From contig NZ_NJGY01000001.1 in assembly GCF_002250505.1 (NCBI RefSeq), forward strand, positions 317,676-381,675: a stretch of DNA of 64,000 nucleotides, given 5' to 3'. Position numbers and translations under genes: made by a program. The notes beneath the pieces are model-generated. The model saw nothing but the letters and a program-made list of their open reading frames with translations, was not told the origin of the DNA and made no database searches. Below, in pieces: positions 1-64,000 of this stretch (position 1 is the first letter of the stretch; each line of letters starts with the position of its first letter). This DNA is from Janthinobacterium sp. PC23-8 (GTDB lineage Bacteria > Pseudomonadota > Gammaproteobacteria > Burkholderiales > Burkholderiaceae_D).

Positions 1-5
1 TTCAC

Positions 6-81
6 TGGAGCGGGAGAAGAGTCTCGAACTCTCGACCTCAACCTTGGCAAGGTTGCGCTCTACCAACTGAGCTACTCCCGC
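6..81 (-). tRNA. tRNA-Gly (anticodon GCC)
   Basis: Read on the minus strand, the sequence folds into a full cloverleaf of 76 nt including an encoded CCA. The acceptor stem is GCGGGAG paired with CTCCCGC, the discriminator is T, and the anticodon loop TTGCCAA gives anticodon GCC, which reads GGC/GGT glycine codons. The D-arm (GCTCAGTTGGTAGAGC) and T-arm (GAGAGTTCGAGACTCTT) are intact. It lies downstream of pgsA but has its own promoter. Confidence 0.97.
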
Positions 82-101
82 GTCATCAACAACAGGCCAG
101 C

Positions 102-129
102 ATTATAGAGGGATTACAGAGGCTGTCAA
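102..129 (-). promoter_or_regulatory. Sigma-70 promoter for tRNA-Gly
   Basis: On the minus strand a perfect TTGACA (-35, 124-129) is followed after 16 bp by a perfect TATAAT (-10, 102-107). The -10 ends about 20 bp before the first base of the tRNA. Both hexamers match consensus exactly, as expected for a strong stable-RNA promoter. It shows that the tRNA need not depend on readthrough from pgsA. Confidence 0.85.
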
Positions 130-229
130 TGGGATTTTACCCATCCCCTTCAAGTCCGCCCCTGACACCGCCAGCACGCCAGCAAAGGCACCCCGGGCCT
201 CCGGCCCGTCGTTTCACGCCCGACCAAGC

Positions 230-814
230 TCAATGCAGATTGCCCGCCTTTTCTTTAATGAGGGGCCACGCCAGGCGCAGATAATAAAACATCGACCATA
301 CCGTCAGCACGCAGGCGATCCACAACAGCTTTTCGCCCCACACATGGGTGTCGATGGCGCCAAAAATCACCTCGTGGTACAGCAGCAGCGGAATCGCCGT
401 CATCTGTGCGGCCGTCTTGATCTTGCCGATCGAGCTGACGGCCACCGATTTCGAGGCGCCAATCTGCGCCATCCATTCGCGCAGGGCCGAGATGGTGATC
501 TCGCGGCCGATAATGATAAAGGCCAGCACGGCGTTGACACGATCGAGCTGCACCAGCACCAGCAAGGCGCCGGCCACCATCAGCTTGTCGGCGACCGGGT
601 CGAGAAACGCGCCGAAGGCCGAGGTCTGGTTCCAGCGGCGGGCCAGGAAGCCGTCGAACCAGTCGGTCACGGCGGCAACAATAAAGACCAGAGTGGCCAC
701 CAGATTCTGGTCGCCATGCAGCAGCATCGACGGCGGCAGGTAGAACACGCCGACGACGAGCGGAATCAGGGCCACGCGCAGCCACGTCAACAGGATGGGA
801 ATATTAAAAGGCAT
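230..814 (-). CDS. pgsA: CDP-diacylglycerol--glycerol-3-phosphate 3-phosphatidyltransferase
   Basis: This inner-membrane enzyme exchanges CMP of CDP-diacylglycerol for glycerol-3-phosphate, the committed step to phosphatidylglycerol and cardiolipin. The 194-residue protein begins MPFNIPILLTWLRV, typical of PgsA. It carries the CDP-alcohol phosphotransferase signature (D-G...A-R...G...D...D) in DWFDGFLARRWNQTS and FGAFLDPVADK, plus several hydrophobic helices. An in-frame GTG at 871 would add 19 atypical residues, so the ATG at 814 was chosen, although no good Shine-Dalgarno is visible there. It follows uvrC at 120 bp, a pairing common in Burkholderiales. Confidence 0.95.
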   Translation of the reverse strand: MPFNIPILLTWLRVALIPLVVGVFYLPPSMLLHGDQNLVATLVFIVAAVTDWFDGFLARRWNQTSAFGAFLDPVADKLMVAGALLVLVQLDRVNAVLAFIIIGREITISALREWMAQIGASKSVAVSSIGKIKTAAQMTAIPLLLYHEVIFGAIDTHVWGEKLLWIACVLTVWSMFYYLRLAWPLIKEKAGNLH

Positions 815-853
815 AGGGAAGCAATCGGCCGACGGGTAAATTAAACAAAGCGC

Positions 854-940
854 CACTAGTCTACATGGCACGCGGGTATTAGCCTAGTCCGGTTGCCGCG
901 TAGCCGGACCAGGCCGAAGTTGCTAGCCAGGTGACTAGTG
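854..940. repeat. Nested inverted repeats at the uvrC-pgsA junction
   Basis: An outer perfect 8-bp inverted repeat (CACTAGTC at 854-861, GACTAGTG at 933-940) encloses an inner near-perfect 10-bp repeat (CCTAGTCCGG at 883-892, CCGGACCAGG at 904-913). The outer right arm includes the uvrC stop codon. There is no T-tract on either strand, so a classical intrinsic terminator is unlikely. An mRNA-stabilising or processing structure between uvrC and pgsA is possible. Confidence 0.5.
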
Positions 941-2815
941 CAATTGCTTGTAGATTTCTTCCGCCAGCTGGGTCGAAATCCCCTCCACCGACATCAGGTC
1001 TTCCACGCTGGCGTCGACCACGCCGCGCAGGCCGCCAAAGCGCGACAGCAGTTTTTGGCGTCGCTTGGCACCGATGCCCTCGATTTCTTCCAGGCGCGAG
1101 GTCTGGCGCGTCTTGGCGCGCTTGGCGCGCATGCCGGTAATGGCAAAACGGTGGGCCTCGTCGCGGATCTGCGCGATCAGCATCAGCGCCGCCGATTCCT
1201 TGCCCAGCTCCTGCGCTTCGCGGCCGTCGACGAACAGCAGCGTTTCCAGGCCGACTCGCCTGCCCTCGCCCTTGGCCACGCCGACGATCAGGCTGATATC
1301 CAGGCCGAGCTCGGCAAACACCTGGCGCGCCATTTCGATCTGGCCCTTGCCGCCGTCGATCAGCACCACGTCGGGCATCACACCGTCGCCATTGGCAACC
1401 TTTTCATAGCGGCGCATCAGCACCTGCCGCATGGCCGCGTAATCGTCGCCAGGCGTGATGTCGTTGATGTTGTAGCGCCGGTATTCGCCGTTCTGCATCG
1501 CATGGTGATGGAACACCACGCAGGACGCCTGCGTCGCTTCGCCCTGGGTGTGGCTGATGTCGAAACATTCGACGCGGATGGTGTCGAGCTCTTCCGCTTC
1601 CAGGCGCAGGGCGTCGGCCAGCGCGCGCGTGCGCGACTGCTGCGAGCCCTGCTCGGACAGCAGCCGCGCCAGCGATATTTCGGCGCCCTTGTGCGCCAGC
1701 TCCAGCCACTGGCGGCGCTGCCCCTGCGGCTGGAAAATCAGATTGATGCGGTGGCCGCACTGCTCCATCAACGCCACCATCAGCGCCGGCTGATCGAATT
1801 CGATATTCAGGATCAGGGTGCCGGGAATAAATTTTTCCGTGTAGTGCTGGGCCAGGAAGGCGGCCAGCACTTCGACTTCGATCGGTTCTTCGGCAATCGC
1901 CGCCGCGTCGTTCAGCTGGCTCGGGAAATAGGCGCGGTCACCGAGGTGGCGCCCGCCACGCACCATGGCCAGGTTGACGCAGGCGCGCCCGCCCTGCACC
2001 CGCACGGCGAGGATGTCGACGTCGGCGTCGCCCGTCGTTTCCATGCTTTGCTGATGCAGCACGCGCGACAGCGAATTGATCTGGTTGCGCACCACCACCG
2101 CCTGCTCGAATTTCAGCTCGGCCGCATAGGCGTGCATTTTCTTTTCCAGGTCGGCCATCACTTCGCTTTGCCGGCCACGCAGGAAACGCGCCGCGTTTTC
2201 CACGTCGTGTCGATAGTCTTCCTTGCTGATCAGGTCGACGCAGGGCGCGCTGCAGCGGCCGATCTGGTGCAGCAAACAGGGCCGCGTGCGATTCGCATAC
2301 ACGCTGTCTTCGCAGGTGCGTATCAAAAAAACCTTCTGCAGGATCTGCATCGATTCCTTGACCGCCCAGGAACTGGGAAACGGCCCGAAATACTGGTTTT
2401 TCTTGTCCACCGAACCGCGGTAATACACCATGCGCGGCGCCTCGCCATTGGTGATTTTCAGATAGGGATAGGACTTGTCGTCGCGAAACAGAATGTTGTA
2501 GCGCGGCTGCAGCGCCTTGATCAGGTTGTTTTCCAGGATCAGCGCTTCCGCTTCGCTGTGCGTGACGGTCGTTTCCAGGCGCGCGATGCGCTCGACCATC
2601 ATGGCGATGCGCGGGCTGGCCAGGTTTTTCTGGAAGTAGCTCGATACGCGCTTTTTCAGGTCGCGCGCCTTGCCCACGTATAGCACCTTGTCGCTGGCGT
2701 CAAAATAACGGTACACGCCCGGCAGGTTGGGCAGTTTGGCAACGGTGGCCAGCACTTGCGCGCGCGGGTCAGGCGCGGAGACGACGGCGTTCAGATCGGG
2801 TATTGCTTCGGTCAT
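935..2815 (-). CDS. uvrC: Excinuclease ABC subunit C
   Basis: UvrC makes the dual incisions in UvrABC nucleotide excision repair. The 626-residue product has the N-terminal GIY-YIG nuclease domain (LPGVYRYF ... [12 protein letters not shown], about residues 31-54), a Cys-containing middle region (C...[12 protein letters not shown]), a UVR motif ([14 protein letters not shown], about 225-240), the RNase H-like endonuclease domain ([19 protein letters not shown]) and C-terminal helix-hairpin-helix motifs ([16 protein letters not shown]). Length and domain order are those of a full-length UvrC. The start lies 11 bp after the acpS stop, suggesting co-transcription. Confidence 0.98.
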
Positions 2816-2826
2816 TGCTGGCTCGG

Positions 2827-3225
2827 TTATTCTGGCGATTGTTCCACAATCACGAAGGCGACAGCGTACTCTTCCTCGTCGCTGATCGTTACTTGCGCAC
2901 TCAGGCGGTGCTGCTCCATGAAGTCAAGCAGCACGCCGCTGCACACGATCATCGGCTTGCCGCTCGGGTGGTTCAGCATCTGGGCGGCGGGCCAGGTCAT
3001 CGGCATGCGCAGGCCGAGACCAATCGCCTTGGAAAACGCTTCCTTGGCTGCAAAGCGGGTGGCCAGGAAACGCAGGCCACGCACGGCACTCCTGGCGCTG
3101 CGGGCACGGAATTTTTCCAGCTCCTGCGGCCCCAGTATCTTCTTTGCAAAGCGCTCGCCGTGGCGCCCGAGCGCCGCCTCGATACGCGCAATCTTGCAGA
3201 TATCGGTACCGATGCCGTAGATCAT
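2827..3225 (-). CDS. acpS: Holo-[acyl-carrier-protein] synthase
   Basis: AcpS transfers 4'-phosphopantetheine from CoA to the serine of apo-ACP, here AcpP encoded at 14634-14873. The 132-residue protein starts [16 protein letters not shown], with the Mg-binding Asp at residue 8, and carries the second signature [13 protein letters not shown] with the conserved Glu and Lys. Its start overlaps the pdxJ stop by 4 bp, the usual pdxJ-acpS coupling. Confidence 0.96.
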
Positions 3226-3992
3226 GACTTGCCCGCCCGGTTGCCGATACGTGTCGCGACCATGATGGCCTTCATTTCACGCACGGCGTTTTCCCAGCCG
3301 ACAAACACGGCGTGGGCGACGATGGCGTGACCGATATTCAGTTCGGCAATATCGGGAATGGCGGCGATGGCCTGCACATTGCTGTAATGCAAGCCGTGAC
3401 CGGCATTGACCTTCAGGCCACGCGTCGCGCCAAACAGCACGCCGGCCTTGATGCGTTCGAGCTCCGCCAGTTGCGCCTCGCCTTCGGTGTCGGCATAGCG
3501 GCCCGTGTGCAGTTCGATCACGGGCGCTCCCATCTCGGCAGCGGCGGCAATTTGCTGCTCGTCGGCATCGATGAACAGGCTCACGCGGATGCCTTCGCCT
3601 TGCAATTGCTTGACGGCAGCCGACACTTCCTTGTAGTAGCGCACCACGTCCAGGCCGCCTTCAGTGGTCACTTCGGTGCGTTTTTCCGGCACCAGGCACA
3701 CGTCCGCCGGCTTGATGCGGCAGGCAAAATCGACCATCTCGGCGGTGACGGCCGCTTCCAGGTTCATGCGCGTGAGCAACTGCGGCGCGATGGCGATCAC
3801 GTCGGCGTCCTTGATATGGCGGCGGTCTTCGCGCAAATGCAGGGTGATGCAGTCGGCGCCGGCCTGCTCGGCCAGCAGCGCCGCGCGCAGCGGATCAGGG
3901 TATTGGGTGCCGCGCGCATTGCGCAGGGTGGCCACGTGGTCGATATTGACGCCCAGGTCGATGACGGGGCCGGCAGGCTGCAAGAAGCTCAT
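3222..3992 (-). CDS. pdxJ: Pyridoxine 5'-phosphate synthase
   Basis: PdxJ condenses 3-amino-2-oxopropyl phosphate with 1-deoxyxylulose-5-phosphate in de novo vitamin B6 synthesis. The 256-residue TIM-barrel protein shows the family hallmarks: the N-terminal [47 protein letters not shown], and the C-terminal [12 protein letters not shown] and [15 protein letters not shown]. The protein is complete. It sits between recO (34 bp upstream) and acpS (overlapping by 4 bp) in a repair/housekeeping operon. Confidence 0.97.
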
Positions 3993-4026
3993 GGTAATTT
4001 TCCGTGGTAACTGTAGTGGTCAAATA

Positions 4027-4854
4027 TTACAACTGCATCAAATCGATCAGCATCTGGCGCGTGTTCAGGGTCGCGCCGCCGAGCTGATGGGCCAGCAAGA
4101 AGCGCATCAGGGTCTTGCTTTGCGCCTGCGTGGCGGTATCCGTGTAATCTTCGCACTCCATGTCGAGCAAGGTCTTGCCGGTAATGCGCGGCCAGGCGTC
4201 GCCGGCCAGGGCCGGACGGGGCCCGCGCTCCGGGTCGACCACATACACCTGTCCCGATTGCACCGGCTGGCGCGTGCCGGTGCAGCGCACCAGATCGGCC
4301 GCCACGCCGGTTTCCTTCAACAGCGCGCGCTCGAACTTGCGCAGCACGATGGGCGCCGGCTCATTGTGCGCCAGTTGATTCAAGGTGGCAACGTAGTGAT
4401 CGAACAGTACCGGATGCGGATCATCGCGCGCCAGCAGCTTGACCAGCAATTCGTTCAGGTAAAAGCCGCACAGCAAGGCGGTCTTTTCCAGCGGCAGCAT
4501 GCCGCCCACCCATTCGGCGCCCGTCAGGATGCGCAGCTCGGACTTGCCGGTCCAGCCCGCCTGTAGCGGCTGGAAGGTCTGCAGCACGCCGCGCAGTTGC
4601 GAATGGGGCCGCTTGGCGCCCTTGGCGACGAGCGCGATGCGGCCAAAGTCGCGCGTCAGCACGTCGATGATCAAACTGGTTTCTTTATGGGGATAGCTGT
4701 GCAGCACAAAGGCTGGCTGGCCCGTGATGCGGCCATCGCGCCCGGACGGGCGGCTGGCGCGCCGGGGCGCGGGAGCGGGAGCGGGCGCTGGGGTGGGAGC
4801 GAGCGCAGGTGTGGACGCAAGCGCGACGACGAGCTCTGGCGTGCTGGTGCTCAT
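4027..4854 (-). CDS. recO: DNA repair protein RecO, with Ala/Pro-rich N-terminal extension
   Basis: RecO loads RecA onto SSB-coated DNA in the RecFOR pathway. The core begins near residue 45 ([18 protein letters not shown], the OB-fold strand region) and includes [20 protein letters not shown], followed by a helical C-terminal domain. The first 40 or so residues are a low-complexity Ala/Pro/Thr tract ([14 protein letters not shown]) followed by Arg-rich residues. They have no counterpart in E. coli RecO, so the protein is longer than usual at 275 residues. A later start inside the tract cannot be excluded. It is downstream of era by 28 bp, as in rnc-era-recO operons. Confidence 0.92.
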
Positions 4855-4882
4855 GCGGTTGATGGCGTCCCCGGGTAAGGGC

Positions 4883-5785
4883 TTACTCGTAGCCGTAGGC
4901 GCGCAGGCCCGCTTCGTTGTCGGCCCAGCCCGATTTGACCTTGACCCAGATTTCCAGGTAGACGGGGCCGCCGAACAGCTTTTCCATGTCCAGGCGAGCC
5001 TGGGTCGACACTTCCTTCAGGCGCGCGCCCTTGTTACCGATGATCATCGATTTATGCGTATCGCGCTCGACCAGGATGGCCGCAAACACACGGCGCAAGT
5101 CGCCTTCCTGCTCGAATTTCTCGATCAGGACCGTGCTGGTGTAAGGCAGTTCGTCGCCGACAAAGCGGAACAATTTTTCGCGCACGATTTCCGAGGCGAG
5201 GAATTTTTCACTGCGGTCGGTAATATCGTCCGGCCCGAAGATCGGCTGGTTTTCCGGCAGGAAGCGCTTGATTTCGTTCTGCAAGCCTTCCAGCTGGAAA
5301 TGCAGCTTGGCCGAGACCGGCACGATGGCGGCGAAGTCGCGCATGGCGGCCACTTTTTGCGCGAACGGCAGCAGCACGGCCTTGTCTTTCACGCGGTCCG
5401 ACTTGTTGATCACCAGGATGCACGGCACTTCCTTCGGCAGCAAGTCCATCACCTGCTGGTCGGCCGGGCCAAAGGTGCCAGCCTCGATCACGTACAAGAT
5501 CACGTCCGAGGAAATCAGGGTGTTGGTGACGGTCTTGTTGAGCGTCTTGTTCAGCGCGTTCGAGTGGCGCGTCTGGAAGCCGGGCGTGTCGACGTAGATG
5601 AACTGGGCGTCGGGCACGGTCTGGATGCCGGTGATGCGGTGGCGCGTGGTTTGCGCCTTGCGCGACGTGATGCTGACCTTCGCGCCGATCAGCACGTTCA
5701 TCAGGGTCGATTTTCCCACGTTGGGGCGGCCCACGATGGCGATATAGCCACAGCGGAAGTTGTCGGGCATTTTGGTGGCTGTCAT
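4883..5785 (-). CDS. era: GTPase Era
   Basis: Era is a Ras-like GTPase that binds the 3' end of 16S rRNA and assists 30S maturation. The 300-residue protein shows the G1 motif [13 protein letters not shown]2 RITGIQT, G3 DTPGFQ, G4 NKSD and a C-terminal KH domain containing [18 protein letters not shown]. Its start codon overlaps the rnc stop by 4 bp (ATGA), so translation is probably coupled to RNase III. Confidence 0.98.
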
Positions 5786-6585
5786 GCTGGTGTCGATTTC
5801 TGTTGAGTGTGAGCGGCGACGGCGGCGTCGTCGCTCTGGATGGTGGCAATGCCGGCCAGCTTGAGCTGGGCGGCGCGCGGTTTGGGCTTGCGGTTGGCGG
5901 CAGGCGACTTCAGCAGTGCCTGCTCGGCCACGTCCAGCGCCAGTTTGGCGGCGGCTTGCTCACCGGCGCGGCGGCTTCCGCCACGACCGTAGACCTGGAT
6001 ATTCAATTTCGGCACCAGGCATTCGATCTCGAATTCCTGGCTGTGGGCGGCGCCGTGGGTGGCCACCACATTGTATTGTGGCAGCGAGATTTTTTTGCTC
6101 TGCAAGAATTCCTGCAATAGCGTCTTGGCATCCTTGCCCAGGGTCTGCGGATCGACCGAGTCGAGAATGGGAATATAAAAGGCGCGGATCACGGTGCTGG
6201 CGGCGTCGAAACCGGTGTCGAGGAAGATCGCCCCCAGCAACGCTTCGAGGGTATCGGCCAGGATAGACGGACGGCGGAAACCGCCCGACTTCAGTTCGCC
6301 TTCACCCAGGCGCAGGAACTGCGACAGTTCCAGCTTTTGCGCGATTTCATACAGCGACTGCTGCTTGACGAGATTGGCGCGCAGGCGCGACAGATCGCCC
6401 TCGTCGATGGCCTTGAAGCGCTCGTACAGGATGGACGCGACCACGCAGTTGAGTATCGAGTCGCCGAGGAATTCCAGCCGCTCATTATGCAAACTGCTGT
6501 GGCTACGATGCGTCAAGGCTTGCTGCAACAGGCCAGCATCCTGGAACGTATAGCCTAGACGGGTTTGCAATAGCTGAAGATTCAT
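5782..6585 (-). CDS. rnc: Ribonuclease III
   Basis: RNase III cleaves double-stranded RNA in rRNA and mRNA processing. The product from the ATG at 6585 is 267 residues: [14 protein letters not shown], then the catalytic signature [12 protein letters not shown] (about 34-45), the second acidic cluster [15 protein letters not shown], and a C-terminal double-stranded RNA-binding domain ([19 protein letters not shown]). A C-terminal tail of about 50 residues is rich in Lys, Pro and Ala. In-frame upstream starts at 6618 or 6630 lie inside a stable hairpin and add non-conserved residues, so they were not used. Confidence 0.96.
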
Positions 6586-6614
6586 TGTTGGTTCTGTGTC
6601 ATCTGATTGAGTCG

Positions 6615-6647
6615 GCATGCCGGCGCGCATTCAGGGCGCCGGCATGC
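6615..6647 (-). promoter_or_regulatory. 12-bp perfect stem-loop in the rnc leader
   Basis: GCATGCCGGCGC (6615-6626) and its perfect complement GCGCCGGCATGC (6636-6647) flank a 9-nt loop in the 92-bp gap between lepB and rnc. There is no T-tract, so it is not an intrinsic terminator. In E. coli the rnc-era-recO message is autoregulated by RNase III cutting stem-loops in the rnc leader. The position here suggests a similar site, which is inference. Confidence 0.6.
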
Positions 6648-6677
6648 GGGGTTGGTTCGATAAGGAACCAGAGCGGC

Positions 6678-7595
6678 TTAGTGAATGCCGCCCACGCGTT
6701 TCGGATTGCTGAAATTCATCCACACCAGGAAGGCCTTGCCGACGATATTTTCGTTCGGCACGAAACCCCAGTAACGGCTGTCCGCGCTATTGTCGCGGTT
6801 GTCGCCCATCATGAAATAATTTCCTGCTGGTACCACGCACGTGAAGCCGTCTTCGTTGTAGTCGCAGGCATCCTTGTGCGGGAAGTCGCTGACCTGGCCC
6901 AGGTTCAGGGTCGGCGCCGGATCGTCGTTGAGGATGCGATGGTTCACGCCGGTCAGGTTTTCTTCCAGCTGCTTGTGGTACACGGTGCTTTCGTCGTCGA
7001 GGTAATCATCGAGCGGCGTATAGGTGACCGGCTTGCCGTTGACGGTCAAACGCTTGTTGTCATAGGTGATTTTATCACCAGGCACGCCGATCACGCGCTT
7101 GATGTAGTCCTGCGACATATCCTTCGGATACTTGAACACCATCACGTCGCCGCGCTGCGGATCATTGACTTCGATAATGCGCTTGTTGACGATGGGCAGG
7201 CGGATGCCATAGGTGAACTTGTTTACCAGGATCAGGTCGCCCACCAGCAAGGTCGGCACCATCGAGCTCGACGGGATCTTGAACGGCTCGTACAAAAACG
7301 AGCGCAGGCAGAACACCATCGCGATCACGGGGAAGAAGCTGCCCGAGTATTCGACCCAGGTCGGCTGGCGCAGCAGCGCCGCTTCGATCGTGGCGCGGCT
7401 GCCGCCATGCTCGGCCTTGATGCCTTCGGCGGCCAGCTTCGACTGGCGCGCATCGAACTCAAACAGCGCGCGGTCGGCCGCCAGGCGGCGCTGTTTCGAC
7501 AAGTAAAACACGTCCAGGCACCAGATAAAGCCCGTCACCACCATCAGTACGAACAAAATCAGCGCAAAATTTCCTAAAATCACTTGCAGGCTCAT
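6678..7595 (-). CDS. lepB: Signal peptidase I
   Basis: LepB cleaves Sec and Tat signal peptides at the periplasmic face of the inner membrane. The 305-residue protein has a first transmembrane helix (about residues 5-25), a second around 88-99, the catalytic serine in IPSSSMVPTLLVGD (about Ser111), the general-base lysine in RGDVMVFKYP (about Lys155) and the box-E motif GDNRDNSADSRYWGFVP. An alternative ATG at 7604 would overlap the lepA stop by 8 bp. Either start gives tight coupling to lepA, the classic lepA-lepB pair. Confidence 0.96.
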   Translation of the reverse strand: MSLQVILGNFALILFVLMVVTGFIWCLDVFYLSKQRRLAADRALFEFDARQSKLAAEGIKAEHGGSRATIEAALLRQPTWVEYSGSFFPVIAMVFCLRSFLYEPFKIPSSSMVPTLLVGDLILVNKFTYGIRLPIVNKRIIEVNDPQRGDVMVFKYPKDMSQDYIKRVIGVPGDKITYDNKRLTVNGKPVTYTPLDDYLDDESTVYHKQLEENLTGVNHRILNDDPAPTLNLGQVSDFPHKDACDYNEDGFTCVVPAGNYFMMGDNRDNSADSRYWGFVPNENIVGKAFLVWMNFSNPKRVGGIH

Positions 7596-7596
7596 G

Positions 7597-9387
7597 TCAA
7601 CCATCCACTTGTAAGATTGCCAGGAAGGCTTCTTGTGGAATCTCCACGGAACCCACTTGTTTCATGCGCTTCTTGCCGGCCTTTTGTTTTTCCAGCAATT
7701 TCTTCTTGCGGCTGATATCGCCGCCATAGCACTTGGCCAGCACGTTCTTGCGCAACGCCTTGACGTTCTCGCGCGAAATGATGTTGGCGCCGATGGTGGC
7801 CTGGATGGCCACGTCGAACATCTGGCGCGGGATCAGTTCGCGCATCTTGGCGGCCACCTGGCGGCCACGGTACTGGCTGTTCGAGCGGTGCACGATAATG
7901 GCCAGCGCATCGACTTTTTCGCTGTTGATCAGCATGTCGACCTTGACCACGTCGGCGGCGCGGTATTCCTTGAACTCGTAATCCATCGAGGCATAGCCGC
8001 GCGAAGTCGATTTCAGACGGTCAAAGAAGTCGAGCACGATCTCGGCCATCGGCATTTCATAGACCAGCTTGACCTGGCGGCCGTGGTAGCTCATGTCCAT
8101 CTGGATGCCGCGCTTGGAGATACACAGGGTGATCACCGAGCCCACGTATTCCTGCGGCATGTACAGATTGACCGTGACGATGGGCTCGCGCACTTCCTCG
8201 ATGCGCGACGGGTCCGGCATCTTCGACGGATTGTCGACATTGATCAGGGTGCCGTCGCGCTGCACCACCTCGTACACCACGGTGGGCGCCGTGGTGATCA
8301 GGTCCATGTCGAATTCGCGCTCGAGGCGCTCCTGCACGATTTCCATGTGCAGCAGGCCCAGGAAGCCGCAACGGAAACCGAAGCCCAGCGCCTGCGATAC
8401 TTCCGGCTCGTACATCAGCGCGGCGTCGTTCAGTTTCAGTTTTTCCAGCGAGTCGCGCAGCGCGTCGTACTGGTTCGCCTCGACCGGGAACAGGCCGGCG
8501 AACACTTGCGGCTGCACTTCCTTGAAGCCTGGCAATGGCTCGGCGGCGGGACGGCTGACCAGGGTGACGGTATCGCCCACCTTGGCCGCCTTTAATTCCT
8601 TGATGCCGGCAATAATGAAGCCCACCTGGCCTGCCGACAGTTGCGGCAACGATTGCGAGCGCGGCGAGAACACGCCGAGGTCTTCCACCAGTTGCACCGA
8701 GTCGGTGGCCATCAGGCGAATCTTGTCCTTCGGCTTGAGGGTGCCGTTGACCACGCGCACCAGCATCACCACGCCGACATAGGCGTCGTACCAGGAGTCG
8801 ACGATCAGCGCCTGCAGCGGCGCGTCCGGGTCGCCCTTTGGCGGCGGCACCTTGACGATCAATTGTTCGAGCACGTCGAGCACGCCAAAGCCGGTCTTGG
8901 CCGAGCAATGCACGGCGTCGCCGGCGTCGATGCCGATCACATCTTCGATTTCGGCGATCGCGTTCGGTGGATCGGCGTTCGGCAAGTCGATTTTATTGAG
9001 GACCGGCACCACTTCCACGCCCAGGTCCAGCGCCGTGTAGCAGTTGGCGACGGTTTGCGCTTCCACCCCTTGCGAGGCGTCGACCACCAGCAATGCGCCT
9101 TCGCAGGCGGACAGCGAGCGCGACACTTCATAGCTGAAGTCGACGTGGCCCGGCGTATCGATCAGGTTCAGGTTGTAGATCTGGCCATCTCGGGCCTTGT
9201 AGTGCAGGGCCGCCGTTTGCGCCTTGATGGTAATGCCGCGTTCGCGCTCCAGATCCATCGAATCGAGCACCTGCGCCTCCATCTCGCGGTCGGACAAGCC
9301 GCCGCACAATTGAATGATGCGGTCAGCCAGGGTCGATTTACCGTGGTCAATATGGGCGATGATGGAGAAATTGCGTATGTTATTCAT
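7597..9387 (-). CDS. lepA: Elongation factor 4 (LepA)
   Basis: This translational GTPase acts on ribosomes in initiation or back-translocation. The 596-residue protein has G1 [14 protein letters not shown]3 DTPGHVDF, G4 NKIDLP, domain II, and the LepA-specific C-terminal domain ending in [21 protein letters not shown]. Length matches the family. It heads the lepA-lepB-rnc-era-recO-pdxJ-acpS-uvrC-pgsA run and is separated from the upstream degQ/glutaredoxin group by a strong terminator. Confidence 0.98.
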
Positions 9388-9475
9388 TAACTAATATGTG
9401 TGCGAGTGACAACACTGCTTTAACAGGAATCAAGGGGATCATGCCCGGGCCAAACCCGGCACCCCGCTCATGATG

Positions 9476-9524
9476 AAAAAAGCGCTCCGGACAGGACATC
9501 TGCATGTCCAGGCGAGCGCTTTTG
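9476..9524 (-). terminator. Intrinsic terminator ending the rpoE-degQ transcription unit
   Basis: The arms AAAAGCGCTC (9478-9487) and GAGCGCTTTT (9514-9523) plus an inner stem GGACAT/ATGTCC form a long hairpin. On the minus strand the hairpin is followed by six Ts. It lies between the glutaredoxin-like gene and lepA and separates the sigma-E group from the lepA group. The A-tract on the other side would also allow plus-strand termination. Confidence 0.8.
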
Positions 9525-9649
9525 AAGCGACATAAGCTGCTGCTGCGGACAGGAGCTTTTTCGACCACCCCATTTTACCGGATTTCAGAGTAGAAAGCCC
9601 GTCTTTCAGCGGCCGGCACCCGGGCAACGCTGCAAATGAGCCATTTGCC

Positions 9650-9895
9650 TCATGCCAGATAGCGGCGCACGGCCGCTTCGTCAAGGAAATAATGACATAG
9701 CTCGGGCTGCGCCAGGTCGCCGTACAGCACCGGCACCAGCTCGTCGAAGCGCACCAGCAGCGCGGGGTCGGGCGAGGTGTCGATATCGATCACCTCGACC
9801 GTGAAGGATCTTGCGGCAGTTTGCAGCCCTTGCAGGGCGTCAAACATGTCCTGGCAAAGGTGGCAGTAGCTGCGGGAATAGAGAGTGAAGTGCAT
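9650..9895 (-). CDS. Glutaredoxin-family protein (small, CxxC)
   Basis: An 81-residue thioredoxin-fold protein. The N-terminus MHFTLYSRSYCHLCQDM has the redox motif CHLC at residues 11-14. The strand VEVIDIDTSPDP and the cis-Pro region ELVPVLYG follow, typical of small glutaredoxin-like (DUF836-type) proteins. The physiological substrate is unknown. It is 53 bp downstream of degQ, and this position between degQ/mucD and lepA is common in Burkholderiales, so it is probably read with the sigma-E operon. Confidence 0.85.
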   Translation of the reverse strand: MHFTLYSRSYCHLCQDMFDALQGLQTAARSFTVEVIDIDTSPDPALLVRFDELVPVLYGDLAQPELCHYFLDEAAVRRYLA

Positions 9896-9948
9896 GGAGG
9901 CGGCGATAGCGCGTCCCGGCCAACACCGGGACGCGGATGAATGAACGA

Positions 9949-11451
9949 TTATTTGGCGAAAGGACGCAGGGACACGAACTGCGTCGTCTCGCCGCGGCGC
10001 ACCAGCAGGGCCGAGGTTTTCTTCGGATCGAGCCTGGCGACCAGAGCATTGAACTGCGTGGCGTCGCGCACGGCGACGTTATTGAGTTGCAGGATCACGT
10101 CGCCAGGCTGCAGGCCAGCCAGGGCCGCCACGCCGTCGGCGTCATCGACCAGCACGCCCGCATCGATTTTCAGCTCCTGCTTCCTGGCGGCCGGCACGTC
10201 GCTGACCTTCAGGCCCAGCGCATTGCTGGTCTGCGCTTCGGGCTGCCTGGCTGACGCCTTGCCTGCCGTCTTCCCGCCTTCCAGTTCGGCCACCGTGACG
10301 GGCAGCTCCTGCTGCGCGCCCTTGCGCCAGACGGTGATGGTGGCCTTGCCATTGACGGCGGCGCCGCCCACCAGGCGCGGCAGGTCGGACGAGCGCTGGA
10401 TCTGGGTGCCATTGAATTTCAGGATAATGTCACCGGGCTTGACACCGGCCTTGTCGGCCGGGCCGCCGGGTTCGACCAGCGACACTTGCGCCCCCTTGGC
10501 GTTTGGCAAGCCCAGCGATTCGGCCACTTCCTTGCTCACTTCGCCGATCTGCACGCCGATGCGTCCGCGCACCACCTTGCCGGTCTTTTTCAGTTGCTCG
10601 CCCACCCGCATGGCTTCATCGATGGGCACGGCAAACGAAATGCCGTTATACGCGCCGGACAGGGTGGCGATCTGCGAATTGATGCCGATCACTTCGCCGC
10701 GCAGATTGATCAGCGGACCGCCCGAGTTGCCCGGGTTGACGGCCACGTCGCTCTGGATCAGCGGCAGGTAGTCGCCCGTATCGCGCGACTTGGCCGAGAT
10801 AATGCCCGCAGTCACCGTGTTTTCCAGGTTGAAGGGTGAGCCGATGGCGATCACCCATTCGCCGACGCGGATTTTTTCCGAGTCGCCGATGGTCACGCGC
10901 GGCAAGTTGGCGCCTTCGATTTTCAGCAGGGCCACGTCGGTGCGCGCGTCAGCGCCAATCACCTTGGCCTTGAATTCGCGCTTGTCGGTCAGCGTGACAT
11001 AGACTTCATCGGCGCCATCGACCACATGCGCATTGCTGAGCACATAACCATCGGCGGAAATGATGAAGCCGGAGCCGACGCCGCGCTGCACTTCCTGTTC
11101 CGGCGGGGCGCGGCGGCTGCGCGGACCCTGCTGGCGCGGCGCGGGCATGGCGCCGCCAAAAAAACGGCGCAGGAATTCCTGCATTTCCTGCTCGTCGCTG
11201 CTGCCGGCGCCAGCAGCGCCCATCTTCAGGCGCTCGGTGGTGCGGATATTGACGACGGCCGGGCCGACGGCATCGACCAGGTCGGCAAAATCAGGCAATT
11301 GAACGGACCGCACGGCGGGCACGGCGGCCTGGGCAGACGCGACGACGCCCAGCATGGCGGGCGCGAACAAAGCGCCGGCCGTCCCCAGACATAAGGCGGA
11401 AAGCGTCTTCGCTGAAAACGTTTTGCTGTGTGCATAAATATTTTTTTTCAT
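9949..11451 (-). CDS. degQ: DegQ/MucD-type periplasmic serine endoprotease
   Basis: This HtrA-family protease/chaperone handles misfolded envelope proteins. From the ATG at 11451 it is 500 residues with a signal peptide (about 1-41, cleavage near ASAQA-AV). The catalytic triad is His142 (SNAHVV), Asp172 (ARTDVALL) and Ser243 (NPGNSGGPL), and two C-terminal PDZ domains follow (VRGRIGVQIG..., SNALGLKVSD...). An upstream in-frame start at 11619 would bury the signal peptide and was rejected. It is the third gene of rpoE-rseA-degQ, in the place of mucD. No rseB intervenes. Confidence 0.95.
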   Translation of the reverse strand: MKKNIYAHSKTFSAKTLSALCLGTAGALFAPAMLGVVASAQAAVPAVRSVQLPDFADLVDAVGPAVVNIRTTERLKMGAAGAGSSDEQEMQEFLRRFFGGAMPAPRQQGPRSRRAPPEQEVQRGVGSGFIISADGYVLSNAHVVDGADEVYVTLTDKREFKAKVIGADARTDVALLKIEGANLPRVTIGDSEKIRVGEWVIAIGSPFNLENTVTAGIISAKSRDTGDYLPLIQSDVAVNPGNSGGPLINLRGEVIGINSQIATLSGAYNGISFAVPIDEAMRVGEQLKKTGKVVRGRIGVQIGEVSKEVAESLGLPNAKGAQVSLVEPGGPADKAGVKPGDIILKFNGTQIQRSSDLPRLVGGAAVNGKATITVWRKGAQQELPVTVAELEGGKTAGKASARQPEAQTSNALGLKVSDVPAARKQELKIDAGVLVDDADGVAALAGLQPGDVILQLNNVAVRDATQFNALVARLDPKKTSALLVRRGETTQFVSLRPFAK

Positions 11452-11685
11452 GGAGTTATCTTTTCGAATGTTAGTCGGAGCGAGCTGTTGCCTTCCCGCC
11501 CATGCTGCGGCCAAGGGCAAGGCGCCGGAGGCACAGACGGCGGCCTTGGACAGACCGCACATGGCAAACCGTGCAACAATATATCGCATAAGCAAGATAT
11601 CGCCAGCGGCTAGTGTCAATCGTGCAGAAGGCCGGTGTCAAGAGGGTGGCGCCGGTATTAAGGCTGGCGTAAGCAGTCCAGGAAA

Positions 11686-11997
11686 CTAGCGCTGGGGAAC
11701 AGCGCCCACGCCCGGCTGCCCGGTTACGCTGGACACCGTGGTCGCGACCGGCGCCAGGAGCGGGGCTGGTACGGCTTCGCACGCCAGGCGGCTGGCCAGC
11801 CGCGCGTCGAAGCCGGCGCTCAGGGCCAGCGCGTCCTGCCCGGCGCGCAATGCCTCGCCGATCTGGCGATACGCATGCCAGGCCTGCTGCCCCGCATCGG
11901 TGTCGAGCGCGGCAAAGGCCAGTTCGAGTTCGCTCGCCGCCAGTTCGCCATCGGCCAAGGCCGAAATATGCTCGTGCAATCCTGGATATGTGTCCAT
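11686..11997 (-). CDS. rseA: RseA-like anti-sigma-E protein, short and without a membrane segment
   Basis: The 103-residue product begins MDTYPGLHEHISALADGE, matching the N-terminal anti-sigma domain of RseA/MucA proteins (helical, D-G-E-L motif, HAYRQIGEALR), which occludes sigma-E. E. coli RseA has about 216 residues with a transmembrane helix and a periplasmic domain that takes the DegS/RseP cut. Here the protein stops after a short Ala/Pro/Val tail and has no hydrophobic helix. Reading past the stop or into other frames gives none either. It lies 52 bp downstream of rpoE. The family call rests on the N-terminal motif and gene position. Confidence 0.8.
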   Translation of the reverse strand: MDTYPGLHEHISALADGELAASELELAFAALDTDAGQQAWHAYRQIGEALRAGQDALALSAGFDARLASRLACEAVPAPLLAPVATTVSSVTGQPGVGAVPQR

Positions 11998-12049
11998 CTT
12001 GGGTCCTGCCAGTCAAAGGAAGTGGTGCGGCTTGCTTATGGTCAGTGCA

Positions 12050-12652
12050 TTACCAACGCTTGTCAATCGGCATGTCCAGCAAGGGTTTGAGTTTTTCCGC
12101 AATCACCTCGCGCGCCCGAAAGATACGACTGCGCACGGTACCGATCGGACAGGCCATGATTTCCGAGATCTCTTCATAGCTCAGCCCTTCGATTTCGCGC
12201 AGCACGATGGCGGTGCGCAATTCGATCGGCAGCACATCCATGGCCGCATTGACGGTGGCGGCGATCTGCTTGCTGGCAAGCACGGACTCGGGCGTATTAT
12301 TGTCGCGCAGCTTGTTGCCGTCATCAAAGGACTCGGCGTGTTCGGCATCGGTGTCGCCGGACGTGGGCGCGCGCCGGCCCTGGGTAACCAGATGGTTTTT
12401 GGCCGTATTGATGCCGATGCGATAGAGCCAGGTATAAAAGGCCGCGTCGCCGCGGAAATGCCGCAGCGCGCGATACGCCTTGATAAAGGTTTCTTGCACC
12501 ACATCTTCGGCCTCCGCCGGGTCATGCACCAGCCGCGATACCAGCCGCATCAGGCGCCGCTGGTATTTCGATACCAGTACGTCAAATGCCCGCCTGTCGC
12601 CAGCCTGGACCCGCTCGACCAATAATTGATCACCTTCGCGTTCTGTCCTCAC
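12050..12652 (-). CDS. rpoE: Extracytoplasmic-function sigma factor RpoE (sigma-E)
   Basis: Sigma-E directs RNA polymerase to envelope-stress promoters. The 200-residue protein has region 2 (DQLLVERVQAGDRRAFDVLV, YQRRLMRLVSRLV, EDVVQETFIKAYRAL, FYTWLYRIGINTAKN) and region 4 (LPIELRTAIVLREIEGLSY, EEISEIMACPIGTVRSRIFR). The GTG at 12652 gives the usual start (RTEREGDQLL) and has AGGGA upstream. The ATG at 12673 would add seven residues. A sigma-E-like promoter lies just upstream, consistent with autoregulation. Confidence 0.96.
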   Translation of the reverse strand: MRTEREGDQLLVERVQAGDRRAFDVLVSKYQRRLMRLVSRLVHDPAEAEDVVQETFIKAYRALRHFRGDAAFYTWLYRIGINTAKNHLVTQGRRAPTSGDTDAEHAESFDDGNKLRDNNTPESVLASKQIAATVNAAMDVLPIELRTAIVLREIEGLSYEEISEIMACPIGTVRSRIFRAREVIAEKLKPLLDMPIDKRW

Positions 12653-12695
12653 GCCCTGTATCCCTGGTAGCATGCAGCGCGGGCGTCTGTATGGT

Positions 12696-12723
12696 TATAG
12701 AGTTGGCCCGCTGCAAGAAGTTC
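12696..12723 (-). promoter_or_regulatory. Candidate sigma-E-dependent promoter of rpoE
   Basis: On the minus strand GAACTT (12718-12723) is followed after exactly 16 bp by TCTATA (12696-12701). This resembles the sigma-E consensus GGAACTT-N15/16-TCnnA, with one imperfect position in the -35. It would start transcription about 35 nt before the GTG start of rpoE. The same spacing and core bases occur before the ThiF operon. Confidence 0.5.
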
Positions 12724-12740
12724 AGTAGTTTCCGCACTTT

Positions 12741-13217
12741 TTATAACGCCCTCCCGCGCGCCGCGATGGCACGGCATGCCACGGCCAGTTCGCGGAACGC
12801 CAGCGTGCCCGGCAGGGCGCGCTGCACCACCACCGTGACGGTGCGCCCGTCGTCATCGGCCAGGCGCAGCACCAGCAGCGCAGGCCACAAGGTGGAGCCG
12901 GGCAGCAGGCGCAGCGGCTGCGCGGGTGCCGCGGACCGCCCCGCATGTGCCTCAAGTACCTCATGTTCCGTCAGCCGAAACTGGCCAACCGGTGAAATAT
13001 CAAGCGTGCGCGGCTTTCTGCGAGAACACCACACAACGCCGGGCACGGCGAGCACCAGCACGCCGCCAGCCACACTGATCAGTGCAGCAGGCCAGGCCAG
13101 GGCATAGGCGCCCGTTGCCAGCGGCCAGGCCGCCAGCAAGGCGCCAAGACCCAGGCAGGCTTGCAGCAGAAGCAAGCCGACAGGCGTGCGCAAGACAGCC
13201 GATACGGCAATCGACAT
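12741..13217 (-). CDS. YgfX-like small inner-membrane protein
   Basis: A 158-residue protein with two adjacent hydrophobic helices (about 10-36 and 38-60) followed by a cytosolic beta-rich domain (WPALLVLRLADDDGRT, VVVQRALPGTLAFRELAV). Architecture and position between fabF and rpoE resemble YgfX/CptA-type proteins annotated there in Burkholderiales. The sequence alone does not prove the family, and the function in this context is unknown. Confidence 0.65.
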   Translation of the reverse strand: MSIAVSAVLRTPVGLLLLQACLGLGALLAAWPLATGAYALAWPAALISVAGGVLVLAVPGVVWCSRRKPRTLDISPVGQFRLTEHEVLEAHAGRSAAPAQPLRLLPGSTLWPALLVLRLADDDGRTVTVVVQRALPGTLAFRELAVACRAIAARGRAL

Positions 13218-13273
13218 ACATTCTCAATGGGGAAATATCAGGCGCGCCGGCACCATGCCGGGCAAATTCAGGT

Positions 13274-13329
13274 GCCAACGAACGTTGGCGCCGAATCAGC
13301 GCTCACTACGGTTTGACCGCAGCGAGCGC
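13274..13329. repeat. Two hairpins in the fabF-ygfX gap
   Basis: GCCAACG-AA-CGTTGGC (13274-13289) is followed by a 14-bp stem GCGCTCACTACGGT (13299-13312) / ACCGCAGCGAGCGC (13316-13329) with a 3-nt loop. In minus-strand RNA the longer stem is fully paired if two G-U wobbles are allowed. No T-tract follows, so these are more likely mRNA 3'-end or processing structures than a canonical intrinsic terminator after fabF. Confidence 0.55.
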
Positions 13330-13353
13330 CAGAAAGTTCAAGCAATGAACAGC

Positions 13354-14604
13354 TTATTTCGCTTTGCCGAAAATCAGCGTGCCATTCGTTCCGCCGAAGC
13401 CAAAGGAATTTTTCACTGCAAAATCGATCTTCATGTCCCGCGCCGTGTTGGCGCAGAAATCGAGATCACACGCCGGATCCTGGTTGAAGATGTTGATGGT
13501 CGGCGGCGACACCTGATGGTGCAGCGCCAGGACCGTAAACACCGCTTCCAGACCGCCCGCGCCGCCCAGCAAATGGCCCGTCATCGATTTGGTCGAGTTC
13601 ACTACCAGGTTTTTCGCATGGTCGCCGAAGGTGCGCTTGACGCCCATCACTTCGGCCACATCGCCCTGCGGGGTCGACGTACCGTGCGCGTTCAGATATT
13701 GAATCTGGTCCGGGTTCAGGCCTGCGTTGTTGAGCGCCGCGATCACCGACCTGCTGCCGCCGCTACCATCTTCCAGCGGCGAGGTCATGTGATAAGCATC
13801 CGCGCTCATCCCGAAACCATGCACTTCGGCATAGATCCTGGCGCCGCGGGCCACCGCGTGTTCGTACTCTTCGAGCACCATCACGCCGGCGCCTTCGCCG
13901 AGCACAAAACCGTCGCGGTCGGTATCCCACGGACGCGACGCCGTTGCCGGGTCATCGTTGCGGGTCGACAAGGCACGTGCCGAGGCGAAACCGCCCAGGC
14001 CCAGTGGCGACACGGTCGATTCGGCGCCGCCGGCAATCATGACGTCGGCATCGCCGTACTCGATCATGCGCGCGGCCGCGCCGATGCTGTGCAAACCGGT
14101 GGTGCAAGCCGTGACGATGGCCAGGTTCGGGCCTTTCAGACCATATTTGATCGAAAGGTTGCCAGAGATCATGTTAATGATCGAGGCAGGCACGAAAAAG
14201 GGCGAGATGCGGCGCGGGCCACGTTTTTCGTACTCGGACTTGGTTTCTTCGATCAGCGGCAAGCCACCGATGCCGGAGCCGATGATGACGCCGATACGCT
14301 CGGCGTTCTCTTCGGTAACCTCCAGGCCACAGTCCTGCATCGCCTGGATGCCGGCAGCCATGCCGTAATGGATAAAGGTATCCATATGGCGAGCTTCCTT
14401 ACCGGAGATATAATCTTCGATATTGAAACCCTTGACTTCACCGGCAAAATGCGTGGTGAATGGCTGCGCATCGAACTTGGTAATCGTGGCGATGCCCGAT
14501 TTTCCTTCGACGATTGCGCTCCACGCCTCGGCAATAGTATTGCCGACAGGTGAAACGCAGCCCAGGCCGGTGACAACAACACGACGGTTTTTAGAACGGC
14601 TCAA
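13354..14604 (-). CDS. fabF: 3-oxoacyl-[ACP] synthase II (KASII)
   Basis: FabF elongates acyl-ACP with malonyl-ACP and governs the C16:1 to C18:1 step. The 416-residue thiolase-fold protein has the nucleophile Cys167 ([12 protein letters not shown]), the two catalytic histidines in [11 protein letters not shown] and [13 protein letters not shown], and the C-terminal [10 protein letters not shown]. The start codon is TTG at 14604, supported by AGGAG seven bases upstream and by the conserved N-terminus RRVVVTGLG. It follows acpP by 29 bp. Confidence 0.97.
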
Positions 14605-14633
14605 GCGATTCTCCTGAAGTCGGTCAGACAGGC

Positions 14634-14873
14634 TTAGGCCTTGACGTGTGCGGTGGCGTAGTCGATCGCCTGTTGCACGGTGGTGATTTTTTCAGCTTGT
14701 TCGTCAGGGATTTCCATTTCGAATTCGTCTTCCAGTGCCATCACCAGTTCCACGGTGTCCAGGGAATCGGCGCCCAGGTCGTCGACGAAGGAGGATTCGA
14801 TTTTGATGTCTGCTTCTGCAACGCCCAGTTGCTCAGCGACGATTTTCTTAACGCGTTGTTCGATATCCGACAT
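14634..14873 (-). CDS. acpP: Acyl carrier protein
   Basis: The 79-residue acidic protein carries acyl chains for FabD/G/F/H and PlsX. The phosphopantetheine site is Ser37 in [19 protein letters not shown], and the N-terminus [18 protein letters not shown] is characteristic. It has its own promoter region downstream of a fabG terminator, consistent with the high ACP demand and with the independent acpP promoter known in E. coli. Confidence 0.99.
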
Positions 14874-14990
14874 GTTATGGCTCCAAAGTGTGTGTTACGG
14901 AAAGTGCGCGCATTTTATCAGGTTTGCGCGTCCGGATACTAATTTCGGCGTCTGCTGATAATTCAACCGAAACTGCTGCTAAAAGATGCG

Positions 14991-14996
14991 ATTATA
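14991..14996 (-). promoter_or_regulatory. -10 element of the likely acpP promoter
   Basis: On the minus strand a perfect TATAAT sits three bases after the T-tract of the fabG terminator, about 118 bp before the acpP start. The -35 would fall inside the terminator stem and does not match consensus well, so only the -10 is clear. The leader would be about 110 nt long. Confidence 0.5.
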
Positions 14997-14999
14997 GTC

Positions 15000-15033
15000 A
15001 AAAAACCAGTTGCACATCATGCCACAAACTGGT
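15000..15033 (-). terminator. Intrinsic terminator downstream of fabG
   Basis: In minus-strand RNA, ACCAGTT (15027-15033) and AACTGGT (15005-15011) pair around a 15-nt loop and are followed by six Ts (15000-15005). It is placed 18 bp after the fabG stop, directly in front of the acpP -10 element. This makes acpP-fabF a separate transcription unit, though readthrough is possible. Confidence 0.7.
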
Positions 15034-15051
15034 GTTTCATCTATCTTCACA

Positions 15052-15795
15052 TCAATTCATGTACATGCCGCCATTCACGTGCAAGGTCGTGCCCGTGATG
15101 TAAGCCGCTTGCGGCGAAGCCAGGAACGCCACGGCGGCCGCCACATCTTCCGGCTTGCCCAGGCGCGACAGCGGAATTTGCGTCAGCAAGGCCGCGTGCT
15201 GCTCGTCGCTCAAGGCTTTGGTCATGTCGGTATCGATAAAGCCGGGGGCGATGCAATTGACGGTAATGTTGCGGCTGCCGATTTCACGCGCCAGCGCGCG
15301 GCTCATGCCTTCCACGCCGGCCTTGGCCGCCGCGTAATTCATCTGGCCCGGATTGCCCGACGAGGCCACCACCGAGGTGATGTTGATGATACGCCCGGCC
15401 TTGGCCTTCATCATGCCGCGCAAGACGGCGCGCGACAAGCGACCGACGGCCGACAGATTGGTGGCGATCACATTGTCCCACTCTTCATCCTTCATGCGCA
15501 TGGCCAGCTGGTCTTGCGTGATGCCCGCATTGTTGACCAGGATCGACAGGCTGCCATAGGTTTTCTGCACCTCGTCGACCACTTGCGCGCAGCGCGTCGC
15601 ATCGGTCACGTTCAGGACCACGCCCTTGCCGGCCACGCCTTCGGCGGCCAGGTAGTCGGTGATTGCCTGCGCACCGGCGTCCGAGGTGGCGGTGCCGACC
15701 ACGGTCGCGCCCTGTTTGCCCAGCTCGGTGGCGATGGCGCGGCCGATGCCGCGCGAGGCGCCCGTGACCAGCACGACTTGATTCGTTAGCTTCAT
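15052..15795 (-). CDS. fabG: 3-oxoacyl-[ACP] reductase
   Basis: FabG is the NADPH-dependent reductase of 3-oxoacyl-ACP in fatty-acid elongation. The 247-residue short-chain dehydrogenase has the cofactor motif VTGASRGIGRAIA, NNAG, and the catalytic Ser-Tyr-Lys in NITSVVASSGNPGQMNYAAAK. The ATG at 15795 has AAGGAT upstream. A start at 15831 would add 12 non-conserved residues. It lies 55 bp after fabD. Confidence 0.97.
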   Translation of the reverse strand: MKLTNQVVLVTGASRGIGRAIATELGKQGATVVGTATSDAGAQAITDYLAAEGVAGKGVVLNVTDATRCAQVVDEVQKTYGSLSILVNNAGITQDQLAMRMKDEEWDNVIATNLSAVGRLSRAVLRGMMKAKAGRIINITSVVASSGNPGQMNYAAAKAGVEGMSRALAREIGSRNITVNCIAPGFIDTDMTKALSDEQHAALLTQIPLSRLGKPEDVAAAVAFLASPQAAYITGTTLHVNGGMYMN

Positions 15796-15850
15796 GAGTA
15801 TCCTTAAAAATGGCTGGCGGCAGCAAAGCAAGCCCGCTGCCGCGCACTGT

Positions 15851-16792
15851 TTATTTGAGCTGCGTCAAAATACGGTCAAGCGAGGCCTGGTCGACGATGG
15901 CGTCACCCACCAGCACCGGATCGATGCGCTTGGCCAGGCCCATCAGGACCTTGCCCGGACCGCATTCGATCACCTGGGTGATGCCGTCCGCCGCTACCTT
16001 CTGCATGGTCTCCACCCAGCGCACGGGGCTGGCCGCCTGGCGCACCAGCGCATCCCTGATGCCAGCCGGATCGGTCACGATGGCGACATCGACGTTGTTG
16101 ATCAGGGCGATCTGCGGCGTATTGAACGCCAGGTCGGCCATATAGTCGCGCAGGCGGTCGGATGCAGGTTGCAGCAGCGAGGAGTGGAACGGCGCCGATA
16201 CCGGCAGCTTCATGGCGCGCTTGGCGCCCTTGGCCTTGGCCAGCTCGCAGGCGCGCTCGACAGCGGCCGTATGGCCGGCGATGACCACTTGCGCAGGCGC
16301 ATTGAAGTTGACGGGCTCGACCACCAGGGCCGGGTTTTCGGCGGACGCTTGCGCACAGGCGGCGCGCACCTCGTCGTCCGACAGGCCCAGCACGACCGCC
16401 ATGGTGCCCTGCCCGACCGGCACGGCTTCCTGCATCGCCTGCGCGCGGAAGCGCACCAGCGGCACGGCGTCCTTGAAGGCGATCACGCCGGCGGCGACCA
16501 GCGCCGAATATTCACCGAGGCTGTGACCGGCCACCACGGTGGGCAGCGGGCCGCCGGCCGCCAGCCAGGCGCGGTAGAAGGCCACGGCCGCCGTCAGCAT
16601 GACGGGCTGGGTATTGGTGGTCAGGTCCAGCTCTTCCTTCGGACCTTCGGCGATCAGCTTGCCCAGGTCGAAGCGCAGCGCCTCGGACGCTTCGGCGACG
16701 GTCTGCGCCACCACCGGGTTGCCGGCGAAACCGTCGAGCATCGCGATCGCTTGCGAACCCTGGCCTGGGAAAACAAATGCAAATTGTGTCAT
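15851..16792 (-). CDS. fabD: Malonyl-CoA--ACP transacylase
   Basis: FabD loads malonyl onto ACP for elongation. The 313-residue protein shows FVFPGQGSQ at the N-terminus, the nucleophile Ser91 in AGHSLGEYSALVAAG, the substrate-binding Arg in LVRFRAQAMQ, and the catalytic His in VSAPFHSSLL. It is complete, sits 42 bp after fabH, and has a GGAG Shine-Dalgarno upstream. Confidence 0.98.
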   Translation of the reverse strand: MTQFAFVFPGQGSQAIAMLDGFAGNPVVAQTVAEASEALRFDLGKLIAEGPKEELDLTTNTQPVMLTAAVAFYRAWLAAGGPLPTVVAGHSLGEYSALVAAGVIAFKDAVPLVRFRAQAMQEAVPVGQGTMAVVLGLSDDEVRAACAQASAENPALVVEPVNFNAPAQVVIAGHTAAVERACELAKAKGAKRAMKLPVSAPFHSSLLQPASDRLRDYMADLAFNTPQIALINNVDVAIVTDPAGIRDALVRQAASPVRWVETMQKVAADGITQVIECGPGKVLMGLAKRIDPVLVGDAIVDQASLDRILTQLK

Positions 16793-16834
16793 CGTGACTC
16801 CGTTTTTTGAATAGTGTTGCAGCTTGCTTGCAGC

Positions 16835-17833
16835 CTACATGCGGGCCAGCACGGCACCCCAGGTAAAGCCGCCGCCCACGCCTTCCATCATCACATTGTC
16901 GCCTTTTTTGACGCGGCCATCACGCACGGCGATGTCCAGCGCCAGCGGGATCGAGGCGGCCGAGGTATTGCCATGCTGGTCGACCGTGACGACCATCTTT
17001 TCCAATGGCAAGCCAAGCTTTCTGGCGGTGCTGTTCATGATGCGGATATTGGCCTGGTGCGGAATCAGCCAGTCGATCTGGTCCGGCGTCATGTTGGCGT
17101 GCGCCAAGGCCTCATGCGCGACTTTTTCCAGCACCGACACGGCCAGCTTGAACACGGCCGGGCCGTCCATGTACAGGAAGGCGCTGCCGGCCAGTGCGCC
17201 GCCGGCCACACTACCCGGTACGCTGAGAATATCCGAGTGGCGGCCATCGGCGTGCAGCTTGGTGGCCAGGATGCCCGGCTCGTCCGATGCCGTCAGCACG
17301 ATGGCGCCGGCGCCGTCGCCGAACAGCACGCAGGTGCCGCGGTCGTCGAAATTGAGGATGCGCGAAAACACTTCGGCGCCGATCACCAGCACGTTTTTAT
17401 GCATGCCCGACTGGATGAAGCTGTCGGCGGTGGCAACCGCGTAGACAAAGCCGCTGCAGACGGCCTGCACGTCGACGGCGGCGCAATGATTGGTAATGCC
17501 CAGCTTGCTCTGCACGATGCAGGCGGTGCTGGGGAAGCTGCCGAAAAAGTCGGGGGTCGAACTGGCGACGATGATCAGGTCCAGATCGTTGCCGTCGAGA
17601 CCGGCCATCTCCAGCGCCTTTTTGGCCGCTTCGACGCCGAGGTCCGAGGAATTTTGCAGTGGTGCCGCGTAGTGGCGCGCCGAGATGCCGCTGCGCGACA
17701 CGATCCATTCATCCGAGGTCTCGATGCCCTTGGCGGCGAGCTGTTCCGTCAGATCCTGGTTGGTGACGCGCTTCTCCGGCAGGTAGCTGCCGGTACCGAT
17801 GATTTTGCTGTAAATTTTACGTACGATAGTCAT
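16835..17833 (-). CDS. fabH: 3-oxoacyl-[ACP] synthase III (KASIII)
   Basis: FabH condenses acetyl-CoA with malonyl-ACP to start fatty-acid synthesis. The 332-residue protein has the active-site Cys126 in [15 protein letters not shown], the His of PHQANIRIM, the Asn of [13 protein letters not shown] and the C-terminal GGGFTWGA. The start at 17833 ([20 protein letters not shown]) was preferred. An ATG at 17842 would add three residues. It follows plsX directly, as in plsX-fabHDG clusters. Confidence 0.97.
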
Positions 17834-17845
17834 GCTTATCATCCA

Positions 17846-18913
17846 CTAAATGCTGGAGCTTGTAGATTGAGCTTCCTGCGCCACTGGTATGCGCGGCATC
17901 AGCTCGGCGATCATGCTGGCCAACTGGGCCTGCACATCATTCTTTGCCGCCTCATAGGCGCGGCGCAAGGCCCATTCGAACGAATAGGCATCGGCGCCAC
18001 CATGGCTCTTGATCACCAGGCCACGCAGGCCCAGCAGGCTGGCGCCGTTATAACGCGAGGGGTTCAGGCGGTTGGTAATGGCTTTCAGGGCGCCGCGCGC
18101 GATCAGGGCACCGAGGATGGTAATCGGATTGCGCTTGAATTCCGAGGTCAGCACGTCTTTCATGAAGCGCGCCAGGCCTTCGATGGCCTTCAGGGTGACG
18201 TTGCCGACAAAGCCGTCGCAGACGACGATATCGGTGGTGCCCTTGAAAATATCGTTGCCTTCCACATTGCCATGAAAGTTCAGCGCGCCGCGCTCGTGGT
18301 CGGCCTGCAAGAGCTTGGCGGTCAGCTTCACCACTTCATTGCCCTTGATGTCTTCCGTGCCCACGTTCAGCAGGCCGATGGTCGGGCGCTCGATGTTTTC
18401 CATGGCGGACACCAGCACCGAGCCCATGATGGCGAACTGGTGCAAGTGATGCGGTTCGCAATCGACGTTGGCGCCCAGGTCCAGCATATAGGTCGGACCG
18501 TTCTTTTGATTCGGCAGGATGCTGCAGATGGCCGGGCGGTCCACGCCCGACATGGTTTTCAGCACATAGCGCGACACGGCCATCAGGGCGCCGGTATTGC
18601 CGGCGGAAACGCAGGCTTGCGCCGCGCCATTCTTGACCTGTTCGATGGCCACGCGCATCGACGAATCCTTCTTGCGGCGCAGGGCCACTTCGAGCGGGTC
18701 GTCCATGGTGACTTGTTCGGAAGCATGCAATACCGACAGGCGCGGATGCGTCTCCGCCTTGTGCTTTTTCAGCTCGGCACGGATCACGTCTTCCAATCCT
18801 ACCAGGATCAGTTCGGCGTCAGGTTCGTGTTCAATAAAGGAAAGTGCTGCGGGGATCGTGACTGAGGGACCGTGATCTCCGCCCATGCAGTCGATAGAAA
18901 TTTTGATTGTCAT
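17846..18913 (-). CDS. plsX: Phosphate acyltransferase PlsX
   Basis: PlsX makes acyl-phosphate from acyl-ACP for PlsY-dependent lysophosphatidate synthesis. The 355-residue product starts [19 protein letters not shown], with the conserved D-x-x-G-G-D-H-G. It contains [45 protein letters not shown] and a C-terminal helical region. Twelve upstream in-frame residues from 18949 look non-conserved. Its neighbours rpmF and fabH match the widespread yceD-rpmF-plsX-fabH order. Confidence 0.97.
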
Positions 18914-19035
18914 TTGGTGTGATTCAGTACCGCTGCGGGCTTGCGGCAAGGTGTGAATCGGACTGTCGCTGCAGGGATGCGCAGACCTGGCCAGCGTGAT
19001 TCAAAATGACGGTGCACAAGATGAATTGCAGCCGA

Positions 19036-19062
19036 TAAAAAAGAAGAAGCGGCGCCACGCCG
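19036..19062 (-). terminator. Weak terminator-like hairpin after rpmF
   Basis: On the minus strand CGGCG-TGG-CGCCG (19050-19062) is followed by a T-rich run ending in six Ts (19037-19042). The stem is only 5 bp. It lies between rpmF and plsX and could attenuate transcription from the ribosomal-protein gene into the lipid genes. Confidence 0.4.
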
Positions 19063-19108
19063 AAAAACCAACGCAACACCGCTTTCATCTTACCCAACAA
19101 AACGTCGA

Positions 19109-19291
19109 TTACTCGTCGTTTTTGGTCTTCAACACTTTACGGCCACGATAGAAGCCGTTAGGGCTGATATGGTGACGCATATGTGTTTCGCCGGTAACTG
19201 GCTCGACGCTCAATTGCGGCGCGACCAGGAAGTCGTGCGAACGGTGCATGCCGCGCTTGGAAGGGGTTTTCTTGTTCTGTTGAACTGCCAT
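19109..19291 (-). CDS. rpmF: 50S ribosomal protein L32
   Basis: A 60-residue basic ribosomal protein. The N-terminus [20 protein letters not shown] is the standard bacterial L32 start. The [17 protein letters not shown] segment is conserved. No zinc CxxC pairs are present, so it is the zinc-independent form. The gene lies between yceD and plsX, as in most proteobacteria. Confidence 0.98.
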
Positions 19292-19480
19292 GATGACTCC
19301 TAATACATAAGTTCTAAAATTTTAGCACAATCGATCAGCAAATTCATGCGAATCGAGTATCCCAGCGGCAAAGACTATCCGAAAACAGGCCGTACCGACA
19401 TCGTTTATTTCATGCTACGTTTCACTACACACTGCCATACTCGATTACTACACGCGTTTGACACGTTGGTTACACACTGC

Positions 19481-19978
19481 TTATTCTGGCTTCAAGTCTT
19501 TCAGGGCCGCAAACGGCGACTTCTTTTCGGTCTTGAGAGCATCGAGCTGCGCCGTATCGGGGCAAACCTCATGTTTGGGTACCTGCGGCAGGGCCAGCAA
19601 GGCTTCATCTTCGATCAGGGCCGCGGCATCCATGCTGCGGCTGCCGACGATCACGTCGATCGACTCATCGTCGATGATCTCTTCGATCTCGTCCGCATGC
19701 TCGTCATCCTTGCCAAGCACTAATACTGTCGAAGAATCGATATCGTAAGCAAACGGGACCAGGCAGCGCTGGCATACCAGCTGAACGGTGCCGTTGACCG
19801 CCAAGGTCAGCTGCGGGTAGCCCAGCTTGCTGGTGCCGCCGACGATTTTCCAGGCGATCTCGCCGGAAGTATCGGCACAATCCTTGGTCAACCGGGTCAT
19901 TTCAGCGACAGGAGTGACACCCTCGCGGCTCCCGCTGATACGACAAAAATCAAAGGCGTCGATCACAAAAGCATTCAT
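19481..19978 (-). CDS. yceD: YceD family protein (DUF177), 23S rRNA accumulation protein
   Basis: A 165-residue DUF177 protein. E. coli and plant relatives are required for normal 23S rRNA accumulation or ribosome assembly. The hallmark VQLVCQRCLVPFAYDID (C-x-x-C) is present, followed by an acidic stretch (DDEHADEIEEIIDDESID) and the C-terminal SPFAALKDLKPE. The gene is 189 bp upstream of rpmF and divergent from the Maf gene. Confidence 0.92.
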   Translation of the reverse strand: MNAFVIDAFDFCRISGSREGVTPVAEMTRLTKDCADTSGEIAWKIVGGTSKLGYPQLTLAVNGTVQLVCQRCLVPFAYDIDSSTVLVLGKDDEHADEIEEIIDDESIDVIVGSRSMDAAALIEDEALLALPQVPKHEVCPDTAQLDALKTEKKSPFAALKDLKPE

Positions 19979-20037
19979 TGGTAGAAAATTTCCCCGGAAA
20001 ACCAGCGATCATAACAGGGTTTTCAAGCCGGAGTCAA

Positions 20038-20071
20038 AGCCTGCTTGCATTTTTTTGATATCAAGCAGGCT
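20038..20071. repeat. 10-bp perfect inverted repeat between yceD and the Maf gene
   Basis: AGCCTGCTTG (20038-20047) and CAAGCAGGCT (20062-20071) flank a 14-nt A/T-rich spacer with a run of seven Ts. It lies in the 180-bp divergent intergenic region, 60 bp before yceD and 88 bp before the Maf start. It could be an operator or an RNA hairpin. No flanking T-tract supports termination. Confidence 0.5.
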
Positions 20072-20158
20072 ACTTCAGGCACGCAGCCGCAAGCAAAATT
20101 GCGCAGTAACGCCGCGACCGTCTACACTGGCGGCCTTGCCAGCCGCTTTATACAACGA

Positions 20159-20767
20159 ATGATACCAACTTCCACCCCATTGCGCCTGATTCTTGCTTCG
20201 AGCTCCGCCTACCGCAAGGAACTGCTGTCGCGCTTGCGCCTGCCGTTCGAGGTGGCCATACCCGACCTCGACGAAAGCCCCCTGCCCGGCGAGCAGCCCA
20301 GCGCCACCGCCCTGCGCCTGGCCCAGGCCAAGGCGCAGGCCGTGCTCGAGCGCTTCCCTGGCAGCCTGGTGATCGGCTCCGACCAGGTCGCCACGCTGGA
20401 CGGCGCGCAGATCGGCAAACCGGGCAATCACGACAAGGCATTGCGCCAGTTGCAGACCATGCGCGGGCGCGAGGTGATCTTCCATACGGCGCTGTGCCTG
20501 CTCGATGGCCGCCAGGCGGTCGCCACCGCCCAGGTCGAGGATATCGAGACCATCGTCACCGTGCGCGACCTGCCCGACGCCGAGCTCGACGCGTATCTGC
20601 GCATCGAACAGCCGTATGACTGCGCCGGCAGCGCCAGGAACGAGGGCCTGGGCATCGCCATCCTGGCCAGCATCGACACGACCGACCCGACCGCCCTGAC
20701 CGGCTTGCCGCTGATTGCCCTGACCGGCATGCTGCGCCGCGCGGGCGTGGCGTTTTTTACCATTTAA
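20159..20767 (+). CDS. Maf-family nucleoside-triphosphate pyrophosphatase (YceF type)
   Basis: A 202-residue house-cleaning pyrophosphatase that hydrolyses non-canonical nucleotides. YceF-type members prefer 7-methyl-GTP. It shows the Maf signature LASSSAYRKELLSRL, then DLDESPLPGE, the catalytic acid in VIGSDQVATLDG, GKPGNHDKAL and DCAGSARNEGLGI. The ATG at 20159 fits the conserved start (TPLRLILASSS). A start at 20045 would add 38 residues unlike the family. YceF rather than YhdE is inferred from the position beside yceD-rpmF. Confidence 0.92.
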   Translation: MIPTSTPLRLILASSSAYRKELLSRLRLPFEVAIPDLDESPLPGEQPSATALRLAQAKAQAVLERFPGSLVIGSDQVATLDGAQIGKPGNHDKALRQLQTMRGREVIFHTALCLLDGRQAVATAQVEDIETIVTVRDLPDAELDAYLRIEQPYDCAGSARNEGLGIAILASIDTTDPTALTGLPLIALTGMLRRAGVAFFTI

Positions 20768-20779
20768 CAAGCACACACC

Positions 20780-21529
20780 ATGACCGGCACCCTTTACCTG
20801 ATCCCCAACCACCTCGGCCTGTCCGACAGCCCGGCAGATGCGCTGGGCCATATCATTCCCGAGCAGGTGCGCAGCATCACCGCGCAGCTCGATTATTTCG
20901 TGGCCGAAAACGCCAAGACGGCGCGTGCCTTCCTGAAACTGATCGCCATCAAACATCCGCTGGCGAAACCTTTGCAGGAAATCACGATTTCTGAACTGAA
21001 TGTGAATACCCCGGCGCAGGCGCTGGCCGGCCTGCTGGCGCCGCTGCTGGCCGGACGCGACGCGGGCCTGGTGTCGGAGGCGGGCGTGCCGGCGGTGGCC
21101 GATCCCGGCGCCGACCTGGTGCGCCTGGCGCATCAGCATGGCGTGACAGTGCGCCCGCTGGTGGGGCCGTCATCGATCCTGCTGGCGGTGATGGCCAGCG
21201 GCCTGAACGGACAAAGCTTTGCCTTCAATGGCTATCTGCCGACGGATGCGGCGCTGCGCGCCAAGCGCATCAAGGACCTGGAAAGCCGCTCGCGCAGCGA
21301 AAAGCAAACCCAGCTTTTCATTGAAACGCCGTACCGCAACGCCGCCATGCTCGAAGCCCTGGTGGCGCAATGCCAGGCCACGACGCTGATCTGCGTGGCG
21401 ACCGACCTGAGCCTGGATACGGAAACCATCCAGACCCTGAACGGCGGGCAGTGGAAGAAACAGCTGGCGGCCGGCAAGGCGCCAGACTTCCACAAGAAGC
21501 CGACCGTATTTTTGCTGCTGGGGCAATAA
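20780..21529 (+). CDS. RsmI-like SAM-dependent methyltransferase (tetrapyrrole methylase fold)
   Basis: A 249-residue protein starting MTGTLYLIPNHLGLSD, 12 bp after the Maf gene. SEAGVPAVADPGADLVRLAH and VGPSSILLAVMASGL are the RsmI-family SAM-binding signatures, and FIETPYRNAAMLEAL resembles the substrate loop. It is shorter at the C-terminus than genuine RsmI (about 285 residues) and lacks the start of that family, so it is probably a paralogue. The RNA target is unknown. Confidence 0.8.
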   Translation: MTGTLYLIPNHLGLSDSPADALGHIIPEQVRSITAQLDYFVAENAKTARAFLKLIAIKHPLAKPLQEITISELNVNTPAQALAGLLAPLLAGRDAGLVSEAGVPAVADPGADLVRLAHQHGVTVRPLVGPSSILLAVMASGLNGQSFAFNGYLPTDAALRAKRIKDLESRSRSEKQTQLFIETPYRNAAMLEALVAQCQATTLICVATDLSLDTETIQTLNGGQWKKQLAAGKAPDFHKKPTVFLLLGQ

Positions 21530-21532
21530 GCA

Positions 21533-22807
21533 TCAATGCACGGTGCGCGAAATGCCGTGCACATAGTCGTTGACCCAGGCATAGGCGGCCATCTGTATGG
21601 CCGTCAGCTCGTTTTCCGACAATTGCAATTGCGCCAGCATGGCGGCCGTGGCCGGGCCGCCATCGGCTTGCTCGAGCTGCTCGACCAGCGCCAGCATATT
21701 GCCCAGTTCGCCATGACGGAACAGCAAGGCGTCGCTGACCTTGCTGTTGACGCGCACGCTGCTCACCACTTCGCTCATCCGCATGGAAAACAGCGTGTCC
21801 ATCAGCGACATGATGCCCACCGTAAAACCGATATCGGCATATTGATGCTGGCCCGGCCGCAGTTTTTGCGTCATCAGTTCCAGCAGCTTGCCGCGCGTGG
21901 TGGCCAGTTGCAGCAAGGGCGAGGTGAACTGCGCTGACGTTCCGGGCCGCACATACAGCAGGATCTGCAGCCAGCGCTGCAATTGCCTGCGCCCCAGCAG
22001 CAGCAAGGCCTGGCCCAGGGTGTCGACGCGCACGCCGGCGCTGACGGCGGGCGTATTGACCAGGCGCAGCAGGTTCAGGCCGATCATCGCGTCGTGCTTG
22101 ATGCAGCGCTCGAGCTCGCGGTTGTCGGCATTGCCTTGTATCAGTTCGAGCAGATGCAAAATCGCCAATTCCGAGGCCGACATGCGCTTGCCGCTGAGAA
22201 TCACAGGCCGCGCAAAATAATAACCCTGGAAAAAATCAAAGCCCAGCGCCAGGCATTGCTCGAACTGCGCCACGGTTTCGACTTTTTCCGCCAGCAGTTT
22301 TTTGCGCGACCCGGCCAGCGCCCGCGCCAGGCGCGGCAATTCATCCGGTGTCAGCTGGGCGATATCGACCTTGATCACGTCCACCAGCGGCAGCAATTGC
22401 TGCACATCGGGCGTATCGAGCACCACGTCGTCGAGGGCAAAGCGAAAGCCGGCCTGGCGCAGCTCGCCGATGCGCGCCAGCAGGGCCGGCGTGGGACGCA
22501 CGGTTTCGAGGATTTCCAGCACCACCCTGTGATGCGGCAGGAAGCCGATAAAGTCGCTCATCAGCGCCACCGCATCGACATTGATGAAGGCCAGCTGCAA
22601 GCCCACCACCTGCTCCATGCCCAGGTCGGACGCATGGGCGATCACGGTGGCGGTGGCCGAGACGGCGTCGCCGGTGATCCTGGCGTGGTTGTCGGCGGTG
22701 CTGCGAAACAGCAATTCGTAGGCGACCAGGCGCTGGTCGCGGTTCAGGATGGGCTGACGGGCGAGAAAGAAGTCTTGCAGCGCAGGATTTTGGCAGGAGA
22801 GAGTCAT
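21533..22807 (-). CDS. EAL-HDOD (YuxH-type) signalling protein with degenerate EAL domain
   Basis: A 424-residue cytosolic protein. Residues of about 12-210 form an EAL-like domain: FFLARQPILNRDQRLVAYE, with ELL in place of E-A-L, DDVVLD in place of the DDFG loop, and VDVIKVDI and LLAEKVET retained. Residues of about 215-410 form an HDOD domain (LERCIKHDAMIGLNLLRLVN). Missing catalytic residues suggest no c-di-GMP hydrolysis and a scaffold or regulatory role. It converges with the methyltransferase gene, 3 bp apart. Confidence 0.85.
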   Translation of the reverse strand: MTLSCQNPALQDFFLARQPILNRDQRLVAYELLFRSTADNHARITGDAVSATATVIAHASDLGMEQVVGLQLAFINVDAVALMSDFIGFLPHHRVVLEILETVRPTPALLARIGELRQAGFRFALDDVVLDTPDVQQLLPLVDVIKVDIAQLTPDELPRLARALAGSRKKLLAEKVETVAQFEQCLALGFDFFQGYYFARPVILSGKRMSASELAILHLLELIQGNADNRELERCIKHDAMIGLNLLRLVNTPAVSAGVRVDTLGQALLLLGRRQLQRWLQILLYVRPGTSAQFTSPLLQLATTRGKLLELMTQKLRPGQHQYADIGFTVGIMSLMDTLFSMRMSEVVSSVRVNSKVSDALLFRHGELGNMLALVEQLEQADGGPATAAMLAQLQLSENELTAIQMAAYAWVNDYVHGISRTVH

Positions 22808-22942
22808 GGAACAGCCCGCTAATGAGGGCCGCGTTCAGGCTGCGGCAGGGCCTGGGACGGCGCTTGCCGACCCGTACCCAGTATAGCCCCAGCCTGCCAC
22901 ATCGTTATGTTCTACAGCGCACGCGGTGCGCGCAAACCACCA

Positions 22943-23860
22943 TCAGACGCGGCGCGTACCCGTGTTCCTGACGCCACCCTTGCCTGTTTCCAGCACGAAT
23001 TTGGCGCCATCGTCACGGCCCAGCACCTTGACCAGGTAAGGCATGACTTCGCGCAGCATCGGCTCGAGCGTGTACGGCGGGTTGAGGATGAACATGCCGC
23101 TGCTGTGCAGGCCAAAGCCGTCCGGCGAGGGCGTATTGACCGTCAGGGTCACGTGCAGCCATTCGGTAGAGGGCAGTTGCTTGAGCTTGTCGGCGAACTG
23201 GCGCGACTCCATGCGCTGCAGCACCGGATACCAGACGGCATAGATGCCGGAAGGAAAGCGCACCAGGGCGTCGGCCAGGGTGTCCTTGACCTTGCGGTAA
23301 TCCATCTTGTCTTCATACGGCGGGTCGATCAGCACCAGCGCGCGGCGCGACGGCGGCGGCAGCAGCGCTTTCAGGCTCTGGAAACCGTCAGCCTTGGTGA
23401 TGATGACGCGCTTGCCGCGCACGGTCGGACGTTCGCCCTGGGCCAGCGCGTGGGCTTCGACCTTGCGGAAATTATCGGCAAGAATCTTCGCATCGGCCGG
23501 GTGCAGCTCGAACAGGCGCAAGCGGTCTTGCTCGCGGCTGACCTGGTCGGCGCAATACGGCGAACCCGGGTAGTAGCGCATCTTGCCGCTCGGATTCATT
23601 TCCTTGATCAGTTTCAGGTACTCGGCCAGCGATGCCGGCAGGTCGGTACGGTCCCACAGCGGGGCGATGCCGGTTTCATACTCGGCGTTCTTCGACGCAT
23701 AGCCGCCGTCGAGCGCATACACGCCGGCACCCGAATGGGTATCGATATAACTGTAGGCGGTATCTTTTTGATTCAGGTACTGCAACAACTGAATCTGCAC
23801 ATAATGCTTCAACACATCGGCGTGATTACCCGCATGAAAGGCGTGGCGGTAACTCAACAT
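22943..23860 (-). CDS. rlmJ: 23S rRNA (adenine(2030)-N(6))-methyltransferase
   Basis: RlmJ methylates A2030 of 23S rRNA. The 305-residue protein begins MLSYRHAFHAGNHADVLKHY, characteristic of the family. It has a SAM-binding region (YIDTHSGAGVYAL) and the catalytic motif IDPPYEDKMDY (D-P-P-Y). It is full length. Upstream is a 276-bp divergent region in which I see no clear element. Confidence 0.95.
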   Translation of the reverse strand: MLSYRHAFHAGNHADVLKHYVQIQLLQYLNQKDTAYSYIDTHSGAGVYALDGGYASKNAEYETGIAPLWDRTDLPASLAEYLKLIKEMNPSGKMRYYPGSPYCADQVSREQDRLRLFELHPADAKILADNFRKVEAHALAQGERPTVRGKRVIITKADGFQSLKALLPPPSRRALVLIDPPYEDKMDYRKVKDTLADALVRFPSGIYAVWYPVLQRMESRQFADKLKQLPSTEWLHVTLTVNTPSPDGFGLHSSGMFILNPPYTLEPMLREVMPYLVKVLGRDDGAKFVLETGKGGVRNTGTRRV

Positions 23861-24136
23861 AAGCTGGCAATTCCATAAAATAAAGTAAAGGTGGGGCTGC
23901 GCTTACGCTTATACCGGGCAGAGCATGGGAACAGACTGGGAGGGTCAGGCTGCCGGGCCAGGAAACAGCATGGACCAGCGTAATGAGCGCGCAATTTCCA
24001 GCATTATCCACTAGAAACCGTCCCGGCATCAAAAAACCGCTTGTACCGACTGGGCAGTTGCCAAGCCTGCCTGGTCCTGGCGCGGTAGAATATGCGCACC
24101 GGCGCGAGCGCCATCTGCACTGAATGCCACCAAGAC

Positions 24137-24559
24137 ATGCCTAGCCTGACCTTAACTACCGACAACCGCGCCGCCATCGCGGCCGCCCTGGCCGGCCCGC
24201 GCTGGATCATCGCCTGCCTGTGCGCGCAGTGGTGCGGCACTTGCGCCAGCTACCGCGCCACGTTCGAGGAGCTCGCTGCGCGCCACCCCGACGCGGTGTT
24301 TGTCTGGATCGATATCGAAGACCAGTCCGAGGTGGTGGGCGAACTCGATATCGAGAACTTCCCTACCCTGCTGATCCAGCAGGACGACAACGTGGCATTT
24401 TTTGGCACCGTATTGCCCGATGGCGGCCTTGCGCACCGCATGGTGCAGGCGCAGCAGGCGCTCACTGCGGCCGAACTGGCGGCTCTATCGGCCAGCAACG
24501 AGGAGCGGCGCGGCTGGCAGCGCGACTGCAATCTGCGCACCATGCTGGCGATCGGCTGA
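24137..24559 (+). CDS. Thioredoxin-like protein
   Basis: A 140-residue thioredoxin-fold protein without a signal peptide. The redox motif WCGTC lies in ACLCAQWCGTCASYRATF, followed by FVWIDIEDQSE and the cis-Pro loop IENFPTLLI. An upstream ATG at 24092 would add 15 residues including two extra cysteines and is less likely. The C-terminal tail is Ala/Arg-rich. The partner is unknown. It is convergent with the molybdenum oxidoreductase gene, 6 bp apart. Confidence 0.88.
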   Translation: MPSLTLTTDNRAAIAAALAGPRWIIACLCAQWCGTCASYRATFEELAARHPDAVFVWIDIEDQSEVVGELDIENFPTLLIQQDDNVAFFGTVLPDGGLAHRMVQAQQALTAAELAALSASNEERRGWQRDCNLRTMLAIG

Positions 24560-24565
24560 GCTTTT

Positions 24566-26851
24566 CTACCCCAGCCGCAAGGGCAGGCTGCGCAGCCGCC
24601 TGCCCGTCAACGTAAACACGGCATTGGCCACCGCCGGCGCGATGGGCGGCGTGCCCGGCTCGCCCACGCCTTGCGGATGCGCAGCGCTGGCGATGATGAT
24701 GGTCTCGACGTGAGGCGCCTGGCCCATGCGCAGCACCGGGTAATCGTGGAAGTTGCCCTGCACGACCTTGCCTTCCTTGAACGTGATTTCGCCGCCCAGC
24801 GCCGCCGACAGGCCGAACAGCACGCTTGATTCCATCTGCTGGGCGACGATATTCGGATTGACGGCCAGGCCGCAATCGATGGCGCACACCACCCTGTGCA
24901 CGCGGATCTCGCCGTTTTCCACCGACACCTGCGCCACTTGCGCAACGATGCTGCCAAACGACTGGTGCAGCGCCACGCCGTGCGCATGGCCGGGCGGCGC
25001 GCTGCCGGCTTGCGCCACGGCGGCGTCGAGCACGGCCAGGTGGCGCGGATGGTGTTGCAGCATGGCGCGCCGGAACGCCACGCCATCCTGCGCGGCCGCA
25101 TGCGCCAGTTCATCGATAAAGCTTTCCTTGAAAAACGCATTGTGCGAGTGGCCTACCGAACGCCAGTAACCGACCGGCACCAGGCTGTCGGCGATCACAT
25201 GGGCGATACGCTGGTGGGCGATCTCGTAGGGCAGGTCGAATTCGCCTTCGGCCGTGGTCTTGTCCGGCCCCATGCCGGGCAGGCCAAAATTGCGCTGCAA
25301 GTACTGGTGCGTGATCGAGGCGCTGACGGACTTGTTGTCCCAGGAAGCGATGCGGCCGTGCGCGTCCTGCCGCGCATGGAAGCGCGCCAGCGCCGCCGGC
25401 CGGTACATATCGTGCTGCGTATCCTGTTCGCGCGTCCAGATCAGCTGCACCGGCGCGCCCTCGCACTGCAGCGCGATGGCCACCGCCTGCGCCACCATGT
25501 CCACTTCCAGGCGCCGGCCAAAGCCGCCACCGAGCAGCAGCACCTCGATGGTGACGTCGCCGCTGGCCACGCCGGCCACCCTGGCCGCCACATCGACGGC
25601 GATGCCGGGCGCCTGGGTCGAGACCCACAGGTGCACCTTGCCGTCTTTTACCTGCGCGGTGCAGTTGACCGGCTCCATCGCCGCATGGGCCAGAAAAGGC
25701 GCATGGTATTCGGCGGTGATCTGCTGCAGCTCCCGCACATGCTTGCCCTCGACCTCGCCGCTGGCATGGTAGACATGGCCGGCCTCGACGTCGAGCAGGC
25801 GCGCAAAATCGGCAAATACCTCGGCGCTGGACAGATTCGATTGCGCTCCCGCCTGCCACTGCGTCGGCAAGGTGGCCGCCGCCTGTCTGGCGCGCCACCA
25901 GGTATCGGCCACGACGGCCGCGCACGAGATGCTGTGCGCGCCCAGCGCCGAGGTCAGGTCCAGCACTTTTTTCACGCCCGGCATGGCCAGCGCCACCGGC
26001 GCGTCAAACGAGGACAGGGTGTCGCCCAGGCGGCGCGGCAGATGCAGGGCCGCGTACAGCATGCCGGGCGGGCGCGCGTCGATGCCGAACACGGCGCGGC
26101 CATTGACTTTCGCCTGCGTGTCCGTGCGCGCCATGGCCTTGCCGATCAGCTTGAAATGCGCAGGGGATTTCAACACGGGCTGGCCCGGGTCCAGCGCGCT
26201 GGCGCTTTGCACCAGGCTGGCGTAGCTGGCGCGCCGCCCATCGGCGTGCAATACTTCGCCGTCCTGCGTGCGGCACTGCGCCGCCGAGGCTTGCCATTGG
26301 GCGCAAGCGGCCGCCACCAGCATGGCGCGCGCGCTGGCGCCCGCCTCGCGCATCGGCTGCCAGCCGTCCTTGACGCTCGACGAGCCGCCCGTGACGACCA
26401 CGCCCAGTTCGCGCGCGGCCTTGGCCACCGTCCACTGCGCCAGCCGCTTCAGCCGTCCATCATCGTCCGGATGAAACGGCAGACCGTCGACCAGCATCGC
26501 GACATTGCCGAAGATCTTGTCGATGGGCGCCTGCATCAGGGTGATGGACGCCAGCGGCACGTCGAGCTCCTCGGCCACCAGCATGGCCAGCGCCGTGTGC
26601 ACGCCCTGCCCCATTTCGCTGCGCGGCATGGCCAGCACTACCATGCCGTCAGGGCGCAGCGCCAGCCAGCCGTTCAGGGCCACGGCGCCATCCTGGACCG
26701 GCAAGGGGTCGCTGCCGCGCAGGCGCTGGCGCGGCGGCAAGACCCCCCAGCCCAGCACCAGCGCACCAAAGCCGGCCACGCCCAGCCCCAGGCCTTTGAG
26801 CAGAAAACGCCGGCGGGGAGTGGGCGTGCGGGCAGGAGTACTTGCGGCCAT
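24566..26851 (-). CDS. Xanthine dehydrogenase-family molybdopterin-binding subunit (IorB-like), Tat-exported
   Basis: A 761-residue large subunit of the isoquinoline 1-oxidoreductase/aldehyde dehydrogenase type. A twin-arginine signal (PTPRRRFLLKGLGLGVAGFG) predicts export with the cofactor bound. SEMGQGVHTALAMLVAEEL, the GGGFGRRLEVDMVAQ loop and the C-terminal GVGEPGTPPIAPAVANA with the likely catalytic Glu are visible. The usual 2Fe-2S small subunit and cytochrome partner are not adjacent. The gene starts 18 bp after the GGDEF/EAL gene and may be co-transcribed with it. The substrate cannot be inferred. Confidence 0.87.
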   Translation of the reverse strand: MAASTPARTPTPRRRFLLKGLGLGVAGFGALVLGWGVLPPRQRLRGSDPLPVQDGAVALNGWLALRPDGMVVLAMPRSEMGQGVHTALAMLVAEELDVPLASITLMQAPIDKIFGNVAMLVDGLPFHPDDDGRLKRLAQWTVAKAARELGVVVTGGSSSVKDGWQPMREAGASARAMLVAAACAQWQASAAQCRTQDGEVLHADGRRASYASLVQSASALDPGQPVLKSPAHFKLIGKAMARTDTQAKVNGRAVFGIDARPPGMLYAALHLPRRLGDTLSSFDAPVALAMPGVKKVLDLTSALGAHSISCAAVVADTWWRARQAAATLPTQWQAGAQSNLSSAEVFADFARLLDVEAGHVYHASGEVEGKHVRELQQITAEYHAPFLAHAAMEPVNCTAQVKDGKVHLWVSTQAPGIAVDVAARVAGVASGDVTIEVLLLGGGFGRRLEVDMVAQAVAIALQCEGAPVQLIWTREQDTQHDMYRPAALARFHARQDAHGRIASWDNKSVSASITHQYLQRNFGLPGMGPDKTTAEGEFDLPYEIAHQRIAHVIADSLVPVGYWRSVGHSHNAFFKESFIDELAHAAAQDGVAFRRAMLQHHPRHLAVLDAAVAQAGSAPPGHAHGVALHQSFGSIVAQVAQVSVENGEIRVHRVVCAIDCGLAVNPNIVAQQMESSVLFGLSAALGGEITFKEGKVVQGNFHDYPVLRMGQAPHVETIIIASAAHPQGVGEPGTPPIAPAVANAVFTLTGRRLRSLPLRLG

Positions 26852-26869
26852 GGGATTGTCCAGTCAGTT

Positions 26870-29800
26870 TTAGTTGTCGCGCCAGCGCTCGACTATATCC
26901 TGCGCCAGCACCGGACGGCTATAAAAATAGCCTTGCGCCAGGCGGCAGCCATGGCGCAGCAGGAAGGCGGCCTGCTCCTGCGTTTCCACGCCTTCGGCGA
27001 TCACCGACAGATGCATGCTCTTGCCCAGTTCGATGATGGCGATCGCGATGGCTTCGTCGTTGGCGTCGCGCGCGATGTCCTTGATGAAGGAGCGGTCGAT
27101 TTTCAGGGTCTGCACCGGCAACTGCTTCAGGTAGGCCAGCGAGGAGTAGCCGGTGCCGAAGTCGTCGATGGCCAGGCCCACGCCGATGGCGTGCAGGTCG
27201 TTGATGAAGCCGAGCGCATCGCCCGTGTTCATGATCACCGATTCCGTCACTTCCAGCTGCAGCCGCTGTGGTTCGAGGCCGGTTTCGCGCAGGATGTCGG
27301 CCACCATGCCGGCCATGCTGCCGCGTTCGAACTGTTTGACCGACAGGTTCACCGCCATCTTCGGCACGTGCAGGCCCTGCGCCTGCCAGCGCATCATCTG
27401 GCGGCACGCTTCGTCGAGCACCCATTTGCCCAGCTGGTTGATATAGCCGCTGTCTTCGGCCAGGGGAATGAAGCGGGCCGGCGCGACCAGGCCCAGCTCG
27501 GGATGGTTCCAGCGCACCAGGGCCTCGACGCCGATCAGGCGGCCCGTGTCGATCTCCACCTGCGGCTGGTAGTTCAGGAAAATCTCGTTCTTTTCGATCG
27601 AGCGGCGCAAGAAAGTTTCCAGGCGCAGCTTTTCGATGCCCTCGCCCGTCATCGACGGCGCATAGAAGCGGTAGCCGTTGCGCCCGCGCGCCTTGGCCTG
27701 GTACATCGCCACGTCGGCATTGCGGATCAACATGTTCAGGTCCTGCGCATCGTCCGGGTACAGGCTCACGCCCACGCTGCAGGTGACGAACAATTCGTGG
27801 CTGGCCACCAGGAAGGGCTGCTCGAACATGCCGACCAGTTTTTCCGCCACCTGGGTCGCGCCGTACTGGCCGTCGACATTTTCCAGCAGCACGATAAATT
27901 CGTCGCCGCCCAGGCGCGCCAGGGTATCGCCTTCGCGCAGCCGCGCCGACAACTGCGCCGCCACCTGCTGCAGCAATTCGTCGCCGATATGGTGGCCCAG
28001 CGTGTCGTTGACGTTCTTGAAGCGGTCGAGGTCGATAAACAGGATCGCCAGCTGTTCGGCGCGGCGCGCGGCGCGCAGCAAGGCGTGCTGCAGGCGGTCG
28101 TGGAACAGCAGGCGGTTCGGCAGCGCCGTGAGCGGATCGTGATGGGCCAGGTGGTCGAGCTTTTCCTGCGCCCGCTTGACCTCGGTGATGTCGCGCGAGA
28201 CGCCCACGTAATGGGTGGCCAGCGCGTTGGTGTCGCGCACCGCGCTCAGGGTCAGCCATTCGAGGTAGATCTCGCCATTCTTGCGCCGGCGCCACAGCTC
28301 GCCGCGCCAGAAGCCGGAGGCGATCAGTTCATCGCGCATGGCCTGGTAAAACGCCGGGTCATGGCGTTCGGAACGCGTCAGCGACGAGTGCCTGCCGACC
28401 GCCTCGGCCTCGGCATAGCCGGTGATTTGCGTGAAAGCAGGATTGACGGCGACGATCACGCCCTCGATATCGACCACCATCACGGCGTCGGCGATATGTT
28501 CGAGCACGGTGGCCGACAGGCGCAGCTTTTCCTCGGCCTCCTTGCGCGCGGTGATGTCGGCATACACCCAGATGCTGCCTTCGGCCGGATGCAGCGGATC
28601 GAGCGCGCAGCCGCTCACCAGCGCCCAGAAGCGGCTGCCGTCCCGGCGCCGATAATGGCGCTCCTCGCTGAAGTCGCCGCCCGCCGACATGGCCGGGTAC
28701 TGGCGCTCGCCCGCCTTTTCGAACTCATACCGGGAGGGGAACACGATGGCCGTCGAACTGCCCGTCATGCCGCCATGATCGTAGCCGAACAGCTCTTCGC
28801 AGCGGCGGTTGACGGAAACGATGCGGCGGCGGCGCACGAACATCACGCCGAACATCACATTGTCGAGTATCGCGCTTTGCTCGGTCAGCAGCGCCTCGAT
28901 GCGCATTTCATGGTGCTTGCGCTGGCTGATGTCGGCAATGATGCCGTCGACCCACAACAGGCCGTCAGGGCCGGCCTGCGGCTGGCCATTTTCGGCTACC
29001 CAGCGCTCGGTGCCGCTGGCATCGACGATGCGGTATTCCAGCGCATACGGCCGCATCTCGCCGACCGCCTCCCTGACAGCGTGGCGGTGCATGCGGCGCT
29101 CTTCCGGGCAGATCAGGTCGACCCAGGCATGGGTGGTGCCGCGCATCAGTTGCGCCGCCGTGTAGCCGGCGATGTCTTCGATGGCGTCGCTGACGAAATC
29201 GATGGCGCCGTCCGGCCGGTAGCGGAACACGGCGCCCGGTACCTGCGTGACGATGGTGCGAAAGCGCTCTTCGCGCTGGCCGATGTCTTCGAACAGCTGG
29301 CCGATGGCGGCGCGCATCTGCTCGAGCTGCGCGGCCAGCCGGCCCAGCTCGTCATTGCCGCCCGCCTCCAGGCGCGTATCGAAGTCGCCATGCGACAGGC
29401 GGTCGGAAAAGCGCATCAGGCGGCGCAGCGGCCCCAGCAGCCGGCGGTTCATGAACAGCACGATCAGCGCCATCGACACGGCCAGTTGCGCGCCCAGCAC
29501 GAACACATAGGCGATCTGCTTTTCGCGCAGCTCCTGCTGGCTGCGCGCATCGTCCATTTCAACCACCACATGGCCGATGCGTTCGCCGCGCACGGCAATA
29601 TTGCGCTCGGCGCGGTAGACATTGCCGACCGGGCGCTGCGGCGCCTGCAGGCGCATGAATTCGGTATCGCCCTGGCCGACCACCCGCACCAGCAGCACGG
29701 CGCGGTCGCGCATCACCGATTCGACCAGCGACTGCGCCGATTCGGCATTCATGTTCCACAGCGACTCCTGCAGGCCCAGCGCCAGGATGTCGGCATTGCG

Positions 29801-29986
29801 CTGCAGCGCTTCGTTGAGACTGGTGCGCGCCGACTGGCGCTCATGCACGCCGACCAGCAGATAGCTGCCGATCAGGGCCGGGATCACCAGTCCGCCCAGC
29901 ACCACCAGCAGCAAGGCGCCATAGATCGAGGAACCATACAGGGTGCGCAGGCTGGCCAGCCAGCGGCGATACGGAAAATTAGCCAT
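26870..29986 (-). CDS. Membrane PAS-GGDEF-EAL cyclic-di-GMP enzyme
   Basis: A 1038-residue protein with a first transmembrane helix (about 20-45), a periplasmic loop, a second helix (about 168-187), and HAMP. Three PAS domains follow (near 245-365, 370-490 and 495-610). The GGDEF domain has intact RLGGDEFIVLLE (about 690-703) and the EAL domain has intact IGVEALVRW (about 817-825), DDFGTGYSSLAYLK and VIAEGVET. Both catalytic signatures look functional, so it could synthesise and degrade c-di-GMP. The periplasmic sensor ligand is unknown. Confidence 0.93.
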   Translation of the reverse strand: MANFPYRRWLASLRTLYGSSIYGALLLVVLGGLVIPALIGSYLLVGVHERQSARTSLNEALQRNADILALGLQESLWNMNAESAQSLVESVMRDRAVLLVRVVGQGDTEFMRLQAPQRPVGNVYRAERNIAVRGERIGHVVVEMDDARSQQELREKQIAYVFVLGAQLAVSMALIVLFMNRRLLGPLRRLMRFSDRLSHGDFDTRLEAGGNDELGRLAAQLEQMRAAIGQLFEDIGQREERFRTIVTQVPGAVFRYRPDGAIDFVSDAIEDIAGYTAAQLMRGTTHAWVDLICPEERRMHRHAVREAVGEMRPYALEYRIVDASGTERWVAENGQPQAGPDGLLWVDGIIADISQRKHHEMRIEALLTEQSAILDNVMFGVMFVRRRRIVSVNRRCEELFGYDHGGMTGSSTAIVFPSRYEFEKAGERQYPAMSAGGDFSEERHYRRRDGSRFWALVSGCALDPLHPAEGSIWVYADITARKEAEEKLRLSATVLEHIADAVMVVDIEGVIVAVNPAFTQITGYAEAEAVGRHSSLTRSERHDPAFYQAMRDELIASGFWRGELWRRRKNGEIYLEWLTLSAVRDTNALATHYVGVSRDITEVKRAQEKLDHLAHHDPLTALPNRLLFHDRLQHALLRAARRAEQLAILFIDLDRFKNVNDTLGHHIGDELLQQVAAQLSARLREGDTLARLGGDEFIVLLENVDGQYGATQVAEKLVGMFEQPFLVASHELFVTCSVGVSLYPDDAQDLNMLIRNADVAMYQAKARGRNGYRFYAPSMTGEGIEKLRLETFLRRSIEKNEIFLNYQPQVEIDTGRLIGVEALVRWNHPELGLVAPARFIPLAEDSGYINQLGKWVLDEACRQMMRWQAQGLHVPKMAVNLSVKQFERGSMAGMVADILRETGLEPQRLQLEVTESVIMNTGDALGFINDLHAIGVGLAIDDFGTGYSSLAYLKQLPVQTLKIDRSFIKDIARDANDEAIAIAIIELGKSMHLSVIAEGVETQEQAAFLLRHGCRLAQGYFYSRPVLAQDIVERWRDN

Positions 29987-30212
29987 GCAGGCACGGGCCT
30001 TGGTAAGTCATGCGAGCGATCATCGGATAGTAGCGGAAGGTTACGGGAAGCGAACGGCGGGAGAAATTATTCAACGGCAATTATGCATGGAAAAAGCGGG
30101 CAAAGTCATCTCTACCGGCTGGCGCTGTGGGAATATGTGCCGGAAACCGCACGGCCCAGCAGAAAAGGCTGCACCTTGCTATCATCGCCCCACTTTACCT
30201 AGAGGAACCACC

Positions 30213-30719
30213 ATGACCTTCTCCATCCATTCCGCATCGATTCCTGTTTTCAAGCAAATCCTGGGCAGCCTGGCCGCCATCCTGGACAAGGCCGAAACGC
30301 ATGCGCAAGACAAGAAAATCGATCCGAACGCGCTGCTGCAGTTCCGCTTGTTCCCGGACATGCTGCCCTTCGTGCGCCAGATCCAGATCGCCACCGACTT
30401 CGCCAAGGGCTGCGGCGCGCGCCTGGCCGGCGTGGCCGTGCCACCGTATGAAGATACCGAACAGAGCTTTGCCGAACTGAAGGCGCGCATCGTGAAAACC
30501 ATCGCCTTCCTGGAAAGCCTGCCGCCAGCGGACATCGACGGCAGCGAAACGCGCGCCATCACCACCGGCAGCGGCGAAAAGTCCAAGCACTTCACGGGCC
30601 AGACCTATCTGTTCCACTACGCGCTGCCGCACTTCTTCTTCCATGCGACCACCGCTTACGACATCCTGCGCCATAACGGCGTGGAAGTGGGCAAGAAGGA
30701 TTTCATCGGCAGCTATTGA
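30213..30719 (+). CDS. DUF1993 family protein
   Basis: A 168-residue protein of the DUF1993 family, a four-helix DinB-like fold of unknown function. It begins MTFSIHSASIPVFKQILGSL and shows the conserved segments FPDMLPFVRQIQIATDFAKG and FTGQTYLFHYALPHFFFH, with histidines that could be metal ligands. AGAGG lies 8 bases before the ATG. Longer in-frame starts upstream add residues with no family similarity. It stands alone, convergent with the DUF1289 gene. Confidence 0.88.
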   Translation: MTFSIHSASIPVFKQILGSLAAILDKAETHAQDKKIDPNALLQFRLFPDMLPFVRQIQIATDFAKGCGARLAGVAVPPYEDTEQSFAELKARIVKTIAFLESLPPADIDGSETRAITTGSGEKSKHFTGQTYLFHYALPHFFFHATTAYDILRHNGVEVGKKDFIGSY

Positions 30720-30726
30720 TACCGGC

Positions 30727-30927
30727 TCAGGTATTGCGGCGCGGGTAGCCCTGCGCCAATATCCTGACCCACACGACTTCCTTCTGTTCCGGCGTCATCG
30801 ACACCCAGTGCGCCACTTCCACCACGCTGCGGCCGCAGCCGCGGCAGATTTCGTCAAAGGTGGTGGAACAGACGGCCACGCAGGGCGTGTCGGGGCGCTC
30901 GGGCAACTGAGCCAAATTCCCGGCCAT
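30727..30927 (-). CDS. DUF1289 family small cysteine protein
   Basis: A 66-residue protein with the DUF1289 pattern: CVAVCSTTFDEICRGCGRS contains four cysteines in C-x3-C-xn-C-x2-C spacing, a likely metal site. EVAHWVSMTPEQKEVVWVRI follows, as usual in the family. Function is unknown. It starts 1 bp after the DUF1415 stop, so the two are almost certainly co-translated. Confidence 0.85.
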   Translation of the reverse strand: MAGNLAQLPERPDTPCVAVCSTTFDEICRGCGRSVVEVAHWVSMTPEQKEVVWVRILAQGYPRRNT

Positions 30928-30928
30928 C

Positions 30929-31501
30929 TCAAGACACCTTCGCGATGCCGAGCTTTTCCCAGCCTTCGAGACCGAGCTTTTCCAGGGTGGCGATATTCTT
31001 GTCGAAAATCTCGGACGCTTCCGGGAACGCTTCCACGGCGCGCTCGATGCTGTCCTCGCGCAGCAGGTGCAGGGTCGGATAGGGCGAGCGGTTGGTGAAG
31101 TTGCTGATATCGTCCTCGAACGTTTCGGCAAACTGGTAGTGCGGGTGGAAACTGGCCACCTGCAACTCGCCCGCCAGGTGCATGTCTTCCACGGCGGCGT
31201 CGACCACATCGAGGAACTCGTTGTAGTCGAGGAAATCGTTCAGTGTGTACGGATGGATCAGCAGGGTCGTGTCGATCTGCTCGGCACTGGTATCGGCCAG
31301 GGTTTGCAGCTCGTCCATCAGCATCGCCAGCAAATCTTCCGGATTGCTGGCGTCGCACACCACGTAGCGGATCTGTTTCTTCACATGCACGGCCTTGGCG
31401 AACGGGCAGAGGTTCAGGCCGATCACAGCCTTTTCCAGCCAGTCGACGGTGTTGGCGATAATGACGGCGTGGTCGTCGTCGTGGCGTGGCGGGGTATTCA
31501 T
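30929..31501 (-). CDS. DUF1415 family protein
   Basis: A 190-residue protein. The family core includes NTVDWLEKAVIGLNLCPFAK near the start, followed by LLIHPYTLNDFLDYNEFLD, FHPHYQFA and RSPYPTLHLLREDSIERAV. Function is unknown; conserved Cys and His residues suggest an enzyme or metal site. The ATG at 31501 was chosen because an in-frame start at 31585 adds 28 basic residues outside the family. It forms a pair with DUF1289. Confidence 0.88.
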   Translation of the reverse strand: MNTPPRHDDDHAVIIANTVDWLEKAVIGLNLCPFAKAVHVKKQIRYVVCDASNPEDLLAMLMDELQTLADTSAEQIDTTLLIHPYTLNDFLDYNEFLDVVDAAVEDMHLAGELQVASFHPHYQFAETFEDDISNFTNRSPYPTLHLLREDSIERAVEAFPEASEIFDKNIATLEKLGLEGWEKLGIAKVS

Positions 31502-31627
31502 AAGCGCAGACTCTCTATCAATGGGTGACCGGCTTTGCACCGGCCGGGCAAAGCCAAATTGTACGCACTCTTTGCGCAGTCTCATACTTGAGGGCCGTCA
31601 CGCTTGCGCCAGGCCCTGACGCAACTA

Positions 31628-31636
31628 TGCTATAAC
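31628..31636 (+). promoter_or_regulatory. Candidate extended -10 promoter for mltD in the 31502-31819 gap
   Basis: The 318-bp divergent region between the DUF1415 and mltD genes contains TGCTATAAC (extended -10, TGn plus TATAAC) about 184 bp before the mltD ATG. No convincing -35 is visible. The remainder is A/T-rich with an imperfect inverted repeat (GCAATAAT...ATTATTTGC near 31670-31690) and no credible ORF. Confidence 0.35.
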
Positions 31637-31819
31637 AGCGGTCGAACACGCTATTGGGCAAATTTTATTGGCAATAATTGCATTATTTGCGAATGGAAAC
31701 TACCCGTTTCGCTGTCATCAGGCTGACATAATTCTTGACTCCGGCATGTGGATATACGTACACTCGCTGCTTGCTCATGGCTCAGTCCGATGTTTCCTCG
31801 ACGACAACAATGGAACACT

Positions 31820-33232
31820 ATGCACGAAAACTCCTTTAAATCGACCGCACTGGCGGCATTGGTCCTGGCCCTGGCGCCAGCGCTGAGCCAGGCGTACGAC
31901 GCCGGTGTTGAGAGCGATAACGCGCCAGTCGCCGCCACCACGCCGGCCTTGATCCCGATGACCGCCCAGGTCACGGCAAAGCTCCCGACACTCGACAATC
32001 GCCTGCAAAAGACCGACCGCCTGATGAAAAATCTCAGCGACAGTTCCGATCCGCTGCGCGAAGCCGATGTCTGGGGCCGCATCCGCAGCGGCTATGCAAT
32101 CCCCGACCTGAACAACCAGCTCGTTGCCAACCACGTCAACTGGTACGCCACCCGCCCCGACCATCTGGCCCGCACCACGGCGCGCGCCTCGCGCTACATC
32201 TACTATGTAGTGCAGGAACTGGAAAAGCGCGGCATGCCGACCGAACTGGCCTTGCTGCCGTTTATCGAATCGGCCTTCAACCCGCAGGCCTTCTCCAGCG
32301 CCAGCGCGGCCGGCCTGTGGCAATTCGTGCCGGCCACCGGACGCGATTTCAACCTCAAGCAGAACATGTTCAAGGACGAGCGCCGCGGCGTGCTGGCCTC
32401 GACCGATGCGGCGCTCACCTACCTGCAGCGCCTGTATGACATGTTTGGCGACTGGCAACTGGCACTGGCCGCCTACAACTGGGGCGAAGGCTCGGTGCAG
32501 CGCGCCATCAAGAAAAACCAGTCGCTGGGCAAGCCGACCGACTTTGAAAGCCTGGCCGACCTGATGCCGGCCGAAACGCGCAACTACGTGCCCAAGCTGC
32601 AGGCGGTGAAGAACATTATCGCCAATCCGGCCCAGTATGGCCTGACCCTGCCGGTGGTCGAGAACCAGCCTTATTTCACCGCCATCGACAAGACCAGCGA
32701 TATCGACATCACGGTGGCCGCCCAGCTGGCCGAGCTGTCGACCGACGAATTCAAGGCCCTGAACCCGCAATTCAACCGCCCCGTCATCATCGGCGGTGAA
32801 AAGACCAAGATTTTGCTGCCGCAGGAAAACGCCGCCAAGTTCACCACCAACCTGGCGCAATGGGGCCATGCACTTTCGAGCTGGACCACGCACAAGATCA
32901 CCAATGCGCGCGAACGCATCGAAACGCTGGCGTCGAAATTCGGTACCACGGCCGATGTGCTGCGCCAGGCCAATAATATTCCGCAAAGCATGCGCCTGCG
33001 CGCCGGCTCGACCATCCTGGTACCGAAAACCTCGGCCACCATGAACATGAACATTACCCAGGAAATCGCCGACAACGCCACCATGCTGTTCGAAGCGGAC
33101 CGTCCGGAACGCGCGTTGAAGAATGCGCGCCGCGCCGTCAAGGGCGGCAAGGTGCAAGCCGCGCCGATCTCGCTGGTCAAGCCGCGCATCCAGCGCGGTG
33201 GCGGCAACAGCCGTGCCAAGGCACGCCACTGA
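31820..33232 (+). CDS. mltD: Membrane-bound lytic murein transglycosylase D-like protein with LysM
   Basis: It cleaves the MurNAc-GlcNAc bond in peptidoglycan with 1,6-anhydro formation. The 470-residue product has a signal peptide (1-25, ALSQA-Y) without a lipobox. The SLT domain has catalytic Glu150 in LLPFIESAFNPQAFSSASAA, then GLWQFVPATGRDF and LALAAYNWGEGSVQRAI. A C-terminal LysM-like segment (ERIETLASKFGTTADVLRQA, LRAGSTILVPK) ends in a basic tail. The ATG at 31820 is preferred over 31748 because it places the signal peptide at the N-terminus. Confidence 0.9.
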   Translation: MHENSFKSTALAALVLALAPALSQAYDAGVESDNAPVAATTPALIPMTAQVTAKLPTLDNRLQKTDRLMKNLSDSSDPLREADVWGRIRSGYAIPDLNNQLVANHVNWYATRPDHLARTTARASRYIYYVVQELEKRGMPTELALLPFIESAFNPQAFSSASAAGLWQFVPATGRDFNLKQNMFKDERRGVLASTDAALTYLQRLYDMFGDWQLALAAYNWGEGSVQRAIKKNQSLGKPTDFESLADLMPAETRNYVPKLQAVKNIIANPAQYGLTLPVVENQPYFTAIDKTSDIDITVAAQLAELSTDEFKALNPQFNRPVIIGGEKTKILLPQENAAKFTTNLAQWGHALSSWTTHKITNARERIETLASKFGTTADVLRQANNIPQSMRLRAGSTILVPKTSATMNMNITQEIADNATMLFEADRPERALKNARRAVKGGKVQAAPISLVKPRIQRGGGNSRAKARH

Positions 33233-33260
33233 CCGACGTCCTGACCCAGCGCTGAACTTC

Positions 33261-33298
33261 ACCGGCCGCCACAGCCTCGCTGTCGCGGCCGGTTTTTC
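33261..33298 (+). terminator. Intrinsic terminator after mltD
   Basis: A perfect 9-bp stem ACCGGCCGC (33261-33269) / GCGGCCGGT (33285-33293) is followed by TTTTT, 28 bp after the mltD stop. It separates mltD from the long leader of the downstream helicase gene. Confidence 0.85.
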
Positions 33299-33495
33299 CT
33301 TGCCTACCCAGTCCAGGCAGTCGCCATGACGGGCCCGGGACAGCCGGGCCGCCTGGCGCCGGAAGGCAACCTGGTCGACTTCGCACAGGCGAGCAGGCAG
33401 GTCAATATCGCCAGGATACGGCGATGGAAATGACACAATCTGCTGCTTGCCGCAAGCAAAACCATTTAGAACGTGCAAAACCGTGGAAAATACGG

Positions 33496-33501
33496 TATAG
33501 T
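33496..33501 (+). promoter_or_regulatory. Candidate -10 of the rhlE-like helicase gene
   Basis: TATAGT at 33496-33501 would start a transcript with a leader of about 245 nt before the ATG at 33754. The -35 region is poor. The 33299-33753 stretch holds no ORF that looks coding. A 6-bp hairpin (GCATCC-TCA-GGATGC, 33576-33590) and the terminator-like hairpin below are visible. Long structured leaders are known for cold-inducible DEAD-box helicase mRNAs. Confidence 0.4.
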
Positions 33502-33637
33502 GTCGTTGTGCGCTGCAATATGCTTTCTGCCGCAGCAAGATGCACAATAAATTTAGCAGCTTCGCAAGCCTTAGCGCATCCTCAGGATGCCGCTTATTAA
33601 AGCCCTCCCGCCTTGTGTGTCGCACCTGACACCGTCC

Positions 33638-33670
33638 CGGCGCAAAGCTTTTGTGCCGAAATTTCTTTTT
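33638..33670 (+). promoter_or_regulatory. Attenuator-like hairpin in the helicase leader
   Basis: CGGCGCAAA (33638-33646) and TTTGTGCCG (33650-33658) pair over 9 bp (one G-U) around a 3-nt loop and are followed by AAATTTCTTTTT. It looks like an intrinsic terminator, yet it sits inside the leader about 85 nt before the start codon with no gene ending nearby. This fits transcription attenuation or autoregulation of the helicase. Confidence 0.55.
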
Positions 33671-33753
33671 AGTCGAGTCATTTCGTTTTGGTTGGCGTTG
33701 CTATTTTGCGTTCTGCTTTTTGCAAGAACGCTGATTTTCACGAAAGAAAAAGA

Positions 33754-35160
33754 ATGACATTTGAATCCTTAGGCCTGCATCCGTCCATCATCTCCGCTCT
33801 GACCGAATCGGGCTACACCGCGCCAACCGCGGTACAGTTGCAAGCGATTCCTGCGGCGATCGAAGGCCGTGACCTGCTGGTCTCGTCGCAGACCGGTTCG
33901 GGCAAGACCGCAGCATTCATGCTGCCGTCGCTGCACAAACTGGCCAGCGCCGAACAAAACGCCGCCGGCAAGACGCCGAACCAGGAAATGCAAGCCTCGC
34001 GCGCCCGCGGCGAGCGTCCACGCTTCAAGGCTGCCCAGCCCAAAATGCTGGTGCTGACCCCGACCCGCGAACTGGCCCTGCAGGTGACCACCAACACCGA
34101 CAAGTACAGCACCGGCATCCGCCGCATCAAGGCGGTGTCGATCCTGGGCGGCATGCCTTACCCGAAACAGATGCAATTGCTGGCCAAGAACCCGGAAATT
34201 CTGGTGGCGACCCCAGGCCGTCTGATCGACCACATGGATTCGGGCAAGATCGACTTCTCGCAACTGGAAATCCTGGTGCTGGACGAAGCCGACCGCATGC
34301 TGGACATGGGCTTTATCGACGACATCGAAAAAATCGTCGAAGCCACGCCGGAAGGCCGCCAGACCATGCTGTTCTCGGCCACCCTGGACGGTGTGGTCGG
34401 CAACATGGCGCGCCGCATCACGAAAAACCCGCTGGTCATCCAGATCGCCGGTTCGTCGAACAAGCACGAAAACATCACCCAGCGCGTGCACTTCGTCGAC
34501 GACCTGTCGCACAAGAATCGCCTGCTGGACCACCTGCTGCGCGACGAAACGCTGGACCAGGCCGTGGTATTTACCGCGACCAAGCGTGACGCCGACACCA
34601 TCGCCGACCGTCTGAACATCGCCGGCTTCTCGGCTGCCGCCTTGCACGGCGACATGCACCAGGGCGCGCGTAACCGCACCCTGGACGGCATGCGCCGCGG
34701 CCAGGTCAAGGTACTGGTTGCCACCGACGTTGCCGCCCGCGGCATCGACGTGCCGACGATTACCCACGTGTTCAACTACGACCTGCCGAAGTTCCCGGAA
34801 GATTACGTCCACCGCATCGGCCGTACCGGCCGCGCTGGCCGCAACGGCCTGGCCATCTCGCTGGTGAACCACGCTGAAGGCATGAACGTCAAGCGTATCG
34901 AACGCTTTACCAAGCAATTGATCCCGGTCAATGTGATCGAAGGCTTCGAGCCGAAGAAAACCGCCTCGGCACCACGTTCGAGCGCACGTCCAGGCGGCTG
35001 GAAACCAGGCGACAATCGCACTGCCGCCAAGCCGGGCCAACGCACGTTCAGCAAACCAGGCGCGCCACGCAAAGATGGCGCACCAAGCACCGGCGGCGGC
35101 TACAAGGGTTCCAACCCGCGCAGCACCGACGGCGCGCGCCGCAGCTACGGCGACCGTTAA
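33754..35160 (+). CDS. DEAD-box ATP-dependent RNA helicase (RhlE-like)
   Basis: A 468-residue helicase for ribosome assembly or RNA turnover. It shows the Q-motif region FESLGLHPSIISALTESGY, Walker A SQTGSGKTAAFMLP, PTRELALQV, TPGRLIDH, the DEAD box LVLDEADRMLDMGF, SAT, VLVATDVAARGID and HRIGRTGRAGR. The C-terminus is a basic, Gly/Pro/Ala-rich tail of about 80 residues likely to bind RNA. A linker insert (about 65-100) follows the Walker motif. The ATG at 33754 was preferred over 33688. A second RhlE-like protein lies at 58534-59784. Confidence 0.93.
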   Translation: MTFESLGLHPSIISALTESGYTAPTAVQLQAIPAAIEGRDLLVSSQTGSGKTAAFMLPSLHKLASAEQNAAGKTPNQEMQASRARGERPRFKAAQPKMLVLTPTRELALQVTTNTDKYSTGIRRIKAVSILGGMPYPKQMQLLAKNPEILVATPGRLIDHMDSGKIDFSQLEILVLDEADRMLDMGFIDDIEKIVEATPEGRQTMLFSATLDGVVGNMARRITKNPLVIQIAGSSNKHENITQRVHFVDDLSHKNRLLDHLLRDETLDQAVVFTATKRDADTIADRLNIAGFSAAALHGDMHQGARNRTLDGMRRGQVKVLVATDVAARGIDVPTITHVFNYDLPKFPEDYVHRIGRTGRAGRNGLAISLVNHAEGMNVKRIERFTKQLIPVNVIEGFEPKKTASAPRSSARPGGWKPGDNRTAAKPGQRTFSKPGAPRKDGAPSTGGGYKGSNPRSTDGARRSYGDR

Positions 35161-35191
35161 TCACGGATCGCTCTTAGCTAGCGGGTCATAG

Positions 35192-35229
35192 AAAACGGCC
35201 ACCAGATCGCTCTGGTGGCCGTTTTTTTA
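35192..35229. terminator. Bidirectional intrinsic terminator
   Basis: A perfect 12-bp stem ACGGCCACCAGA (35195-35206) / TCTGGTGGCCGT (35211-35222) has a 4-nt loop, seven Ts on the plus strand and four As before it. It lies between convergent genes (helicase and thioesterase) and can serve both. Confidence 0.9.
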
Positions 35230-35241
35230 TTGTGCGGCAGA

Positions 35242-35724
35242 TTATTTCCTGGATACTTTCTGGCGCGACAGCTTGCGCAGCTTGGCCTGCTCGAAGCGCA
35301 CCTTCTGCTCTTGCGTCTCCAGCACCAACGGCGGCACGGCCACCGGCTTGCGGTTGGCGTCGACGGCCACCATGGTGAAATAGCAGCTGTTGGCATGGCG
35401 CACCAGGCGCTGCTGGATGTTTTCCGTCACCACGCGGATGCCCACTTCCATCGAGGTGGTGCCCGTGTAATTGATCGAGGCGAGGAAAGTCACCAGTTCG
35501 CCCACGTGGATCGGCTGCAGGAACATCACCTGGTCAACCGACAGGGTCACCACATAGCTGCCCGAATAGCGGCTGGCGCAGGCATAGGCGACGCTGTCGA
35601 GATATTTCAAAATGGTGCCGCCGTGTACGTTGCCTGAAAAATTGGCCATATCGGGCGTCATCAGGACCGTCATCGTCAGTTCGTGGGCCGACCAGTTCAT
35701 CGCGCTGTCCAAAGTGTTCTCCAA
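35242..35724 (-). CDS. Acyl-CoA thioesterase (hotdog fold, YciA/BFIT type)
   Basis: A 160-residue hotdog-fold enzyme hydrolysing acyl-CoA. The catalytic region NFSGNVHGGTILKYLDSVAYACASRYSG (split here as NFSGNVHGG and YLDSVAYACASRYSG) matches YciA/YkhA proteins, including the Asp. VTLSVDQVMFLQPIHVGE and SCYFTMVAVD complete the core. A basic tail ends the protein. The physiological acyl chain is unknown. A terminator of the upstream gene lies 30 bp ahead. Confidence 0.9.
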   Translation of the reverse strand: MENTLDSAMNWSAHELTMTVLMTPDMANFSGNVHGGTILKYLDSVAYACASRYSGSYVVTLSVDQVMFLQPIHVGELVTFLASINYTGTTSMEVGIRVVTENIQQRLVRHANSCYFTMVAVDANRKPVAVPPLVLETQEQKVRFEQAKLRKLSRQKVSRK

Positions 35725-35753
35725 GGGGGAAGATAAAAGTAATGGGGGAAATG

Positions 35754-35775
35754 AAAACCGGCCCCAGGGGCCGGT
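35754..35775 (-). terminator. Intrinsic terminator downstream of the 122-residue protein gene
   Basis: On the minus strand ACCGGCC and GGCCGGT (35757-35763 and 35769-35775) form a G/C-rich hairpin followed by TTTT, 9 bp after the stop at 35784. The stem is 7 to 8 bp with a short loop. Confidence 0.65.
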
Positions 35776-35783
35776 GGCAGGCT

Positions 35784-36152
35784 TTACAAGCCCAAGGTAT
35801 CGATGTCGGCCAGCGAGTCGCGGCCCTTGTCGGAAATATCGTGGCCCTCGCCTTCGGGGCGTGCCACGATATGGGCTTTCTTGCCCAGGAAATAGGCCAC
35901 GTCGGTGTCAAGCCTGGTCATCGGGTCGGCGGCCACGGCGCGCAATCCCATGATGCAGCGGCGCAGGAACAGCAGTTGTTGCGCTTTGTCAGTGATCGAC
36001 AAACGGCCATCCCTGGCATAGCTGAGCAGCTTCAGGCCGGACAGGCGCTTGGCATTGCGGGCAACGCAAGCGCTCGGGCGCTCGGTCTTGATGCCGCGTG
36101 CAACCTGCTCCAGCGCGTCATATTCATCGGTTGTTAATTTCTCGTTCTTCAT
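35784..36152 (-). CDS. Uncharacterised 122-residue protein
   Basis: I do not recognise the family. The protein begins MKNEKLTTDEYDALEQVARG and contains PSACVARNAKRLSGLKLLSY and GRLSITDKAQQLLFLRRCI. This looks like a winged-helix or HTH-like arrangement (helix-helix-beta wing: LSYARDGRLSITDKAQQ) and could bind DNA, which is inference. There is no signal or membrane segment. The ATG at 36152 was chosen over the in-frame start at 36233, which adds atypical residues. Confidence 0.75.
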   Translation of the reverse strand: MKNEKLTTDEYDALEQVARGIKTERPSACVARNAKRLSGLKLLSYARDGRLSITDKAQQLLFLRRCIMGLRAVAADPMTRLDTDVAYFLGKKAHIVARPEGEGHDISDKGRDSLADIDTLGL

Positions 36153-36281
36153 TGCATTTCCATAAAAGGCCAGGTGTTCGGCCCCCATGGTACGCGCCCC
36201 GCTGCGCATCGGCAACAGGCAAGGTGATTCCATCGCCGCGCGCGCTGCGCCCGGCCCGTTGAAATGACCTCAAGACGGCAT

Positions 36282-36419
36282 TTATCTGAAGTTACGCAGC
36301 AACAGCCAGGCCAGGCCGCAACCGGCCACGGCGCCCGTCAGGGCCAGCGCCAGCAAGCTTTTGCTGTCCAGCACAGGGCGACGGCCCAGATAAATTTTGT
36401 TATGCAGAGAATTGCCCAT
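36282..36419 (-). CDS. Small single-pass membrane protein (45 residues)
   Basis: This short gene encodes MGNSLHNKIYLGRRPVLDSK followed by a hydrophobic helix (SLLALALTGAVAGCGLAWLL, about residues 20-40) and LRNFR. A strong Shine-Dalgarno (AGGAG) sits 7 bases before the ATG at 36419, and codon use resembles that of neighbours. The basic pre-helix segment predicts the N-terminus stays in the cytosol. Function is unknown. Confidence 0.7.
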   Translation of the reverse strand: MGNSLHNKIYLGRRPVLDSKSLLALALTGAVAGCGLAWLLLRNFR

Positions 36420-36610
36420 GATCGTCTCCTGGTCTGGATTGATGGTGATGTCTCATTATAAGAACAGAATCGTGACGCCTGCGTGACGCACGGCAGTTCG
36501 CCGCAGGTTTGTGTGTGCGCACGAGCACATCGCGCAATTTTGTTGTTTTATTGGCGCGACGCACAGGCAGTGCGTGACGCCGCCGGCGCCATGCGCTGCC
36601 TGGCCAACCG

Positions 36611-36784
36611 TCAGTGCATCTTGACGGGGGGCTGCGCCGGCGTCGGCTCTTCAATCGGCACCGGGTCGACGTCGGGCATTTTTTCCGGCGGCGGCGTCAC
36701 CGGATCGCCTTCCGGTGGCGGAACGTTGTCCGGCTCCGGGGTACTGTGGGCATGCAAACCGGCATGTGGGTTCAAAGCGTCCAT
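36611..36784 (-). CDS. Small acidic proline-rich protein (57 residues)
   Basis: The protein begins MDALNPHAGLHAHSTPEPDN and continues as a Pro/Glu/Asp-rich low-complexity chain (VPPPEGDPVTPPPEKMPDVD) ending PVKMH. A near-perfect Shine-Dalgarno AAGGAGG lies 6 bases before the ATG at 36784, which supports translation. It is probably disordered. It is divergent from the glycosyltransferase gene. I do not recognise a family. Confidence 0.65.
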   Translation of the reverse strand: MDALNPHAGLHAHSTPEPDNVPPPEGDPVTPPPEKMPDVDPVPIEEPTPAQPPVKMH

Positions 36785-36902
36785 GGTGTTCCTCCTTGGC
36801 CACCACTGTAACGCAGGCCGGAAAATCCTGGCGCGCAAAGCGGTGCGGGAACTAATCCGTAGCAGCCGGCTCCAACCATGCATGCCGGGAAACGGAGCAC
36901 CG

Positions 36903-38117
36903 ATGCATCGCCAGAAAATTCTCTTTGTCGCCGAGGCCGTCACCCTGGCCCATGTCGGTCGTCCGCTGACCTTGGCGCAAGGACTGGACGATACCCTGTA
37001 CGAGGTGCATTTTGCGTGCACCGATGGCTATGATTTCTGCTTTCAGGGCACCCCTTTCCAGCGCTGGCGCATCCACAGCATCCCATCGCGGCAATTCCTG
37101 CATGCCCTGGCACAAGGCAAGCCCGTGTATGACGAAGCCACCTTGCAAGCCTATGTCGAAGACGACCTGCGCCTGTTCGACGCGGTGCGGCCCGATCTGG
37201 TGATCGGCGACTTTCGTTTGTCGCTGTCGGTCAGCGCGCGCCTGCGCGCCATCCCCTACATCACTGTCAGCAATGCCTACTGGAGCCCCCATGTGCGCCA
37301 GCACTACACGGTGCCCAGCCTGCCGCTCACGCGCATGCTGCCGATCTGGCTGGCCGATCCCCTGTTCCGCCTGATACGCCCGCTGGCCTTTGCCAGCCAT
37401 GCCGTCCCCATGAACCGCGTGCGCCGCCGCCATGGCCTGCCTTCGCTCGGTGGCGACTTGCGCCGTATCTATACCGATGCCGACCAGACCCTGTATGCCG
37501 ATATCCCGCAACTGTTTCCACCGCAGGCCATGCCGGCCCATCACGGCTACCTGGGCGCCATCGTCTGGGCGCCGCCGATGGACTTGCCGTCCTGGTGGCA
37601 ACTGCCGGAACTGCGCCAGGACCAGGGGCGGCCCCTGATTTACGTCACCCTGGGCAGTTCCGGCCAGTCGCAGTTGCTGCCGCGCGTGCTGCATGCGCTG
37701 TCGACCTTGCCCGTCACCGTGCTGGCCGCCACGGCCGGCACCATTGAACTGGACAGCGTGCCGCCGAACGCCCATGTCACACCCTTCCTGCCTGGCGACG
37801 CGGCCGCACGCCGCGCCAGCCTGGTGATCTGCAATGGCGGCAGCCCCACCAGCCAGCAGGCTTTGGTTGCGGGCGTGCCCGTCATCGGCATCGCCGGCAA
37901 TCTCGACCAGTTCCTCAACATGCACGGCATCGTTGCCGCAGGCGCCGGCCAATTGCTGCGCGCCGACCGATACAACGACGACGTCTTGCGCCAGGCCGTC
38001 ACGCGCCTGCTCGGCGATCGCCCGGCGCAGCAGGCGGCACGGCAACTGGCGGCTGTATTCCAGGACTACTCGCCACATGCACGCCTGCAGGAACGCATGC
38101 AGGCCCTGCTCGCCTGA
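36903..38117 (+). CDS. UGT-like (GT1/MGT) glycosyltransferase
   Basis: A 404-residue GT-B fold transferase. The N-terminal half begins MHRQKILFVAEAVTLAHVGR (Rossmann strand and acceptor site). The C-terminal donor-binding half has IYVTLGSSGQ and CNGGSPTSQQALVAGVPVIG with GNLDQFLNM, the equivalent of the plant UGT signature that contacts the nucleotide sugar. The acceptor is unknown; lipid, pigment or polyketide are possible. GGAG lies 7 bases before the ATG at 36903. It precedes the PEP-CTERM genes by 199 bp. Confidence 0.88.
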   Translation: MHRQKILFVAEAVTLAHVGRPLTLAQGLDDTLYEVHFACTDGYDFCFQGTPFQRWRIHSIPSRQFLHALAQGKPVYDEATLQAYVEDDLRLFDAVRPDLVIGDFRLSLSVSARLRAIPYITVSNAYWSPHVRQHYTVPSLPLTRMLPIWLADPLFRLIRPLAFASHAVPMNRVRRRHGLPSLGGDLRRIYTDADQTLYADIPQLFPPQAMPAHHGYLGAIVWAPPMDLPSWWQLPELRQDQGRPLIYVTLGSSGQSQLLPRVLHALSTLPVTVLAATAGTIELDSVPPNAHVTPFLPGDAAARRASLVICNGGSPTSQQALVAGVPVIGIAGNLDQFLNMHGIVAAGAGQLLRADRYNDDVLRQAVTRLLGDRPAQQAARQLAAVFQDYSPHARLQERMQALLA

Positions 38118-38132
38118 GGCTGCCGGCAGGGC

Positions 38133-38149
38133 GTCGGCATTTTTTACAG
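38133..38149 (+). repeat. 17-bp element upstream of PEP-CTERM gene 1 (copy 1)
   Basis: GTCGGCATTTTTTACAG occurs here and identically at 39368-39384, upstream of the second PEP-CTERM gene. The flanking sequences differ, so this is a conserved short element rather than part of a longer duplication. It lies 73 bp upstream of a sigma-54-like -24 box, a usual distance for an activator site. Confidence 0.75.
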
Positions 38150-38221
38150 CCGACCGCGCAATCCCTGCCAAACGTCAACAACAATCCCGCAAGTGCTTGA
38201 TTTACAAGCAAAGTCCCCGCT

Positions 38222-38237
38222 TGGCATGGAAGTCGCT
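38222..38237 (+). promoter_or_regulatory. Candidate sigma-54 (-24/-12) promoter of PEP-CTERM gene 1
   Basis: TGGCATG-N4-TCGCT matches the consensus TGGCACG-N4-TTGCW at all but two positions. The invariant GG (38223-38224) and GC (38235-38236) have the required 10-bp spacing. Transcription would start near 38248, about 70 nt before the ATG. Just upstream is an inverted repeat TGCTTG-N5-CAAGCA (38194-38210). RpoN together with the PrsK/PrsR pair is known to control PEP-CTERM genes in some floc-forming bacteria. Confidence 0.5.
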
Positions 38238-38316
38238 TTGGAATGGCCGTGAGCACCTGACTGCAGGACTCAAACCCGACTTCCCTTTCACCACTCCATG
38301 CTGTGAGGTAACCCAA

Positions 38317-39297
38317 ATGAAACTATCTCAACTGAAACTGCTCCCCGCCGCTGCGGCGCTGGCCATGCTGTGCGCGGCCGGCGGCGCGCAGGCAGGCGCT
38401 TATGGCTACTCGTACGACAACATCTTCGGCCTGACCATCAGCAATCCGACCGGTGTCGTCACTGTCGCCAGCTCCACCAATATTTCGCGCAGCACCTCCA
38501 CCCTGAACGGCGTGAGCGTCATCAATGGCGGCTCCGGCCAACTCGACTCGCCGCAATCGGCCGTCGGCGCCGTGACCAAGGGCCAGAACGACTTCTCGCA
38601 GCAAGGCCCGACCGGCACCTACGCGCGTGGCGACGCACAGATCGTCAGCACGCAGTTCCCGCCCTTCCCCGCTGGCGCGACCAGCACCCAGGCCGTCAAC
38701 GTGGCCGAGGCCCACCTCGACACGGCCGGCACCGCCGACGCCTCGGGCCGCAACGGTTCGACCACCGGCTTTTCCGTTGTCTTCGTGGTCGGCTCGCCCA
38801 CGGCCACACTGGCCTTCAACTTCCTGGCCAATCCCTTCATGCAAGTGTTCCTGAACAACGACGTGGCGCTGGGCTCGTCGTCGACGGCCAACCTGGTGGT
38901 GACCTTCAGCATCACCGATGCGACCGGCGCCACCGTGTTCAACTGGGCGCCGGACGGCGCGGTCGGTTCCGGCATCTCGGGCGGTACGGAGTCGGCCGAT
39001 GCGGCCAACCTGAACACCAACCTGTCGACCAACTTCCTGACCCGGGGCAATCTGTTCACCTATGACCCCACCGGTTGCGGCGCACCGGCCGGCACCGGCA
39101 TCGGCACCGCTTGCGGCGGTACTTTCTCGGCCCTGACCAACACCCTGGCGGCAGGCAGCTACACCCTGACCCTGAACGCGGTGGAAAGCGTGGACCTGGT
39201 GAAAGTGACGGCCGTGCCGGAACCGGGCACGCTGGCCTTGCTGGGCCTGGGCCTGGCCGGCCTGGGCTACGCCAGCCGCCGCAAAATCACTGTCTGA
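38317..39297 (+). CDS. PEP-CTERM sorted surface/exported protein 1
   Basis: A 326-residue exported protein with a signal peptide (1-26, cleavage AQA-GAYGYS), a beta-rich, Ser/Thr/Gly/Asn-rich body, and a C-terminal PEP-CTERM signal: VPEPGTLALLGLGLAGLGY then ASRRK. Such tails are processed by an exosortase and the proteins are linked to exopolysaccharide and floc or biofilm matrix. No exosortase lies in this window. GAGG precedes the ATG. The protein is similar to its downstream neighbour over its whole length (SYDNIFGLTISNPTG, SGISGGTESADAA, FTYDPTGCGAPAGTG). Confidence 0.9.
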   Translation: MKLSQLKLLPAAAALAMLCAAGGAQAGAYGYSYDNIFGLTISNPTGVVTVASSTNISRSTSTLNGVSVINGGSGQLDSPQSAVGAVTKGQNDFSQQGPTGTYARGDAQIVSTQFPPFPAGATSTQAVNVAEAHLDTAGTADASGRNGSTTGFSVVFVVGSPTATLAFNFLANPFMQVFLNNDVALGSSSTANLVVTFSITDATGATVFNWAPDGAVGSGISGGTESADAANLNTNLSTNFLTRGNLFTYDPTGCGAPAGTGIGTACGGTFSALTNTLAAGSYTLTLNAVESVDLVKVTAVPEPGTLALLGLGLAGLGYASRRKITV

Positions 39298-39314
39298 GCT
39301 CGACAGCGGCAATC

Positions 39315-39340
39315 AAGGGCGGGGGAGCTCCCGCCCTTTT
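39315..39340 (+). terminator. Intrinsic terminator between the two PEP-CTERM genes
   Basis: AAGGGCGGG (39315-39323) and CCCGCCCTT (39330-39338) form a perfect 9-bp stem around GGAGCT, ending in TTTT, 18 bp after the first stop codon. The second gene therefore needs its own promoter. Confidence 0.85.
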
Positions 39341-39367
39341 CGGTTGCAGCACAGGCCATGCCACCTT

Positions 39368-39384
39368 GTCGGCATTTTTTACAG
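39368..39384 (+). repeat. 17-bp element upstream of PEP-CTERM gene 2 (copy 2)
   Basis: GTCGGCATTTTTTACAG is identical to 38133-38149. It lies after the terminator and 41 bp before the ATG at 39426. No good -24/-12 pair fits between it and the start codon, so either the promoter type differs or the element itself is part of the promoter. Confidence 0.7.
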
Positions 39385-39425
39385 ACGCATGGGCCCTTGA
39401 GCGGGCAACAGACCAAGGATCTTCC

Positions 39426-40418
39426 ATGACACTGTTTTTCCGTACGCCCCTCTCCACCGCCCTGAGCCTGACGGCATTGTTGATGGCAGGCGCCAGCGGT
39501 GGCGCACACGCCTCGGCCTACGCCTACTCGTACAACAGTATTTTCGGCCTGACCATCTCCAACCCCACCGGCAGCATTTCGGTGGCAGGCAATACCGATA
39601 TCTCGCGCTCGACGGCCACCCTCAACGGCGGCAGCATCATCCGTGGCGGCAATGGTTTTGTCGATGCGCCGCAATCGGCACTGGGCGCGGTGAGCAAGGC
39701 GCAAAACAATTTTACCCAGCAAGGGCTGGGCAATGCCTCGTATTCGCGCGGCGACGCGCAAATCATCACCTCGCAGATTCCTCCCTTCCCGCCGGGCGCG
39801 ACCAGCACCCACTCCGTCAACGCCGCCGAAGCCTTTCTGTTCGATACGGGCAGCGCCGATGCCTCGGGACGCAATGGTTCGAACACCGGCCTGTCGGTCA
39901 ACCTGGTGGTCGGCGCGCCGGGCGCCACCATCCTGTTCAACTTCCTGGCCGCCCCCTTCATGCAGGCCTATCTCGATACGCTGGCCGGGCCCGGCTCGGC
40001 GTCGAGCAGCAATATGTCGGTCAACTTTACCATCACCAATGCGCTGGGACAAAACGTCTTCAACTGGTCGCCCGATGGCAAGGTCGGCTCCGGCATTTCA
40101 GGCGGCACCGAACTGGCCGACGCGGCCGACCTCAATATCAGCTATGCGGCCAATACCCTTACGGCCGGCAAGATGCTCACCTACGACCCGCTCGGCTGCG
40201 GCGCGCCCGCAGGCACCGGCAGCGGCACCAGTTGCGGCGGCGCCTATACAGCGCTGAGCAACAACCTGGTGGCCGGCAACTACGCCCTGACCTTAAATAC
40301 GGTCAACAGCGCCGATCTGACCATCGTGCCGCGCGTGGTGCCAGTAAGCGAGCCGGGCACCCTGGCCCTGCTGGTACTGGGCTTGCTGGGCCTGTGCCTG
40401 CGACGCAGCGGGCGCTGA
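39426..40418 (+). CDS. PEP-CTERM-type protein 2 (tandem paralogue with altered SEP motif)
   Basis: A 330-residue exported paralogue of the preceding protein. It has a signal peptide (about 1-29, AHA-SAYAYS) and the shared segments SIFGLTISNPTGSISVAG, FPPGATSTHSVNAAEAF, SGISGGTELADAADLN and YDPLGCGAPAGTGSG. The C-terminal sorting tail reads VSEPGTLALLVLGLLGL then CLRRSGR, so the first Pro of the PEP motif is Ser and the hydrophobic helix and basic end are kept. AAGGA lies before the ATG. Whether the exosortase still accepts it is unknown. Confidence 0.87.
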   Translation: MTLFFRTPLSTALSLTALLMAGASGGAHASAYAYSYNSIFGLTISNPTGSISVAGNTDISRSTATLNGGSIIRGGNGFVDAPQSALGAVSKAQNNFTQQGLGNASYSRGDAQIITSQIPPFPPGATSTHSVNAAEAFLFDTGSADASGRNGSNTGLSVNLVVGAPGATILFNFLAAPFMQAYLDTLAGPGSASSSNMSVNFTITNALGQNVFNWSPDGKVGSGISGGTELADAADLNISYAANTLTAGKMLTYDPLGCGAPAGTGSGTSCGGAYTALSNNLVAGNYALTLNTVNSADLTIVPRVVPVSEPGTLALLVLGLLGLCLRRSGR

Positions 40419-40428
40419 CTTGCCAGGG

Positions 40429-41094
40429 TCACGCCTGCTTCCTGAGCAGGCGCGCCGGAATGCCACCCCATACTTCCCCGGCGCCCACCACGCTGTCCTT
40501 GGTCAGCACGGCGCCCACGGAAATAATCGCGCCATCGCCGATGCGCGCGCCAGCCATGATGACCGCATGGGCGCCGATGGTCACGCGATTGCCGATCATC
40601 ACCGGGCGCAGTTCCAGCCTGTCGCCCTCGATCACATGCGCGAATATCACCGCATCGTGGCCGACAATGCTGTCGCTGCCGATGGTGGTCAACGGTGGAT
40701 CGAGCAGAGCGCCGGCGCTGTAGGTATTGCTGCCCAGCCGGGCACCCAGCGCCAGGTAGACCAGGCGCAGCAGGGGCAAGGGCAGGAAGTGCGTGCGGAT
40801 CAGGGAATTGAACAGCAGCAGATAAAACAAAATATTCAGGTTGGCGGCGAATTCCTCGCGCGAACCGGGCGCGGCGGCGCCTGCACGCAGCGGCAGCACG
40901 CGCAAGCACAGCCTGTATACCGCGAAGGCAAACAGATACACCAGCAGCACGGCCGCACACACCACCGCGACAGCACGAAACTCGCCCGGCGGCAGCAAGC
41001 CCAGCAGCAAGACCGCGCTGCCGACGCCAAGCAGCAGGATCAAGGCCAGCAGGCACAGGAACACCACGATTTCTTGCGTACCGATCTTGCGCAT
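40429..41094 (-). CDS. Membrane-anchored left-handed beta-helix acyltransferase
   Basis: A 221-residue protein. Two hydrophobic helices near the N-terminus (about 9-33 and 38-62) and a third possible segment (NILFYLLLFNSLI) are followed by hexapeptide repeats typical of LbH acyltransferases: TTIGSDSIVGHDAVIFAHV, PVMIGNRVTIGAHAVIMAGA, RIGDGAIISVGAVLT, ending VWGGIPARLLRKQA. It likely acetylates or acylates a membrane-associated substrate. It starts 2 bp after the nitroreductase-fold gene, so it is the third gene of the ThiF operon. Confidence 0.82.
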   Translation of the reverse strand: MRKIGTQEIVVFLCLLALILLLGVGSAVLLLGLLPPGEFRAVAVVCAAVLLVYLFAFAVYRLCLRVLPLRAGAAAPGSREEFAANLNILFYLLLFNSLIRTHFLPLPLLRLVYLALGARLGSNTYSAGALLDPPLTTIGSDSIVGHDAVIFAHVIEGDRLELRPVMIGNRVTIGAHAVIMAGARIGDGAIISVGAVLTKDSVVGAGEVWGGIPARLLRKQA

Positions 41095-41096
41095 GG

Positions 41097-42197
41097 CTAG
41101 TCCTTCGCGCCCGGCGTCACGATCAGTTCCCGCAGTGGCCGGCGCAGCGAACGGGCCTGGGCCGGCGCGCCGGCGCCGATACGGCCCAGGAACACGGCCC
41201 GTTCGGCATGTTGCTCGCCCAGCAAGGCGCGCGTTTGCACGGCCAGCTCCTGCGCCACCTCCTGCAAGCCTTCGGTGCGGGAAAACACGCGGCGCTCGCG
41301 CACATAGCGGGCAAAGATCAACGGCGTCAGTTCCGGCTGCATCTGCAGGCCGAGCTCGGTAGCCGTCAGCCAGAAGCGCTGCATGGCGCGCCCGGCCGCC
41401 ACGTAATCGTCGACATGGCGCGGTGGCGACTGGGCCAGCAGCGCGAAATGCGCGCCACAGTACCAGCCTGGCAGCAAGTCCATCTGCAGCCGTGGCGCCA
41501 GGGTGCCGGCCAGCCAGGTATTGAAGAAATCCACGCGGCGCCAGCTGCGCATGATCCAGCGCATCAATTTGGCCGTCATGGGGTCGACCCCGAGTGCCTG
41601 GTCCGGCATGCGGTCCACGCTGTAGCGCGCATTCCATTCGATCACGGCGCAGTGCACCCGGTGCGCCTCGGGCATGATCAGGCGCAAACGGGCATTGTTG
41701 AACATCAGCCGCGCGCAAGCGAAGCGCGTGCGCTTTCCCTCCAGCCACAGCACGCCGTAGCCTTCCGGCAGGCTGGCCGCCAGCGCCGCCTTTTCGCTCA
41801 CGCGCAGGCTGCGCGTGCTGAGCCTGCGGCGCTGCACCGTGCGCTGCGGCAAAAAGGCCGCCAGCGGATCGGGCGCCAGGCCGGGCGCGTCGATAAAGAC
41901 GGCGTCAAAGGTGGGCAAGTGATCGGGCATGCCTGGGCGGCGCCGCGCGTCCATCGAAAGGCCATGGCGGCTGGCCGCCAGCGCCAGGCTTTCCAGCAGC
42001 GCGCCCAGCGACAACTGGCTGGGATGGCCGTCGAGGTCGTACACGCAGTGACTGCGCGTGTCGAAACCATGCACCACCACATGGCGCGGGCCGCGCACCT
42101 CGAAGCGCCAGGGCTGGGTATTGTCGCCGCTGGGCGCCCAGCGCCCCTGGTCGAGGATCGCTTCCAGCACGGGATCGATCGCCAAGCTGTTTGTCAT
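41097..42197 (-). CDS. Nitroreductase-fold (Acg-like) flavoprotein
   Basis: A 366-residue protein with the flavin-binding N-terminal segment LDQGRWAPSGDNTQPWRFEV, typical of the Acg branch of the nitroreductase fold, which comprises two fused half-domains. LSLGALLESLALAASRHGL, RRLSTRSL and AMQRFWLTATELGLQMQPE support the fold. The usual activity of such proteins is FMN-dependent redox or FMN storage; the substrate is unknown. Its ATG overlaps the stop of the ThiF gene by 1 bp, so they are translationally coupled. Confidence 0.8.
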   Translation of the reverse strand: MTNSLAIDPVLEAILDQGRWAPSGDNTQPWRFEVRGPRHVVVHGFDTRSHCVYDLDGHPSQLSLGALLESLALAASRHGLSMDARRRPGMPDHLPTFDAVFIDAPGLAPDPLAAFLPQRTVQRRRLSTRSLRVSEKAALAASLPEGYGVLWLEGKRTRFACARLMFNNARLRLIMPEAHRVHCAVIEWNARYSVDRMPDQALGVDPMTAKLMRWIMRSWRRVDFFNTWLAGTLAPRLQMDLLPGWYCGAHFALLAQSPPRHVDDYVAAGRAMQRFWLTATELGLQMQPELTPLIFARYVRERRVFSRTEGLQEVAQELAVQTRALLGEQHAERAVFLGRIGAGAPAQARSLRRPLRELIVTPGAKD

Positions 42198-43066
42198 CAG
42201 GCCCCCCTGGCGGCGCGGCGCCGCTTGATGAGGGCCATGGCCAGGCGCTGCAGCGGGTGACGGTTGCCGCCCGGACGCCAGGTATGCACCATTTTGTTAC
42301 GATAGGCATCGAAATGCATGCCATGCGGGGCCGCGATCACCTTGCCGCGCCGCAACAGGATCTTCAGCGCCTCGGTAGCGGCCGCGCCCGCGCACAACTG
42401 GCACCCCATGATGGTCGATGGCCCGCGCCGCTCCTTGAGGTTGATGGCGGACGGGTCGACTAGGTAAGGCCCGTGCAGGCCGGCCGGCGCCAGGCCCACC
42501 AGGAAGCGCAGCGCTTTTTCTTCTTCGGGCAAATCGCCCCAGCCGAAATACTGCTCGAACGTCATTTGCCCGGGCAGGAAACTGAGCACCGCCGTGCCCA
42601 TGCCCAGCGGCGCGGCCGTGATCGCCGGGATCGCCAGCCTGGCGCACATGGCAAAGGTCGATTGGCGTGCGGGAAAGGCAAAGAAATCGAGACCGTCCAC
42701 GTACAGGTCGACGCCGTCAAAAAACTCGGCCAGATTGGCGTCATTGATACCGTCGGGGAACAGCTTGATGTCGAGTTCGGGATTGATGTCGCGCGCCATT
42801 TGCGCCAGCACCTCGACCTTGGGCTGGCCCAAGGTCGACACCATGGCGCCGGCCTGGCGGTTGAAATTGGCAATATCGAAGGTATCGAAATCGGCGATAT
42901 GGAAGGCGCCGACGCCCAGCCGTGCCAGGGTCAGCAAATGCACGCCACCGACGCCGCCCATGCCGGCAATGGCCACGCGCTTGCCACGCAAGCTGTCCTG
43001 TTCGGCCCGCGTGACCCAGCCCAGGTTGCGGGCAAATGCCGCGTGATAAGAAAAACCGTCTGTCAT
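42197..43066 (-). CDS. E1-like (ThiF/MoeB superfamily) adenylyltransferase
   Basis: A 289-residue Rossmann-fold protein that should activate a carboxyl group (often a protein C-terminus) with ATP. The nucleotide motif AIAGMGGVGG is at residues 33-41, ADFDTFDIANFNRQ (with the adenylation Asp, Asn, Arg, Gln) at 58-71, and DLYVDGLDFF at 120-129. Only one CxxC pair (GCQLC, 222 and 225) remains, so a four-Cys zinc site seems absent. The C-terminus is basic. The ATG at 43066 has AAAGG upstream. It is the first gene of a three-gene operon. No ThiS/MoaD-like or YcaO partner is nearby. Confidence 0.85.
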   Translation of the reverse strand: MTDGFSYHAAFARNLGWVTRAEQDSLRGKRVAIAGMGGVGGVHLLTLARLGVGAFHIADFDTFDIANFNRQAGAMVSTLGQPKVEVLAQMARDINPELDIKLFPDGINDANLAEFFDGVDLYVDGLDFFAFPARQSTFAMCARLAIPAITAAPLGMGTAVLSFLPGQMTFEQYFGWGDLPEEEKALRFLVGLAPAGLHGPYLVDPSAINLKERRGPSTIMGCQLCAGAAATEALKILLRRGKVIAAPHGMHFDAYRNKMVHTWRPGGNRHPLQRLAMALIKRRRAARGA

Positions 43067-43084
43067 GCTCACCTTTCCGGATGC

Positions 43085-43102
43085 CTTGCGTCATTACGCA
43101 AG
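43085..43102. repeat. Inverted repeat in the leader of the ThiF operon
   Basis: CTTGCGT-CATT-ACGCAAG is a perfect 7-bp inverted repeat 18 bp before the ATG at 43066 and just inside the predicted transcript start. It could be a repressor operator or a translation-controlling RNA hairpin. There is no T-tract for termination. Confidence 0.6.
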
Positions 43103-43113
43103 AACCAAGAAAG

Positions 43114-43142
43114 TATTGACAGGCATTACGATAAAAAGTTCC
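43114..43142 (-). promoter_or_regulatory. Strong sigma-E-like promoter of the ThiF operon
   Basis: On the minus strand GGAACTT (43136-43142, exact consensus -35) is followed after 16 bp by TCAATA (43114-43119). This agrees with the sigma-E consensus GGAACTT-N15/16-TCnnA and has the same spacing as the element before rpoE. The predicted start is near 43107, giving a leader of about 40 nt that contains the inverted repeat. Confidence 0.65.
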
Positions 43143-43157
43143 CGAAATACCTGAAAT

Positions 43158-44726
43158 TTATTTCAGAAGCAGCGCAGTCGCGCGCGACCCGTCCTGGCCC
43201 GACGTGGCAGCCACCTTGAACACGCTGACCAGCTGCGCCAGGCCCGCCGCCTGCTCGTTCATGGCCTGCGCCGCCGCCGCCGCCTGCTCCACCAGCGCCG
43301 AATTTTGCTGGGTCATGTTGTCCATCTCGACAATCGCTTGGTTGATCTGATCGATGCCGGTGCTTTGTTCGCTGCTGGCCGAAGAAATCTCGGCCACGAT
43401 ATCGGTGACCTGCTGCACGCTGGCGACTACCCTGGCCATGGTGTCGCCTGCCAGCGCCACCAGCTTTTCACCGGTGCCGACCTGCTCGGCGGAACTGTCG
43501 ATCAGTTGCTTGATCTCCTTGGCCGCCTGGCTGGAGCGCTGCGCCAGGTTGCGCACCTCGGTGGCGACTACGGCAAACCCCCTGCCCTGCTCGCCCGCGC
43601 GCGCCGCTTCCACGGCCGCGTTCAAGGCCAGGATATTGGTCTGGAAGGCGATGCCGTCGATCACGCTGATGATGTCGCCGATCTTTTTCGACGAAGCGTT
43701 GATCGCGCCCATGGTCTCGACCACCTGGCCGACCACGCCGCCGGCCTGGCTGGCCACTTGCGATGCAGAAATAGCCAACTGGTTGGCCTGGCGCGCATTG
43801 TCCGCATTCTGGCGCACGGTCGCGGTCATTTCCTCCATCGTCGAAGCGGTCTCTTCCAGCGAACCCGCCTGCTGCTCCGTGCGCGCCGACAAGTCGTGAT
43901 TGCCGGCGGCGATTTCACCGGAGGCCAACGAAATCGACTCGGCATCGTTGCGCACCTGGCTCACCAGATGGGCCAGCTTGTCGCGCATGACCCTGATCGC
44001 GATCAACAGGCTGCCGGAGTCGCCGGCGCGCGTGTGCACCGGCGTGGTCAGGTCGCCCCCGGCAATTTGCGCAACGATGGCGGCGGCGTAGTCGGGTTCG
44101 CCACCGAGCTGGCCCAGTATGCGGCGCAGCATCAGCGCGGCCAGCGCGGCCACCACCAGCATCAGCACCACGCCGATACCCAGCAGCACGCGCGCCTGGG
44201 CCCAGAAGGCGGCATTGATGTCGTCGATATAGGTAGCGGTGCCGATCAGCCAGTCCCAGGGCGCGAACTTGATCAGCGCAAACAGTTTCGCCACCGGTTC
44301 GGCCACCCCGGGGCGGCTGCCGTTGGTCTGCAACACGCCGATACGGTTCTGGGCGAGGGCCGCGCGATAGCGGTCACCGGCCTCCTTTGCGCCTTTTTGC
44401 GGCACACCGATACGGTCCTTCTTGATGTGCAGATACAAGATGTCGGTGGTGTAATCGCGCACGAAAAAATACATCTCATCCTTGACGAAACTGCTCAATG
44501 CCAGTTTGGCTTGCTGCTGGGCCTGCTCACGCGTCAGCTTGCCGGACTGCTCCAGCGCATAGGCTTTTTCCACTGCGGCATTGGCCAGTTCGATCAGCAC
44601 CGACACTTGCCCGGTGCGCTCGGCCATCATGGTCTGGCGCAGCGAATACAGGGAGAACGATGCGATCAGGACAATGCCCAGCAAGGTGCTGAAACATAAC
44701 AAAAGGATGCGTGAACGGAGTGTCAT
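43158..44726 (-). CDS. Methyl-accepting chemotaxis protein with periplasmic Cache sensor
   Basis: A 522-residue chemoreceptor. TM1 is at about 7-27. The periplasmic sCache_2-like domain is at about 35-180 ([43 protein letters not shown]), TM2 at about 183-203, then HAMP. The signalling domain contains the conserved tip [19 protein letters not shown] and the flanking helices ([39 protein letters not shown]). It lacks a C-terminal NWETF-type pentapeptide. The ligand is unknown; sCache domains often bind small carboxylates. Confidence 0.93.
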
Positions 44727-44779
44727 GGCGTATGTCCGAAAAGTGAAGGTAGAACCCGGGAAAACATTTTTAAAAATGC

Positions 44780-44825
44780 AAAACGGGCAGCGCTACCGGG
44801 CTGGCGCCCGGCAGGCACCGCCCGC
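44780..44825 (-). terminator. Terminator-like hairpin between the 65-residue protein gene and the chemoreceptor gene
   Basis: On the minus strand an inner stem CCGGGC/GCCCGG (44796-44811) is extended by partly paired G/C-rich arms and followed by TTTTGCATTTTT. Another 6-bp hairpin, GCGGCA-ATA-TGCCGC, lies at 44841-44855. The placement separates the 65-residue gene from the chemoreceptor. Confidence 0.5.
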
Positions 44826-44868
44826 TATTGTTTCTGATGCGGCAATATGCCGCTGTGAGGCCCAGCGT

Positions 44869-45066
44869 TCAGGCCAATGCTTCCTTGGCTGCTTCTTCCG
44901 GCGTCAGGCCATCATAGAACTGGTCGGTAAACCACTCGACCTGTTCTTCGATATGGTCCTGCGCCTGTTCCACCGTGGCGCCGCCGGCAACTAAAAAGCC
45001 TTCGACTTCGATACACCAGTTAATCAGTTCCAGGGTTTCCGGATCGAGTTCTTCTTTCTTGGCCAT
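44869..45066 (-). CDS. Uncharacterised acidic 65-residue protein
   Basis: I do not recognise a family. The protein (MAKKEELDPETLELINWCIE...) is helical and acidic, with one Cys and two Trp residues, and ends in LTPEEAAKEALA. There is no signal or membrane helix. It follows the M16 peptidase gene by 28 bp on the same strand and may be co-transcribed with it. Confidence 0.7.
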   Translation of the reverse strand: MAKKEELDPETLELINWCIEVEGFLVAGGATVEQAQDHIEEQVEWFTDQFYDGLTPEEAAKEALA

Positions 45067-45094
45067 CTTGCGCTTTCTGAGAGTTCATTTGCCA

Positions 45095-48001
45095 TCACCT
45101 CGGCAGGCTCCAGTTTAACATTTCCGGCCGCGCCCGCCTCCAGGTATCTTGCTGGCTGTTGTTTGCCGCCACCTTTGCCTGCTCCGGATACAACACCACC
45201 TGCACATAATTATTCATGTTCAGGTAGCGCTGGGCGGCCTGTTTCACCGCTTGCGGCGTGATGGCGCGCACGCGCTGCGCGTAGCGCAGGATCTGTGTCG
45301 GGTCGCGGTCCTGGGTTACCGAGCCCATCAGCTGACTCATCCAGTAATTGTTTTCGCGCATCGCCTTTTGCTGGCGCGTGATCCAGTTCAGCTTGACCTT
45401 CTCCAGGTCGGCCACGCTCGGTCCGTCCGTTTTTACTTTATTGATTTCGGCGAACGCGGCGGCGATCACCTTGTCGACGTTTTCAGGAGCCGTCGGCAGC
45501 GACAGCGCCACCGAATAATGCCCATACGGGTGCTGGCCCATCGCGGTTTCAAAACCGCCGCCGTAAATCATGCTCATCTTTTCGCGCAGCACCTCGATGA
45601 CCTTCAGGTTCAGCACTTCGCCAAGCGCTTGCAAAGTCAGCTTCTGCTCGTCCGAGTATGCGACGTCACCCGTGAAGGTGATCGAAATCGTGCTTTTCGG
45701 TTCGCTGCCCACATAGACGGCTTGCTTGACCACCCCTTGCACCGGACGCATGCCGACATCGCGGTAGGCGTGCGCCACTTCGGTCACCGGCAAGGTGCCA
45801 AGATAGCTGGCGATCAGGGGCTTGATCTTGTCGAGCTCGAAACTGCCCGTGAAAATGAAGGTCATGTCGCGCGCGCTGGAAAAACGCTGGCGGAAGATCG
45901 CCAGCGAACGGTCGAGGCTGACCTTGTCGAAGTCGGCCGGCCGCGGTACGCCGTCGATGCGCGGGTTATTGCCAAACAGGGTGTGCTGCACGGCATCGTA
46001 GAACACCGCGTCGGGCTGGGCCAGGGTGTTTTTTGCCAGGTCCTGCTGCTTGCCGATATACGACTGGAACAAGTCGCCATCCTTGCGCACGTCATGCATG
46101 TACAAATACACCAGTTGCAGCATCGATTCGATATCGGCGCTGCTCGACGAGCCACCAAAACCCTCGCTCAGTTCGCCCAGCGAGGCACCCACGTTGACGG
46201 TCTTGCCGGCCACCACTTTCTGCAGGTCCAGCGGCGTCATGCCCTTCAGGCCCATGCTGCCGACCACGGCGCTGGCATAGCGGGCGTTGTAGATATCGGC
46301 GTCGTCATACAGCGACTGGCCGCCGAAGCGGGTGGCGCCCATCAGCACCTGGTCGTTCTTGAAATCGGTAGGTTTCAACAGCACCCGCACGCCGTTGCCC
46401 AGCGTCAGTTCCGTCACGCCAATCGCACTGTTGAGCTTCTCGCTGACGATGGCGCCGCCAGACGGCGGTCCATCCATCAGGCTGCCGGCCACCATTTTTT
46501 CCGCCTGCGGCGCGATGTTCTGCTGTTCGGCGCTGGCCACCGCATCGAGCAATTGCTGCTGGCTCGGCACATTCGATGCGGCAGCGCCAGCCTTGGCTTC
46601 AGCCCCCATAAAGACCACCAGTTTCTTTTGCTGCTCGGGGATGGCTTTCGCCACCGTCTCGTTGATTTCCTGCAAAGTCACTTGCGGCAGCAATTCGCGC
46701 GCATACATCAGCTCGTTGGTGATGCCGGGGATGGCTTCCTGCTCCAGGAAGTTGCGCGAATACTCGGCCACGAAACCGGCGGAGTCGGACTTGTCGCGTT
46801 CGTTATAGGCGCGCTCATAGTTGCGCAGCATGTTCTTGCGCGCGCGATCGAGCTCGTCCTGGCTGAAGCCGAAGCGGCGCGCCCGTTCGTCTTCGCGCAC
46901 CAGCGCATCGATGGCCGGCTGCACGCCGCCCTTGCCCAGCAAGGCGTAGGCGCTGAACGATTCATAGCCGCGCACCAGCTTGCCCATGCTGCTGCCGCCC
47001 TGGATAAAGGGCGGGTTGGCCTGCTGCGTCAGTTCCTGCATACGCGCGCTGAGCATCTGGCCATACAGGTTTTCGATCATCTGGCGGCGATAGTCGGCGA
47101 TCGTCACCGGTTCCTGCGCCGGGCGGATCGGATAGCGGATAAACACGCTGTCGTCGGCCGCTTCCTTGTCGGTGATCACCAGCGCTTCCGTCTGCGCGCG
47201 CTGCGGCACGTCGGCATACAGGCGCGCACGCGGACGGGCCGGGTTTTTCAGCTTGCCGAAATGCTGCCGGATCAGTTTTTCAGCCTGCTTCGGCTCGATG
47301 TCGCCCACTACCATCACGGCCATCAGGTCGGGCCGGTACCAGTCCTTGTAGAAACGCTTGATGGTATCGGGTTTGAAGGTTTTCAGTATCTCTTCCTTGC
47401 CGATCGGCATGCGCTCGGCATAGCGCGAACCGTTCAGCAGTTTCGGATACAGCACCTTGTTCATGCGGTCGCTGGCGCCCTTGCCCAGGCGCGCCTCTTC
47501 CAGCACGATGCCGCGCTCGCTGTTGATATCGGCCGGGTTGAATTTCAGGCCATGGGCCCAGTCCTCGAGCACCAGGAAACCTTTTTCCAGGTTGCCCTTT
47601 TTGTTGGTGGGAATCGGCAGCACGTAGACGGTTTCGTCGAAGCTGGTGTAGGCGTTCAGGTCGGCGCCGAATTTCACGCCGATCGATTGCAGATATGAAA
47701 TGAGTTCATTGCGTTTGAAATGCGTCGAACCATTGAAGGCCATGTGCTCGGTAAAGTGCGCCAGGCCCTGCTGGTCGTCGTCTTCCAGGATGGAGCCGGC
47801 TTTCACGACCAGGCGCAATTCGACTTTCTGCGCCGGGCGGGCATTTTTCTTGATGTAATAGGTCAGGCCGTTCGGCAGCTTTCCGACCGTCACTTCCGGT
47901 GCCACCGGCAGCGCATCGCTCAAACGGAGATCGGCGTGCGCCAGGGACGCGCAGGCCAGCAGCACGGCGCCCGAGATCAGGCGTAATTTACTCAGCTTCA
48001 T
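45095..48001 (-). CDS. M16 family zinc metallopeptidase (periplasmic, pitrilysin-like)
   Basis: A 968-residue protein with a signal peptide (1-23, SLAHA-D). The inverted zinc motif HFTEH is at 82-86 (ILEDDDQQGLAHFTEHMAFN region), with a likely distal ligand in NSERGIVLEE. It contains two M16 tandem halves; the second (from about residue 520, LGNGVRVLLKPTDFKNDQ) is catalytically silent, as usual. It probably degrades peptides in the periplasm; the substrate is unknown. Length fits the single-chain M16 type. Confidence 0.92.
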   Translation of the reverse strand: MKLSKLRLISGAVLLACASLAHADLRLSDALPVAPEVTVGKLPNGLTYYIKKNARPAQKVELRLVVKAGSILEDDDQQGLAHFTEHMAFNGSTHFKRNELISYLQSIGVKFGADLNAYTSFDETVYVLPIPTNKKGNLEKGFLVLEDWAHGLKFNPADINSERGIVLEEARLGKGASDRMNKVLYPKLLNGSRYAERMPIGKEEILKTFKPDTIKRFYKDWYRPDLMAVMVVGDIEPKQAEKLIRQHFGKLKNPARPRARLYADVPQRAQTEALVITDKEAADDSVFIRYPIRPAQEPVTIADYRRQMIENLYGQMLSARMQELTQQANPPFIQGGSSMGKLVRGYESFSAYALLGKGGVQPAIDALVREDERARRFGFSQDELDRARKNMLRNYERAYNERDKSDSAGFVAEYSRNFLEQEAIPGITNELMYARELLPQVTLQEINETVAKAIPEQQKKLVVFMGAEAKAGAAASNVPSQQQLLDAVASAEQQNIAPQAEKMVAGSLMDGPPSGGAIVSEKLNSAIGVTELTLGNGVRVLLKPTDFKNDQVLMGATRFGGQSLYDDADIYNARYASAVVGSMGLKGMTPLDLQKVVAGKTVNVGASLGELSEGFGGSSSSADIESMLQLVYLYMHDVRKDGDLFQSYIGKQQDLAKNTLAQPDAVFYDAVQHTLFGNNPRIDGVPRPADFDKVSLDRSLAIFRQRFSSARDMTFIFTGSFELDKIKPLIASYLGTLPVTEVAHAYRDVGMRPVQGVVKQAVYVGSEPKSTISITFTGDVAYSDEQKLTLQALGEVLNLKVIEVLREKMSMIYGGGFETAMGQHPYGHYSVALSLPTAPENVDKVIAAAFAEINKVKTDGPSVADLEKVKLNWITRQQKAMRENNYWMSQLMGSVTQDRDPTQILRYAQRVRAITPQAVKQAAQRYLNMNNYVQVVLYPEQAKVAANNSQQDTWRRARPEMLNWSLPR

Positions 48002-48139
48002 GTGTTCTCATAGGGTAGATGCAACAAGCATACCTTACACCGAATTGCCGGCCCACCGATTAAAAATAGCTTAGAGGACATACTGCGATACAAAGGACAA
48101 GCTCCGGCCCAGGTGCCTGAATTATGCTAAAGTATTGCC

Positions 48140-48158
48140 GCCGGTCATGTGGACCGGC
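48140..48158 (+). repeat. Perfect 7-bp hairpin immediately before the FMN riboswitch
   Basis: GCCGGTC-ATGTG-GACCGGC lies 8 bp ahead of the riboswitch P1 stem, with no T-tract. It may belong to the 5' end of the ribB leader or be the end of an upstream structure. Confidence 0.45.
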
Positions 48159-48166
48159 ACAACAAT

Positions 48167-48313
48167 ACGTCTTCGGGGCGGGGTGCGATTCCCCACCGGC
48201 GGTAAGACCGGCAACGGTCAAGCCCGCGAGCGCTTTTCAAGTTTCGCTTGAAAGGGTCAGCAGATCCGGTGTGACTCCGGGGCCGACGGTATAGTCCGGA
48301 TGAAAGAAGATGT
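48167..48313 (+). ncRNA. FMN riboswitch (RFN element)
   Basis: The sequence shows the conserved RFN blocks in order: P1 ACGTCTTC, TTCGGGGCGGGGTGCGATTC, CCCACCGGCGGTAA, GCCCGCGAGCG, GGTCAGCAGATCCGGTG, GACTCCGGGGCCGACGG, ATAGTCCGGATGAAAGAAGA and the closing GAAGATGT. It senses FMN and lowers expression of the downstream gene. A short hairpin (GCTGC at 48355-48359, GCAGC at 48377-48381) followed by TTTTT may be the expression platform, although the stem is weak and an SD-sequestering mode is equally possible. Confidence 0.95.
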
Positions 48314-48411
48314 GCGTCAGACCTGCTGTCCGCTCGCTTTGCGCGTAGCGGCCTGCTGCGCCTGTGCGCTTGCCCTGCAGCGTTTTTCGCCTGTGCGAGG
48401 AGCGTTCCACC

Positions 48412-49056
48412 ATGTTAGTCAACAGCTACACCGTCCTGTCCCATGACCTTGAAGGTCGCATGCAATCGGCCCTGGCCGCCATGCGCGCCGGCCTGCCCGT
48501 GATCCTGCTCGACGATTTCGACCGTGAAAACGAAGCCGACCTGATCATTTCCGCCGAAAAACTGACGAACGAAACCATGGCCTTGTTGATCCGCGAATGC
48601 AGCGGCATCGTCTGCCTGTGCCTGCCCGCCGAGACAGTGACAACGCTGGAGTTGCCACCGATGTCGCTTGACAACGGCAGCCGCTACGGCACACCTTTCA
48701 CGGTCTCGATCGAAGCGCGCGAGGGCGTCACCACGGGCGTGTCGGCCGCCGACCGCGTCACCACCATCCGCGCCGCCATCGCGCCCGATGCAAAACCATC
48801 GGACCTGGTGCGCCCCGGCCATGTGTTTCCGCTGCGCGCCGCGCCCGGCGGCGTGCTCGAACGCCGTGGCCACACGGAAGGATCGGTCGATCTGTCGCGC
48901 ATGGCGGGCCTGAACCCGGCCGCCGTGCTGTGCGAACTGATGAACCCGGACGGCACCATGATGCGCGGCGACGATATCGAACGCTTTGCCGAGCTGCACG
49001 GCATGCCGATATTGACCATCGAAGAGATGGTTGCCTGGCGCAAGCTGCAGGAGTAA
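48412..49056 (+). CDS. ribB: 3,4-dihydroxy-2-butanone 4-phosphate synthase
   Basis: RibB converts ribulose 5-phosphate to 3,4-dihydroxy-2-butanone 4-phosphate and formate in riboflavin synthesis. The 214-residue protein has the acidic loop [59 protein letters not shown] and [11 protein letters not shown]. It is a stand-alone RibB, not fused to RibA. The ATG at 48412 has GAGGAG upstream. A start at 48364 would lie in the leader. Regulated by the FMN riboswitch. Confidence 0.97.
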
Positions 49057-49123
49057 GGGCCAGGAGGCAGGCGGCGGCGCAAGGGAAGCGCGGGCAAGGC
49101 ACGGGCAATGATAAGATGCCACG

Positions 49124-49936
49124 ATGACAGCTTCCACCTCCATCATCATTCGCCTGCGCCGCCTGAACCGGGTCGCCATGGCCTGGTTCGTCAGCTGGTG
49201 GCGTTTGCTGCAGTTTTCGACCCTGATCTTTTCGCTGACGCTGTCGCCGTCGAGCTACAACCGGCAGAATCGCCCCATCCTCGCGCACCGCCTGGTCAGC
49301 AATACCGCCCCCAACCTGGTCTGGTTCAGCGTCGCCTGCACACTGGTCAGCCTGGTGCTGATCCGCATCGTGGTGGTCAGCGCGCAAAGCTATGGCCTGT
49401 CGCGCTATGCGCTGGAAATGGTGGTGCGCGTGCTGGTGCTTGAACTGATCCCGCTCACCGCCGCGCTGTTCGTGGCGCTGCGATTGACCCTGCCCGACGG
49501 CATCGCGTTTGCGCAAATGCGCTCGAACGGCCTGCTCGACAAGCTGCAGCGGCAAGGCACGGACCTGCTGCGCGGCGAGTATTTTCCGCGCGTGATATCG
49601 GGCATCTTCGCCGTCTGGATGCTGGCCATCGCCAGCTGCGTCAGCTCGCTGATCCTCGCCTATCTGACCATCTACGGCTTTACGCCGTGGGCGCTGCAGG
49701 GTTACACGCGGGTGGTGGGACAGATCTTCAATCCGGCGGTGGTGCTGATCCTGATGCTCAAGGTGGTGTTCTTCAGCTTTGCCGTGGCCCTGATCCCGCT
49801 GTCGTCGTCCTACCATCGGCCCGACGCCCACCACCGCCAGCGCCTGTTTGCCGCGCACGGCCTGTCCGAAATGCTGCGCCTGTTTTCCGTCATCCTGCTG
49901 GTCGAAGTGGCCTCGCTGATGGGAAACTACTACTGA
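49124..49936 (+). CDS. MlaE-like permease of an MCE transport operon (divergent)
   Basis: A 270-residue membrane protein with about five hydrophobic helices. The central segment [20 protein letters not shown] and the downstream [20 protein letters not shown] align by eye with the MlaE core (LLRELGPVVAALLFAG and ISPRFWAGVI...). The loop that in MlaE carries the conserved R-x-G-S-A...A-E is replaced here by unrelated residues ([17 protein letters not shown]). It is followed 31 bp later by an MCE-domain gene. No ATPase gene is adjacent. The family call rests on weak similarity plus context. Confidence 0.65.
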
Positions 49937-49967
49937 TGTCCGATCACTTTACTTCGAGTACCAAGCC

Positions 49968-50978
49968 ATGAGCACTCCCTCCACTCCAGACCAGACCGAC
50001 ATCACGGCGCCCGAGGCCGTGCTGCCCGCGCCGCCGCCGGTGCGCCATGCCGAACTGAAGGCGGCCATCCTGCTCGTCTCCATGTTCGCGCTGATCGTCG
50101 GCTCGGTGCTGTACCTGATGTATGCGCGCGGCGCGTTCGAGGCGACGCAGACGCTGGTGCTGGCCGCCGACGACTCCGACGGCGTGGTGGTCGGCGCCGA
50201 CCTGACCTTTTCCGGCTTTCCCATCGGTCGCGTGCAGCGCATCGAACTGGCGCCCACCGGCCGCGCGCGCGTGATCGTCGACGTGCCGAAAAAAGATGCG
50301 CACTGGCTGCGCACCAGCAGCATTTTCACGCTGGAGCGCGGCATTGTCGGCGGCGCCAAGCTGCGCGCCTACAGCGGCATACTGACCGATCCGGCGCTGC
50401 CCGACGAAGCCACGCGCGAGCTGCTGGTGGGCGACATGGCGGCCGAAATCCCGCGCCTGCTGGCCGCCGCCAAGGACTTGCTGGCCAACCTGGGCACGCT
50501 GACGGCCACCGATTCGGCGCTCGACACCACCCTGCGCAATGTGCAGGCGGTCACCGGCAAGCTCAGCGGCCCCGGCGGCGCCATGGGCCTCTTGACGGGC
50601 GACGACAAGCAATCAAGACTGCTGATCGAACGCGCCAACGCCCTCCTGGTGACGGCCGACCAGCTGGCGCACCGCACCGATGGCCTGGTGTCCAATGCCG
50701 ACCGCCGCGTGTTTGGCGCGCAAGGCGTGATGACGGATGCGCAGGCCACCATCGTGCAGTTGAACGCCCTCCTGGCCGACACCCGCAACAGCCTCAAAAA
50801 AGTCGACGCCGTGCTGGTCGAGGCGCAAGCCGTGGGCGCCAATGCCAGGGCCGCCACGGCCGACCTGGGCCCGTTGCGCGCCGACGTGGAAAGCAATCTG
50901 CGCAAGGTCGAGCAACTGGTCAATGAAATCAACCGCAAATGGCCGTTCAAGCGCAATCCGGAGATTATCCTGCCATGA
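49968..50978 (+). CDS. MlaD/MCE-domain protein (lipid-transport substrate binder)
   Basis: A 336-residue protein. A cytosolic N-terminus of about 35 residues is followed by one transmembrane helix (AILLVSMFALIVGSVLYLMY, about 37-56), an MCE domain (about 65-150: DDSDGVVVGADLTFSGFPIG, RVQRIELAPTGRARVIVDV, FTLERGIVGGAKLRAYSG), and then a long alpha-helical region rich in Ala, Leu and Asp. This fits periplasmic lipid-transfer MCE proteins. The lipoprotein gene overlaps its stop by 4 bp. Confidence 0.85.
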   Translation: MSTPSTPDQTDITAPEAVLPAPPPVRHAELKAAILLVSMFALIVGSVLYLMYARGAFEATQTLVLAADDSDGVVVGADLTFSGFPIGRVQRIELAPTGRARVIVDVPKKDAHWLRTSSIFTLERGIVGGAKLRAYSGILTDPALPDEATRELLVGDMAAEIPRLLAAAKDLLANLGTLTATDSALDTTLRNVQAVTGKLSGPGGAMGLLTGDDKQSRLLIERANALLVTADQLAHRTDGLVSNADRRVFGAQGVMTDAQATIVQLNALLADTRNSLKKVDAVLVEAQAVGANARAATADLGPLRADVESNLRKVEQLVNEINRKWPFKRNPEIILP

Positions 50979-51646
50979 CCATCACACGCCCCTTTCTCGC
51001 CGCCACGCTGGCAAGCCTGCTGGCCGCCTGCGCCAGCGGCCCGCCGGTGCCGGACTGGAAAATGAATGCACAAAGTGCGATCGAGCGCTTTGAAGCGGCT
51101 TACCTCGCCGGCAGGACGCTGGTGGAACAGACGGAATTCCAGCGCGCGCGCAGCCAGGTGGCCGGCACCGGCAAGGTCGAGCTGATCGCCAGGGTCGAAC
51201 TGCTGCGCTGCGCCACGCGCGTGGCCAGCCTGGCGTTCGCGCCGTGCACCGGTTTTGAGGCCCTGCGCGAGGACGCCGGTGACGCCGACCGCGCCTACGC
51301 CCGCTATCTGGCCGGTACGGCGCAGCCGTCCGACGCCGCCCTGCTGCCCGCAAGCCAGCGCGCGGTGGCCGCCGCCACGTCCGATACGCAGGCGGCCAGC
51401 GCCGCGGCCGCCATCAAGGAGCCATTGGGCAAACTGGTGGCGGCCGGCGTGCTGCTGCGCGCCGGCCGCGCCAGCCCCGAGCTGCTCGACATGGCGGTCA
51501 CGACCGCGTCGGACCAGGGCTGGCGCCGCCCGCTGCTGGCCTGGCTGGGGGTACAGCGCCTGCGCGCCGAACAGGCGGGCGACGCGCCTGAGGCGCAACG
51601 CATCGCGCGCCGCATGGCGCTGGTCGGCGAGCCGCCCGCGCCGTAA
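50975..51646 (+). CDS. Lipoprotein associated with the MCE operon
   Basis: A 223-residue lipoprotein. The lipobox LLAACASG follows a short signal peptide (lipidated Cys at about residue 17). The mature part is helical, Ala-rich and tetratricopeptide-like in appearance (AIERFEAAYLAGRTLVEQ, AGDAPEAQRIARRMALV). The ATG overlaps the stop of the MCE gene, so it is part of the same operon and may be the outer-membrane partner. It does not resemble MlaA by eye. Confidence 0.78.
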   Translation: MTITRPFLAATLASLLAACASGPPVPDWKMNAQSAIERFEAAYLAGRTLVEQTEFQRARSQVAGTGKVELIARVELLRCATRVASLAFAPCTGFEALREDAGDADRAYARYLAGTAQPSDAALLPASQRAVAAATSDTQAASAAAAIKEPLGKLVAAGVLLRAGRASPELLDMAVTTASDQGWRRPLLAWLGVQRLRAEQAGDAPEAQRIARRMALVGEPPAP

Positions 51647-51728
51647 AATTGCCATGCCGGCGGCGCCGGCTTCGGGCATAATCGGAGGCAGGCCGATCTC
51701 CCGGCCACCGATGCGGTGAGGTGCGAGG

Positions 51729-53069
51729 ATGCAATTCGAAGACTTCAGCTTTCCCAACGCCGTGGCGCCAGCCGACAGCGTGGCGACGGGCACAAGCCAC
51801 GGGCGCCTGCAGTACCTGCTCGACAACACGCCATCGATCATCTATTGCACCGTGCCCAGCGGCGACTTCAAGATGACCTTTGTCAGCAACAATGCCCTGA
51901 ACGTGCTGGGCTACCATCCCGACGAGATGGTGGCCGATCCCAACTTCTGGTTCGACCATATCCATCCGGACGACGCGCCCGGCATTTTTTCCAGCCTGGC
52001 GCAGATCTTCGTGCAAGGCGCGCGCGCCTATGAATACCGCTTCCGCGTAAGCGATGGCAATTATCTGTGGATGCACGACAGCCTGCGCCTGGTGCGCGAC
52101 GAGCACGGCGTGCCGTGCGAGGTGATCGGCTCGTTGACCGACATTACCGAGCGCAAGCGCATGGAAGCGATGCTGCAGGCGCGCGGCGAGGAGCAGCAGC
52201 GCCTGATCAGCAAATTGCAGCAGGCGCACGAGCAGTTGCTGCAAGCCGAAAAAATGGCCTCCATCGGCCAGCTGGCGGCCGGCATCGCGCATGAGATCAA
52301 CAACCCGATCGGCTTCGTGAATTCAAACATGAGTTCGCTGCAAGCCTATGTCGCCACCCTGTTCGACGTGATAGCCCGGTACGAGGCGGCGATGCGCCAG
52401 CCGCTCGATGGCGCCTCGCTGGCCGAGTGCGTGGCGCAGGTACGCCAGCAGGCCGACCTGGCCTACCTGCAGTCGGACGTGAAAGACCTGCTGGGCGAGT
52501 CGATGGATGGGCTCAAACGGGTGCGCGACATCGTGCAGGCGCTGAAGGATTTTTCGCACGTGGGCGAAACGGACTGGCAGGTCGCCCATCTGCATGCGGG
52601 CCTCGACAGCACGCTCAATATCGTCGGCAACGAATTGAAGTACAAGGCACGCATCGACAAGCAGTACGGCCAGCTGCCGCCCATCGCATGCCTGCCCTCG
52701 CAGCTGAACCAGGTGTTCATGAATCTGCTGGTCAACGCCGGCCAGGCCATCGCCGGCGATGGCGTGATCAGCATCCGCACCGGGCATCTTGACGGCTGGG
52801 TATGGGTGGAGATCGGCGATACCGGCGCCGGCATTGCGCCCGAACACCTGCACCGCATCTTCGAGCCGTTCTTCACCACCAAGCCCGTCGGCAGCGGCAC
52901 CGGCCTGGGCCTGTCGCTGTCGTACGGCATCGTCATGAAGCATGGCGGACGCATCGAGGTGGCATCGGAACCGGGGCGCGGCACGCGCTTTACCGTGCAC
53001 CTGCCGGTGGCGCCGCCGGCGGCGCAGCTGACCGAAGCGCTGCCTCAGAGCGCTTTGGCGGGCGGATAG
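51729..53069 (+). CDS. PAS-domain sensor histidine kinase
   Basis: A 446-residue cytosolic kinase. The PAS domain is at about 26-143 (LLDNTPSIIYCTVP, YEYRFRVSDGNYLWMHDSL, VIGSLTDITERKRM). A coiled coil is at about 145-175. The dimerisation box IGQLAAGIAHEINNPIGFVN has phospho-acceptor His188. The ATPase domain has LPSQLNQVFMNLLVNAGQA (N-box), VEIGDTGAGIAPEHL (G1), FEPFFTTKPVG (F) and GTGLGLSLS (G2). It has no transmembrane segment. The partner regulator is likely 53045-54355, which is convergent with it. Confidence 0.9.
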   Translation: MQFEDFSFPNAVAPADSVATGTSHGRLQYLLDNTPSIIYCTVPSGDFKMTFVSNNALNVLGYHPDEMVADPNFWFDHIHPDDAPGIFSSLAQIFVQGARAYEYRFRVSDGNYLWMHDSLRLVRDEHGVPCEVIGSLTDITERKRMEAMLQARGEEQQRLISKLQQAHEQLLQAEKMASIGQLAAGIAHEINNPIGFVNSNMSSLQAYVATLFDVIARYEAAMRQPLDGASLAECVAQVRQQADLAYLQSDVKDLLGESMDGLKRVRDIVQALKDFSHVGETDWQVAHLHAGLDSTLNIVGNELKYKARIDKQYGQLPPIACLPSQLNQVFMNLLVNAGQAIAGDGVISIRTGHLDGWVWVEIGDTGAGIAPEHLHRIFEPFFTTKPVGSGTGLGLSLSYGIVMKHGGRIEVASEPGRGTRFTVHLPVAPPAAQLTEALPQSALAGG

Positions 53070-54355
53070 ACGCGGATCGCCAGGCGTCCGCCATTCTTGC
53101 CTTCGAAATCGAGCAGCTGGGCAATCACGCGCGCCGTCAGCACGTGTTCGCCGGCCAGCAGCATCAGGCCGTCACGGCTGACCAGGTCGCGCGACAGCAC
53201 CATGCCCGGCGCGAGCTCGCCCGACAGCACGGCCATGTCGCGCGGCGGCGCCTGCGTCTGGTCCATGAGGCTGCGAAAAGCGGCCACCACTGCCGGATCA
53301 TAACGCTTGCCGCTGCTGTCATAGACCAGGTTGCACGCTTCGTCGGCGCGCAGGCTGCGCTGCACCATGGCGCCGATCTGCAAGCCGTCGTAGTCCGAGG
53401 CCAGCGCCAGGATGCGCGCGCCCAGCGGAATGGCCAGCCCCGCCAGGGCGTCGGGAAAGCCGGCGCCATCGAAGCGCTCGAGCTGCGAGCGCAGGATGAC
53501 CGACACGGGCCGCAGTTCATCGAGCGCCATCAGCAACTGCTCGGCGCGCAGCGGATGCTTGCGAAAGGTGGCCAGCTGTTCGCCGCTCCAGGCGCTGGCC
53601 GGCAGTTCCAGCAAGTCGTCACTCAGGCTGAGCTTGCCAATATCCTTGAGCAGGGCTGCGATGAACACGTCGCGCGCCTCCTGCGCCTCCAGGCCCAGCG
53701 CCTGGGCCAGCTTGCGCGACAGCTCGGCCACCCTGCGCGCATGGCCGACCAGCTTGCCGCCACGCATTTCGATCAGGTTGGAAAACACCTTGATGGTGGT
53801 AATAAAAGTCGCCTTGAGCTTGTCATTGGCCGTTTGCAGCTCGTCATGCGACAGTTTGAGCTGCCGCGTGCGCACGGCCACCTTCTCTTCCAGGCTGGCG
53901 TTGAGCACCAGCAGCTCGGCGTTCTGGCTGGCCGTCAGCGCTTCCAGGCGCAGCTTGTCCTGTTCCAGCGCGCGCCGCTCGAGCGCATGGCGCACCACCA
54001 GCACGATGTCGTTCTCGTCCCACGGCTTGGTCACGTAGCGGTAGATCTCGCCCTGGTTGATGGCGTCGAGAATCGACTGAATATCGGCATAGCCGGTCAG
54101 CAGCAGGCGCATGGTGGCGGGCCAGCGCTGGCGTACCTGGGCCAGGAACTGCGCACCGTCCATCTGCGGCATGCGCATGTCGGAAATGACCAGGTCCACC
54201 GCCTCGCTTTCCAGCAAGGCCAGGCCAGCGGCGCCGCTGTCGGCCGTCAGCATGCGGTAGCCATGCGGGCGGAACAAGCGCCGCAGGGCCGACAGGATAT
54301 TCGGTTCGTCATCGACGCACAGGATGGTCGGCGGCGCGGTGGCAATGCTGGTCAT
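53045..54355 (-). CDS. Response regulator with degenerate HD-GYP domain
   Basis: A 436-residue protein. The receiver domain is at 9-125 with phospho-acceptor Asp59 (DLVISDMRMPQMDG) and the conserved VTKPWDENDI. A coiled-coil linker is at about 126-185. The HD-GYP-like domain is at about 190-350, with His205 kept but KD (237-238) replacing HD, QLE (291-293) replacing HHE, and GFP (299-301) replacing GYP. A small C-terminal domain (APGMVLSRDLVSRDGLMLLA) follows. Phosphodiesterase activity looks lost. The start overlaps the upstream kinase stop by 4 bp (ATGA). Confidence 0.88.
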   Translation of the reverse strand: MTSIATAPPTILCVDDEPNILSALRRLFRPHGYRMLTADSGAAGLALLESEAVDLVISDMRMPQMDGAQFLAQVRQRWPATMRLLLTGYADIQSILDAINQGEIYRYVTKPWDENDIVLVVRHALERRALEQDKLRLEALTASQNAELLVLNASLEEKVAVRTRQLKLSHDELQTANDKLKATFITTIKVFSNLIEMRGGKLVGHARRVAELSRKLAQALGLEAQEARDVFIAALLKDIGKLSLSDDLLELPASAWSGEQLATFRKHPLRAEQLLMALDELRPVSVILRSQLERFDGAGFPDALAGLAIPLGARILALASDYDGLQIGAMVQRSLRADEACNLVYDSSGKRYDPAVVAAFRSLMDQTQAPPRDMAVLSGELAPGMVLSRDLVSRDGLMLLAGEHVLTARVIAQLLDFEGKNGGRLAIRVYPPAKAL

Positions 54356-55812
54356 GGTGCGGTGTCCGGTAAAAGTGATGGTGCGGCCAGCGGCGCCTGG
54401 CACACGGGCAGCGTGATGCGGAACGTGGTGCCACTGCCGAGCACGCTGCGCACATCGATGCGGCCGTGGTGCTTTTGCACCGTACTGTAGGCCAGCGACA
54501 GGCCCAGGCCCGTGCCCTGGCCGACCGCCTTGGTGGTGAAAAACGGATCGAAGATGCGCGACAGATGCTCGGGGGCGATGCCGCTGCCCGTGTCCTCGAC
54601 CTCGATCCACACTTCGCTGTCGTTCTCGCTGCCGGTGCGCAGCGTGATGCGGCCGCGCTCTTCGCCCATGGCGTGGGCCGCATTGACGACCAGGTTCATG
54701 ATCACCTGGTTCAGCTCCGAGGGCTGGCATTCGATATCGGGAATGTCGCCGTACTGCTTGACCACGTCGGCCTTGTACTTGACCTCGTTGTTGACGATGT
54801 TGAGCGTGGTGTCGATGCCCTGGCGCAGATCGGCCCAGACCCATTGCTGCAGCGCGTCGGAGCGCGAAAAATCCTTCAGGTCCTGCACGATGCGGCGCAC
54901 GCGCACGATGCCCTCTTTCGATTCGCTCATCAGCTGGCCGATGTCGTTGCGCAGGAAAGCCAGGTCGATCTGTTCGCGCAAGGCGCACAGGCGCTGCGCC
55001 ACATCAGGCGTGGCGATATCGGCTTCGGCCCCTTCATAGGCATCGAGCATGGTGAACAGATCGGCCAGGTAGCCTTCGAGCGCGCCAAAATTGGAAAACA
55101 CATAGCCGATGGGGTTGTTGATCTCGTGCGCCACGCCGGCGGCCAGCTGGCCGATCGAGGCGAGCTTTTCCGACTGCAGCAGTTTTTGCTGGGCCAGCGA
55201 CAGCTTGTCGTTCAGTTCGGTCAGCGCCAGGTTGCGTTCGCGCAGCGCCATGTCGGCGATTTCTCGCTGGGCGATATCGTCGGCCAGGCGCTCGTTCATC
55301 TCGGCCAGCTCCGCCGTGCGCCTGGCCACCAGGTTTTCCAGGTTATCGTGGGCGCGGCGCAGGGCGCTTTCGGCGTTGCGCCGCTCGGTCACGTCGCGCA
55401 GCGTTTCGATGACGCCAACCAGCCGCCCCTGACGGTCGCGCAGGGGCGCCGCCGTGAAGTGCAGCCAGTGGCCGCTGGCGCCAATATTGGGAAAGAAATC
55501 CTCGGCCTCGTAGGCGCCCGGTATCAACGAGGACGCCTTGAGCTTGCCCTGGTACAGTCCCTGCTCGCCCAGACCGATATCGCCCGCCACCAGCAAGTCG
55601 GCCAGGCAGGCGCGCGGCCTGCGATAAAACGCCTTCCAGTGTTCGCGCGTGCCGACCATCGCGGCGGCAGAAAAGCCCAGCAGCTGCTCGCAAGCACTGT
55701 TCCAGTGCGTCACCACATGGTCGGTATCGATGGCAAAGGTGGCCACCGGATGGCCGTCGAAGAACGCCGACAGGGCTGCGCCGGGAAAGGTCTTGTCGTC
55801 GTCTGGTCTCAT
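54352..55812 (-). CDS. PAS-domain sensor histidine kinase (second)
   Basis: A 486-residue cytosolic kinase. One PAS domain is at about 15-145 (FFDGHPVATFAIDTDHVVTHWN region, WLHFTAAPLRDRQGRLVGV, LRDVTERRNAESA), then a long coiled coil at about 148-215. The dimerisation box IGQLAAGVAHEINNPIGYVF has phospho-acceptor His229. The ATPase domain contains NQVIMNLVVNAAHAMGE, EVEDTGSGIAPEHL, IFDPFFTTKAVGQGTGLGLS. Similar in layout to the kinase at 51729-53069. Its stop overlaps the regulator start, so the two likely work as a pair. Confidence 0.92.
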   Translation of the reverse strand: MRPDDDKTFPGAALSAFFDGHPVATFAIDTDHVVTHWNSACEQLLGFSAAAMVGTREHWKAFYRRPRACLADLLVAGDIGLGEQGLYQGKLKASSLIPGAYEAEDFFPNIGASGHWLHFTAAPLRDRQGRLVGVIETLRDVTERRNAESALRRAHDNLENLVARRTAELAEMNERLADDIAQREIADMALRERNLALTELNDKLSLAQQKLLQSEKLASIGQLAAGVAHEINNPIGYVFSNFGALEGYLADLFTMLDAYEGAEADIATPDVAQRLCALREQIDLAFLRNDIGQLMSESKEGIVRVRRIVQDLKDFSRSDALQQWVWADLRQGIDTTLNIVNNEVKYKADVVKQYGDIPDIECQPSELNQVIMNLVVNAAHAMGEERGRITLRTGSENDSEVWIEVEDTGSGIAPEHLSRIFDPFFTTKAVGQGTGLGLSLAYSTVQKHHGRIDVRSVLGSGTTFRITLPVCQAPLAAPSLLPDTAP

Positions 55813-55836
55813 GATGCTCCCATTGTGTCGCCGGCG

Positions 55837-56670
55837 TCACGCCAGCATGATGCGCGACATGTCATCGAACGTGCGCTCGGCCTGCCGAAACAGCGCAAAC
55901 CAGTGCGCCTCGTCCAGCGCCACCGTGCGCCAGGCGGGCGCCAGCGGCGGCACCAGCGCCTCCTCGCTGCCGGCCAGGTCCAGCGCATGGGCAATCGCGT
56001 TGGCCATGTGCACCAGCAGCGGCAGGCCGGGCGCATCGAGGCGGTCGATGGCATGCTGGTCGGCGACCGCCTGCTGTATCGCGGCAGGGAACTTCCAGTA
56101 GGCGGCCAGCGCGCTGCCCACCTGCGCATGGTCGATGCCGAGCACGGCAAGTTCCGCCTCGATCATCTGGCAATCATGGTGCTGGCGATAGCTGCGCACC
56201 TGCGCATGCTGCTCGGGAAAGCGCGTCGCCAGCACCAGCGTGCCCAGGTTGTGCAGCAGGCCCGCCGTAAACGCCGTTTCCGGATTGACACCCAGGTGCG
56301 GCGCCAGCAGGCGGCCCACCACGGCGGTGGCCAGCGAGTGGCGCCAGAAGCCCTGGAAGTCGAAGCCTGCCACGGGCGCGAAACTGCCCGTCAACGCGCA
56401 CGCCGTGACAACCGTGCGGATGCTGTGAAAACCGAGCACGGCAACGGCCTGCGCGATGCTCGTCACTTCCGACTGCATGCCGTAGAACGAGGAATTGGCG
56501 ATGCGCAGAGTCTTGGCCGCCATGGCCTGGTCCAGTTCGATCTTGTGCGCCAGCACATGCACGTCGATATCCTGCTGCTCCAGGCTGGCGAGCAATTCCA
56601 GCACCACCGCCGGCAGCGACGGCAGTGCCTGGATCTGCCGGATGACATGGTCAAAGATCAAAGGTGTCAT
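55837..56670 (-). CDS. HDOD-domain protein
   Basis: A 277-residue protein made of an HDOD domain (about 8-205: IQALPSLPAVVLELLASLEQ, HKIELDQAMAAKTLRIANSS, FYGMQSEVTSIAQAVAVLG, FTAGLLHNLGTLVLA). The HD pair is replaced by HN in LLHNLG, so metal-dependent hydrolysis is not expected. HDOD proteins usually act as signalling scaffolds. The ATG overlaps the stop of the small-domain gene by 4 bp (56667-56670). Confidence 0.9.
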   Translation of the reverse strand: MTPLIFDHVIRQIQALPSLPAVVLELLASLEQQDIDVHVLAHKIELDQAMAAKTLRIANSSFYGMQSEVTSIAQAVAVLGFHSIRTVVTACALTGSFAPVAGFDFQGFWRHSLATAVVGRLLAPHLGVNPETAFTAGLLHNLGTLVLATRFPEQHAQVRSYRQHHDCQMIEAELAVLGIDHAQVGSALAAYWKFPAAIQQAVADQHAIDRLDAPGLPLLVHMANAIAHALDLAGSEEALVPPLAPAWRTVALDEAHWFALFRQAERTFDDMSRIMLA

Positions 56671-56999
56671 GCATCATCCCCTTGACGGTAACGCCGCAGC
56701 AAGGCCAGCAGACCGGCGCCGGCGGCATCGGGCGGCGTCGCGCGAAACAGGATCGACAAGCGTTCCAGCTGGCGTTGGCGCACCGCATCGGCCTGCGCCT
56801 GGCCGGCGGCATCGGGCGGCGCTGCGGCGACGATCCAGCAGTCTTCCACGCCACGCCTGTGCAAGGCGGCCAGGCTGGCCGCCGTCAGCACGGCGCCTTG
56901 CGCCAGCAGCACGGTACCGCTGGCGTCGCGCAAGGCGCGCGACAGGATGGCGCCCTCTTGCGCCTGCCGCAGCGGCACTTCGCGTTCGCCCTCGTTCAT
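56667..56999 (-). CDS. Free-standing output-domain protein (about 110 residues)
   Basis: A 110-residue protein beginning MNEGEREVPLRQAQEGAILS. Its core EGAILSRALRDASGTVLLAQ and GAVLTAASLAALHRRGVED resembles the small C-terminal domain of the degenerate HD-GYP regulator (APGMVLSRDLVSRDGLMLLA...GEHVLTARVIAQL). No enzymatic motif is seen. The start was moved from 57020 to 56999 because the ATG there overlaps the regulator stop (ATGA). It may be a modular signal-output or dimerisation subunit. Confidence 0.75.
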   Translation of the reverse strand: MNEGEREVPLRQAQEGAILSRALRDASGTVLLAQGAVLTAASLAALHRRGVEDCWIVAAAPPDAAGQAQADAVRQRQLERLSILFRATPPDAAGAGLLALLRRYRQGDDA

Positions 57000-57844
57000 G
57001 GCGGCGTTCCGTCCAGGCACAGCGTCACCAGGCTGCCGCGCGAGCGCGAGCGCGCGCCCATCGCGTGCAGCGCCACCGCATACGACTTGCCGCCGATGGT
57101 CACTTTCCGCTGGGTATCGGCGTGCGCCTGGAACAACTGCGGCAGGGCCAGCGCCGCTTCGTTGCCCAGCAGCGCCGCGCCGCGTTCGAACAGTTGCGCG
57201 GCGGCCGTATTGATAAACGCGATCATGCCATCCTCGTCCAGACCCAGCACCGGTAGCGGCAGGAACTGCAGTACCTCGCGCGCGATACCCAGGCTGACTT
57301 CATCGCGGCTGATCTGGTGCTGCTGCCGGTGCAGCAAGGCCTGCATGGCGTCATTGGCAACGGCCAGCGCCAGGTTGGCCTCGCGCAGTTGCTCGTTCAA
57401 GCGCGCGTTGTCGTCGTCGATGCCTTTCAGGCGGAACGCTTCGGCGAGATGCCCGCGCAATTGCTGGTCATCCCACGGTTTGGTCAGGAACTTGAAAATG
57501 GCGCCTTCGTTGACGGCGTCCGTCACGGCCTGCAACTCCGTATAGCCGGACAGCATGATGCGCATGGTCTGCGGATACAGCAGCCTGGCCTTGCGCAGGA
57601 AGTCGGCGCCCAGCATGCCCGGCATGCGCTGGTCCGACACGATCACGTCAACCGCATGGCCGGCCAGCACATCGAGTCCCTCTTGCCCGCTGGTGGCCGT
57701 CAGGATATGGTAAGGGTCGCGCCGCAGCAGGCGCCTGAGGGCGGCGAGAATATTCTGCTCGTCATCGACCAGCAGCAGCGTGCGCCGGGGAGCGTCAGGT
57801 CTTTCATCGGTACGATCGGGTACCGGGGCATGGTGCACATCCAT
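56996..57844 (-). CDS. Response regulator with PAS-like output domain
   Basis: A 282-residue protein. The receiver domain is at about 20-140 with Asp71 (AVDVIVSDQRMPGMLGADFL), conserved Thr/Ser and Lys (LSGYTE, FLTKPWDDQQL). A coiled-coil linker is at about 143-180, then a PAS-like domain (about 185-278: FLPLPVLGLDEDGMIAFINT, AAAQLFERGAALLGNEAAL). There is no DNA-binding or catalytic output. It heads a string of overlapping genes (regulator, small domain, HDOD). Confidence 0.85.
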   Translation of the reverse strand: MDVHHAPVPDRTDERPDAPRRTLLLVDDEQNILAALRRLLRRDPYHILTATSGQEGLDVLAGHAVDVIVSDQRMPGMLGADFLRKARLLYPQTMRIMLSGYTELQAVTDAVNEGAIFKFLTKPWDDQQLRGHLAEAFRLKGIDDDNARLNEQLREANLALAVANDAMQALLHRQQHQISRDEVSLGIAREVLQFLPLPVLGLDEDGMIAFINTAAAQLFERGAALLGNEAALALPQLFQAHADTQRKVTIGGKSYAVALHAMGARSRSRGSLVTLCLDGTPP

Positions 57845-57893
57845 CGTACCATCCTGTCATCGCGGCAGCGACATCGGGGCTTGCCTGCAGGGG

Positions 57894-57925
57894 GACTGTC
57901 GGCTGGAACCGGCCAGGCGACAGTC
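57894..57925. repeat. 32-bp near-perfect inverted repeat upstream of the response-regulator gene
   Basis: GACTGTCG (57894-57901) and CGACAGTC (57918-57925) are perfect 8-bp arms. Inner CTGG/CCAG extend the pairing, leaving a 6-nt loop (AACCGG) and one unpaired G on each side. There is no T-tract on either strand. It lies 50 bp before the regulator start at 57844 and 59 bp after the stop of the lipoprotein gene. It could be an operator or a processing or termination structure. Confidence 0.6.
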
Positions 57926-57983
57926 TTCTGTCTGGAATTATACGGCGAACTATTCGCGATTGCCCTGTATTCATTGCAGATAG

Positions 57984-58448
57984 TTAACCGCCTGCAGGGC
58001 AAGGCATGTCGCGATAGAAAATGAAGCCGCCCACGCCGATGGTGGGCGTGTCGGCCTTGACGCCGTACACCAGCATATTCCTGTCCGCCTCCACGCGCAG
58101 CAGATTGCTCGCTTTGGACTGGTGGGCGTGGGCGCTGGCCAGATCCGGCCAGGGCCGCACTTCCAGCCGCAATTGCGCCTTGTCCGCATCATACGACCAG
58201 CGGCCCGGATTGAAGAAAGCAAAGCCGCCATCGAAGCGCAAGCGGCCATCCTTGAACTGGGTCAGGCAAATACCCGGAAACTCGCCGGGCGGGTTGTACC
58301 AGGTGGCGGCCACGTCGTCATTCACGGGCGCCTTGCCCGGCATTTGCAGCCCGGGCTTGCCAGCGCCCTGCCCCGGCAGGCCGGCGCAGGCTGCCAGCAA
58401 CGCCACAGTGACCAGCATCGCTGCCGTATTGATCGTCTTGATGTGCAT
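57984..58448 (-). CDS. Small lipoprotein
   Basis: A 154-residue lipoprotein. The signal peptide ends in the lipobox LLAACAGLPG (Cys at about residue 21). The mature protein is beta-rich with repeated aromatic residues (NPPGEFPGICLTQFKDGRLR, FDGGFAFFNPGRWSYDADKA). I do not recognise the family. The start at 58448 is preferred over 58505 so that the signal peptide is N-terminal. It is downstream of the helicase gene on the same strand, 85 bp away. Confidence 0.75.
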   Translation of the reverse strand: MHIKTINTAAMLVTVALLAACAGLPGQGAGKPGLQMPGKAPVNDDVAATWYNPPGEFPGICLTQFKDGRLRFDGGFAFFNPGRWSYDADKAQLRLEVRPWPDLASAHAHQSKASNLLRVEADRNMLVYGVKADTPTIGVGGFIFYRDMPCPAGG

Positions 58449-58533
58449 GTCCGTCCCGTATTTTTGCTTTCTGAACAGCAATAGTAGACCGCGGCGGCCG
58501 GGCACTCCAGTGCCCAGCGCACATAAGGACCAT

Positions 58534-59784
58534 TTAATTGCCGGCAGCTTTCGCCGCCGCTTCGCGCAACTTGTCCTTCTTGCTCTTGCGCGCCCCCTTG
58601 ACGCCGCCGTTGACGGTGTCGGTGACGGCGCCCGCCGGCGTGGGCAGTTCGGTCGGCTCGAAACCGGCCACCACTTCGCGCACGATGCGCAGGTCGTTGC
58701 GGTTTTCGATCAAACGGAAATGCGCTTCCGTATCGGCGGTAATAAAACTGACCGCCATGCCGCTTTCGCCGGCGCGGCCGGTGCGGCCGATGCGGTGCGT
58801 GTAGTCGACGGCCGAGCGCGGCAGGTCGTAATTGACGACGGCCGGCAAGCCGGCGATATCGATGCCGCGCGCGGCCACGTCGGTGGCGACCAGCACCTGC
58901 AGGCGGCCGGCCTTGAAGTCGGCCAGCAACTGGCTGCGCGTGCCCTGGCTGAACTCGCCGTGAAACGCGCCCACGTGCAGGCCGGCGCGCTGCAGCTTGT
59001 CGGCCACGTGTTCGGCCGCGTACCTGGTGGCGACAAACACCAGCACCCGCTCCCACTGCTGCTGCAAGATCAGGTAGCGCAATAGCTGCGTGCGGCGCGG
59101 CACATCAACAGTGATGGCGCGCTGCACGATGTCGGGCTTGTCCTGCGGTTCGGACGCCACTTCAATGCGCACCGCTTGCGTCAATAAACTGTCGGCCAGC
59201 GCCTGCACGCTGTCGGGGAAGGTGGCCGAGAAAAACAGGTTCTGGCGCCTGGCCGGCAACAGCGCCAGGATGGCGTTGATTTCTTCCGTAAAACCCATGT
59301 CGAGCAGGCGGTCGGCTTCGTCCAGCACGAACAGCGACACGCCGCCCAGTTTGACCGCATTGTGCCTGACCAGATCGAGCAGGCGGCCCGGCGTGGCGAC
59401 GACGATATCGGCGCCGCCGCGCAAGTCCATCATCTGCGGATTGATCGACACGCCGCCGAACAGCACGGAAATTTTCAGTTTGACGGGCAGCGGCTTGGCC
59501 AGCGCATGCACGGTCTGCCCCACCTGCGCGGCCAATTCGCGCGTGGGCACTAGGATCAGCGCGCGCACCTGGCGCGGCCCGGAGCTTGGGGCCATCAGCG
59601 CCTGCAGCAGCGGCAGCGCGTAGGCGGCCGTCTTGCCGGAACCCGTCTGCGCCGCACCCAGCACATCGCTGCCGCGCAGGATGGCGGGAATGGCGGCGGT
59701 CTGGATGGCGGTCGGCGCGGCATAGCCAGCCTTGCCGACGGCGCGTACGAGTGCGGGAATCAGACCCAGTGAGGAAAATGGCAT
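58534..59784 (-). CDS. DEAD-box ATP-dependent RNA helicase (RhlE-like)
   Basis: A 416-residue helicase. It shows MPFSSLGLIPALVRAVGKAG (Q-motif region), Walker A AAQTGSGKTAAYALPLL, VPTRELAAQV, TPGRLLDL, LFVLDEADRLLDMGF, FFSATFPDSV, VLVATDVAARGID and HRIGRTGRAGESG. The C-terminal tail is short and basic. It is a different subtype from the helicase at 33754-35160, with no linker insert and no long tail. Confidence 0.93.
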   Translation of the reverse strand: MPFSSLGLIPALVRAVGKAGYAAPTAIQTAAIPAILRGSDVLGAAQTGSGKTAAYALPLLQALMAPSSGPRQVRALILVPTRELAAQVGQTVHALAKPLPVKLKISVLFGGVSINPQMMDLRGGADIVVATPGRLLDLVRHNAVKLGGVSLFVLDEADRLLDMGFTEEINAILALLPARRQNLFFSATFPDSVQALADSLLTQAVRIEVASEPQDKPDIVQRAITVDVPRRTQLLRYLILQQQWERVLVFVATRYAAEHVADKLQRAGLHVGAFHGEFSQGTRSQLLADFKAGRLQVLVATDVAARGIDIAGLPAVVNYDLPRSAVDYTHRIGRTGRAGESGMAVSFITADTEAHFRLIENRNDLRIVREVVAGFEPTELPTPAGAVTDTVNGGVKGARKSKKDKLREAAAKAAGN

Positions 59785-59831
59785 GGCGGGCCTTCTTGTA
59801 TTCTTGAAAAGGCGCCAGTATAAAGCAATGC

Positions 59832-60890
59832 CTACTGCTTGGGCATTTGCCTGACGGGAATTCCCTGCTCGTCATAGCCGGGCATGGCGCGCCGGATCGC
59901 ATGCGAAAAATCCGGGTCGTCATTGGCGGCCCGCGCGCGCGCCGTGATATGGCCGCCATCGCGCAGTTGCTGGAACGTCTTGCCCGGCGCCAGTCCCCGC
60001 ACGTCGAACAGGTAGCGGTCGAGGTAGCCCGACGCCAGCAGGCGATAGTCAAAAGGCAGGCCCGGCACGATGCGGCGCGCCATCTCGAAGACGATGGTGG
60101 TGCAGTTGGCCGTCAAGGTATTGTAGAACTGCGGCTTGCGCTTGAGGGCATCGGCTTCGTCGAGGTAGGCCAGGAACAGCGAGCGCATGGCGGCGTGCGG
60201 CATCATCACGCGGTACAGATGGATGTCTTCGCCGCGCACATTGGTACGCACGCGAATGATGTCGCGCTCGTCGGCGGCGATCAGGCTGGTTTCAAAATGC
60301 TTGAAAAAGCCGCCGATGGCGGAAAAGCGCTCGCCCTTCTCCTTGCGGATCTCGATCGAAAAGGTCAGGAACCGCCCATCGGCAAAGCCGAACGACACCA
60401 GGGTGTGGGCGATCAACGGGCCGGTCCAGTACGACAGGGCGGTGTCGACCGTGCGCAGCTCATCGAGGTTGTAGCTGCGCTGCTCCCACCTGACCGTGTA
60501 ATCGTCGTCGCTGCGCCAGTCGAAATTGCGCACATTGTCCAGCGTCACCACGCTGCCCTTGACCGTGCCCGTCACGTTCCTCGCCACGTCGTCGGCCCAG
60601 CTGCGGTCCTGCATTGGTGCGATCAGGCTCCACCACAGCAGCAGCAACACAAAACCGCCCGCATACGGCAGCAAGGCGCGCGCGCTGCCACGGCTCCACC
60701 ACAGCGCGATGCTGCCGACCCCGAGCGCGGCCCACAGCGCCGCGCCGATGGTCTGCGCAGCCACGCCGCCGGCCAGCTGGTACCACAGCGCCAGTGCGCC
60801 CCACAGGGCGGTGAGCAGAATAACAAGGGAAGCGGCCAGTTTGCCGGCCGTGGCCAGCACGGAGCTGGCGCGAGGTGATAGGAAAGTCAT
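59832..60890 (-). CDS. DUF4105 (Lnb N-terminal periplasmic domain) membrane protein
   Basis: A 352-residue protein. Three hydrophobic helices (about 12-33, 38-65 and 70-92) precede an extracytoplasmic DUF4105 domain: DNVRNFDWRSDDDYTVRWE, IAHTLVSFGFADGRFLTFSI, EIRKEKGERFSAIGGFFK and YNTLTANCTTIVFEMARRIV, where the N-C motif suggests a papain-like amidase fold. The substrate is unknown; cell-wall or lipid amide hydrolysis is possible. It is preceded by the helicase in the opposite direction of coupling (48 bp). Confidence 0.87.
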   Translation of the reverse strand: MTFLSPRASSVLATAGKLAASLVILLTALWGALALWYQLAGGVAAQTIGAALWAALGVGSIALWWSRGSARALLPYAGGFVLLLLWWSLIAPMQDRSWADDVARNVTGTVKGSVVTLDNVRNFDWRSDDDYTVRWEQRSYNLDELRTVDTALSYWTGPLIAHTLVSFGFADGRFLTFSIEIRKEKGERFSAIGGFFKHFETSLIAADERDIIRVRTNVRGEDIHLYRVMMPHAAMRSLFLAYLDEADALKRKPQFYNTLTANCTTIVFEMARRIVPGLPFDYRLLASGYLDRYLFDVRGLAPGKTFQQLRDGGHITARARAANDDPDFSHAIRRAMPGYDEQGIPVRQMPKQ

Positions 60891-60990
60891 GCCGGGATTA
60901 TAGAGGCAAGCATGTACAGCACGCTATTGAGCTGATCAGGCCATGCTGAAAAACACTAAAATAGACCACCTGCCTTATTGAAAACACAGC

Positions 60991-61164
60991 ATGCACGCCC
61001 CCATCCCCATCCTGCGCAGTTTTTCGGAAAACAAGGTGGGAGAGTTCTATTGCTATTTCTGTGCGCGGGCCGGCGTGCGCGACGAGGACTGGGGCCGCAT
61101 CATGGAGGTGGCCGACCCGTTTGGCAGCAAGTTGCGTTTCTGGCAGCGAGCAAGCGAAACGTGA
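60991..61164 (+). pseudogene. Remnant of a VOC (glyoxalase/bleomycin-resistance) family gene with internal deletion
   Basis: A 57-codon in-frame ORF reads MHAPIPILRSFSENKVGEFY at the start, typical of the N-terminus of small VOC dioxygenase-fold proteins, and WGRIMEVADPFGSKLRFWQR at the end, typical of their C-terminal strand with the D-P-x-G motif. The approximately 60-70 residues normally between them are missing and the junction (CYFCARAGVRDED) is unlike the family. No Shine-Dalgarno is seen. It looks like a deletion remnant; translation of a miniprotein cannot be excluded. Confidence 0.7.
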
Positions 61165-61293
61165 TGGTAGACGGCAAAAACTGTGCAGATTGCTTACATT
61201 CCTGAAGCAACAGCCGCCAGGCGATGCATGCAAGGCCTCTGAATCAGGTTACACTACAATATTGTGTTATAGCAATTTTACGGGGAGTACCTG

Positions 61294-62157
61294 GTGCTGG
61301 TCATACTTGGATTTATCGTCGTGCTGTTTTCCGTCTTTGGCGGCTTTGCACTGCAGGGCGGGCATCTGGCGGCGCTGTTCCAGCCGCTGGAACTGTTGAT
61401 GATCGGCGGCGCAGCGCTGGGAACTTTTTTTGTCGGCAATGACGCCAAGGCCATCCGCGCCACGTTCGCCGCCCTGCCCACGCTGTTTCATACCGCGCGC
61501 TACACCAAGTCGCGCTATATGGAGCTGATGGGGCTGATGTATGACATCCTGAGCAAGGTGCGCAAGGAAGGGCTGATGTCGATCGAGGGCGATGTCGACG
61601 ACCCTTACCGCAGCGCCGTGTTCACCAAATATCCCTATACGCTCGGTGACGAGCATTTGCTGGAATTTATTACCGATTACCTGCGGCTGATGGTGTCGGG
61701 CAATATGGATGCCTACCAGATCGAAAACCTGATGGACAACGAAATGGAAACCCATCATGAAGACGCGGAAATGCCGATCCAGACCATTTCGCAGCTGGCC
61801 GACGCCATGCCCGCCTTCGGCATCGTGGCCGCCGTGATGGGCGTGGTGCATACCATGGCGTCGGTGGGCTTGCCGCCAGCCGAGCTGGGCGTGCTGATCG
61901 CGCAGGCGCTGGTCGGCACTTTTATCGGCATCTTGCTGGCGTATGGTTTTATCGCACCGCTGGCCAGCTTGCTGCGCCGCAAGCACCATGAAACCAGCAA
62001 GATGTACCAGTGCGTGAAAGTGACCCTGCTGGCCAGCCTGAACGGCTACGCACCGGCGCTGGCCGTCGAGTTCGGCCGCAAGGTGATTTCGGCCACCGAG
62101 CGCCCATCGTTCAGCGAACTGGAACGCCACGTGCGCCAGGTCAAGACGCGCAACTGA
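61294..62157 (+). CDS. motA: Flagellar motor stator protein MotA
   Basis: A 287-residue stator subunit. It has four hydrophobic segments, the cytosolic charged loop (SKVRKEGLMSIEGDVDDPYR), and the conserved proline-bearing helices AMPAFGIVAAVMGVVHTMAS and GTFIGILLAYGFIAPLA. The CVKVTLLASLNGYAPALAVE and ERPSFSELERHV segments are also conserved. The start is GTG at 61294 with GGGGAG ahead. motB normally follows motA, but here the next gene is convergent and 6 bp away. Confidence 0.95.
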   Translation: MLVILGFIVVLFSVFGGFALQGGHLAALFQPLELLMIGGAALGTFFVGNDAKAIRATFAALPTLFHTARYTKSRYMELMGLMYDILSKVRKEGLMSIEGDVDDPYRSAVFTKYPYTLGDEHLLEFITDYLRLMVSGNMDAYQIENLMDNEMETHHEDAEMPIQTISQLADAMPAFGIVAAVMGVVHTMASVGLPPAELGVLIAQALVGTFIGILLAYGFIAPLASLLRRKHHETSKMYQCVKVTLLASLNGYAPALAVEFGRKVISATERPSFSELERHVRQVKTRN

Positions 62158-62163
62158 CACAGG

Positions 62164-63984
62164 TTACTGTTCCGGACAGCTGGCCTCCTGCTCGTTGTAC
62201 ACGATCATCGGCACGCGCTGGCCGTCCACTTCCAGCTCGCGCACTTTCGGCGGCACCAGCGCGAATTGGCCGGCCTGCAGCTTTTCACGCAGCGGCCCGC
62301 AGCGCAGGGTCTCGCTGCGGATCTGCGCCCGCGCATACCAGCCGCCCGCTTCCTTTTCCGCCAGCAAGACCGACGTGGCGCGCGGATCATTGCTGATCAA
62401 CAGCACTTCCTGGCGGCCATCGCCGTCGAAATCAAGCACATAGGCGTCGCACTGCTGCCCCGCCCGTTTCAGACAGGCGGGCAGCCGCCAGCCTGGACCG
62501 GCCTCGCTCCAGTCCTGTTGCAAAAAGCTGGCCGGCAATGTGGCGCTGGCCGGGCGCACGGTCAGGTTGATCGCCACATCACTCAACGCCCCTGTGTCAT
62601 CGAAACGGTTTTCGCGCTTGAGCACGGCCTCGGCGCGCGCGCGGATCACGGCCGCGTCCGGCCCCGTGCGGTTGGCGAGTTGCTGCAAGGCCGCCTGGCC
62701 ATAGCGGGCGCCCTGGAAACGCAGGTACTCGAAGTCGAACTTGTCGACGCTGACCTTGCCGTCATTCAAGCGCGCCATCTGGCTGGCCACCGACAGGCGG
62801 GCCGGGTCCATCAGCGGCGAAAACAGCGCCAGCATCACCAGCAAGGTAATGAACGCCGTGCCGACGTTGACATTGGCGATCCAGTTGAGCCAGTCGCCAT
62901 ACTTGCTGGCGGCCCAGGCATAACCTGTCGCATAACAACTGGCGACCAGCAGGCAGGCGCCGGCGATAATGCGCTCGGAGGTCCAGCCATGCGCCATCAC
63001 GCGCAGTATCAGGGCGTAGATGGCGATGCCGACCAGCCAGGGCAACAGCAGGCACGACAGGCGCGTGCCGAAGCGGATGCCGCGCGCCACGCCCAGGCCC
63101 GCCTGGCCATTCTGGAAGGCGGCGTTGATCAGCACCACCAGCAAGCCCGCCATGCCCAGCAGCACGGAGGCCGCATGGCGCGTGGCCCACAGGCGCTCGA
63201 AGCCGATAAAAGGCAGGGTCAGCAGAAAACCCGCCACCAGCACGGCGGCGATCGGCATCAGCCACGACAGCAGCACCAGCAGCAAGGTGCGAATCCCGCG
63301 CACGATGGAGGGGCGCACATCGGTGATATGGATGGCAAACGAGAAGGCAAAGCACAGCACGGGAATCACGAACCAGGCCTGGCCCAGCAGCCTTTTCAAA
63401 AAATCCAGTTTGATCAGCAGGAACAACTGCCCGCCCAGCCACAGCACCAGCACCAGCACCGCCACGAACAGCAGGGAAAACACTAACTGGATGCCGAGCT
63501 TCCAGGCGACTTCAAAATACGTCGGATAGCTGGCCAGGCGGCGCCCGTCCTGCGCGCTGGCCAGCACCAGCGCGTGGGCAATATAGCAGCCCACCACGCA
63601 AAAACCGAACAGCTGCGCCGAAATCACCCGCAGTGGCGCACCGGGCTTGTAGTTGCCCCATATAAAATGCTCGCCGCCACGCGACACATCGTGCAGCGCC
63701 AGCATGGCCAATACCAGCGCCGCGCCCGTCATCCACAGCCCGATGCGGCGCGGCGACAGATGGCCCAGGCTGGATACCAGCAGCACCGGCAGCAGCAAGC
63801 CCGCCAGCATCAGCGGCGCCAGCAGCCAGGGTTCGGTGGCGGGCCAGGCCCTGGCCTGCGCCGCGCCGTAGAGCCAGTACAACAACAAGCCTTGCAGCAC
63901 GCCCGCGAGCAGGCGCGCGACGGCGATGCGCGGCGCGACCACCGGATCGAGTAAAACAGTCGGGTTGCCAGTTGTGGCTTGCAT
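62164..63984 (-). CDS. DUF4153 multi-spanning membrane protein
   Basis: A 606-residue protein. About 10-12 hydrophobic helices over residues 20-400 (MLAGLLLPVLLVSSLGHLSP, HEF-type loop GGEHFIWGNYKPGAP, VFSLLFVAVLVLVLWLGG) are typical of DUF4153. A soluble C-terminal domain of about 200 residues (LNDGKVSVDKFDFEYLRFQG, DFDGDGRQEVLLISND) follows, including an EF-hand-like D-x-D-x-D-x-R-x-E. Function is unknown. The gene is complete, starting 16 bp before the window end. Confidence 0.85.
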   Translation of the reverse strand: MQATTGNPTVLLDPVVAPRIAVARLLAGVLQGLLLYWLYGAAQARAWPATEPWLLAPLMLAGLLLPVLLVSSLGHLSPRRIGLWMTGAALVLAMLALHDVSRGGEHFIWGNYKPGAPLRVISAQLFGFCVVGCYIAHALVLASAQDGRRLASYPTYFEVAWKLGIQLVFSLLFVAVLVLVLWLGGQLFLLIKLDFLKRLLGQAWFVIPVLCFAFSFAIHITDVRPSIVRGIRTLLLVLLSWLMPIAAVLVAGFLLTLPFIGFERLWATRHAASVLLGMAGLLVVLINAAFQNGQAGLGVARGIRFGTRLSCLLLPWLVGIAIYALILRVMAHGWTSERIIAGACLLVASCYATGYAWAASKYGDWLNWIANVNVGTAFITLLVMLALFSPLMDPARLSVASQMARLNDGKVSVDKFDFEYLRFQGARYGQAALQQLANRTGPDAAVIRARAEAVLKRENRFDDTGALSDVAINLTVRPASATLPASFLQQDWSEAGPGWRLPACLKRAGQQCDAYVLDFDGDGRQEVLLISNDPRATSVLLAEKEAGGWYARAQIRSETLRCGPLREKLQAGQFALVPPKVRELEVDGQRVPMIVYNEQEASCPEQ

Positions 63985-64000
63985 GGATGTCCTTATGGTC

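What the first reader, a model, noticed from the sequence alone, without database searches (positions are those of the whole stretch)
40429..43142. Three-gene operon: E1/ThiF-like adenylyltransferase, Acg-like nitroreductase-fold flavoprotein, membrane-anchored acyltransferase
The genes at 43066-42197, 42197-41097 and 41094-40429 are coupled by a 1-bp overlap and a 2-bp gap. E1-like proteins activate carboxyl groups. In TOMM (thiazole/oxazole-modified microcin) clusters an E1-like protein and a nitroreductase-fold dehydrogenase act with a YcaO enzyme, but no YcaO, ThiS/MoaD-like protein or obvious precursor peptide is nearby. An anchored LbH acyltransferase is an unusual third partner. I infer an uncharacterised modification or biosynthetic module; I know of no functional description of this combination, and my knowledge of the literature is limited.
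Basis: partly seen in the sequence, partly recalled or inferred. Interest (0 to 1): 0.78.

Follow-up and report, generated by a model that had tools for sequence, protein, structure and literature searches.

The report
Acyl-oxazolone-type lipid operon with swapped acyltransferase
Two of these three bacterial genes look like enzymes already known to turn fatty-acid-linked amino acids into ring-shaped lipids; the third, an unrelated membrane acyltransferase, sits where the usual partner enzyme is missing, close to a gene for a likely sugar-attaching enzyme.

Summary
The operon is real: E1 (43066-42197), nitroreductase-fold NTR (42197-41097) and membrane-anchored LbH acyltransferase (41094-40429) stand in this order on one strand in 31 of 37 LbH loci from named genomes, Janthinobacterium to Duganella and Rugamonas. 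The 'uncharacterised module' reading is half right. ThiF-like cyclase plus flavin-dependent oxidase is a published pair (OxzB, TyzB/TyzC, TrzS; NAS-ThiF-NTR in Massilia kyonggiensis) that cyclises and desaturates N-acyl amino acids. New here: (1) a linked FeeM-type N-acyl amino acid synthase (NAS) is found in 42 of 44 E1 loci outside the LbH clade and in none of the 61 loci examined inside it. (2) The window genome's one strong NAS lies on another contig; 14 of 36 LbH genomes have none, and 12 of those carry an intact trio. (3) An EryCIII-like glycosyltransferase lies near LbH in 36 of 37 loci, often with PEP-CTERM genes. I read it as a variant N-acyl-dehydroamino-acid/oxazolone pathway in which LbH supplies the N-acyl group (about 0.45) or tailors the product (about 0.35). 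No product or activity has been shown.

The parts
42197..43066 (-). E1/ThiF-like adenylating cyclase candidate, 289 aa (NCBIfam PRK08223)
   Evidence: GxGGVG 35-40, R70, K83 and D127 line up with MoeB (roles of the MoeB residues recalled) and are at least 95% conserved in 91 E1 rows
41097..42197 (-). Nitroreductase-fold flavin-dependent oxidase candidate, 366 aa
   Evidence: most of the N-terminal stretch WAPSGDNTQPWRFE (W20-E33) conserved in 83 NTR rows, duplicates of a genome included (that it binds FMN is recalled)
40429..41094 (-). Membrane-anchored left-handed beta-helix (hexapeptide) acyltransferase, 221 aa, two long N-terminal hydrophobic helices
   Evidence: H153 invariant in 38 of 38
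39426..40418 (+). EDSAP-1 family PEP-CTERM surface protein, copy 2 (330 aa)
   Evidence: NF041538, 216.5 bits over the cut-off of 100
38317..39297 (+). EDSAP-1 family PEP-CTERM surface protein, copy 1 (326 aa)
   Evidence: NF041538, 250.5 bits over the cut-off of 100
36903..38117 (+). EryCIII/MGT-like glycosyltransferase, 404 aa, convergent with LbH
   Evidence: PF06722; near LbH in 36 of 37 LbH loci; 29 of the 30 genomes that have it also have E1

Best explanation
E1 and NTR are the cyclase and the desaturase of an N-acyl-amino-acid pathway of the acyl-oxazolone / N-acyl-dehydrotyrosine kind. E1 adenylates the carboxyl group of an N-acylated (probably aromatic) amino acid and closes the oxazolone ring with ATP; NTR, with FMN and O2, introduces the 2,3-double bond. 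In this clade the usual linked FeeM-type N-acyl amino acid synthase is absent and a membrane-anchored LbH acyltransferase is coupled instead. I think LbH most likely supplies the N-acyl group, a non-homologous stand-in for NAS (about 0.45), working at the membrane. The neighbouring EryCIII-like glycosyltransferase then probably glycosylates the product. Shown here: gene order, conservation, absence of linked NAS, sequence motifs, LbH fold model. Inferred from characterised relatives: the E1 and NTR reactions. Inferred from genomics only: the roles of LbH and the glycosyltransferase. The stated confidence is for the E1/NTR assignment with LbH and GT as partners, not for LbH being the N-acyltransferase.
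For: E1 passes PRK08223 and scores on PRK14851/14852; NTR scores on the Rv1355c, PRK14851 and PRK14852 models below cut-off. Rv1355c = TrzS, a ThiF-FDO fusion making tryptazolones; TyzB/TyzC do the same for tyrosine; M. kyonggiensis has NAS-ThiF-NTR. Linked NAS: 42 of 44 E1 loci outside the LbH clade, 0 of 61 stretches inside it (the 64-kb window plus 60 loci of 4.6-18 kb, duplicates and 4 loci without E1 included), by a NAS profile that finds the two most divergent, held-out NAS at 69 and 73 bits. Whole genomes: 14 of 36 LbH genomes have no FeeM match above about 28 bits; PF21926 sees those two divergent NAS at 49 and 66 bits. On the E1 tree, absence covers 12 rows and 8 changes. The trio is full length and coupled in the 12 FeeM-less genomes that carry it (13 loci, one place twice). 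Of 7 ORFs scanned in one such locus (L164) LbH is the only acyltransferase. In 5 NAS-linked loci GT follows NTR on the same strand. The best NCBIfam match of LbH is the Pls/PosA NRPS terminal domain (63.8 bits, far below its cut-off of 423), part of an amide-forming enzyme (recalled).
Confidence: 0.72

Rival explanations
1. LbH is a tailoring O-acyltransferase: it acetylates or acylates the sugar that the glycosyltransferase adds (or the phenol), and the N-acyl amino acid comes from an unlinked enzyme: the exosortase-locus NAS where present, an unrecognised one elsewhere.
For: Nearest folds are maltose and galactoside O-acetyltransferases (sequence profile). LbH sits near GT in 36 of 37 loci, also in the two Aquabacterium loci without E1/NTR. 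A strong FeeM NAS is present in the window genome and in 22 of 36 LbH genomes.
Against: 14 of 36 LbH genomes have no FeeM match above 28 bits. LbH is coupled to NTR, not to GT. GT occurs without LbH in 5 NAS-linked loci and in 11 of 14 LbH-less Janthinobacterium loci.
Confidence: 0.35
2. E1/NTR act on another N-acyl amino acid, e.g. an OlsB product (N-acyl-ornithine), in the genomes that lack FeeM.
For: Only a weak PF21926 match (22-28 bits) remains in 13 of the 14 FeeM-less genomes, none in the 14th; the window genome's copy of such a match scores 166 bits on an OlsB model, below its cut-off of 350. The other copies were not tested on that model.
Against: A similar weak match also occurs in many genomes that do have FeeM, so it is not specific. 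Characterised E1/FDO pairs use Tyr, Phe or Trp.
Confidence: 0.1
3. The operon belongs to a TOMM/RiPP or ubiquitin-like conjugation system.
Against: The only YcaO match of the genome lies on contig C5; the window is on C4. E1 is PRK08223, and this type is linked to a FeeM NAS in 42 of 44 loci outside the LbH clade.
Confidence: 0.03

Closest known systems
OxzAB (Pseudoalteromonas rubra) and TrzAS (mycolic-acid bacteria) acyl-oxazolone pathways
   Same: ThiF-like cyclase plus nitroreductase-superfamily flavin-dependent oxidase acting on an N-acyl amino acid (passages)
   Different: There the two enzymes are fused and an N-acyltransferase gene is adjacent; here they are separate, no NAS is linked, and LbH plus GT are the neighbours
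TyzABC (tyrazolone)
   Same: Separate ThiF protein (TyzB) and single-domain FDO (TyzC) encoded side by side
   Different: The N-acyltransferase TyzA, of predicted FeeM-like fold, is encoded next door; 'glycosyl' and 'hexapeptide' do not occur in the paper's text
NAS-ThiF-NTR cluster of Massilia kyonggiensis (kyonggic acids) and Thalassotalea (thalassotalic acids)
   Same: Operon-like ThiF + nitroreductase genes; Massilia belongs to the same bacterial family (recalled)
   Different: Has a linked NAS; 'hexapeptide', 'glycosyl' and 'exosortase' do not occur in the paper's text. The authors saw no oxazolone in these producers
Maltose/galactoside O-acetyltransferases (hexapeptide XAT family)
   Different: Membrane-anchored by two long helices and encoded in a lipid-type operon

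Membership tests
Acyl-oxazolone / N-acyl-dehydrotyrosine pathway (Oxz, Tyz, Trz, NasY clusters) | ThiF-like adenylating cyclase | tested here: met
   PF00899 142 bits; PRK08223 459 bits over 266; ATP-site residues conserved
Acyl-oxazolone / N-acyl-dehydrotyrosine pathway (Oxz, Tyz, Trz, NasY clusters) | Nitroreductase-superfamily flavin-dependent oxidase fused to or adjacent to the cyclase | tested here: met
   NTR overlaps the E1 gene by 1 base; PF00881 43 bits; Rv1355c model 115.8 bits, below that fusion model's cut-off of 476
Acyl-oxazolone / N-acyl-dehydrotyrosine pathway (Oxz, Tyz, Trz, NasY clusters) | Adjacent GNAT/FeeM-fold N-acyl amino acid synthase | tested here: not met
   No NAS-profile hit in the 64-kb window or in 60 other loci of the clade; the one strong FeeM of the genome is on another contig
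Acyl-oxazolone / N-acyl-dehydrotyrosine pathway (Oxz, Tyz, Trz, NasY clusters) | Product is an acyl-oxazolone or N-acyl-dehydroamino acid | not testable with these tools
   Needs mass spectrometry
NCBIfam PRK08223 (E1) | Score over curated cut-off | tested here: met
   459.3 against 266 bits
Acg family FMN-binding oxidoreductase NF047509 (NTR) | Score over curated cut-off | tested here: not met
   105.7 against 199 bits
Hexapeptide (LbH) acyltransferases | Left-handed beta-helix with hexapeptide repeats | tested here: met
Pls/PosA NRPS terminal domain TIGR02353 (LbH) | Score over curated cut-off | tested here: not met
   63.8 against 423.1 bits, best NCBIfam match of LbH
TOMM (YcaO) cluster | YcaO cyclodehydratase in the cluster | tested here: not met
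   Single YcaO match of the genome on contig C5; the window is on C4

The most novel reading that the evidence does not exclude
LbH is a membrane-bound N-acyl amino acid synthase unrelated to FeeM that displaced it in Oxalobacteraceae, and together with E1, NTR and the glycosyltransferase makes a new class of glycosylated N-acyl-dehydroamino acid / oxazolone lipids tied to PEP-CTERM surface proteins.
Probability: 0.28. Interest if true: 0.68.

Novelty: new variant of a known kind. Interest (0 to 1): 0.52.

Why it matters
Bacterial acyl-oxazolones were reported only recently and their function is unclear. This locus shows the cyclase/oxidase pair persisting in genomes where no FeeM-type N-acyl amino acid synthase could be recognised, points to a different acyltransferase fold as a candidate for the first step, and adds a glycosyltransferase that predicts glycosylated products. 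The module occurs in soil and water bacteria such as Janthinobacterium and Duganella, so it can be tested by knockout and mass spectrometry.

Tried and rejected
TOMM/RiPP and ubiquitin-like readings: rejected. Exosortase-locus NAS as obligatory partner: weakened. The 13 FeeM-less LbH genomes other than the MAG G269 each show one exosortase match, whereas 18 of the 22 with FeeM show two or three (G263, G266, G271 one; G268 none); I read this as loss of that locus with its NAS, which I did not verify locus by locus. Independent-pairs test of NAS absence against LbH: no contrast, p = 1. The NAS states were entered by hand. The first tblastn pass missed the divergent NAS of L101 and gave only 47 bits for that of L097; both were found by reading neighbours, confirmed with PF21926, and all loci were then re-searched with a profile built without these two. 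The VIA listing of LbH folds shows no FeeM-type synthase, which is inconclusive. The NTR structure was not predicted. Not in the tree: 5 of 104 loci without a full E1 hit (L141, L156-L158, L166) and 8 loci that repeat a place already in. L155 and L099 had no genome-NAS state, L155 and L106 no GT state.

Full report
What is there. The window lies at C4:317676-381675 of a 6.39 Mb genome.

Families. E1 passes NCBIfam PRK08223 (459 bits, cut-off 266). NTR scores on Rv1355c (115.8), Acg (105.7) and PRK14851 (73) models, all below cut-off. LbH scores best on the Pls/PosA NRPS terminal domain (63.8, cut-off 423). In E1 the GxGGVG loop, R70, K83 and D127 align with MoeB and are at least 95% conserved in 91 rows. 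In TrzS the D217A variant lost cyclase activity (abstract and passages of PMC12856293); I did not align TrzS itself.

Literature. I read abstracts and passages of PMC10404671 and PMC12856293 and parts 1 and 2 of 5 of PMC12479983. TyzB (ThiF) cyclises and TyzC (nitroreductase superfamily) desaturates N-acyl-Tyr made by TyzA; TrzS is the fused version for Trp; OxzAB of P. rubra was described before them. Massilia kyonggiensis has NAS-ThiF-NTR, though no oxazolone was seen there. Find-in-text for glycosyl, hexapeptide, Janthinobacterium and Duganella gave 0 hits in all three papers. I saw no paper on the LbH or glycosyltransferase combination in the listings (titles and abstract starts) (5 of 5; 20 of 39; 20 of 66; 4 of 4; 5 of 5; 10 of 18; none found); most subscription papers are not in that library. 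A link between long-chain N-acyl amino acid synthases and the PEP-CTERM/exosortase system was published before (Craig et al. 2011, recalled, not seen).

Distribution in the bacterial family. Of 245 genomes searched, E1 (E <= 1e-40) is in 63, LbH (E <= 1e-15) in 12, NAS like P0004 (E <= 1e-15) in 78, GT (E <= 1e-40) in 30. 29 of the 30 GT genomes also have E1; the exception is a 30% identical match. 11 of the 12 LbH genomes have E1. All 19 listed genomes of the window's genus, its own included, have E1 and one NAS match; 5 have LbH.

Gene order. I fetched a stretch around each of 67 E1 matches. Outside the LbH clade, 42 of 44 E1 loci have a FeeM-type NAS in the fetched stretch (6-18 kb), often immediately upstream; the exceptions are L089 and L099 (38% identical E1, short contig). 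A scan of named genomes with the LbH alignment gave 37 loci. Complete E1-NTR-LbH stand in this order on one strand in 31; L157's contig begins inside E1; L159 has E1-NTR nearby on the other strand; L158 has NTR but no E1 in the stretch; L141, L156 and L166 have neither. A NAS profile built without L097 and L101 finds those two at 73 and 69 bits, and finds nothing in the window or in 60 loci of the LbH clade (the count includes repeated places and the 4 LbH loci without E1). In the 31, E1-NTR overlap by 1-4 bases in 29 (not L150, L167), and NTR-LbH overlap or lie within 13 bases in 29 (not L138, L152).

Tree. On an E1 tree of 92 rows the LbH loci and the Janthinobacterium loci form one clade of 48 (support 98/93; bootstrap not fully settled). 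LbH is linked in 34 of these and absent in 14, which are all of the window's genus (L041-L053, L106).

Whole-genome NAS. PF21926 over the genomes of 36 of the 37 LbH loci (L155 not held): 22 have a strong FeeM (over 150 bits), 14 have none above 28 bits. Of these 14, one is a 2.7 Mb MAG (G269) and one (G254) has LbH and GT with an E1 elsewhere; the other 12 carry the trio. The weak matches that remain may be OlsB: the window genome's own copy scores 166 bits on an OlsB model, under its cut-off of 350. PF21926 gives the two most divergent linked NAS 49 and 66 bits, so it can see such genes. On the tree, absence covers 12 rows with at least 8 changes (6 independent pairs on well-supported branches), all in LbH-bearing rows; the count cannot itself tell loss from gain. 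In those 12 genomes E1, NTR and LbH are full length (13 loci, L162 and L067 being one place). Eight pairs x 3 genes gave dN/dS 0.05-0.28; three pairs are between two FeeM-less genomes. The 13 FeeM-less genomes other than the MAG each show one exosortase match, and 18 of the 22 with FeeM show two or three. Against a simple link: G263, G266 and G271 keep FeeM with one, and G268 with none.

The NAS of the window genome lies at C5:265 kb (P0004, FeeM 181 bits) in an exopolysaccharide/exosortase-type neighbourhood (Wzz-like, ParA-like, BBP2 porin, TPR protein; an exosortase about 10 kb away). It could feed E1/NTR. For this strain I cannot tell whether NAS or LbH makes the substrate.

The wider locus. 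Convergent with LbH lie two EDSAP-1 PEP-CTERM genes and an EryCIII/MGT-like glycosyltransferase. GT is near LbH in 36 of 37 LbH loci (L155's contig ends) and present in 11 of 14 LbH-less loci of the clade; in 5 NAS-linked loci (L062, L064, L065, L071, L079) it follows NTR on the same strand. So GT looks like a partner whether NAS or LbH is the neighbour. In two Aquabacterium MAG loci GT and LbH occur without E1/NTR, and no E1 was found in either genome at E <= 1e-20: this favours a GT-LbH link and is the main evidence against LbH being only a NAS substitute.

Verdict. E1/NTR: N-acyl amino acid cyclase and desaturase, by homology, about 0.72 including LbH and GT as partners. LbH: N-acyl donor step 0.45, tailoring 0.35, other 0.2. 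It meets two defining features of the known pathway and fails a third (adjacent FeeM-type synthase), so I file it as a new variant, not as a plain member.

Noticed in passing
L010:9066-9947 (+), genome C5 about 265 kb: The only strong FeeM-type N-acyl amino acid synthase of the window genome sits in an exosortase/exopolysaccharide-type locus; much the same neighbourhood recurs in L125-L129.
   Followed up: partly
L063, L066, L068, L080, L083, L088, L090-L092, L097, L098, L100, L102, L103: E1 with one or two NAS genes but no NTR match in the fetched stretch; in L097 a methyltransferase-like ORF (by eye) follows E1. Possible non-desaturated variants.
   Followed up: no
L089 and L170: E1 of the same type near an ATP-grasp-like protein (L170: weak Pfam matches; L089: by eye); no NTR match in L089. 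Possibly another use of the cyclase.
   Followed up: no
L156, L166, L124: LbH relatives beside a glycosyltransferase and, judged by eye, ABC-permease or lipoprotein-sorting-like genes, without E1/NTR; L156 also has a PrsT-type TPR gene.
   Followed up: partly
genome C5:33568-34575: Single YcaO match of the genome, unlinked to the operon.
   Followed up: no
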